The position numbers were made by a program, and so were the translations under genes. A stretch of 32,888 nucleotides of DNA from Candidatus Kapaibacterium sp. (GTDB lineage: Bacteria > Bacteroidota > Ignavibacteria > Kapaibacteriales > UBA4661): assembly GCA_004292595.1 (NCBI GenBank), contig RDXM01000120.1:1-32888 (forward strand), read 5' to 3'. Numbering within the stretch: position 1 is the stretch's first letter; every line of letters starts with the position of its first letter. Under the pieces are notes generated by a model. That model had not been told where the DNA came from. It made no database searches and was given only the letters and a program-made list of their open reading frames with translations. This document shows positions 1 to 32,888 of this stretch, one piece after another.

Positions 1-70
1 TGATGTTGATATGAAGAGGTTTGAAGTTCTTCAATATCGGCACAATGAACCCTTTTTTATACTTTTTTTG

Positions 71-346
71 CTACTCCACGTTTGAATGGGGTGCTACCGA
101 ACTGCTCTCATCTGAAATAGAGATGACAAATACTTTATCTTGGTGGGTAGCTTGAAAATACTCTAGTTGTTTGGAAGCAGTGTGACAAGGGGAACACCAC
201 GTCGCCCAAAAATCGAGCAAGATAAGTTTCTGCTGGTCAAAGGCTACGATAGAATTTTCGGTGATGACTTTTGCAACGGAAATCTCTTGCGAGTAGAGCG
301 ACGGTGCAAATATCATCAATAACAGAATGCAATGGAAGCGATTCAT
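71..346 (-). CDS. Thioredoxin-like exported protein, short or truncated
   Basis: A signal peptide (about residues 1-19) is followed by the first half of a thioredoxin fold: LILLDFWATWCSPC places the active-site CxxC at C51 and C54, followed by the helix and the strand VFVISISDE. This resembles exported TlpA/redoxin proteins that reduce disulphides in the periplasm. Those are usually 130-190 residues, but this frame stops at residue 91, before the cis-proline half of the fold. After the TAG stop the same frame stays open for 23 more codons to the window edge, starting QKKYKKGFIVPILKNF, so a nonsense mutation (one base from CAG) is plausible. The start codon overlaps the stop of the upstream small membrane gene by 4 nt (ATGA), suggesting translational coupling. 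The family is clear from the motif; whether the product is functional is not. Confidence 0.72.
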   Translation of the reverse strand: MNRFHCILLLMIFAPSLYSQEISVAKVITENSIVAFDQQKLILLDFWATWCSPCHTASKQLEYFQATHQDKVFVISISDESSSVAPHSNVE

Positions 347-549
347 AATGTGGTGAGAACAAATAATAAAAATAAAACGATTAATAGGTTTACCGTAATA
401 AATACTTTTCTTCTATCGGATTGAGTCTCCAGATGCTTTTGTCTGTACCATTCTTCGCAAAAAATGGCGGAAAAAAGTATCTGTATTGCCATTGAAGATA
501 TTGATAGTGTTGTTGCTAACACGTTTGTAACAATCTGGCAAGCTATCAT
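343..549 (-). CDS. Small two-helix membrane protein, unrecognised
   Basis: This 68-residue frame has two hydrophobic stretches, about residues 5-30 and 51-67, separated by a polar charged loop (EEWYRQKHLETQSDRRK). It contains cysteines at positions 4 and 31. I do not recognise a family. Its stop codon overlaps the start codon of the thioredoxin-like gene (ATGA, 343-346), an arrangement typical of translationally coupled genes; this is the main reason to think it is real. If so, it may be a membrane partner of the thioredoxin-like protein, but that is inference. No clear ribosome binding site is visible upstream of the ATG at 547-549. The 217 nt between this start and the divergent kinase at 767 are AT-rich and probably hold both promoters. 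Confidence 0.4.
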   Translation of the reverse strand: MIACQIVTNVLATTLSISSMAIQILFSAIFCEEWYRQKHLETQSDRRKVFITVNLLIVLFLLFVLTTL

Positions 550-766
550 TTTTTATTATGAAACATGAAATTTTCGTACCATTTTTTCTATTGGTATGCG
601 TAAGGTTTTTCTGTTTTTTTCTGTTTTTTCTAATGCATTATCAAGTAATGTGTTAAGAGAAAAGTAATGTATACAATAAAACTCTTCTAGAAAAAAGATT
701 CCCAATGCGAGATATATGATTTGATTTTGTATTTTGTGATTTTTACTATCATCTTCCAAAATAATT

Positions 767-2749
767 ATGGGATTTTGCAAGGTAATCCTTTGCGGTATTT
801 TCGCCCTTTTTCTCACTTCCGAGGCAGTACTGGCTCTACAGGAGGTCAGTGAGCGTAATACAAAAAAACGGGTGGACAGCCTGAATACGCTTGCTCGGCA
901 ATATTCGTTTTTTCAGGAAAATTCTCGCAATACCACCTACCGTTATGCGTCAGAAGCCCTCGCATTGGCAGAAAAAATTGAGTACAAAAAAGGAATGGTC
1001 GAAGCATTAGACCTGATGACGTACTGGACAATTATTGTTGGTAAAATAGAAACAGCCTTAGGGCTTGGTTTTCGGCAACTTCGCTTGGCTGAGGAGGTCG
1101 GCAATCCATTATTGATTGCTCGTGCGCTCAGAAACGTTGGGTTTGCGGCGGGACAGCAAACAAAAAGCGATTCTCTCTCTCGTCAGCAAGCACGAACACA
1201 ACTAAACAAGGCATTGGCAACAGCGCGGTCATTTCGTGATACGCTTTTAGAGGCTTCCTGTTTGAATGCGCTCGGACGGTTGTACAGAGTCGAGAAAAAA
1301 TTTGACATAGCCTTATCCTGCCACGAGTCTGCCCTGCGCTACGCCCGCTCCATTCAGAATGCGGAGCAAGAAGGCTGGGCATTACATAGTATTGGCGTGA
1401 TTTATGAAGCCCGCAAACACTATGACACTGCCTTAGGGTTTGCACACCGAGCATTGGAAATACGTGTTGCTGCACATCAAGCATTTGGCGAAGCAGTGTC
1501 GCTGCGCCTGATTGGTCTGCTCTACTATCGGCAAAAAAAATATGCCGATGCACGGCAGTATATTCATCAAAGCATCGAAAAATGTAAAAATCACGAAGGT
1601 TTGTTTATCGTCAAAGTAGATGCCTGCAGGCTGCTGACGCTGATTTGTAAAGACATGGGCGACACGCGCCAAGAATTGCTTGCCTACAGAAATTTTCTGG
1701 CAATTAAAGACTCTGCCGATGCGATTGAAGCACAAAGCAATATCGCCGCCTTCCAAGCACGGCTGAATATTGAGCGTTCCGAAGCAGAAAATCAGGTATT
1801 GATACGAGACAAACGCATTCAGGATATACAAATTCAACGCGAACGAATGATTCGTTTTGGAGTCATTGGCGGTGGTATCTTGCTTTTGTTTGTCATTGGG
1901 TTTATGATACAAGCTGTGCAAACAACACGACAAAAGAATAAAGAACTCCAATCGGCAAACAATGAAATTCAAAGCCAAAAGAGTATTTTGGAAGAACAAG
2001 CAACCGAGATTGAAATTGCCAATACACAACTTCAAGAACAAAATCAGGTGTTGATTGCACTCGATAATGAAAAAAATGAGTTCATGGGAATCGTTTCCCA
2101 CGACCTTAAAAATCCAATCGGTGCGGTGCGGAATTTTGCTGAATTGATACAAGACGGCTACGTGACTTCAGAAGATGTTCCCGATATAGCAGAAAAAATT
2201 GTTGGCATATCCAACAGAATGCTTGAGTTAGTAACTCGCCTGTTGGATATGAATCGCTTAGAACACGGTGGCGTACGATTTTCACCTGTGAATTTCGATG
2301 CTGTTCCTATCGTCCACACTATCGCCTTGGGCTATCAACTAGCTGCACAGACGAAGAACATCCGCATTCACTACGCGGCAGAAACAAACAGTATCGGTAT
2401 CTATGCTGATGAGCAAGCATTCATGGAGGTTTTAGATAATCTTCTCTCCAACGCCATAAAATACTCGCCATATGGAAAAAATGTTACTGTCAGTGTGAAA
2501 ACGACCGATACATCTGTGCGCGTTGAAGTTCAAGACGAAGGTCCAGGTCTTTCGACAGAAGATATGAAAAAACTTTTTGGAAAATTTACCCGCCTTTCTG
2601 CTCAACCGACAGGCGGCGAACACAGCACTGGTCTGGGGTTAAGCATCGTTAAAAAAATGGTCGAAGCAATAAATGGGCGCGTTTGGTGCGAGTCGGAACT
2701 TGGCAACGGCGCGAGATTCATTGTAGAATTGCCAATGGCTTCCTCGTGA
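767..2749 (+). CDS. TPR sensor histidine kinase 1
   Basis: This is a 660-residue two-component sensor kinase. An N-terminal signal peptide (about 1-23, ending AVLALQ) leads into four or five TPR repeats (about 40-310), which should lie in the periplasm. One transmembrane helix (about 362-385) and a coiled-coil signalling helix (about 390-435) join them to the cytoplasmic kinase core. The HisKA phospho-acceptor is H445 in SHDLKNP. The HATPase_c domain shows the N box (N562 in LLSNAIKYSP), the G1 box (DEGPGL, 590-595), the F box (KLFGKFTRL) and the G2 box (GLGLSIVKK from G622). No receiver domain or adjacent response regulator is present, so the partner is encoded elsewhere. It is convergent with the secreted-protein gene (19-nt gap). 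Its last ~170 nt closely match the other two kinases in this window. The ATG at 767 is chosen because it yields a good signal peptide; no strong Shine-Dalgarno is seen. Confidence 0.93.
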   Translation: MGFCKVILCGIFALFLTSEAVLALQEVSERNTKKRVDSLNTLARQYSFFQENSRNTTYRYASEALALAEKIEYKKGMVEALDLMTYWTIIVGKIETALGLGFRQLRLAEEVGNPLLIARALRNVGFAAGQQTKSDSLSRQQARTQLNKALATARSFRDTLLEASCLNALGRLYRVEKKFDIALSCHESALRYARSIQNAEQEGWALHSIGVIYEARKHYDTALGFAHRALEIRVAAHQAFGEAVSLRLIGLLYYRQKKYADARQYIHQSIEKCKNHEGLFIVKVDACRLLTLICKDMGDTRQELLAYRNFLAIKDSADAIEAQSNIAAFQARLNIERSEAENQVLIRDKRIQDIQIQRERMIRFGVIGGGILLLFVIGFMIQAVQTTRQKNKELQSANNEIQSQKSILEEQATEIEIANTQLQEQNQVLIALDNEKNEFMGIVSHDLKNPIGAVRNFAELIQDGYVTSEDVPDIAEKIVGISNRMLELVTRLLDMNRLEHGGVRFSPVNFDAVPIVHTIALGYQLAAQTKNIRIHYAAETNSIGIYADEQAFMEVLDNLLSNAIKYSPYGKNVTVSVKTTDTSVRVEVQDEGPGLSTEDMKKLFGKFTRLSAQPTGGEHSTGLGLSIVKKMVEAINGRVWCESELGNGARFIVELPMASS

Positions 2750-2768
2750 ATGCTTTGCCCGTGCCTCA

Positions 2769-5510
2769 TTACCGAACAATATCTACTCGCGTATGCCATT
2801 GTCCCCATGCTGTTTTGAGAAGCAGATGATATGCACCTGCTGGAGCGTCTGATACTATCAGACTTTCCTGATAAGAGGTTTCATACAATCGTTGTTTCCA
2901 CTCTTTGCGAAGTAGTTCTTTTCCTGCACCATCAAACAAAAAGCATTCAACATCGGTGCTTGGTTCAGCACTCAGCAAAGGCTTCTCCATGCGAAAAGCA
3001 AGATTCAATGCGGTGTTGATGGGATTTTGCGCAATACTAGCTTTCAGAAAAGCAACCTGTTGGCGCGGGGATGCAAACAAAGGAAGAATTGACAATGATA
3101 CCGAATCGGGAATCCAGCTTGTGCGGAGCGTTGAGACGCTGCCATCGCTTGCAAGCCACTGCGTTTGGGGCATAAGGCGTATGCTGTTGGTTATTGTTCT
3201 TCCAAATGTAGCTCTCAGAAGTACTTCACCCAGAAAAAGATTATTGAGCGAACTGGTGTCCCTCCGAGAAATAATCAACGTAACGCTTGAGGATGTTCGC
3301 GGGATGACGGGCGTTGTTGCAAGCCGTACCGACGTCGGTGGAGCATTCAAACTCGCTGATACTGGTGGTGCATTCACGCCAAGAATGGCAAGATTATTGG
3401 TATCAATCCGAACAATAGCTTGAAGGGTTCGTGCAAAGCGACTGATAAGTCGCGGAGTAAGAAAACGGGAGTCGCGCAGCCAAAGCTGAATGCGAGCCGT
3501 GTCGCCGTAGAGCATGGGCTGACGCTGCGTAAAAAGCCTCATTTCGAGGGCTGCCTCCGCATTCGGCGGCAGCGCAAGCGGCACAACTGCGCCACTGACT
3601 GCCACGGTCGCCCGTGTTGTGCCGCTTGTATGCTGGATAAGGGCATTTGTTGGGAGTGCTTGCAGACGCGAAGAATCCATGCGCACCCAGAGCGTTTCCA
3701 TCACGCCACCGTTTGCGTTTGTGCTGAGTGTAAGGCTGGAAACCCATCTATTGACGCTGCTGTGAAAGAGAAATACTCCTGACGGTGGCGTAATCTGGAC
3801 AGGCGCGACTAAATTTTGACCCACAAGAGTATATTGCCGAATCAGTGTGGAATCAAACTGCACGGTTGTGCCTAACTGCACTACGCTATCGGGTTGCACG
3901 GTCAGGCGTTGCGGGCGGTTGAGGATAGTTGCCAAAACAGTAGCAGATGTTGTTGCGCTTGTTGTTGGTGCTATAACGCTTACAACGCTCGTTTGAATAC
4001 CGCCTGGCACGGTGAAATTTCCTGCCGAAGCCGCATTCAGACGTGCGTAGAACGTGCCTCGAAAAATACCACCATCCGCAATAAAGAGCAGAGTAGAGAT
4101 AAAAGGTCCAGTTTGATTAAGCGAAAATTCAATCGTATTTTCCGTAAATTTCTGCGAAATAACTCGTATTTCTGAGCCTTGCGGGATATTGCTCCCAATC
4201 AACTCAAAAGCGCGAATGATAGTATTTCCCACAAACACTGGAGCAAAAGACAAAGGCGAAGGAGCAATCGACCACACAAGCGGCGGCGGCGGTGGTAATG
4301 GCGGCGGTGGCGGCGGCACTGGTGGTAGCGGCGGTGCAATAATATTGCCCACCACCACCACATTCAAACTCTCTCCGCCAAGCGTTGTATTCGTGAATAT
4401 TCCCTGTATTGTTCCTGTCGAACTTGTGCTTATTGCGCGAATCGTAACCGTTTGTGTTGTACTACCATTTGAATTTTGCTGCAACGAAAGAGTATTTTCC
4501 CATGCAAGCGTTTGTGGGTTTTGTAATTGAAATCCCTGCGGCGCAGTAATAACCACGCTTCCAATCAGATTTTGCCCCGTGATAGTATAGCTTGCTTGTG
4601 GCAACGCGCTATTTTGGAGAACCGTACCCAAATCAATGCTACCAGCAGTGCTGTTGGCGTGTGTGGTCGTCATGCTCAGAACTGGCACGGGCGGTAAAAA
4701 AATATTTCCGCTCAGATTGACACGAATATCATTGCTGGCATCCTGCACGACTGGAAGAACGTGCGTGATTGCTGTGCCGAGCCGATTTACGCTTGCCGTA
4801 TGCCAGCGCACATACACTGGTACGGCATTAAACAGCCCATTTTCTGAGAGGACGGTGGCACTGCTCGTAAATGGTCCTGCCATAGAAAGCGAAACCGTGA
4901 TATACGGCGGAGCAACAACCCGCAGCGATGACGCGCCCGGAACAATACCCGAAATTATGTAGCTCTGAAGGCTCAGAGGCGTACCAACAAGATGAGAACC
5001 AAACGATAATGAAGTCGGACTCGCCACTAATCCTTGTCCAGGAATTGTAGGAGAAAGTACTGTTCCTTGCACACTCACATTTGCTGAACTGACACTACTT
5101 GTGTTCGTGATTTCACTGGAAATACTTTGCGGAAGAGTACTGACAATGCGAGCAAATATCCGTGTTTCTGGCAGATTGCCATTACTGACGGGCAGCGCAA
5201 TATTGCTCACAAAGGGACCGCTCGCACTGAGCGAAATCTGCACCTCTGGCGGAGCAGTAATGCTCACGGTACTGGTTGTTAAAAACTGCCCCGACACCGT
5301 ATAAAATTCAACGCTTGAAGGAGTATTTGCTTGTGTTGGTGCGAAGCGAAGCTGCGCGGGCGTTGCAATAAGTATCGGAGGGCGCTCCAGCGTTTGTGCT
5401 TGCACATCTGCTTGCAGCCAAGAAAGACAAAGAACGAGCCACACAAAAGAAATACTGCGGCTTGCACGGAAAAGAATGGATGTGAGCGGTGAAATAAACA
5501 GCATAATCAT
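2769..5510 (-). CDS. Type IX-secreted repeat protein with Por sorting domain
   Basis: This 913-residue protein starts with a signal peptide (about 1-38, ending DVQAQ). Five related beta-sandwich repeats of about 100-115 residues follow, at roughly 45-150, 155-270, 275-390, 410-530 and 535-645. Each contains a 'Y.(I/V).G' strand, an 'APP/TPP' turn and a GPF or W(V/E)S/N strand, like choice-of-anchor or Ig-like modules. A proline-rich hinge (about 391-410) separates repeats 3 and 4. Residues about 650-815 resemble the cohesin-like domain found in secreted proteins of this group (GDTARIQLWLRDS then LQAIVRIDTNNL). The last ~90 residues carry the hallmarks of a type A type IX sorting domain: QNPINTALNL, an LFDGAGKEL strand and a final APAGAYHLLLKT strand. 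It is therefore probably exported through the Por system and attached or released at the surface, perhaps as an adhesin. The function is inferred; the domain reading is fairly firm. Confidence 0.88.
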   Translation of the reverse strand: MIMLFISPLTSILFRASRSISFVWLVLCLSWLQADVQAQTLERPPILIATPAQLRFAPTQANTPSSVEFYTVSGQFLTTSTVSITAPPEVQISLSASGPFVSNIALPVSNGNLPETRIFARIVSTLPQSISSEITNTSSVSSANVSVQGTVLSPTIPGQGLVASPTSLSFGSHLVGTPLSLQSYIISGIVPGASSLRVVAPPYITVSLSMAGPFTSSATVLSENGLFNAVPVYVRWHTASVNRLGTAITHVLPVVQDASNDIRVNLSGNIFLPPVPVLSMTTTHANSTAGSIDLGTVLQNSALPQASYTITGQNLIGSVVITAPQGFQLQNPQTLAWENTLSLQQNSNGSTTQTVTIRAISTSSTGTIQGIFTNTTLGGESLNVVVVGNIIAPPLPPVPPPPPPLPPPPPLVWSIAPSPLSFAPVFVGNTIIRAFELIGSNIPQGSEIRVISQKFTENTIEFSLNQTGPFISTLLFIADGGIFRGTFYARLNAASAGNFTVPGGIQTSVVSVIAPTTSATTSATVLATILNRPQRLTVQPDSVVQLGTTVQFDSTLIRQYTLVGQNLVAPVQITPPSGVFLFHSSVNRWVSSLTLSTNANGGVMETLWVRMDSSRLQALPTNALIQHTSGTTRATVAVSGAVVPLALPPNAEAALEMRLFTQRQPMLYGDTARIQLWLRDSRFLTPRLISRFARTLQAIVRIDTNNLAILGVNAPPVSASLNAPPTSVRLATTPVIPRTSSSVTLIISRRDTSSLNNLFLGEVLLRATFGRTITNSIRLMPQTQWLASDGSVSTLRTSWIPDSVSLSILPLFASPRQQVAFLKASIAQNPINTALNLAFRMEKPLLSAEPSTDVECFLFDGAGKELLRKEWKQRLYETSYQESLIVSDAPAGAYHLLLKTAWGQWHTRVDIVR

Positions 5511-5543
5511 AATATTGTGAAAAATGCACCCAGAAAGGCAATA

Positions 5544-5700
5544 AGTAATGAAGCGAATTAGGACTTTCGCACCATGTGCTTTTGAAGCTCACAGACAGGA
5601 ATGTCTGTGCCACCAAAGCCAGAGTATCTATCAGTGTTGTAGTGGCACAGGCATTTTTGCCTGTGAGGTGTGCGAACGTCCTACGAGTAATGAAGCGCAT
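5544..5700. repeat. Palindromic element A: double hairpin between direct repeats
   Basis: Imperfect terminal inverted repeats, TAGGACTTTCGCAC (5559-5572) and GTGCGAACGTCCTA (5670-5683), bound a core with two perfect 8-bp hairpins: CACAGACA-GGAA-TGTCTGTG (5590-5609) and CACAGGCA-TTTT-TGCCTGTG (5646-5665). The hairpins and their flanks are inverted copies of one unit, roughly CTCACAGRCA-n4-TGYCTGTGCCAC. The whole element lies between 15-nt direct repeats differing at one base (AGTAATGAAGCGAAT at 5544-5558, AGTAATGAAGCGCAT at 5686-5700), which look like a duplicated target. It resembles a REP/BIME or MITE and encodes no protein. Confidence 0.75.
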
Positions 5701-5843
5701 CTGCGCTAGTAGTCCGTCAAATGAATTTTGATATGAGCAGACAAGAGTGTCTGCTCTACCGAAGCCAGTATTTATCGGTAGCGCAGACACTCTTGTCTGC
5801 GCCACAAGACGCTAAAAATTTGTTTGACAGACTACTAGTGCAG
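5701..5843. repeat. Palindromic element B: MITE-like with ~30-bp inverted ends
   Basis: Terminal inverted repeats of about 30 bp match at 25 positions: the left begins CTGCGCTAGTAGTCCGTCAA (5701) and the right, read inward, begins CTGCACTAGTAGTCTGTCAA (from 5843). The core holds two 7-bp hairpins in inverted orientation, GCAGACA-AGAG-TGTCTGC (5737-5754) and GCAGACA-CTCT-TGTCTGC (5784-5801), related to those of element A and to the unit near 8318. It abuts element A directly. No convincing target duplication is visible. It fills most of the space between the secreted-protein gene and the OmpA gene. Confidence 0.75.
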
Positions 5844-5856
5844 CTATGATGTGTTG

Positions 5857-8076
5857 CTACTTTCGTTCAATCGGCGTACGAACATCCACGCGCACAAAAC
5901 GGTTGTACATTCGTCCTTCGGGGAGGTCGTTTTCGTAGAGCGTTGATTCGCCCCGTCCTTCCACATTGCCAATTTTCGACGATGGAACATTCAAAAGCCG
6001 CAAGACTGCTTCAGCGCGTTCATTGGAGAGTTTGCGATTTTTCTCGACGTTGCCGCGTGTGTCGGCGAAGCCCGTAATTTCCACGTTTGCGCCGGGGGTA
6101 ATATTATTTTTGATGTTTTTTACCGCCCTGCGAACCCGCTCATCAACAAGGATTTGCGTAGAATTGAGGTCGAAACAAAACACCCAATACGTGCCAATCC
6201 GCACATCGGGCATATTCCGTCGGCGTTTTTCGTCAATGCTCAAAACCTGCACGGGCAAGCGCACACTGGCTTCCGAGCTTTGGCGCAGCGTGTCGGCAGC
6301 GCGAAGGCGCACCGTGAGCGGCTCTTCCTTCAGCGAAGAAAGTTTTGATAACGCTTTTTCTGCGCCCCACGTGATAGTTTTGGGAATAATTGTTCCATTG
6401 AAATCCGCTAAACGCAGCGTAGAATCTTGCTTTTGTCTGTGTGCATCGGCTTGAAAAATACCGCGTCCGTTCACAGCGAGCGACCACGCAAATAAGCCTT
6501 CGGGTGCGGTGATTTCGGGCATAAAATCTACTTTCGGCGGAGTCGTAGCGCGGTGTGTGTAGTCAAAGCGCAATTCATCCAAAATTTCTGATTGCGAGGC
6601 TTCTATTTCAACGGCGCGATTTTCCTCCGAATCAACGATTTCGCTATTGCCTTTTGTGCCAAAAGAGCGCGTCGTGATGCGGTTTGGAGCAATGCCCCAC
6701 ACAGTACGTAAATACGTCTTGATGGTTTCGGCGCGTTGCAGCGCGAGGGCTTTATTGCTTGCTTCGGCGGCTGCGTCGTTGTAGCCTGTGAGTGTCAGCT
6801 TTGCAGAGGCATAATTTCTCATGCGCGAGCCAACGACGTTTAGCATATTGTAGTACGCATCCAATTCGTGATTGTCTTGAAAGGTTGTTTGCAGCAAGGT
6901 TTCGCTGGAAAACTGCTCTACGTCTTGGGCGCGAAACTGCGTGTAACGCTCAGGAAGCACCGCAGAATTTTTATCAAAAAACACAAACGGCAGCAAATAC
7001 CGCGACGACGAGCCGATAAATTCTTCCACTTTCAAAGTCGGCGAGAAGCTGCGTCTCCCATCGCGCTCAATGCCTTCTACGGCGAGAAGCTGCACCGCTA
7101 CTGGCTTTGTGGGTTTGCCATTGCTCATGCCATTGTTGAAGCGTCCGCGTCCAGAAGTATTCTCGCTGTTTTCTGAAGCAAAACCGCCAGAACCCGCGTC
7201 ATTACTTGGGTTTTGTTCTTGTGGTGGCGTTGGAGGTTCGGGCGCGAATTTCAACGATGCACCAATGCGCACAGAAGTCGCAGTCCAGCGCGGAAGCGCA
7301 TCACTACTTGTCGCACGAAGGTATTCGGTGATATTTCCCAACGACGATGTGAAAAATACTTCGGGGCAAAGAAGCAGCGTTTTTTGGGGATTCAAGGGAA
7401 ACTGCCACGATGCACCAACGAACACCGACGGCATAAACACTGCGCTCGACGAGATTTTACCAGAAAAATCTTGTGGCTCAAGCAGCTTTCGTGCATCGTC
7501 GCCCTCAAGCGGCTTTTCTCCAATAAAAAATCTCCCTGTTTGCGAGGTTGTTTCGCTCAATACGGTAGAAAAACGCCCGCCAAGCATGATGAGTGCTTGC
7601 TCATCGGCAAAGCTCCAGAGCAGCATGGGTTCAGCGTTTGCGTATATGCCAGAAGTTTGCAAGGTCAGGCGCAGTGCGCTGTTCAGCAGGGTATCGCCTT
7701 CAAATCGAAACGGCGACGAGGATTGAAAGGTCGTTGCAAAGGAATTCACCCCAAGCCGAACACCAACTCCCAGCGAACTTCCCGCGAAAAGTCGCATAGG
7801 TAACCATTCTGCCAAAACGCCAGCATTCCACGACAGAGGATTTTCTGTCAAGCGCATTGGCTCTAGCAAGCGCACGTATTCTGGGATTGGCGGGTATTCC
7901 GCCTGCAAATGCCCTAAAAATCGCGCTTCGTGGAAATACTGCATTCCATGAGCAAACGCGCCCAACCGCACTGGTGGAGCTTGTTGCGGCGATTGTTGTT
8001 GTTGTTGTGCAAGAGCGGAAATACTCAGATTTGCACTCAACGCAATTATGAAAAAAAAGGCGCGAAAGCGCGTCAT
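5857..8076 (-). CDS. Outer membrane protein with two OmpA-like domains
   Basis: A signal peptide (about 1-23, SALAQ) followed by a short glutamine run leads a 739-residue protein. The N-terminal region (about 35-290) is rich in alternating hydrophobic and aromatic strands and could form an outer-membrane barrel. A proline/glycine/asparagine-rich linker follows (about 285-325). Two OmpA-like peptidoglycan-binding modules then appear. The first (about 365-495) contains FVFFDKNSAVLP, LTGYND and QRAETIKTYL with a following NRAVEIE. The second (about 615-735) contains FCFDLNSTQIL, VEITGFADTRGN and LSNERAEAVLRLL with a final NRFVRVDVRTP. The second has the better TD/AD-type peptidoglycan signature. 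One OmpA domain is usual, so the pair suggests duplication. The protein likely anchors the outer membrane to the cell wall. It is on the same strand as the type IX-secreted protein, separated from it by elements A and B. Confidence 0.85.
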   Translation of the reverse strand: MTRFRAFFFIIALSANLSISALAQQQQQSPQQAPPVRLGAFAHGMQYFHEARFLGHLQAEYPPIPEYVRLLEPMRLTENPLSWNAGVLAEWLPMRLFAGSSLGVGVRLGVNSFATTFQSSSPFRFEGDTLLNSALRLTLQTSGIYANAEPMLLWSFADEQALIMLGGRFSTVLSETTSQTGRFFIGEKPLEGDDARKLLEPQDFSGKISSSAVFMPSVFVGASWQFPLNPQKTLLLCPEVFFTSSLGNITEYLRATSSDALPRWTATSVRIGASLKFAPEPPTPPQEQNPSNDAGSGGFASENSENTSGRGRFNNGMSNGKPTKPVAVQLLAVEGIERDGRRSFSPTLKVEEFIGSSSRYLLPFVFFDKNSAVLPERYTQFRAQDVEQFSSETLLQTTFQDNHELDAYYNMLNVVGSRMRNYASAKLTLTGYNDAAAEASNKALALQRAETIKTYLRTVWGIAPNRITTRSFGTKGNSEIVDSEENRAVEIEASQSEILDELRFDYTHRATTPPKVDFMPEITAPEGLFAWSLAVNGRGIFQADAHRQKQDSTLRLADFNGTIIPKTITWGAEKALSKLSSLKEEPLTVRLRAADTLRQSSEASVRLPVQVLSIDEKRRRNMPDVRIGTYWVFCFDLNSTQILVDERVRRAVKNIKNNITPGANVEITGFADTRGNVEKNRKLSNERAEAVLRLLNVPSSKIGNVEGRGESTLYENDLPEGRMYNRFVRVDVRTPIERK

Positions 8077-8376
8077 ATCGTCATCCTCAAGGTGTGAGAG
8101 AAAGTATCCTACAAATGAAGCAAAGCGATAAACTTTGCGGCAGTACGAAGATATTACGCCAGCGAAAAATCACAAAGAAGAAAAATACAAATGCTCGTCG
8201 TTCACTAGACATCATTATGCAGATTAAGCTCTAAGGGGCTAGAGATGCCGTAAATACTGGCTTCAGTGGCTTGAGGCTTCTTGCCTGTGTTTGTCGCCTG
8301 AACCCCGCACCAATGCTCACAGACAAGAATGTCTTTGCCACGACGAAAGGAGTTTTGTCGTGTACAAAGATGGAGA
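8077..8376. other. Intergenic region with a solo REP-like unit
   Basis: These 300 bases lie between the OmpA gene start and the end of kinase 2. The right part (about 8270-8362) holds a degenerate REP-like unit described separately. The left part is AT-rich and presumably contains the promoter of the OmpA gene. I see no convincing gene: short frames here are translations of the repeat. Confidence 0.5.
8318..8362. repeat. Solo REP-like hairpin unit
   Basis: CACAGACAAGAATGTCTTTG (8318-8337), followed by CCAC, matches the hairpin unit of element A (CTCACAGACA-n4-TGTCTGTGCCAC) with few changes. It is followed at once by a second stem, CACGACGAAA / TTTTGTCGTG (8339-8362). A degenerate inverted partner (CTTGCCTGTG) lies about 40 bp to the left. 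The position just beyond the stop of kinase 2 would let the hairpins act on its transcript end, but there is no T-run. Confidence 0.6.
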
Positions 8377-10335
8377 CTACTGTTGCGGTATGCGGGACGG
8401 AGCGGTCGGCAATTCCACAATAAACGTCGCGCCTTTGCCCAGCTCCGATTCGCACCACACCTTGCCATTCATTGCTTCGACCATTTTTTTTACAATGCTG
8501 AGTCCCAAACCAGTGCTGTGTTCGCCGCCTGTCGGACGCGCCGAAAGGCGAGCAAATTTGCCAAATAATTTTTTCATATCCTCTTCAGAAATGCCCTCGC
8601 CTTCGTCTTGAACCTCAATGCGCACGGCTTCATTTCTTGATTGTATGCGCACAACAACATTTTTGCCCCGTGGAGAATACTTGACCGCATTTGAGATGAC
8701 ATTGTCCAGAACTTGCATCATTGCTTGCTTGTCGGCATGGACGTTTGCATGAGTGCTACTCTGGAAATGAACGCGAATATCTTTCTCTTTTGCACGCTCG
8801 GAATACAGCTCCACAACGGATTGAACGTCGGGAGAAATGTCGTAGTGTGTGCAATGAAGCTGCAAGCCACCGCGCTCTATCGCGTTCACATCCAGCAAAT
8901 TGGTGATGATTTCCGTCATGCGCTCGGCAGCCTTGCCAACTGCTTGCATTTGCTTCAAAATGTCGTCGTCATTCATACGGTCGTAGTAGCGCGTCGTCGT
9001 GCCGACAACCATGATAATATGCGCCAGAGGATTTTTCAAATCATGCGCCGCAATTCCCAAAAACTCATTCTTTTCGCTATTGAGATGCTCCAACTGCAAG
9101 TTTTTCTCCTGCAAGGCTGCGTTGGCAACTTCGATATCGCGTGCCTGTTCTTCCAAGATATTTTGCTGATATTCCAGCGCAAGATTTTTTTCGTTCAATG
9201 TCGTATTTGCTAGCTCAATGTCGGCAGCTTGCTGTCCTAAAAGTTCTTGTTGGCGTAAAATTTCATCGTTTTGCTTTTGCAATTTTCGTTCTGAGCGCAC
9301 TTTGTAGCGATAGCGACTATACAACGCCGCAAAGCCGCCCAGCAGCACCACACCGAGCAGTATCAGGGTTTGTCGGGTTTTTGTTTGTAATTCTTGGTCT
9401 TTCACCAGCCCTTCAATTTGGCGATCTTTGCTCAAGGATTCATACTCGGCTTGCAAACGCGAAATACGCTCAAACTGCTCGCTTGAGCGTAAAGAATCTT
9501 GGGCTTCGGCGGCAAAAATTTTCAGAGAATACGCTTGTTCAAAGTCTTTTTTTGTTGAATAAATACGTGCCAGCACTTCGTAGGAATCGCGTATGTACTG
9601 CTTGAAGTGATGCTGTTTTGCGAGCGCAAGTGCCTTCTGAGCAAGTATCAATGCGGAGTCTAGCCGACCAAGCTGGTGGTAGCTCTCGCTTTGATTCACA
9701 AGAACAGATGTCATATTGCTACTATCGGCAAATTTTTGCGAGAGTATCATTGCCTCGCTCAAGTATTGGAGAGCCTTTTCGGGCATTTTTTTGAAATTAT
9801 AGACGTGTCCTAGATTGCTGAACCCCGTACTTTTTCCTTGTTCATCGTGCGCCTCATCATCGGCTGCTAATGATTCCAATAAAAAGGGTATTGCCTTGTC
9901 GTACTGCGCTATATCCATGTACACAATACCAATGTTGTTCAGAGCGGCAGCTTTGCGCTTGGCATTGTTAATTTTTTTTGCGATGGCAAGCGATCGCTCA
10001 TAAAATTTCACTGCTTCGCCAAAAGCCCCATTTACATACAACGATAGCCCAATAATATTCAACGAGCGAGCAATACCAACGCTATCGCCAAGTTTTTCCG
10101 CTAAGGAAAGACCAAAAGCCGCATATTCACTTGCTTTTTTAGGATTTGTCATGTAAAAAGCAAATGCAATATTATTCAGAGTGCGTACTTTATTGGTGTC
10201 CTCGGGCTGCCCGTGCAGATGCTTGACAAGAAAATCAATCTCCTGCGTTTGTGCCTGAACTCGCGGCAAAGAAGAGCAAATGAAAACCGAGAAAGCAAGC
10301 AATAGAGCGGCTTTCAAATGATATAGATATTCCAT
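8377..10335 (-). CDS. TPR sensor histidine kinase 2
   Basis: This 652-residue sensor kinase has the same plan as kinases 1 and 3. Using the ATG at 10335 gives a clean signal peptide (MEYLYHLKAALLLAF to VQAQ); a longer frame from 10377 would bury it behind 14 extra residues. About six TPR repeats (40-290) are followed by a transmembrane helix (LLGVVLLGGFAALY), a long coiled coil, HisKA with H431 in AHDLKNP, and HATPase_c with VISNAVKYSPRGKN, DEGEGI, KLFGKFARL and GLGLSIVKK. The coiled coil contains a 28-residue unit repeated back to back (residues 362-389 and 390-417; pattern QAxDIExANxxLxEKN), exactly four heptads; kinases 1 and 3 have one such unit. No response regulator is adjacent. Upstream, on the opposite orientation, lies copy 3 of an intergenic repeat. 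Confidence 0.92.
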   Translation of the reverse strand: MEYLYHLKAALLLAFSVFICSSLPRVQAQTQEIDFLVKHLHGQPEDTNKVRTLNNIAFAFYMTNPKKASEYAAFGLSLAEKLGDSVGIARSLNIIGLSLYVNGAFGEAVKFYERSLAIAKKINNAKRKAAALNNIGIVYMDIAQYDKAIPFLLESLAADDEAHDEQGKSTGFSNLGHVYNFKKMPEKALQYLSEAMILSQKFADSSNMTSVLVNQSESYHQLGRLDSALILAQKALALAKQHHFKQYIRDSYEVLARIYSTKKDFEQAYSLKIFAAEAQDSLRSSEQFERISRLQAEYESLSKDRQIEGLVKDQELQTKTRQTLILLGVVLLGGFAALYSRYRYKVRSERKLQKQNDEILRQQELLGQQAADIELANTTLNEKNLALEYQQNILEEQARDIEVANAALQEKNLQLEHLNSEKNEFLGIAAHDLKNPLAHIIMVVGTTTRYYDRMNDDDILKQMQAVGKAAERMTEIITNLLDVNAIERGGLQLHCTHYDISPDVQSVVELYSERAKEKDIRVHFQSSTHANVHADKQAMMQVLDNVISNAVKYSPRGKNVVVRIQSRNEAVRIEVQDEGEGISEEDMKKLFGKFARLSARPTGGEHSTGLGLSIVKKMVEAMNGKVWCESELGKGATFIVELPTAPSRIPQQ

Positions 10336-10410
10336 AATGATAACCCTGCAATGAGAACTGCACGATGAATAATACAAAAAAAGGCTTGCTGCTTTCGATG
10401 GAGTACACCT

Positions 10411-10478
10411 CTGAAAGGTAGATTACATTTCATTTTCTTCGCTGTTTAATATGCAATTTTCACCTACTTTGAGTATAA
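10411..10478 (+). repeat. Dispersed intergenic repeat, copy 3
   Basis: This copy shares CTGAAA-GG, TTCATTT-CTTC and ATGCAATTTTCACC..CTTTGAGTATAA (core 10451-10478) with copies at 23858-23938 and 29928-30030. All three are in the plus orientation. Here it points away from kinase 2 and toward the 3' end of crtI, so it cannot serve as a conventional promoter for kinase 2. Confidence 0.6.
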
Positions 10479-10518
10479 CAATTTCAACAGAACAGCATAT
10501 GCACCTGAGCGAAAAACC

Positions 10519-10560
10519 TCAAAAAAACAAAGCCGCCCCATGCAATGTATGAAGCGGCTT
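10519..10560 (-). terminator. Rho-independent terminator of crtI
   Basis: Read on the minus strand, a 7-bp stem AAGCCGC / GCGGCTT (10560-10554 with 10536-10530) encloses a 17-nt loop and is followed by a T-rich run (TTTGTTTTTTTG). It lies about 25 nt beyond the crtI stop codon. Confidence 0.8.
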
Positions 10561-10584
10561 GTATCATATTTTTGCCAATAATTT

Positions 10585-12147
10585 TCATGCACTAACAATG
10601 GGTTCGCCTTGTACTTCTGGCGTAAACTCCATTCCAAAATCCTGACACAAGAGTTTATGCGTGGTTTCGGCGGTCATCAGTACGCCCGGAACGCCCGCGC
10701 CTGGATGTGTGCTTGTGCCGACAAGATACATATTCGGTACGTCCTCGCTGCGGTTGTGCGGACGGAAATATGCTGTTTGGATGAGTGAGGGTTCAACGCC
10801 CCACGCGCTGCCTAAATTGCTGTTTCGCTCGCGTTTGAAGTCTTCGGGCGTGAAAAGCTCCAGCACTTCGATATTTTCTTTCAAGCCGTCCATACCGAAA
10901 TCTTCCTCCAAAAATTGCAGCACTTTATCGGCGTAGGTTTGCTTGATGTCGTCCCATTTCAAGCCCGATGCGAGGTTTGCAACGGGAATCAGCACGTACA
11001 TACTTTCGCAGCCTTCCGGTGCCATTCCAGCATCGGTGCGGGTTGGAACGTGGAGATACATTGAGAAATCTTCGGGCAAGATTTTTTTATCAAAAATATC
11101 TTTCACAAGTTCTTTGTAGCGTTCTGCGAGAATCAAGGTGTGGTGCAGCAGTTCGGGATATTTTTTCTTCGTGCCAATGTACATGAGAAAAGCACTCATC
11201 GAATAATCCAAACCATCTACTTTTTTATCCGTCCATTTCTTGCGGTTTTCAGGTTTGATGAGTTTTTTCATCGTGTGCGCAAAATCGGCATTGGAAACAA
11301 CGGCATCCACAGGATAGACCGTTCCGCCAGCTTTTACGCCTGTTGCGCGTTTGCTTGCGGCATCAATCACGATTTCATCAACAGGGCAGCTTGTTTTAAT
11401 TGTCCCGCCTAATTCCAAAAATAGCTTTTCCAGTGCTTGCACGAAACTGTACATCCCGCCGGTGGAAAACCATACGCCGCCGTTTTTTTCCAAGTACGGA
11501 ATCATGAGGTAAATTGCGGGAGCGCGAAATGGGCTTGCGCCAATGAAAAGCGGATGAAAGGAAAACGTGAAGCGTGTGCGGAAATCTTTGAAATACTGCT
11601 TGACGAAGAAATATGCGGGAAAGAGAGCGTTGAGCTTCAACGCACGCGGCACAAAACCAAAATAAGTGCGCAAGTCCATAAACGGCGTTGTCCCCAAACC
11701 ATCGGTAATAACGGCATCGTAGAGGTTTTTCGCGGCAACCATGAATTTATCGTAGTTTTCAGCGTCTTGCACATTGAATTTCGCAAACTCTGCTTTCATG
11801 CGCTCGCTATCGCCAGTGTAGTCGATGAAGGTTTTATCGTGAAAATAGATGCGGTAAAATGGGTCGAGATAGTGCATTTCCATGTAGTCTTCCATGCGCC
11901 GCCCAGCAGTGGCGAACACCTTCTGAATCACATCTGGTGCGGTGATGAGCGACGGACCCATATCAAAGGTATAGCCTTTTTTCTTGATTTGGTACGCATG
12001 ACCGCCTACTTTCTCGTTTTTCTCAAACATCGTTACGTTGAAGCCTTGCGCCTGCAAGCGCACTGCCGCCGAAAGCCCACCAAAGCCTGAGCCAATAATA
12101 GCAACATTCTTTTTCGTGTCGTTTTTTTTCATATCGTTCTTTTTCAT
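10585..12147 (-). CDS. crtI: CrtI-type phytoene desaturase
   Basis: This FAD-dependent carotenoid desaturase/isomerase is 520 residues, the usual length for bacterial CrtI. The Rossmann dinucleotide motif is VAIIGSGFGGLSAA (G19-x-G21-x-x-G24), followed by an FEKNEKVGGHAY strand typical of the amine-oxidase/CrtI superfamily. The C-terminus has the CrtI signature STHPGAGVPGV in the FAD-binding helix region. It probably introduces double bonds into phytoene on the way to lycopene or neurosporene; the exact number of steps, or a related carotenoid dehydrogenase role, cannot be read from sequence. There is no crtB or other carotenoid gene nearby. The N-terminus is a tandem repeat, MKKND-MKKND-TKKN, giving two in-frame ATG codons 15 nt apart, so the exact start is uncertain. 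A terminator follows at 10519-10560. Confidence 0.93.
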   Translation of the reverse strand: MKKNDMKKNDTKKNVAIIGSGFGGLSAAVRLQAQGFNVTMFEKNEKVGGHAYQIKKKGYTFDMGPSLITAPDVIQKVFATAGRRMEDYMEMHYLDPFYRIYFHDKTFIDYTGDSERMKAEFAKFNVQDAENYDKFMVAAKNLYDAVITDGLGTTPFMDLRTYFGFVPRALKLNALFPAYFFVKQYFKDFRTRFTFSFHPLFIGASPFRAPAIYLMIPYLEKNGGVWFSTGGMYSFVQALEKLFLELGGTIKTSCPVDEIVIDAASKRATGVKAGGTVYPVDAVVSNADFAHTMKKLIKPENRKKWTDKKVDGLDYSMSAFLMYIGTKKKYPELLHHTLILAERYKELVKDIFDKKILPEDFSMYLHVPTRTDAGMAPEGCESMYVLIPVANLASGLKWDDIKQTYADKVLQFLEEDFGMDGLKENIEVLELFTPEDFKRERNSNLGSAWGVEPSLIQTAYFRPHNRSEDVPNMYLVGTSTHPGAGVPGVLMTAETTHKLLCQDFGMEFTPEVQGEPIVSA

Positions 12148-12237
12148 ATCATTCCTAAAAATTTATCAAGAACCTGTGATTTACAATGCAGTCTAAACGT
12201 CTGATATATGGTAGAAAGTTTCCTGTTTGCTTGAAAA

Positions 12238-12366
12238 GGACGCGGATATAAGATAACTACACTCACAAAAACAATACTGCTCTCGCATCAGCAAATGCCC
12301 GTCATTGCTCGCTCTTCAATCATCTTCATCATGAAAATCTGGGCTTCATCTGCGTCCAAAAAAATC
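12238..12366. repeat. Degenerate inverted-repeat element related to the 27-kb MITE
   Basis: GGACGCGGAT (12238-12247) on the left and CTTCATCTGCGTCC followed by AAAAAAATC on the right (12344-12366) form weak inverted ends. The right end matches the inner arm of the MITE at 27021-27214 (CTTCATCTGCGTCCTAAAAAATC) with one mismatch. The middle contains the same ATCATCTTCATC-type sequence. I read it as an old or shortened relative. It lies between the crtI start and the end of the leucine-rich-repeat gene. Confidence 0.5.
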
Positions 12367-12378
12367 TTAGCGCACAAT

Positions 12379-13632
12379 CTACTGCACCACATTTGGCGCG
12401 AAAAGCCCTGTAACGCGCTCCACTTCTTGCTTGGGAAGCGGATTGCCTAAAAGCACAAAGCACTCGGTGAGTTTTTTCAAATTGCCAATATTTTGCGGTA
12501 GCTTTTTACATTGATTGCCATAAACGTTCAGCGTTATCAAGCTCGTCATATCGGCAAGCTCTTCGGGCAAGTCTTGAAGCTGGTTGTAGGAGAGATTCAC
12601 GTAACGTAGTTCCTTCAGTGCGGTGAATTCTTTCGGCAAGGCTTTCACTTGCGAGTACGCGATGTTAAATTCGCGCAAGTTTGCCATGCCGCTAATCGCC
12701 GATGGAATCTCGCTAAAGCGGTTATTATTGGCAGTGAAAATAATAAGACTATCCAACGAGCAAATCTCGGTGGGGAACTGCGCTATTTTGCAGGAAGAAA
12801 TATTCAGAAGGCGCAAATTTTTCATCGTCGCCAGTGCTGGAGACCAGCTTTGAAGCGGGTTCTCTTGCAGAATGAGGCGACGCAATTTGGGAAGAGTTGC
12901 CAAAGAAGCAGGAAATACCGAAAAGTTATTAACAGAAATTTCTAAGTCGTTGAGGACTAGAAATTTATCAAGGTTTTGCGGCAATGTTTGGAGTTTATTG
13001 CGGCTAAGATTTAATTGAAGCAGTTTCGGCATTGCGCAAAAAGCATCTGGCAACGAGGTAATGTCATTCTCGGCAAGCGTTAATGCCAATAAATTCGGCA
13101 GCTTTGCCAATTCTTGCGGTGCTGCGCCTTTGAGTTGCGTTTTTGCTAACGAGAGAATTTCCAGCTTGGTGCATTGTTCCAAGCCTTTCGGAAATTTCCC
13201 AAGCGGCGTACCTGCTAATGAGAGGGTTTGCAGGTTTATGAGCTTCGCAAAGGTGCTTGGCGGGATATTTTTCAAGCGAGCATTTGTTATGGTCAAAATT
13301 TGCAAGTTCTTCATATTCTCAAGCCCTGGAGGCAGCTCGGTAAGCGGGTTGTCGTCGAGCATCAAGACTTGAAGTTTCGTAAGTTTTGCAAACGTGGGAG
13401 GAAGTTTTTTGTAGCCTTGATTTTTCAAGTTGAGTTTATAAACGAGTTCTGGTCTATCAATAGCACGTTTCAAAGAATTAATTTCTTCTTTGAGGTCGAG
13501 TTCTTCTGGCGCGAGGAGTTCGTCATCTTCTTGTGCAAACGTAGAGGGCGCGTATATGCTTGCCAAAACGCAAAAAAGAACAACAAAGCGTTGCGCAAAT
13601 GCGTGAGCAAAATGCTTGATGAGAACAGTCAT
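12379..13632 (-). CDS. Exported leucine-rich-repeat protein
   Basis: A signal peptide (MTVLIKHFAHAF to TFAQ) and a short acidic segment (DDELLAPEELDLKEE) precede about 14 leucine-rich repeats of 22-24 residues covering about residues 50-405. The repeat pattern is L..L.L..N.L..LP..(L/F)..L..L, the SDS22/bacterial-type LRR. The ATG at 13632 is preferred to the in-frame TTG at 13638. The protein is likely periplasmic or surface-exposed and acts by binding another protein; no catalytic domain, membrane anchor or type IX sorting domain is visible. It lies in the same orientation as the MFS gene with a 74-nt gap, so both may share a transcript, but they have no obvious functional link. Confidence 0.87.
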   Translation of the reverse strand: MTVLIKHFAHAFAQRFVVLFCVLASIYAPSTFAQEDDELLAPEELDLKEEINSLKRAIDRPELVYKLNLKNQGYKKLPPTFAKLTKLQVLMLDDNPLTELPPGLENMKNLQILTITNARLKNIPPSTFAKLINLQTLSLAGTPLGKFPKGLEQCTKLEILSLAKTQLKGAAPQELAKLPNLLALTLAENDITSLPDAFCAMPKLLQLNLSRNKLQTLPQNLDKFLVLNDLEISVNNFSVFPASLATLPKLRRLILQENPLQSWSPALATMKNLRLLNISSCKIAQFPTEICSLDSLIIFTANNNRFSEIPSAISGMANLREFNIAYSQVKALPKEFTALKELRYVNLSYNQLQDLPEELADMTSLITLNVYGNQCKKLPQNIGNLKKLTECFVLLGNPLPKQEVERVTGLFAPNVVQ

Positions 13633-13706
13633 AATCAAAAAAAATGTGAAACAATGAAGTTGGAAATTATTGTGCTGGAGGCATCACAGTTGAGAGTGTC
13701 GAGCCA

Positions 13707-14909
13707 TTACTTTGACAAGGTTGTACTATGCTGCGGTTTAAGAACAAATGCCGACCAGAGCATAATTCCGAGCATCAAGCAGAGCGCAAGGATGCCCGGA
13801 GCAAACGTCCCGACGCGCTCCATCATTGCGCCGCCCGCAAAGGCAGCCACGAAGCGGGTGCTGTTGTCAATCGCGCCAGAAATGCCCATAATACCGCCTG
13901 TTTGGTCGCTCGAAACAGCTTTGGTGAGCAAACTATTCACAACCGTAATCAGCAAACTTGCCGAAAAACACAGAGGCGCAATCGCGGTAAGAAGCATAAT
14001 CGTATTCTGCGAAAATGCCCATAAACCCAGTGAACACGCCATTATCGGCAAAGCAAGACGGAGCAGCTCTTCATCGTGAAATTTCGCCGTGAGCGGGCGC
14101 AGCACCACGCCTTGCGTGAGCGCGACGGCAATGCCGATAAACGCAAACACGTAGGAAGTTTCCCGCGCCGAAAGCTGCAAATGCAATTTATTGAAAAGGC
14201 TGATATTTTGTTGAAATAATGCAAATGCGAGACTAAATCCGCACCAGACAACCAGCATTGGTGCGACTTTCGGGCTGCCGAGCATTTCGGCAAGTTTCGG
14301 CACATTCAGCATATCCGATGGAACAAGGCTACGTTCCCGTGCAAGGCTCATCCGCTCTGGGCTGAGAGATTCTGGGAGCAAAAAAATCACCACACAAACG
14401 TTGATTACGCCAAGCGCAGCAGACAAAAATGCGGGCAACGCAAATTCACCAGAACGAAGGAGAATACCGCCAATCGCGGGACCAATCGTGAAGCCGCATC
14501 CAAACGCTGCGCCCAGCAATCCCAGTGCTTTCGACCGTTCGGCTTCGCTGGTAATATCGGCAATATACGCCTGGGCAATCGGGATATTTGCCGACACCAA
14601 ACCCGCAAGAATCCTCGCTGCGAAGAACATCCAGAGTGCGTCGGCAAAGCCAATAATCACGAAACCGATGATATTCCCGCAAATATCCAGCACAAACATG
14701 GGCTTTCTGCCAAGACTATCCGACAGCCGCGCAAGAATTGGTGCGCCAACAAACTGACAAAGAGCGTAGAGACCAGTCAGAATGCCTACTTGCGTGGGAG
14801 TTGCTCCCAAATGCTGCGCAAAATAGGGCAGTACGGGGAGCAGAATCGCAAAGCCGATAATATCCAGCAAAACGACAAAAAATATCAAACCTAAGCGTGG
14901 TTTCGGCAT
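13707..14909 (-). CDS. MFS transporter, TetA-like DHA1 family
   Basis: This 400-residue protein has about 12 hydrophobic helices. The first loop after helix 2 carries the MFS motif A as LARLSDSLGRKP (about residues 59-70), and the region PVLPYFAQHLGATPTQVG is typical of the TetA/DHA1 branch of proton-driven exporters. SEAERSKALGLLGAAFGCGFTIGPAIGG matches the motif C region of antiporters in helix 5. It probably exports a small hydrophobic compound in exchange for protons; the substrate cannot be inferred, and calling it a resistance gene would go too far. The start ATG at 14909 directly precedes helix 1. The downstream LRR gene and upstream hydrolase gene are on the same strand with gaps of 74 and 30 nt, suggesting a transcription unit. 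Confidence 0.88.
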   Translation of the reverse strand: MPKPRLGLIFFVVLLDIIGFAILLPVLPYFAQHLGATPTQVGILTGLYALCQFVGAPILARLSDSLGRKPMFVLDICGNIIGFVIIGFADALWMFFAARILAGLVSANIPIAQAYIADITSEAERSKALGLLGAAFGCGFTIGPAIGGILLRSGEFALPAFLSAALGVINVCVVIFLLPESLSPERMSLARERSLVPSDMLNVPKLAEMLGSPKVAPMLVVWCGFSLAFALFQQNISLFNKLHLQLSARETSYVFAFIGIAVALTQGVVLRPLTAKFHDEELLRLALPIMACSLGLWAFSQNTIMLLTAIAPLCFSASLLITVVNSLLTKAVSSDQTGGIMGISGAIDNSTRFVAAFAGGAMMERVGTFAPGILALCLMLGIMLWSAFVLKPQHSTTLSK

Positions 14910-14939
14910 GGTGAAAAGTATAGGTAAAAATCTGTACTG

Positions 14940-15677
14940 TTATCTCAGAACCCGCAGAAATGCTGTTGTTGCCTCTGCAATGCGTCGTTGTTGCTCTGCC
15001 GCGCTCATGGTTGCTTCTTTGTCGCCATTTTGCGCACCATAGCTACCAAACTGCGCATGGTTGCCGCCTTCCAAGCGAAGGTATTGGGTCGAAGCGGGCA
15101 AATATTTTTTATTTTCATCAATTTTTTCTGGCGTTGCCAAACCATCCAAACTGCCAAAAACCGAGAGAACTTTCAATCCCGTGCGCTTGGACAAATCATT
15201 GGAAACATCAGGATACGACGCATAGACAACCAAGCCGCGAAACAGCGTAGAATCTTGATGCACAAGCCGCGCTGCCATTGCGCCGCCGAGCGAATGTCCG
15301 CCAATCGCCCATATGGAAATGTTCTTGTTTTTCTCTAAAACAATTTTCCCTTTGTCTGGAGCGAGAACTGCCAAGCCAAGCGGCTGCGGAACGATTGCAA
15401 CATAAAATCCAGCCGCCGCAATATCGCGGCATAAGGGCGCGTAAGCGCGTTCATCCACAAAGCCGCCTGGATAAAACACAAAGCCTGTTTTCGGCATCAT
15501 ATTTTTCGGCGAAAGGGCGATAAAATCAGCGTTTGTCGTGATTTCTACGAGGTTGTCTGATTTTAATGCCGTCAGCGCAGGTTCGCTCGGCGCACGACAC
15601 GCGCTGAGGAACAACGCTATTCCGCAAAGAAGCAGTAAGCTGGAGAGCGCGTGAAATCTTGTTTTTAGGAAAAGCAT
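14940..15677 (-). CDS. Alpha/beta-hydrolase lipoprotein
   Basis: Taking the ATG at 15677 gives a 245-residue protein with a lipoprotein signal peptide and lipobox LSAC (C27); a longer frame from 15749 would add 24 residues before it. The mature part is a compact alpha/beta hydrolase of the PF12695-like group: strand FVFYPGGFVDERAYAPL, nucleophile elbow GGHSLGG (S129), acidic residue D178 in FGSLDGLATPEKI, and histidine H207 in LEGGNHAQFGSYG. The GGNHAQFG signature with this spacing is characteristic of that family. It is likely an esterase or related hydrolase tethered to a membrane on the periplasmic side; its substrate is unknown. It ends 30 nt upstream of the MFS transporter start on the same strand. 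Confidence 0.88.
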   Translation of the reverse strand: MLFLKTRFHALSSLLLLCGIALFLSACRAPSEPALTALKSDNLVEITTNADFIALSPKNMMPKTGFVFYPGGFVDERAYAPLCRDIAAAGFYVAIVPQPLGLAVLAPDKGKIVLEKNKNISIWAIGGHSLGGAMAARLVHQDSTLFRGLVVYASYPDVSNDLSKRTGLKVLSVFGSLDGLATPEKIDENKKYLPASTQYLRLEGGNHAQFGSYGAQNGDKEATMSAAEQQRRIAEATTAFLRVLR

Positions 15678-15830
15678 GATTGTTTGTATGGAGCGTGGTG
15701 GTGGTAAACCAGAAACAGAGTGAGAGCCTCGCAGACGGCTTTGCGTCAAGAAGCGAAACCCTCACACAATCGTCAGTATTGAAGCGGCTTCAACGCTTCA
15801 TCCTTCATATTTCAGACTTCATCCTTTCCG

Positions 15831-17195
15831 CTAGGCGTAGCGCAAGACATCGTGCCGCGAAACTACGCCGATAATGCGCCCAAAATCGCCCACAAGCAGC
15901 GCGGGGTCTTTGCGGAGCTTGTCGATTGCCTCGCGCACATCGCTTTGTGCATCCAAAACGGGCATGGTGGATTCCATCAAGCCGTCGAGCGTGGAATCAA
16001 GCGCGTTGCGGTCTTCCAGCACTTTCGCCATGAGGCGGTTTTCGCGGACGCTGCCGACGGGTTTGCCAGCGTCGTCCAGCACGGGAAGCGCGGAGAGTTC
16101 GTATTTGTTCATAAGGTCGAGAACTTCTTTCACCGAAGCCGTTGGTTTCGCCGAAACGAGTGGTGGCAAGGTTTTCGAGGAATGTTTTTCTTCCAAGAGC
16201 ATTTTGAGCGTCATTCTATCAACGTCGAGCAGCTTGTTTTGCTTCAGCCATTCGTCGGAATGGTGCTTGGTCAAGTATCGCTCGCCTGTATCGCAGATGA
16301 TTGCTACAACGACGGCATCTTTTGGCAAAAGTTTCGCCACGCGCAAGGCTGCAACAACGTTCATGCCCGACGAACCGCCGCAGAAAATGCCTTCTTCGCG
16401 CACCAAACGCCGCGCCATTGTGAAAGATTCTTTATCAGGAATGTTCAAAATTTCGTCAATAAGTGGCAAGTTCAGATTGCCTGGAATGCGCTCCTGTCCT
16501 ACGCCCTCGACCAAGTACGGCAGCGATTCCACCAAACGCCCGGTATCTTTGAAGGATTTGATAGACGAGCCAAGCGGGTCTGCGCCGATGATTTTGATAT
16601 TTGGATTTTTTTCTTTCAAAAAACGCGCCGTGCCAGTAATCGTGCCGCCTGTACCCATGCCAGCGATGAAGTGCGTTACTTCGCCGTCGGTGTCGCGCCA
16701 GATTTCTGGACCAGTCGAACGGTAGTGTACATCGGGGTTTGCGGGATTATCGTATTGATTAAGCATAATCGCACCCGGAATCTCACTTGCAAGGCGTTTT
16801 GCAGTATTGAAGTAGTATTCTGGTGAACTTTGCTTTGCGGCGGACGGAACAATCATCACATCTGCGCCGAGCGCACGAAGGTAGCGTACACGCTCGACGG
16901 AGGCTTTTTCGGTCATCACAAAAAGGCAGTTGTAGCCGCGCAGACGTGCCGCGAGCGCAAGACCAATTCCCGTATTGCCGCTTGTCGGCTCGACAATCAA
17001 GCCGCCTGGCTGCAAGCGTCCTTCTTTTTCCGCCGCTTCAATCATGGCAATTCCGATGCGGTCTTTCACCGAACCGCCCGGATTACGGCTTTCCATTTTC
17101 GCAAGAACCGTTGCCTGAATGCCCTCCGTAACTTTGTTCAAGCGTACAAGGGGCGTATTTCCTATCATTTCCATCACCGAATTGTAGTACTGCAT
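15831..17195 (-). CDS. cbs: Cystathionine beta-synthase with C-terminal CBS pair
   Basis: This 454-residue PLP enzyme of the cysteine synthase fold condenses serine with homocysteine to cystathionine. The PLP lysine is K44 in NPGGSVKDRIG, the substrate loop is TSGNTG (71-76) and the phosphate-binding loop is GMGTGGTITG. The serine-site region GGSSGMN is also present. After about residue 325 comes a pair of CBS domains (about 335-454), often a regulatory adenosyl-ligand site. That two-part layout, without a haem-binding N-terminus, argues for cystathionine beta-synthase over plain cysteine synthase, but O-acetylserine sulphhydrylase activity cannot be excluded. A GAAAGG sequence lies 6 nt before the ATG and is a plausible ribosome binding site. 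No other sulphur-metabolism gene is adjacent. Confidence 0.9.
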   Translation of the reverse strand: MQYYNSVMEMIGNTPLVRLNKVTEGIQATVLAKMESRNPGGSVKDRIGIAMIEAAEKEGRLQPGGLIVEPTSGNTGIGLALAARLRGYNCLFVMTEKASVERVRYLRALGADVMIVPSAAKQSSPEYYFNTAKRLASEIPGAIMLNQYDNPANPDVHYRSTGPEIWRDTDGEVTHFIAGMGTGGTITGTARFLKEKNPNIKIIGADPLGSSIKSFKDTGRLVESLPYLVEGVGQERIPGNLNLPLIDEILNIPDKESFTMARRLVREEGIFCGGSSGMNVVAALRVAKLLPKDAVVVAIICDTGERYLTKHHSDEWLKQNKLLDVDRMTLKMLLEEKHSSKTLPPLVSAKPTASVKEVLDLMNKYELSALPVLDDAGKPVGSVRENRLMAKVLEDRNALDSTLDGLMESTMPVLDAQSDVREAIDKLRKDPALLVGDFGRIIGVVSRHDVLRYA

Positions 17196-17340
17196 TTCGC
17201 GCCTTTCAAAATAATATGTAATTCAAAAAAACTGAACACACGAGCCACTTCTGCGTTGTTTTCATGCTGAAGTTTGTAAAGACTACTAATGTACGGAAAT
17301 ATTTGAAATAATTGACAACCAAGTCCCTTTTCTTCGATTC

Positions 17341-18846
17341 TTAAAACCGTACACTGTATTGCACTGCGACAAGATGCAGATTTTGTGTGGAACGGAAGGT
17401 TGCTCCTTCGTAAATCTGATTGACCGAATACTGTTGATTGACGCGGTAGAGCGCATCCAAGCGTCCGTTGATGCCAAGATAATAGCCAATTCCCACAGCA
17501 CCCGTCAGCAGAGGACTGACTTCGGCTGTGCCTTCGATATAGGGCGTGGAAGCGTAATTAAAGCTCCCGCGAGCCAGAAATGGTGTTCCTGCAAATTCGT
17601 ACTCCGCGCCAATCCCGAAGCGTACTTGCACGTTCAGCAAATTGCGAATGGCAACGTTTACTGCGTTAGCGTCTATTTGTGCGCCGGGCAGCGTTAATCC
17701 CTGAAAATTGAGTCCCTGAAAATTCATGTACTCCGCACTGCCACTGATGGTAAGACCGTCTATGTGGGTCGAAGCAGCGAGATTAAACACAAACGGCGTA
17801 GAGAAAAGATAGGTGATTGTTGGCGAGTCGGGAGGATTAAAGGCAATGGAATCGGTGATGGGGTCGAATCGCGCAATAGCATTACGGCTGAAGTTTTCAT
17901 TGACACGTGTTTGCAAAGGCAGTGTGCAGCTCGCACCAATTCTTGTTCTTTCGCCAATGCGCCCTTGTGCGCCAATGACAAATTTTAGCCCACTGACGCT
18001 CTGCGTGAGCAGTTCAGCGTAGGACATTCGGAAAAAATCCACCGTACTGAAATTGATTCTATCCAAGCGATTATAGCGATTTTGCAGGTCAATTTCCTGA
18101 ATACGCCGAAACGAACGAAACTGACCAAATGTGCCGATAAGCGAGACACCAAGAGCGATTTGCGGGGTAACATCAATGCCAAATCCTGCGGCAATCGTAT
18201 GTATTTCGCCACTTTCGCGCAGCCCCATATTTTGCTGAAGATTATTGCGTAGGGGCGTAACAAAGCGGCGATTGACGGTATCGGCAAGTTTTAATCGCCA
18301 CGCAAAATTATTGGTGAGATTATTGGTGCGTTGCCCATCAACCCACGAGGAAATCAGCGTAGATTCAGTATTAAAGCCAGAAAGGGAGTCGAAGCGGGTA
18401 AAATCGCTCTCGCGGGCATAGCTGAAGGAAAAGCTGTAATTGCCGCTCTCGCCCACACGCACAGGCAACACAAGGCTCAGATGCGACGGCGCAATGGTAT
18501 TGCTATTGCGAACAAAGGTATTGCCTAAGTATGTCGAGGTGTTATTGTTGAACAGCCCTTGCAGTCCTGCGCTAAACTCTGCCGCAGGAAGAAGGGTCAG
18601 CCCCGCAGGATTGGTAAATGCGGCGGCGGCATCATCGGCGATACCATTGTAGGCAAGCCCCAGTGCGCCTTGTCGGACGCTGTGCAAATTATTGGGAAGC
18701 GTGTAGCGCAGCGCATCCTCGACGTATTGGGCTTGCCCGAAGCTCTCGCGCACCGTGCAGCAGAGAAGCAGCAAGAGCGCATAAATACAAGTGTTGTGCG
18801 ATATTCGGTAATTTTTTTTTGCGGGGTGTATTTTGCTGTGTGCCAT
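17341..18846 (-). CDS. OmpP1/FadL-family outer membrane channel
   Basis: With the ATG at 18846 the protein has 501 residues and a signal peptide (TCIYALLLLLCCTVRESFGQ). The mature start, LRYTLPNNLHSVRQGALGLAYNGIADDAAAAFTNPAGL, is the typical FadL/TodX hatch: aligned small residues, then DDAAAAFTNPAGL. The remainder is a long series of amphipathic strands ending in aromatic QYSVRF, as in beta-barrels. It should move hydrophobic compounds such as long-chain fatty acids across the outer membrane. The longer frame from 19002 is rejected: it adds FQRIFQRIFQRI encoded by a 12-bp tandem repeat, upstream of the real signal peptide. That tandem repeat therefore lies in the 5' leader 16-63 nt before the start. 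Confidence 0.85.
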   Translation of the reverse strand: MAHSKIHPAKKNYRISHNTCIYALLLLLCCTVRESFGQAQYVEDALRYTLPNNLHSVRQGALGLAYNGIADDAAAAFTNPAGLTLLPAAEFSAGLQGLFNNNTSTYLGNTFVRNSNTIAPSHLSLVLPVRVGESGNYSFSFSYARESDFTRFDSLSGFNTESTLISSWVDGQRTNNLTNNFAWRLKLADTVNRRFVTPLRNNLQQNMGLRESGEIHTIAAGFGIDVTPQIALGVSLIGTFGQFRSFRRIQEIDLQNRYNRLDRINFSTVDFFRMSYAELLTQSVSGLKFVIGAQGRIGERTRIGASCTLPLQTRVNENFSRNAIARFDPITDSIAFNPPDSPTITYLFSTPFVFNLAASTHIDGLTISGSAEYMNFQGLNFQGLTLPGAQIDANAVNVAIRNLLNVQVRFGIGAEYEFAGTPFLARGSFNYASTPYIEGTAEVSPLLTGAVGIGYYLGINGRLDALYRVNQQYSVNQIYEGATFRSTQNLHLVAVQYSVRF

Positions 18847-18861
18847 GATAATATCGCTCAC

Positions 18862-18909
18862 AATTCGTTGAAAAATTCGTTGAAAAATTCGTTGAAAAAG
18901 TTGTAGAAA
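18862..18909. repeat. 12-bp tandem repeat upstream of the FadL-like gene
   Basis: AATTCGTTGAAA occurs three times without change (18862-18897) and is followed by a degenerate fourth copy, AAGTTGTAGAAA. It begins 16 nt upstream of the start codon at 18846, in the leader or promoter of the FadL-like gene. Confidence 0.85.
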
Positions 18910-18976
18910 CATTCTGGTAAAATTATACTGATACTTATACTGATACAACACGACCAGAAGCTGCCTCCAATGGGCA

Positions 18977-19020
18977 TAAAAAAAGGCAGGAGCAATGCAC
19001 ATCGCATTGCTTTCTGCCTT
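18977..19020 (-). terminator. Rho-independent terminator of the Gly/Ser-rich lipoprotein gene
   Basis: On the minus strand, AAGGCAG / CTGCCTT outer stem and AGCAATG / CATTGCT inner stem form a strong hairpin, followed by a run of seven T. It lies about 90 nt beyond the stop at 19110 and separates this gene from the FadL-like gene. Confidence 0.85.
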
Positions 19021-19109
19021 GTTGAATGGAAAAGCACATTGAAAGAAAGAACGGAACGGAAGGGCTGATGAGGTCTGAGGTTTGAAATGTCAGAACCAAT
19101 CTACGCCTA

Positions 19110-20261
19110 TCATTTTCCACCACCACCATAGCCGCCGCCAGACTTTCCACCGCCACCACCAGAGCTTCCGCCGTAGCTACCGCCGCCACCAGAACTTCCA
19201 CCGTAGCTACCGCCGCCGCCACCGTAGCTGCCACCAGAGCTTCCGCCGTAGCCGCCAGAAGAGCGTCCACCGTAGCTGCCAGAGCTATAGCCCGATGAAG
19301 AGCTGGAGCCACTATAGCCCGATGAAGAGCTGGAACTGTTGTAGCCGCCAGAAGAATAGCTACCATATCCGCCAGAAGAGCGTCCCGACCCGTAACCGTA
19401 GAAGCGAGCGTTATAGTCGTTTGCGCCTGCTCCAGTAGAATACGTGCTGGTGTTATATTGCGATGCTTTGTTGTTGAGCGAACTCGCCGCACTGCTGTAG
19501 GTTGTAACATCCGAGCCGCGTGAGCGTCCGCCACCGTAGCCGCCGCCGTCGTAGCTGCCCATGTATGGTGCGCTGTTTGGCGTAGCGGTGTTGGAATACG
19601 CTCGCTGCGAGGCTTGTGCGCGAAGCTCAGGATTGGTGAAATTATCTATCGGCGCACCGCCAGCAGAGCCGCCGCCTATCGCATTGGGATTCATGGGATT
19701 ATTGGAATTATTCACGACGTTGATAACGTTTGTGAAATTATTGCTGCTCCACCAGCCAATAGGGCGATAAAAGCCAAAGGGCGTAAAACCACCAAAGTAT
19801 GGGTTAAAATTATACCAAGGGCAAGAGTAATACATAAACGATGAACCAAAGCCACCGCCCCAGAAGGGATCGTAGCCCCAAGGCTGTCCCCATCCTATAC
19901 CGCCGCCAAATGCCCAATCATTCCAAACGCGAAAGCGCAAACTTGGACGCGCAAACACACTCCAGCTGTCGTACCAGGGCGTAATAATTGGAACAAAAGC
20001 AACAGCACTCACAACATTGCTCCGCATGGGGTTTGTCCAGCCTGTTGAGCCTTGAAAGTTGCCTTGTGTGTTGCCAGCTTGCTCATCGGCAAGCGGGGTC
20101 GGTGGCACAGGAAGCGTATTGCGATAGCCAAAATACTCTGCGCGAGTAGTGAAAACAGTTGCACAGCTTTGCAGCAAAAACGAAGGCGCGATAATGCTTG
20201 CACTCACGCACAAGACAAGCAACCTGCGCACAAGCCAGACCGATACACGATGCGTTTTCAT
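19110..20261 (-). CDS. Gly/Ser/Tyr-rich lipoprotein
   Basis: The ATG at 20261 is supported by GGAG six nt upstream and gives a 383-residue protein with a lipoprotein signal peptide and lipobox LLQSC (C33). The middle (about 95-190) is rich in W, F, Y, G and P, with runs such as WGQPWGYDPFWGGGFG. The last ~100 residues are a low-complexity tail of GGSYGG, SSSSGYS and SSGGGG repeats. Such proteins are known in Bacteroidota as unnamed lipoproteins; I do not recognise a specific family. The tail could be disordered and adhesive or a scaffold at the cell surface, which is inference. The opposite strand shows an open frame over the tail that is only a shadow of the repeated codons. A terminator follows at 18977-19020. 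Confidence 0.8.
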   Translation of the reverse strand: MKTHRVSVWLVRRLLVLCVSASIIAPSFLLQSCATVFTTRAEYFGYRNTLPVPPTPLADEQAGNTQGNFQGSTGWTNPMRSNVVSAVAFVPIITPWYDSWSVFARPSLRFRVWNDWAFGGGIGWGQPWGYDPFWGGGFGSSFMYYSCPWYNFNPYFGGFTPFGFYRPIGWWSSNNFTNVINVVNNSNNPMNPNAIGGGSAGGAPIDNFTNPELRAQASQRAYSNTATPNSAPYMGSYDGGGYGGGRSRGSDVTTYSSAASSLNNKASQYNTSTYSTGAGANDYNARFYGYGSGRSSGGYGSYSSGGYNSSSSSSGYSGSSSSSGYSSGSYGGRSSGGYGGSSGGSYGGGGGSYGGSSGGGGSYGGSSGGGGGKSGGGYGGGGK

Positions 20262-20679
20262 AATAAACTCCATTTGAAACAGAAAAATAAAGCGAAAAGA
20301 ATACAGTTCATTTTTTGATAATTCATTTTCTTGATAGACGCATGATTGCTTGCATTGTTGTTACTGACTCTTGCTGCTGATATTTGCTGCTTGTATCATG
20401 CGCTCTCTATCAAAGAAGAGCAGGAGAGACAAAAAAAGTTACATCGCTTGAATAAAAAAATTATAGCACATTTCGGTAGGAAGCAAAAGCTCGCTGAAAT
20501 ATACAAACTCCCTACATTTTCCTTTGTTCTTTTGTTTTTCCGCGTAACTTTGCTGCGCTTTCATCGTTTTGTGAAAAAGAGAGGTGGATGCTCATTATGA
20601 AGATGTATCTATGAGCATATATCATGGTTTGCACCAACTCTCGCTCACTATTGTTTGAACATTTTTCCTTGTTACCATT
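20262..20679. other. Divergent intergenic region, 418 nt
   Basis: This AT-rich stretch separates the divergent Gly/Ser-rich lipoprotein and sppA genes and should contain both promoters. I find no repeat or hairpin of note. An 84-codon frame (20346-20600) begins with TTG, lacks a ribosome binding site and has composition like the surrounding noncoding DNA, so it is not called. Confidence 0.45.
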
Positions 20680-22890
20680 ATGGATACGCCTCATAATCCT
20701 TCTTCTCACGACCCAAACGCACCCCAATACCCGCGCTATCCGCGCTACGACGACCGCTATTATGATGAAAAATATGGTCGCCGAAAGAAATCGCGCTGGT
20801 GGATTCCACTCTTAGTTTTTTTAATCATTATTTTTGGCTTTTTTGCTTTGCTCGTCGGTGGCATTATTGCGATTACAGGGGCGATGGAAAAAAAATCAGC
20901 AGTGGTGAAGAATCACAGCGTCTTGCATTTGCGCGTAAGCGGTGGCATTCAAGAGCGCTCGCAGGAAGATTTTTTCAGCTTTTTGGACGACCGCGACCGC
21001 CCACCCGCACTTTTTGACGTGCTGCAAGGTATTCGCAAAGCGAAGTTTGATGAAAATATTGATGGTATTTTCATTGAAGGCGGCTTGCGTGCTGGAGGCG
21101 CGAAACTCGCAGAAATACGCGCTGCGCTGGAGGATTTTAAGCAATCAGGTAAGTTTATTTACGCATACATAGATATTGGCTCGGAACGTGATTACTACAT
21201 TGCTTCGGTGGCAGATTCCGTTTTTATGCCAACCGAAGGCGTGATGGAAATGAATGGATTCAGCATCGTTTCGCCCTTCTACAAAGGTACGCTGGATAAA
21301 ATCGGCGTGAATTTTCACATTGAACAGTTTGAAGAATATAAATCTTTCGCAGAATCATACTCACGCACGAGTTTTAGTGAACCCGCAAAACAAGAACTCC
21401 GCGAACTTCTGAATGCTCGGTTCGATGACTTTGTACGTGTTGTGTCTGCATCGCGGAATATGAGTCCCGAAGCGGTGCGTTCGGTCTTGCTGCGTGGCGT
21501 GTACACGGCAGATTCGTTGGTTGCGCTAGGCTTTGTGGATAATATTCGCTCGAAAGGAGCGATGCGCGAGCAGATTTTGGCGCGGGTAAATCACGGGGAA
21601 TCCGCTCAAGGCGGTGCCGACCAAGCAAGCAATGGTGAGGCTTCCAAGCAAGGTGATTCCGCTACTACGCAGACCGAACAACGAAAAAAATCTGTTGCCG
21701 AAAAAGTGCGAGAGAAAGTTGCGGCAAAAGTCGCGGCAAAGCAAGCGGAATCGGATGCCGAAAATACTACCACAGAAAATGAAGAAGAGAATGATGATAC
21801 TAACGACGGTGGCGACAAAAAATTACCACATAAACCTTTGAAAAATATACGCTTAGTGAATATTGCTCGCTATGTAAACAGCGATTCGTTCAGCAATGCT
21901 GACGACGGCAAGCCCACAGCAAGCGACAAAGCGATTGCGCTTATTTCTGCTTCGGGGACAATCGTTTCTTCTGGCGATGAAGACGACCAGTTGGTAGCGA
22001 GTGCCTTTGTGCGCGAGCTGAAAAAAGCCCGCGAGAGCAAAAAAATCAAAGCAATAATTTTGCGGATTGATAGCCCGGGCGGTTCGGCATTTGCATCGGA
22101 TGAAATGTGGGAAGAAATTCGCAAGACCTCGAAAATAAAGCCTGTGTATGCTTCTCTGAGCGATGTTGCTGCTTCGGGCGGGTATTACATGGCAATGGCG
22201 TGTGATACGATTATTGCCCATCCGAATACCATTACAGGCTCGATTGGCGTGATTCTCATGCTGCCAGATGTTAGCGCAATGCTTGATAAAATCGGCGTTT
22301 CGATGGATACCGTCGCCACGAGTTCTTCAGCCATTGGCTACGACCCTTCCTTGCCGCTCAATGCAAGCGATAAAGCGCGTATTCACCTCGAATCGGAGAA
22401 AGTCTATCGCCGATTTGTGGCGCGAGTAGCCGAAAGCCGCAAGCGTCCCTACGAGGAAATACGCGGTGTTGCGAAGGGGCGTGTGTGGATGGGACAACGC
22501 GCCAGCGAAGTAGGATTGGTTGATACTTTAGGCGGCTTACAGATGGCAATCGCTATTGCGAAGAGACGTTTGGGCGTGGACGAAGGAACAAAAGTAGAAA
22601 TTCGTCGCTATCCGTCGGATGAGACAAACCGCGTAGAACGCTTAGTGAAAAAATATTTTGCTGATGACGAGGACGATAACGCAGAAACAAATGCAGAAAC
22701 AGAAACTTCCTTCAACATCTTGAATGCCGTGCAAAAGCGCGTGGATACAAAGATGTTAGAGAAAAATGCTCTTTGGCGTGTCCTGCCAGAAAGCGTTCGT
22801 GCGCATATTTCATACCTGCTTGAACTCAGCACCATTGCTGAAAAAGAGCGCACATTGCTTGCGCTTCCATATGTGCCAAAAATTGAGTAA
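20680..22890 (+). CDS. sppA: Signal peptide peptidase SppA, 67K type
   Basis: SppA is a membrane-bound serine protease that degrades cleaved signal peptides. This 736-residue protein has a short cytoplasmic N-terminus rich in P, Y, D and R, a single transmembrane helix (about 42-68) and two Peptidase_S49 domains. The first (about 100-300) supplies the general-base lysine K221 in EEYKSFAES. The second (about 410-620) supplies the nucleophile S499 in DVAASGGYYMAMACD, preceded by RIDSPGGSAFASDE. This split Lys-Ser dyad matches the 67K E. coli form. Between the domains lies an unusual charged linker (about 305-390), rich in K, E, A, Q and D. The C-terminus (about 640-736) adds another acidic segment and helix. 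It stands upstream of an unrecognised protein on the same strand, with a 96-nt gap to its preferred start. Confidence 0.92.
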   Translation: MDTPHNPSSHDPNAPQYPRYPRYDDRYYDEKYGRRKKSRWWIPLLVFLIIIFGFFALLVGGIIAITGAMEKKSAVVKNHSVLHLRVSGGIQERSQEDFFSFLDDRDRPPALFDVLQGIRKAKFDENIDGIFIEGGLRAGGAKLAEIRAALEDFKQSGKFIYAYIDIGSERDYYIASVADSVFMPTEGVMEMNGFSIVSPFYKGTLDKIGVNFHIEQFEEYKSFAESYSRTSFSEPAKQELRELLNARFDDFVRVVSASRNMSPEAVRSVLLRGVYTADSLVALGFVDNIRSKGAMREQILARVNHGESAQGGADQASNGEASKQGDSATTQTEQRKKSVAEKVREKVAAKVAAKQAESDAENTTTENEEENDDTNDGGDKKLPHKPLKNIRLVNIARYVNSDSFSNADDGKPTASDKAIALISASGTIVSSGDEDDQLVASAFVRELKKARESKKIKAIILRIDSPGGSAFASDEMWEEIRKTSKIKPVYASLSDVAASGGYYMAMACDTIIAHPNTITGSIGVILMLPDVSAMLDKIGVSMDTVATSSSAIGYDPSLPLNASDKARIHLESEKVYRRFVARVAESRKRPYEEIRGVAKGRVWMGQRASEVGLVDTLGGLQMAIAIAKRRLGVDEGTKVEIRRYPSDETNRVERLVKKYFADDEDDNAETNAETETSFNILNAVQKRVDTKMLEKNALWRVLPESVRAHISYLLELSTIAEKERTLLALPYVPKIE

Positions 22891-22986
22891 GTTTGCAATT
22901 CGATTGGTATTCTAACGTTTTTTGGTACATTTGTTCAGAATTGTTTACAATTGTTCAAACATTTTTTCATAAAAACTTTCGCAACA

Positions 22987-23724
22987 ATGGTTAATCTCAT
23001 GTTTGTGCAGGTGGTAGAAAATCTTATCAATCTGTCACGGGAAAAGAAGCTCGTTTGGAAAGAACAAGGCTTGGCGCAGTTTACCTCACTCGAACCTGAC
23101 CTCATTACCGACCGCTTGTTTTCGTCTCGCTACAAGGAATGGAATTTATTGGTGTATGAAGAGCGAATGCCGCCGTTCATCCCCGACAATAACGAAACCA
23201 TTGTGCGGATGCAGTTTCTGGATGATTACGGTGCATTCAAGGATGAGTTTCCGCAGGATGTAGGGTTAAAAAAATTGTACGAAGTGATTAAGTATCAGCA
23301 TCGTCCGGCGGGTTCGGTGGAATTAGACCGTCTTGTGGAGGTCATTGCCGTAGAAACCCGCGCCCGCAAGCTGGAATGGCGCGAGGAAGCAGCAGCCACC
23401 TTTGGTCTCGACCCTGATACGCTCACAAGTCCAGTGTATGTAACAGAGTTTAAGGGAAAGCGATTTGTTTTGTTCTATGAACACGCGGGAAATTCTACGC
23501 ACAAAAACCCGAAAACACAAGCAACGATGTGGATTTTGGACTTACAAAATAAAAAGCTGCGTGATTTCAAAGACATTGTTGGTGTGGATATTTTATTTCG
23601 CATTGTGAACGTGAAACAGCCCGATTATTCTGCGCTCGACCAAATGGTTGATACACTTGTTGCTTCGACGATTAAAGATGTCGTGCGGAAAATGGCACTG
23701 CAACAAGCGAGCGCGAAGCAGTAG
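22987..23724 (+). CDS. Unrecognised protein with a tandem-duplicated domain
   Basis: I do not recognise this 245-residue protein. The ATG at 22987 is preferred; the frame from 22951 adds 12 residues of uncertain value. The sequence contains two copies of a module of about 100 residues. Copy 1 (about 8-108) starts VVENLINLSREKKLVWKEQG and copy 2 (about 119-220) starts LVEVIAVETRARKLEWREEA. They share the pattern (E)xxRxxKLxW(K/R)E, a (D/P)D(L/T)(I/L)T turn, a strand ending (L/F)(V/L)(V/F)YE and a closing LxxVIKYQ / LFRIVNVKQ strand. There is no signal peptide or membrane helix, so it is probably cytoplasmic. A terminator follows at 23767-23800. The fold suggests an alpha/beta binding module, but no ligand can be named. 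Confidence 0.75.
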   Translation: MVNLMFVQVVENLINLSREKKLVWKEQGLAQFTSLEPDLITDRLFSSRYKEWNLLVYEERMPPFIPDNNETIVRMQFLDDYGAFKDEFPQDVGLKKLYEVIKYQHRPAGSVELDRLVEVIAVETRARKLEWREEAAATFGLDPDTLTSPVYVTEFKGKRFVLFYEHAGNSTHKNPKTQATMWILDLQNKKLRDFKDIVGVDILFRIVNVKQPDYSALDQMVDTLVASTIKDVVRKMALQQASAKQ

Positions 23725-23766
23725 CAGGAATACACAAGCAATCTGGAGTTGTAGTTGAGAGCTTAC

Positions 23767-23800
23767 AAGGCTGTATCTATGAGCAGGTACAGCCTTTTTT
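23767..23800 (+). terminator. Rho-independent terminator
   Basis: AAGGCTGTA (23767-23775) and TACAGCCTT (23788-23796) form a stem around a 12-nt loop, followed by T6. It closes the transcript of the duplicated-domain gene. Confidence 0.88.
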
Positions 23801-23857
23801 AATTTGCATATTCGCTGCTACTTGTAAGGTTTCAAAAAATTGCACTTAAGCAAACGA

Positions 23858-23938
23858 ACTGAAATGGTTTGGTGGTGTAGATGTATAGCTCATTTCCTTC
23901 ACTTTTCGATATGCAATTTTTACCCGCTTTTAGTATAA
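23858..23938 (+). repeat. Dispersed intergenic repeat, copy 1
   Basis: The unit runs from CTGAAATGGTTTGG through AGATGTA and TCATTTCCTTCAC to the core ATGCAATTTTTACCC and TTTTAGTATAA (core 23911-23938). It is 46 nt upstream of the start of kinase 3. Copies 2 (29928-30030) and 3 (10411-10478) have the same order of blocks in the same orientation. Confidence 0.65.
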
Positions 23939-23983
23939 ACTTCAAATCACACAAACTGCATTGATATTGATTTTCTAAGATTT

Positions 23984-26083
23984 ATGCTACTTACCTCGAA
24001 CACAAATCGCACACTAAGAAACTTGCAAGGTTATTCTTTGCCGAGCAGTGTTGCTAGGATATCTACTTTTTGGGGAACAGTAGTTTTTTTGATACTCTTT
24101 GGTGCGCACCACGGACTATCACAATATCACATCCTTGAAAAGCGACATCACGAGTTGCGTTTACCTTCGGAACGCAATACACTGGAAGATTCTCTGTTGC
24201 CAATGTTGCCTCATGTACAGGATACGACGAAAGTGGCAATGCTGAACGCGCTGTCGTGGTCGTATAGAGGAGCAAATTTCTTGCTTGCTATGAAATATGC
24301 GCAAGAAGGAGCGCAAATTGCAGCAAACTTGGGCTATACACGTGTACGAGCAGAAAATTGCAATTTTATTGGTATCATTTACCGCAATGTCGGCGATTAT
24401 GAAAAAGCAATGGCGTATTTTCAAGAGGCGCGAGCTATTGCCGAAAAACAAAACTATAAGATAGAATTAGGATATGCACTGAATAATATTGGTGATGTTT
24501 ACAAGTATCTTGGCAATTACAGTCTTGCAAGGGACTATGTGCAGCGTGCACTGAATATTTTTACTGAGTTGAATCATTCTTCTGGCTTGAATTATGGTTA
24601 TTTTCGCATGGCAGAAATAGCACAACTCGAGAAAAAATTTCTTTCAGCTGTGAGCTTTTTTGAGCTTTCCCGGCGATATGATATTTCCAAAGATAATCCT
24701 GCGTGGCGTGCTGGCAATTTTCTCTCAACTGGGCAAGCATATTTAGCAGCAAACGAGTATTCGTCAGCTTTACAGGCTTTTTTTGATGCAGATAACTCTC
24801 TCGCGGATTCGTTGTCCTACAATGAAGATATTCTCACGATTTCGTACATTCAAAAAGGCAAAGCATACAGAGGCTTACACAATCTTGATTCTGCGCTGTT
24901 TTGTTTGGAAGAAGGCTTGCGCCGCTCCCAAAGCCGACAGATGCAGACAAATATTCGGGAAGCAGCAAAAGAGCTTGCGTACGTGTATAGTGATATAGGA
25001 GATTATCGCAAAGTGTCATATTTTCAAGCGATACAAATGACAGCGGCGGATTCGTTATTGCATCAGTCCGAGCAGCAGGAAATTGAGCGACTTGGTGCAA
25101 AATATGAATTAGCAAAACAGCAAGCAGACCTCGACTCGCTCCGAACTGTGCAAGACCGCCAACAAACGATAGGTATTGCATTGATACTGGGAATTATATT
25201 GCTCATACTTATTGCGTTGCTTCTCTTGCGAAATATTCGCTCTGAACGTCTTGCCAATGCTGAGATTATGCGCCAGCAGAGTATATTAGAACACCAATCG
25301 TTGGAAATAGAAATGAATAATACCATGCTTTTAGAGCGAAATTCTTTGCTGTCTATTTTGACCCAAGAAAAAACCGATCTCATGGAGATTGTTTCTCACG
25401 ACCTAAAGAATCCAATTAGTGCGGTGCGCGGGCTTGCCGAGCTTATTCGATATAATTTCGTCGAGGAGGAAAAAATATCGCAAACGGCGGAGCAAATTAT
25501 TCAAACGTCGAATAAAATGTTTCAACTTGTTACAAATGTACTTGATTTGAACAGGCTCGAAGAAGGCAGACAACAATTTAATCTCATTGAGTTTGATATT
25601 ACGTCATTAGTAGAATTTTGTGTTGAGCAGTATCGGCAGCAAGCAGCAGCAAAAAACATTACAATTTATTATCAAAATACGTCTGAAGGTCTCCATGTAC
25701 TTGCCGATGAGCAAGCGTGTATTCAAATTCTGGATAATCTTCTATCGAATGCTGTAAAATACTCACAGCATGGAACGCAAATGTCTGTGCGCATAGCATC
25801 CAGCTTTGTAGTGAATGATAGCAATAGAGAAAAAAACGTACAATATCTCCGCATTGAAGTGCAAAACGAAGGCGAAGGTATTAGCGCACAAGATATGCAA
25901 AAACTCTTTGGAAAATTCGCTCGCCTTTCTGCACGACCAACGGGCGGCGAACACAGCACAGGACTGGGACTCAGCATTGTTAAAAAAATGGTCGAAGCAA
26001 TGAATGGGCGTGTCTGGTGCGAATCAGAGCTTGGCAAAGGCGCGACGTTTATTGTGGAATTGCCTCTCTCTGTGCCAGCATAA
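23984..26083 (+). CDS. TPR sensor histidine kinase 3
   Basis: This 699-residue kinase has the domain order of kinases 1 and 2. The N-terminal stretch is longer before its hydrophobic signal segment (about 29-46, FWGTVVFLILFGAHHGLSQ). About seven TPR-like repeats (70-375) include clear ones at ALNNIGDVYKYLGNYSLARDYVQRALNI. A transmembrane helix (GIALILGIILLILIALLLL) precedes a coiled coil, HisKA with H472 in SHDLKNP, and HATPase_c with LLSNAVKYSQHG, NEGEGI, KLFGKFARL and GLGLSIVKK. In the G1 box the first residue is N rather than the usual D (QNEGEG versus QDEGEG in the paralogues). This should be examined, because that aspartate contacts the ATP adenine; the change may weaken nucleotide binding. 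The intergenic repeat copy 1 lies just upstream. A lipoprotein gene follows 77 nt downstream. Confidence 0.92.
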   Translation: MLLTSNTNRTLRNLQGYSLPSSVARISTFWGTVVFLILFGAHHGLSQYHILEKRHHELRLPSERNTLEDSLLPMLPHVQDTTKVAMLNALSWSYRGANFLLAMKYAQEGAQIAANLGYTRVRAENCNFIGIIYRNVGDYEKAMAYFQEARAIAEKQNYKIELGYALNNIGDVYKYLGNYSLARDYVQRALNIFTELNHSSGLNYGYFRMAEIAQLEKKFLSAVSFFELSRRYDISKDNPAWRAGNFLSTGQAYLAANEYSSALQAFFDADNSLADSLSYNEDILTISYIQKGKAYRGLHNLDSALFCLEEGLRRSQSRQMQTNIREAAKELAYVYSDIGDYRKVSYFQAIQMTAADSLLHQSEQQEIERLGAKYELAKQQADLDSLRTVQDRQQTIGIALILGIILLILIALLLLRNIRSERLANAEIMRQQSILEHQSLEIEMNNTMLLERNSLLSILTQEKTDLMEIVSHDLKNPISAVRGLAELIRYNFVEEEKISQTAEQIIQTSNKMFQLVTNVLDLNRLEEGRQQFNLIEFDITSLVEFCVEQYRQQAAAKNITIYYQNTSEGLHVLADEQACIQILDNLLSNAVKYSQHGTQMSVRIASSFVVNDSNREKNVQYLRIEVQNEGEGISAQDMQKLFGKFARLSARPTGGEHSTGLGLSIVKKMVEAMNGRVWCESELGKGATFIVELPLSVPA

Positions 26084-26160
26084 AAGTACTACCAGATGGG
26101 CAGTTACATTTTTCTTCAATCAGGCATACTCTCATTTCTACACTCTCCGTTGAGAACAAG

Positions 26161-26952
26161 ATGAAAAATACTACTCATCTTCGATATCCTTTCCTCTGGG
26201 GTATTTTCCTTATTGTCGCTCCATTACTGCATTCGTGTGGACTATTTTCTAATGCTCTCAATGAAAAGAGTTATGGCGTTTGGAATATCCGTGCTGGAGA
26301 GCGTGTTTTTATGCGAGATTCAAACGGTATCACGCGCTCTTTCCGCACAGACAAGGATATTCCCGCATTTTTGTATCGAGCCGACGACACCCTTTTTTAT
26401 TATTCGTCTGCGTGGGCTTCCTCAAAAAATATCAATAAAGCACCGCTATTTTTTGCGCACAATGAGCCTGAACTCCGCGCAAATGCTGTGGAGTTTGATA
26501 CCACATATTTTCGTGATTCCCGCTTTGATGTTGATATTATTAGCATTCCTTTTCGGTATCGCTTTCGACAGGGAGTAACGTTGCCTCCTTCATCTATCGC
26601 TTCGCCATTTTGTGGGGGAATATATGCTGGGTGGCGCGTGGATGCTGCTTTGCACAGTGTGCGTCTTCTCAAGAATGAAACCTTACGTAATTTCTCCACG
26701 AGCGGCTTTGGAATTGGTGTATTCACGGCTCTTGCGCCTGTGTATGTAAGCCCTTGGAATACCGATTATCGTACAATGGTTGAGTACGAAGGCTTAGGTC
26801 TAAATTACGGTTTTGCAATAATTTATGCCTATCAAAGTATAACAATTGGGGCGTTGCTTGGTTACGAGTTGCTTTTAGATGAGAATAGTGCGATTTGGGT
26901 CTATCACAATAGACCGTGGCTAGGTTTTTCGTTTGGATTGAATCTAAACTAA
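26161..26952 (+). CDS. Lipoprotein with predicted beta-rich fold, unrecognised
   Basis: The ATG at 26161 gives a 263-residue protein with a signal peptide and lipobox LLHSC (C26). A longer frame beginning inside kinase 3 is rejected because its first 48 residues come from noncoding sequence and shadow the kinase end. The mature part has alternating aromatic strands and GLGLNYGFAIIYAYQSITIGALLGYELL near the end, closing with GLNLN, reminiscent of small outer-membrane barrels of Bacteroidota. The family is not one I can name. It follows kinase 3 on the same strand with a 77-nt gap, so the two could be co-transcribed, and the lipoprotein could be a signal-sensing partner; that is conjecture. Confidence 0.75.
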   Translation: MKNTTHLRYPFLWGIFLIVAPLLHSCGLFSNALNEKSYGVWNIRAGERVFMRDSNGITRSFRTDKDIPAFLYRADDTLFYYSSAWASSKNINKAPLFFAHNEPELRANAVEFDTTYFRDSRFDVDIISIPFRYRFRQGVTLPPSSIASPFCGGIYAGWRVDAALHSVRLLKNETLRNFSTSGFGIGVFTALAPVYVSPWNTDYRTMVEYEGLGLNYGFAIIYAYQSITIGALLGYELLLDENSAIWVYHNRPWLGFSFGLNLN

Positions 26953-27012
26953 AGACACAGAACCAAACATTGAGCCTATAGCAATGTAGCATTCGAGTAG
27001 CTATTGAATGTT

Positions 27013-27222
27013 GAATGTTGGTAACTGGTCAGGTCTCAACAATGAAGAGGGGACGCAGATGAAGATGATGGAATGGATGAAGATGATAGTGATAAAAAAA
27101 ATCAGAGCGTGAATGCAGACCTCATCCGTTGTTGATGTTTTCTGCATTTTCATCATCTTCATCCATTCCATCATCTTCATCTGCGTCCTAAAAAATCATG
27201 ACCGGACTAGTTACGAATGTTG
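27013..27222. mobile_element. MITE with 8-bp target duplication
   Basis: The element spans 27021-27214 (194 bp). Perfect 8-bp direct repeats GAATGTTG flank it (27013-27020 and 27215-27222). Its outer inverted ends are GTAACTGGTCAGGTC and, read inward from the right, GTAACTAGTCCGGTC (13 of 15 identical). Inside these, a perfect 37-bp inverted repeat begins GGACGCAGATGAAGATGATG (27051-27087 against 27152-27188). It encodes nothing. Ends starting GTAA with 8-bp target duplications are known for the IS66 family, so an IS66-mobilised MITE is the best guess. It sits between the ends of a convergent lipoprotein and porin gene, the usual harmless target. Confidence 0.85.
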
Positions 27223-27237
27223 AATATATCGAAAATC

Positions 27238-28509
27238 TCATAATCCTAATTCCACTTGAAAACGTGCTATCCACGAGGCTTGCTCGGCAGGGAGTGTGCG
27301 AAGAATGTTATAGGTGAGGTCGCCTTGCACCTTGACGCGATGACCATTCAAAAAGCGCGTCAGGCAAAGCGTGTATTGTGTTTGTCCGTTCAAAAATGGC
27401 TTCACTTCTGGCACAGGCTCGACCGATGAATACCGCGCCGATACTTCCCAATTCTCCGCAACAAAATATCCTGCTTGCAGATTCAGTCCGTCGCCAGCAA
27501 ATGCGGCGCGAATACTTGTGCCGTCGCTGCTAAGAGGCTGTGCCATAAAGCGCCGTGCGTACTCGCCATAGAATGAAAATCCAGCGTATTTGAAAATACC
27601 ATCAATAAAAAAATTATCCATAGAACGCGCCTCAAAGAGCGTCGTGCCGATAGTTCCACCAGAGCGCAGAGCATTGTCATTCCGTGCGGCGGCGGCGGCA
27701 ATGTAGAATTTCGGAGATTTCTCGAAAGCAAGGTCGCTCACATAATAATCACCATTATTGGAAAAATTCCCAAGAGGAAAAAAAGACAACCGAGCAGCAT
27801 ACAAGAATTTATCGCTGATGCGCGGGGCAGGACTACGCCCCATGCCCGTTGCTACTGCCAAGCGCACACTCAAACGAGGGTGAAGAGAAGGGGTATCGCC
27901 GAAAGTATGCGAGTAATACGCATTTATGCCAACATCGCGGTCGAGATTAAAGGTTCTGTTTACAATAGAACGGTCAATAAATTGTTGTTCGCCCGACGAG
28001 ATGACGCGCTCACGATTGCCCGGAAGTTTGCCCTGCCCAATACCAAAATGCAAATTTGGCTGCACCCGATAGACAATCATCGCATCGCGCAATACGTTAA
28101 AAAATCCCGAGTTCTCAAAGTCCGTGTCGCTGCGCGAAAAGCCGAGTTGGAGGAGATAGGTGAGCTGGGGACTAACAACAAAACCATTCATCCGCATACG
28201 CACACGGCGAATGGTAAATTGTGCATCTTTTATCGAAAGGTCGCGTGCCGACTGGCTTTCAAGAGAGGCTTGATTTTGCATCCGAAAGCGTAGCGTGAGC
28301 ATCATTGCGCTATCGCTGGTAAAAAAATTGATGCCGTTGGTCAGGCGAAGATTATCGCTATTTTCGACAACTTCTTCTTGCGCCTTTGCTGAGACAACAA
28401 GGATGAGGCTCATCATCAGAAAAGACAACGCGCACCACAGATGATGTACGCTAACAATAGCAATAGTAGCAGCAGTGCGGATATGGATATATTGCTGGAA
28501 AACAGTCAT
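27238..28509 (-). CDS. OprO/OprP-like outer membrane porin
   Basis: This 423-residue protein has a signal peptide after a long N-terminal stretch (cleavage near VSAKAQ, residue 43). The mature part shows the pattern of the phosphate-selective porin O/P family: LTLRFRMQNQASLESQ, DAQFTIRRVRMRMNGFVVSPQLTYLLQLGFSR, then a loop-rich barrel and a C-terminal aromatic-alternating segment ending ARFQVELGL. The substrate may be phosphate or another anion; the family name alone does not settle it. It points toward the MITE and is divergent from the next gene, with 122 nt between starts. Nothing in its surroundings suggests a phosphate regulon, so regulation is unknown. Confidence 0.85.
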   Translation of the reverse strand: MTVFQQYIHIRTAATIAIVSVHHLWCALSFLMMSLILVVSAKAQEEVVENSDNLRLTNGINFFTSDSAMMLTLRFRMQNQASLESQSARDLSIKDAQFTIRRVRMRMNGFVVSPQLTYLLQLGFSRSDTDFENSGFFNVLRDAMIVYRVQPNLHFGIGQGKLPGNRERVISSGEQQFIDRSIVNRTFNLDRDVGINAYYSHTFGDTPSLHPRLSVRLAVATGMGRSPAPRISDKFLYAARLSFFPLGNFSNNGDYYVSDLAFEKSPKFYIAAAAARNDNALRSGGTIGTTLFEARSMDNFFIDGIFKYAGFSFYGEYARRFMAQPLSSDGTSIRAAFAGDGLNLQAGYFVAENWEVSARYSSVEPVPEVKPFLNGQTQYTLCLTRFLNGHRVKVQGDLTYNILRTLPAEQASWIARFQVELGL

Positions 28510-28631
28510 TATTGTAGTAAGTTGAAGTTATCAAGCATTATTTTCAACGCAAAAATTTCTTGATTAAACAAGTTCTGTGTTGTAAGTTTTGGGTTAAAAT
28601 GTTTGTGTCATTCTTTCAATGCGTACACATT

Positions 28632-29054
28632 ATGGGACTACGAGAAAAACGCACCCTCAACGAAATAAAAACTGTCGCGCAGCCCAGATACCAAGCAGAG
28701 CTGGATGAAGCAGTTGGATGGCATATTCCCATGAATCTTGACTGGGATTCAATGCCAGAATTGGAAGCTCCAATAGAAGGATTTATCAGAGACCAGTATG
28801 AGTACAGCTTTGCTCTTCTCGTAAAAATAATGAAAGCTATTGTTGTGGACGATATTGGCAAAGATGCGCTGCGAAGCCGTGTGCAATCTATTCTTTTTAT
28901 CAATTACAACAAAACTGGCGCCGACACTGGCGAGAGAAAAACAGAGATTAAGAATGGATGCCTCGAAATTCACTGCGGCTGGGGCAGTTATTCTTCGGAA
29001 TACTACGATAACTATAATAATGAATTTCAAAAACTAATTGAGGATTTGCTATGA
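28632..29054 (+). CDS. Unrecognised small protein A of a two-gene unit
   Basis: This 140-residue protein has no signal peptide or membrane helix and belongs to no family I recognise. The ATG at 28632 is preferred; longer frames from 28560 (TTG) or 28599 (ATG) add a hydrophobic, cysteine-containing stretch of weak coding character. Residues about 20-92 (RYQAELDEAVGWHIPMNLDW to RSRVQSILFINYN) match the C-terminal domain of the overlapping gene B: LDWDSMP (W38) corresponds to VEWETLP (W153), and DIGKDALRSRV to DTGRTALLSVK, each followed by an alternating hydrophobic strand. Its stop codon overlaps the start of gene B by 4 nt (ATGA), which implies translational coupling and near 1:1 production. 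The C-terminus has a Y- and N-rich loop (WGSYSSEYYDNYNN). Confidence 0.72.
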   Translation: MGLREKRTLNEIKTVAQPRYQAELDEAVGWHIPMNLDWDSMPELEAPIEGFIRDQYEYSFALLVKIMKAIVVDDIGKDALRSRVQSILFINYNKTGADTGERKTEIKNGCLEIHCGWGSYSSEYYDNYNNEFQKLIEDLL

Positions 29055-29773
29055 GTAGCAACGAATGGAACTCCACACTGGCGAAAATTCCTGTTCGCTC
29101 GGTACGCTCAATTTTAAGCGACCTTGCCGAAGTACGGATGCAATTCAATCAAGGACGAAAAGTAACGTTGCCGATTGTACAAGTACATTTATCAAGCGGC
29201 GCAACGTTGGAGGGATACGTGATTGCGTTGGATTCGCACCGCAATCAGGAAACACTTGTCCTGCATTCGCCACGCGGCGAATATCGTCTGCCACATCAAG
29301 ATTTGATTTATATTGAAGCCCGCTTCATTATCGGTATTACGGTCTTAGACGCACAAAAAGTTGCATCCCAGCTTAGTGGTGGTGCGGTTGTAGAGGTTTC
29401 TGCCGAGCAGCAAAGCATCTCCAAACTGGACGTAAAACGCTTTATTTCGCAGTATCTTGAAGACTTTAAGCAGCTTGAAAACATTGAGATTTCTTGCGAT
29501 GTAGAATGGGAAACGCTTCCAGCAGGCAACAGCACCTATTTGAACTTGAAAGATGAAATCGCAGCATTTTTTGATGCGTTGAGCGAAATCATGCGCTACG
29601 ACACCGGACGCACCGCTCTTCTGTCGGTCAAGAAGATTATGATTCGTGCTGGAAATGCCCTCGAAGCAAGCAAAAACGACGATACGCTGACGGTGCAAAG
29701 TGTGTATCTTGATGCACCGCGCCGCGTGAGCGACCGCATTGCCATTCAAGCAGCGATTGAAAAAGCCTTGTAA
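29051..29773 (+). CDS. Unrecognised protein B with Sm-like N-terminal domain
   Basis: This 240-residue cytoplasmic protein has two domains. The N-terminal part (about 15-100) reads like an Sm/LSm fold: a helix (SVRSILSDLAEVRMQFNQGRK) then the Sm1 pattern VQVHLSSGATLEGYVIALD (43-61), with hydrophobic residues alternating, L47-x-x-G50, L53-x-G55 and D61, and a second strand region LVLHSPRGEYRLPHQDLIYI resembling Sm2. A low-complexity linker (about 100-125) leads to a C-terminal domain (about 127-240) that is homologous to protein A (W153, D184-x-G186). It follows gene A with an ATGA overlap. The Sm-like reading is mine, from the motif, and would imply RNA binding or ring-forming. The pairing suggests an obligate complex of A with B. 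No known system matches. Confidence 0.72.
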   Translation: MSSNEWNSTLAKIPVRSVRSILSDLAEVRMQFNQGRKVTLPIVQVHLSSGATLEGYVIALDSHRNQETLVLHSPRGEYRLPHQDLIYIEARFIIGITVLDAQKVASQLSGGAVVEVSAEQQSISKLDVKRFISQYLEDFKQLENIEISCDVEWETLPAGNSTYLNLKDEIAAFFDALSEIMRYDTGRTALLSVKKIMIRAGNALEASKNDDTLTVQSVYLDAPRRVSDRIAIQAAIEKAL

Positions 29774-29927
29774 AGTGATAAACACCGTAGTTCAAGGCAT
29801 AAAATTTTCTCTTACGCTAAATAAACTTTTTGCGTAAATTCCGTACTGTTGTGTGTTCAGTAGATTGCGGCATACATTCATTCCGCACTCCAATATGCTC
29901 GTTTGCGAAAGTCCTACATCATTCTAT

Positions 29928-30030
29928 ACTGAAAAAGGTTTGTTGCTTCAGATGTAGTCCGCCTTCAAGGCGGACTACATCTCAACTCCTTCACGTTTCG
30001 ATGTGCAGTTTTTACCCATTTTTAGTATGC
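29928..30030 (+). repeat. Dispersed intergenic repeat, copy 2, interrupted by a palindrome
   Basis: It has the blocks of copy 1, AAAAGGTTTG, AGATGTA, TCAACTCCTTCAC, TTTCGAT and TGCAGTTTTTACCC then TTTTTAGTAT, but between AGATGTA and TCA the 4-nt spacer of copy 1 is replaced by a longer palindromic sequence. It lies 81 nt upstream of the E1 start. Confidence 0.65.
29951..29981. repeat. 31-nt perfect palindrome
   Basis: GATGTAGTCCGCCTT and AAGGCGGACTACATC are perfect reverse complements with a single C between them. It would fold into a 15-bp hairpin in RNA on either strand, or a cruciform in DNA. Confidence 0.95.
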
Positions 30031-30111
30031 AATACGCTCTGGCTCAGAGGTCTTTCCATTCATTAAGCAATTCTTCAAATTTTTTCTTCATAATTTTTTA
30101 AGGATTTCGGT

Positions 30112-32319
30112 ATGTCCAAGAAAAACGCCCCTGTTGCGGCGAAAAAGTCCGCACAAGTGCCTTCGGCAAAAAATGGCAATGGCAATAGTAATGGCAACGG
30201 AAATGGTAGTGCTGCTGCGCCGAAAAATGGTGCGCCCGCTCCGCAAGCCACTGCGAATGCGGCTTCTGGGAAATTTGAAAAAGGCTACACCTTCGATACC
30301 ACGGGCTTCGACAAAGCAACTGTTGTCGATTGGTATCGCATGATGCACTTGGGGCGCAAGCTCGACGAAAAAGCAGCAAATTACCTGAAGCTCGCAAAAG
30401 GCTGGTCGTATCACGCCCCGTGCGCTGGACACGAAGGTATCCAGCTTGCCATTGGTAAAATTTTTCGTCCCGCAAAAGATTATTTTTATCCGTATTACCG
30501 CGATTTCCTCTCGTGCATTGCGGCGGGAATTTCGCCCGATGAAATCATTATGAATGGTCTGAGCAAAGCGGCGGACGTGTCGAGCGGCGGCAGAAATATG
30601 TCGAACCACTTTGCAAAAATTCCACTTCGCATTCAGAACCGTTCTGCGCTCACGGGCAATCATTCGCAAATGGCAGCAGGAACAGCGCGAGCAATCAAGA
30701 AGTATAATGGCGATGAGCTGGTAATTTATTCTGGCGGCGAATCTGCTTGCTCGGAAGGCTATTTCTACGAATCGGTGAATGGTGCGTGCCGCGAGAAGTT
30801 GCCTGTTATCTACGTGATTCAAAACAACGGTTTCGGTATTTCTGTGCCAGTGCGCGAACAAAGTGCGAACACACGCATTTCCGATAACTTCAGAGGCTTT
30901 GGCAATCTGCTCATTATCAACGTGGACGGACGCGATCCCTTTGCTTCCTATCGCGCACTCCAAGAAGCGCAGAAATACGTGCTTGCTGGCAAAGGTCCCG
31001 CAATGGTTCACGCCGAGTGCGACCGCTTGCTTTCGCACTCCAACTCCGATAATCAAGACCTCTACCGCACCAAAGAAGAAATCGCCGAAATGCTCCCACG
31101 CGACCCCATTCCGAGAATGCGAGCAACCGTTTTAGAAAAAGGCTTCGCAACCGAAGAGCAGCTCGTGGCAATGGAAGCGCAAAACCGCGAGGACATTTTT
31201 GCCGCAGCCGACCGCGTAGAGCCACTTCCCATGCCCGACCCGTCGGAAAACGAGCAATTCCTCATCCCTGAGCCACTCGTCGGCTACAACCACGATGATA
31301 CCTTCGTTAGCGACCCAAGCGCACCGCAAATCACCTTCCGCGAGGGTGTCAATCACGGGATGCGCACGGAGTTTCGTCGCAATCCGAACACATTCCTTTG
31401 GGGACAAGACGTTGCTTCCAAGGAAAAGCAAGGTATTTTCAACGTTCCAAAAGGCTTGATGACCGAATTTGGTAATGAGCGTATTTTCAATGCGCCGATT
31501 GCAGAGGACTTCATTGTCGGCACGGCGAATGGTTTCTGTCGCTACCGCGATGATATTCGTGTGGTGGTCGAAGGTGCGGAATTTGCTGATTACTTCTGGC
31601 CTGCAATGGAAGCATACATCGAATGTACGCATGAATACTGGCGCACGAAAGGGCAGTATTCGCCGAACATGGTGATTCGCCTTGCAAGCGGCGGCTACAT
31701 TCAAGGTGGCTTGTATCACTCACAAAACCTCGACGCACTCTTCGCGCACCTTCCGGGCGCACGCGTGGTCTGTCCTGCCTTTGCTGATGATGCCGTTGGC
31801 TTGATGCGCCATGCAATTCGTTCTAAAGGACTTACGGTTTTTATCGAACCCAAATTCTTGTATAATTATCGTCCAACATCAACATCCATTCCCGACGATG
31901 ATTTCATGATTCCCTTTGGCAAAGCAAAGACGCGCCGTGCTGGACGCGATTTGACCATTATTTCCTACGGCAATGCGATTCATCTTTCCTTGCAAGCGGC
32001 AGAAACCATATCAAAAGAAGGAATTGATGCGGAAGTGATTGACCTGCGCTCGCTTGCGCCGTGGGACAAGCAAACCGTGTTTGCATCGGTTCGGAAAACA
32101 AATCGTGTGCTGGTAGCGCATGAACACTACAAAACAGGCGGTTTTGGCGGCGAAATTTCTTCCAGCATTCAAGAAGAATGTTTTGAATACTTGGACGCAC
32201 CCGTTGGGCGTGTTGCCTCGAAAGATATTCCCGTCGGCTTTGCGAAGGCACTTGAAATGGACATCTTGCTCTCTGCCGACAAAATTGCAGAAGCTGCACG
32301 GAAAGTGATGAAGTATTAG
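30112..32319 (+). CDS. 2-oxoacid dehydrogenase E1, alpha-beta fusion
   Basis: This 735-residue thiamine-diphosphate enzyme joins E1 alpha and E1 beta in one chain and should catalyse oxidative decarboxylation of a branched-chain 2-oxoacid (or pyruvate), feeding a separate E2/E3. Residues 1-60 form a low-complexity tail of A, K, N, G and S, including an NG-rich run. The alpha part (about 70-370) has the TPP/Mg motif as GES (209-211), then 26 residues, then N238-N239; the family norm is GDG-x26-NN. The beta part (about 410-735) has the catalytic glutamate E465 in APIAEDFIVG and the LASGGYIQGGLYHSQ loop; the conserved SYGNAIHLSLQAAETI and LAPWDKQTV match E1 beta C-terminal regions. An AAGGA sequence lies 7 nt before the ATG. 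No E2 or E3 gene is adjacent in the window. A terminator follows. Confidence 0.92.
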   Translation: MSKKNAPVAAKKSAQVPSAKNGNGNSNGNGNGSAAAPKNGAPAPQATANAASGKFEKGYTFDTTGFDKATVVDWYRMMHLGRKLDEKAANYLKLAKGWSYHAPCAGHEGIQLAIGKIFRPAKDYFYPYYRDFLSCIAAGISPDEIIMNGLSKAADVSSGGRNMSNHFAKIPLRIQNRSALTGNHSQMAAGTARAIKKYNGDELVIYSGGESACSEGYFYESVNGACREKLPVIYVIQNNGFGISVPVREQSANTRISDNFRGFGNLLIINVDGRDPFASYRALQEAQKYVLAGKGPAMVHAECDRLLSHSNSDNQDLYRTKEEIAEMLPRDPIPRMRATVLEKGFATEEQLVAMEAQNREDIFAAADRVEPLPMPDPSENEQFLIPEPLVGYNHDDTFVSDPSAPQITFREGVNHGMRTEFRRNPNTFLWGQDVASKEKQGIFNVPKGLMTEFGNERIFNAPIAEDFIVGTANGFCRYRDDIRVVVEGAEFADYFWPAMEAYIECTHEYWRTKGQYSPNMVIRLASGGYIQGGLYHSQNLDALFAHLPGARVVCPAFADDAVGLMRHAIRSKGLTVFIEPKFLYNYRPTSTSIPDDDFMIPFGKAKTRRAGRDLTIISYGNAIHLSLQAAETISKEGIDAEVIDLRSLAPWDKQTVFASVRKTNRVLVAHEHYKTGGFGGEISSSIQEECFEYLDAPVGRVASKDIPVGFAKALEMDILLSADKIAEAARKVMKY

Positions 32320-32356
32320 AATGGCAGTTTGACCAATGCAGTATGTATGCACTATG

Positions 32357-32395
32357 CGGGCAGTCTGAAAATATCAGGCTACCCGTTGTTTTTTT
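32357..32395 (+). terminator. Rho-independent terminator of the E1 gene
   Basis: CGGG..AG..CTGA and TCAG..CT..CCCG form an imperfect stem (32357-32385) around AAATA, followed by a T-rich run to 32395. It lies 38 nt after the E1 stop. Confidence 0.85.
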
Positions 32396-32439
32396 AGTAC
32401 AGTCTTGGGTGCGTCATTTGTCATTGCGCATTACTTTTC

Positions 32440-32888
32440 TGGGTCGTGTCCTAAGAGTGTTGCTATGTAGTATTCAAGTCTATTTCTAGGCATGAAAAGA
32501 AAAGAAAGCACAAAAAAGTCAGGAAAACGGCGTAGTTTTCTGACATGGCTTGTACAGAAATCATTCTCGTCTGCTGTCCTGACTGCAACAGCGAAAAGAT
32601 AAAACGCAACGGAAAAAGCAAGATCTACCAACAACGGTACTATTGCCAATGGTGCAAACGCAGTTTCCAACGACACTATCAGAGGAAAGCAGGACACCAG
32701 AGGTGCGGAGCATGGTCGTTTCCATGACCATGCGTAAGAGTGGCATCCGTGACATTGAAGAGGTCTTGGATATTCACCGTGATAGCGTCTCATGCCCAGC
32801 AATCCGCCGTGCAGCCGATGCCATGCCCAGCACGCCAGCACTCAAAGCCCGCGTGGTACGCACGGCTGAATTGGATGAGTTTTGGTCA
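32440..32888 (+). mobile_element. IS1-family insertion sequence, left part, cut by window edge
   Basis: A transposase of the IS1 family begins at 32545 and continues to the window end. The left boundary is not certain: the sequence change after the E1 terminator, around GGGTCGTGTCCTAAGAG (32441), is the likely left end. No right end or target duplication can be seen. Confidence 0.55.
32545..32888 (+). pseudogene. IS1-family transposase, frameshifted
   Basis: The first frame (32545-32727) encodes an InsA-like zinc ribbon: VCCPDCNSEKIKRNGKSK and YYCQWCKRSFQRHY, with the CxxC...CxxC metal site usual in IS1. This frame stops after about 60 codons. The continuation is in the +2 frame from about 32690: TPEVRSMVVSMTMRKSGIRD and IEEVLDIHRDSV, the InsA helix-turn-helix region, then TAELDEFWS, which matches the start of the InsB catalytic part. 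Two frames therefore must join between zinc ribbon and HTH, earlier than the programmed shift of classical IS1 (which lies at the end of insA), and I see no A6C slippery site there. The transposase is therefore likely disabled by a one-base deletion or two-base insertion, unless a sequencing error is involved. Confidence 0.75.

Follow-up and report, generated by a model that had tools for sequence, protein, structure and literature searches.

The window analyzed here, which is the whole 32,888-nt stretch of DNA, contains two overlapping genes, A and B, whose features are listed in Table 1. Their coordinates and the 4-nt overlap were checked on the sequence and are correct as they stood in the first-pass annotation.

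Table 1 Features of the A-B gene pair
Feature	Position	Strand	Description	Basis
Gene A	28632..29054	+	140 aa; one alpha/beta domain of an unnamed family, standing alone	ORF, family alignment, dN/dS, homologues
Gene B	29051..29773	+	240 aa; N-terminal Sm-like domain (probable) and C-terminal A-like domain	ORF, homologues, dN/dS
ATGA start/stop overlap of A and B	29051..29054	+		sequence
Sm-like segment of B	29174..29350	+	residues ~42-100; Sm1 43-61, Sm2-like 85-100	
A-like C-terminal domain of B	29432..29770	+	residues 128-240	hhalign, reciprocal profile matches

Both genes are real and constrained by purifying selection, as the dN/dS of A is 0.094 and that of B 0.047 between the window genome (G000) and another genome of the same genus (G005). 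The closest named record for B comes from an Ignavibacteria MAG and is 92% identical. Scans of A and B against Pfam, NCBIfam, PHROGs and PADLOC gave no credible match, HrcA and MefEN2 matches being rejected as sub-threshold noise, and neither protein falls within any Pfam or NCBIfam family. No named system with the A-B layout was found. An Rfam scan across the A-B region gave no match, and promoter and terminator scans at A-B gave scores not above those of shuffles.

Downstream of B lies a near-perfect inverted repeat (29947-29985) with 19-nt arms and a 1-nt spacer, GATGTAGTCCGCCTT/AAGGCGGACTACATC. It occurs once in the window and, among the compared loci, only in those spanning the same place. 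Farther downstream, the alpha and beta parts of a dehydrogenase E1 are fused in a single gene at 30112-32319 (E1_dh, Transket_pyr, Transketolase_C), and a short ORF at 32545-32727 has an InsA N-terminal zinc ribbon (PF03811), so that an IS element probably lies at the contig end.

The first-pass annotation had described a domain of A and the C-terminal half of B as related. Single-sequence BLASTP of A against B gives no match while profile matches are significant, so the homology is visible to profiles only. When A-only and B-only profiles were built from relatives and searched in a set of several hundred ORFs, the A profile matched B residues 133-229 at E 2.5e-6, and the B profile matched A at E 8.6e-7 and other A genes down to ~1e-10. 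In whole-genome searches, the B profile recovered A genes at up to 2.6e-9. Alignment of the B C-terminus with the A family by hhalign gave Prob 98.4 and E 4.6e-15 over 108 columns. These profile comparisons establish homology between A and the C-terminal half of B, and the earlier observation holds. The common domain is longer than had been noted, as A ~20-140 pairs with B ~128-240, rather than A ending at ~92. The family motif of the A domain is MGLxEKR...DxDWDxL...DxMGKEAL..., and a PDB search with the A family profile found no credible relative.

An internal gene duplication had also been proposed. A maximum-likelihood tree was built from 39 A domains and 24 B domains. It is unrooted and has some long B branches, and the two sets form separate clades in it with support of 98/97, a separation recovered in 98% of bootstrap replicates. 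No B C-terminal domain falls among the A domains, so the split is old and common to the loci, not a duplication at the window locus. Thus, the paralogy of A and B stands, but it points to a single ancient event rather than a local one, and a recent local duplication of A into B is ruled out by the tree.

The N-terminal half of B was examined for likeness to the Sm fold. The Sm1-type pattern noted earlier at residues 43-61 is present, and nearly all of the 22 B homologues compared share its form, hxhxhxxGxxhxGhhhxh. When a B N-terminal profile was searched against 177,635 PDB sequences, four of the six matches at E 10 or better were Sm proteins (three Sm D3 and one archaeal Sm), which headed the list and whose alignments cover the Sm region. 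Their E values are about 0.5-1.7, so no single one is significant. The full-length B profile has Sm D3 as its top PDB match at E 0.048. By hhalign, the B N-terminus scored 19.5 against an LSm/Hfq alignment, as compared with a maximum of 14.9 in 300 column shuffles and 11.2 for the reversed alignment; this alignment is small, E. coli Hfq and AF-Sm1 being those of its sequences that were confirmed against PDB, and the local match spans 23-41 columns only.

A blind six-frame search of the 4.6-Mb genome with the Pfam Hfq model returned B and nothing else up to E 1 (E 0.2, 13.7 bits against a cut-off of 27), and the Hfq-model match in G005 is likewise B. No Hfq above the Pfam cut-off was found in the 41 genomes searched. 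The LSM and Hfq models never exceeded their cut-offs in Pfam scans of B and 17 homologues, nor did any member in an LSM model search of relatives, while single B homologues gave a weak Rof match (one, E 0.02) and a weak LSM12 match. AlphaFold2 models, with pLDDT of 33 and 41, were too poor for use; the element order in the B model (H18-33, E43-46, E52-57, E68-73, E76-81, E89-99) is compatible with the Sm topology, but its pLDDT is 33. With these weak lines converging, the N-terminal half of B is probably an Sm-like barrel. There is moderate evidence from the sequences that this part is exclusive to B, as the first-pass annotation had it, and the B N-terminus gave no hhalign match to the A family.

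It had further been suggested that an A-B complex may bind RNA. In the window, the B loop D61-S-H63-R-N65 matches D-x-H-x-N of archaeal Sm proteins, and four congeners have V-R-T-S/N at the Sm2 position where Sm D3 has V-R-G-S. The B homologues of another family, f32, keep neither the uridine-binding loop (D-x-H/M-x-N) nor the Sm2 Arg-Gly, and their Sm-like domains are neutral or acidic, with pI of 4.7-7.8 and mostly below 7. As the contact residues are not kept and most of the domains are neutral or acidic, the B family overall is not marked as RNA-binding, and the suggestion is left without support. A homologues of Methylobacterium, Roseomonas, Shinella and G184 have apparent signal sequences at their start, which suggests that the common domain itself is not tied to RNA.

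The distribution of the pair was followed within and outside the window genus. Of eight genomes in the genus, six have B and two have A. Four congeners (G007, G006, G001 and G003) keep B with A not detectable. What remains of A in G007 is its final codons (DNYNQEFQHLIEDLL-stop), which overlap the B start; G006 and G001 have degraded traces of the A 3′ end, and G003 has no clear remnant. G005 retains the ATGA overlap, and in the four congeners without A a stop likewise overlaps the B start (..ATGA). B in these congeners has dN/dS of 0.03-0.08 where computable, indicating strong purifying selection. To judge from these remnants, A was most likely lost in G007, G006 and G001 while B stayed under strong constraint. 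A is thus not strictly required for the role of B in the four congeners, and the idea of an obligate A-B heteromer appears weakened by constrained B genes that lack a detectable A, and by the many genomes with A but no B.

Beyond the genus, searches recovered B from 20 genomes of f32, which judged by gene content is probably Flavobacteriaceae, and in shortened form from G607 of a third family. A lies beside B or within two genes of it in 20 of these 21 genomes, the two being ~41 kb apart in G878, so that the pair is conserved and usually adjacent. The order is mostly A followed by B on the same strand, with convergent genes in six genomes and B first in G751, and the A/B junctions are tight or overlapping in many loci. 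A without B occurs in G140, G184, G363, G697 and G794. It is also carried by plasmids from four bacterial genera (Aureibacter, Shinella, Methylobacterium and Roseomonas) and by megaplasmids of haloarchaea; A homologues are thus found in Bacteroidota, Alphaproteobacteria and haloarchaea. Viral contigs and phage collections had no relatives of A or B, and PADLOC models of toxin-antitoxin and known defence systems did not match them.

Of 28 loci, 14 have a TPR histidine kinase, recognized by sequence similarity, no more than three genes away from A or B, which is a raw count where such kinases are frequent. The assignment was confirmed by Pfam wherever scanned, and some loci have no such kinase nearby. 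A LytTR or LuxR regulator adjoins the kinase. In six genomes (G229, G342, G352, G468, G868 and G920), a TPR histidine kinase and then a regulator precede A and B; after B come another A copy, which has a long extension at its C-terminus, and a conserved gene of ~500 aa. In two of the six, one extra gene separates A from B. Pfam identifies the regulator of G229 as LytTR, the extension of its A copy as DUF6882, and its last gene as an M48 peptidase with TerB; the cluster genes of the other five genomes were assigned by likeness to G229. In a second locus type, A has a TPR kinase and a LuxR-type regulator nearby, and B adjoins a TssD/Hcp-like gene (by Pfam in G345 and by likeness in other loci). 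The remaining neighbors differ widely among loci.

Several further observations concern these neighborhoods. The 33-kb window holds three related TPR histidine kinases, two recognized by similarity (767-2749 and 8377-10335) and one confirmed by Pfam (23984-26083). At L060:9567-10799, an A domain is fused to DUF6882, and the gene after it encodes an M48 peptidase that also carries a TerB domain. A lipoprotein-like gene of ~320 aa without Pfam match lies between A and B at L061:9344-10303 and L126:7423-8394, and genes of similar size and kind were seen near A, by eye only, in L066-L068, L122 and L123. Literature searches on DUF6882, on TerB with M48, and on Sm-like proteins with histidine kinases in Flavobacteria returned no papers.

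A and B are an old paralogous pair of usually neighboring genes for proteins taken to be cytoplasmic, A having the single domain and B the same domain with a probable Sm-like beta-barrel in front. Our preferred reading, held tentatively, is that an Sm-fold B serves with A as a protein adaptor in two-component-linked signalling or stress response. A and the A-like half of B would associate through the common domain, while the barrel may be mainly a protein-binding module contacting another protein, by analogy with Rof. The translational overlap, where present, would keep the two proteins in step, and the neighboring kinases may be the ones to which the pair is linked.

Other explanations were weighed against the same data. 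The Sm likeness could be convergent, the pair being real with the B N-terminus another small beta-barrel of SH3, WYL or RimP type. Every Sm match stays under curated cut-offs and the local hhalign match is short, as this explanation expects, but several independent searches return Sm, Hfq, LSM12 and Rof, all of them Sm-fold families, over the same region, making it somewhat unlikely. We consider it unlikely that B is an Sm-ring RNA-binding protein substituting for Hfq and that A-B is a post-transcriptional regulator, as the first-pass annotation proposed. That B is the best Hfq-model match in a genome whose relatives also lack an Hfq above cut-off, that the window loop and the Sm2-position motif of the four congeners resemble those of Sm proteins, and that Rof and Hfq are of one fold all speak for such a role; the unconserved contact residues and neutral or acidic domains in f32, and the apparent signal sequences on A homologues of Alphaproteobacteria and G184, speak against it.

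A and B may instead be ordinary housekeeping paralogues, with kinase proximity a by-product of kinase abundance. The three TPR kinases in the window alone and the wide variation of other neighbors would fit, whereas a kinase with a regulator stands beside A in at least three gene orders (the LytTR cluster, the LuxR cluster, and kinase-A without B), and we regard this account as about equally unlikely. Least probable is an effector or toxin with its neutralizer, patchily lost and gained, in which A is dispensable and B retained. Patchy distribution, congeners that lost A and kept B, TssD/Hcp-like genes near B in several loci and plasmid-borne A homologues would suit it; on the other hand, A stands alone in many genomes, it is a paralogue of B itself under purifying selection, and PADLOC, viral and phage links are absent.

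On the boldest reading, B might found an Sm-fold family in Bacteroidota lineages without detectable Hfq, and A-B might form a novel regulatory complex that binds RNA or protein and acts together with two-component systems, which is conceivable but doubtful. An Sm-like protein that is conserved and has its own partner gene would, if true, offer a specific candidate for the regulatory machinery that is missing where Hfq is not detected. Because the A domain is widespread in Bacteroidota, Alphaproteobacteria and haloarchaea and has no Pfam or NCBIfam entry, a name for it would allow many hypothetical proteins to be annotated and would give a testable link to TPR histidine kinases.

Among known systems, DUF6882 (PF21813) and the M48 peptidase with TerB share a cluster with the pair in several genomes, and DUF6882 is fused to one A copy, whereas both are absent beside A-B in the window. 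Sm/LSm and Hfq proteins (PF01423, PF17209) resemble the B N-terminus in the Sm1-type hydrophobic and glycine pattern, in an Sm2-like strand, and in a helix predicted ahead of Sm1 by the low-confidence model. B differs from them in scoring under every curated cut-off, in its unconserved RNA-contact residues, and in having its Sm-like part fused to an A-like domain and paired with a second gene. Rof/YaeO (PF07073) has neither this two-domain architecture nor a partner gene, but it offers the likeness of an Sm fold with a protein target, to which the weak Rof match of one B homologue may be added: Rof has an Sm fold and works through binding to the Rho protein (PMC11018626).
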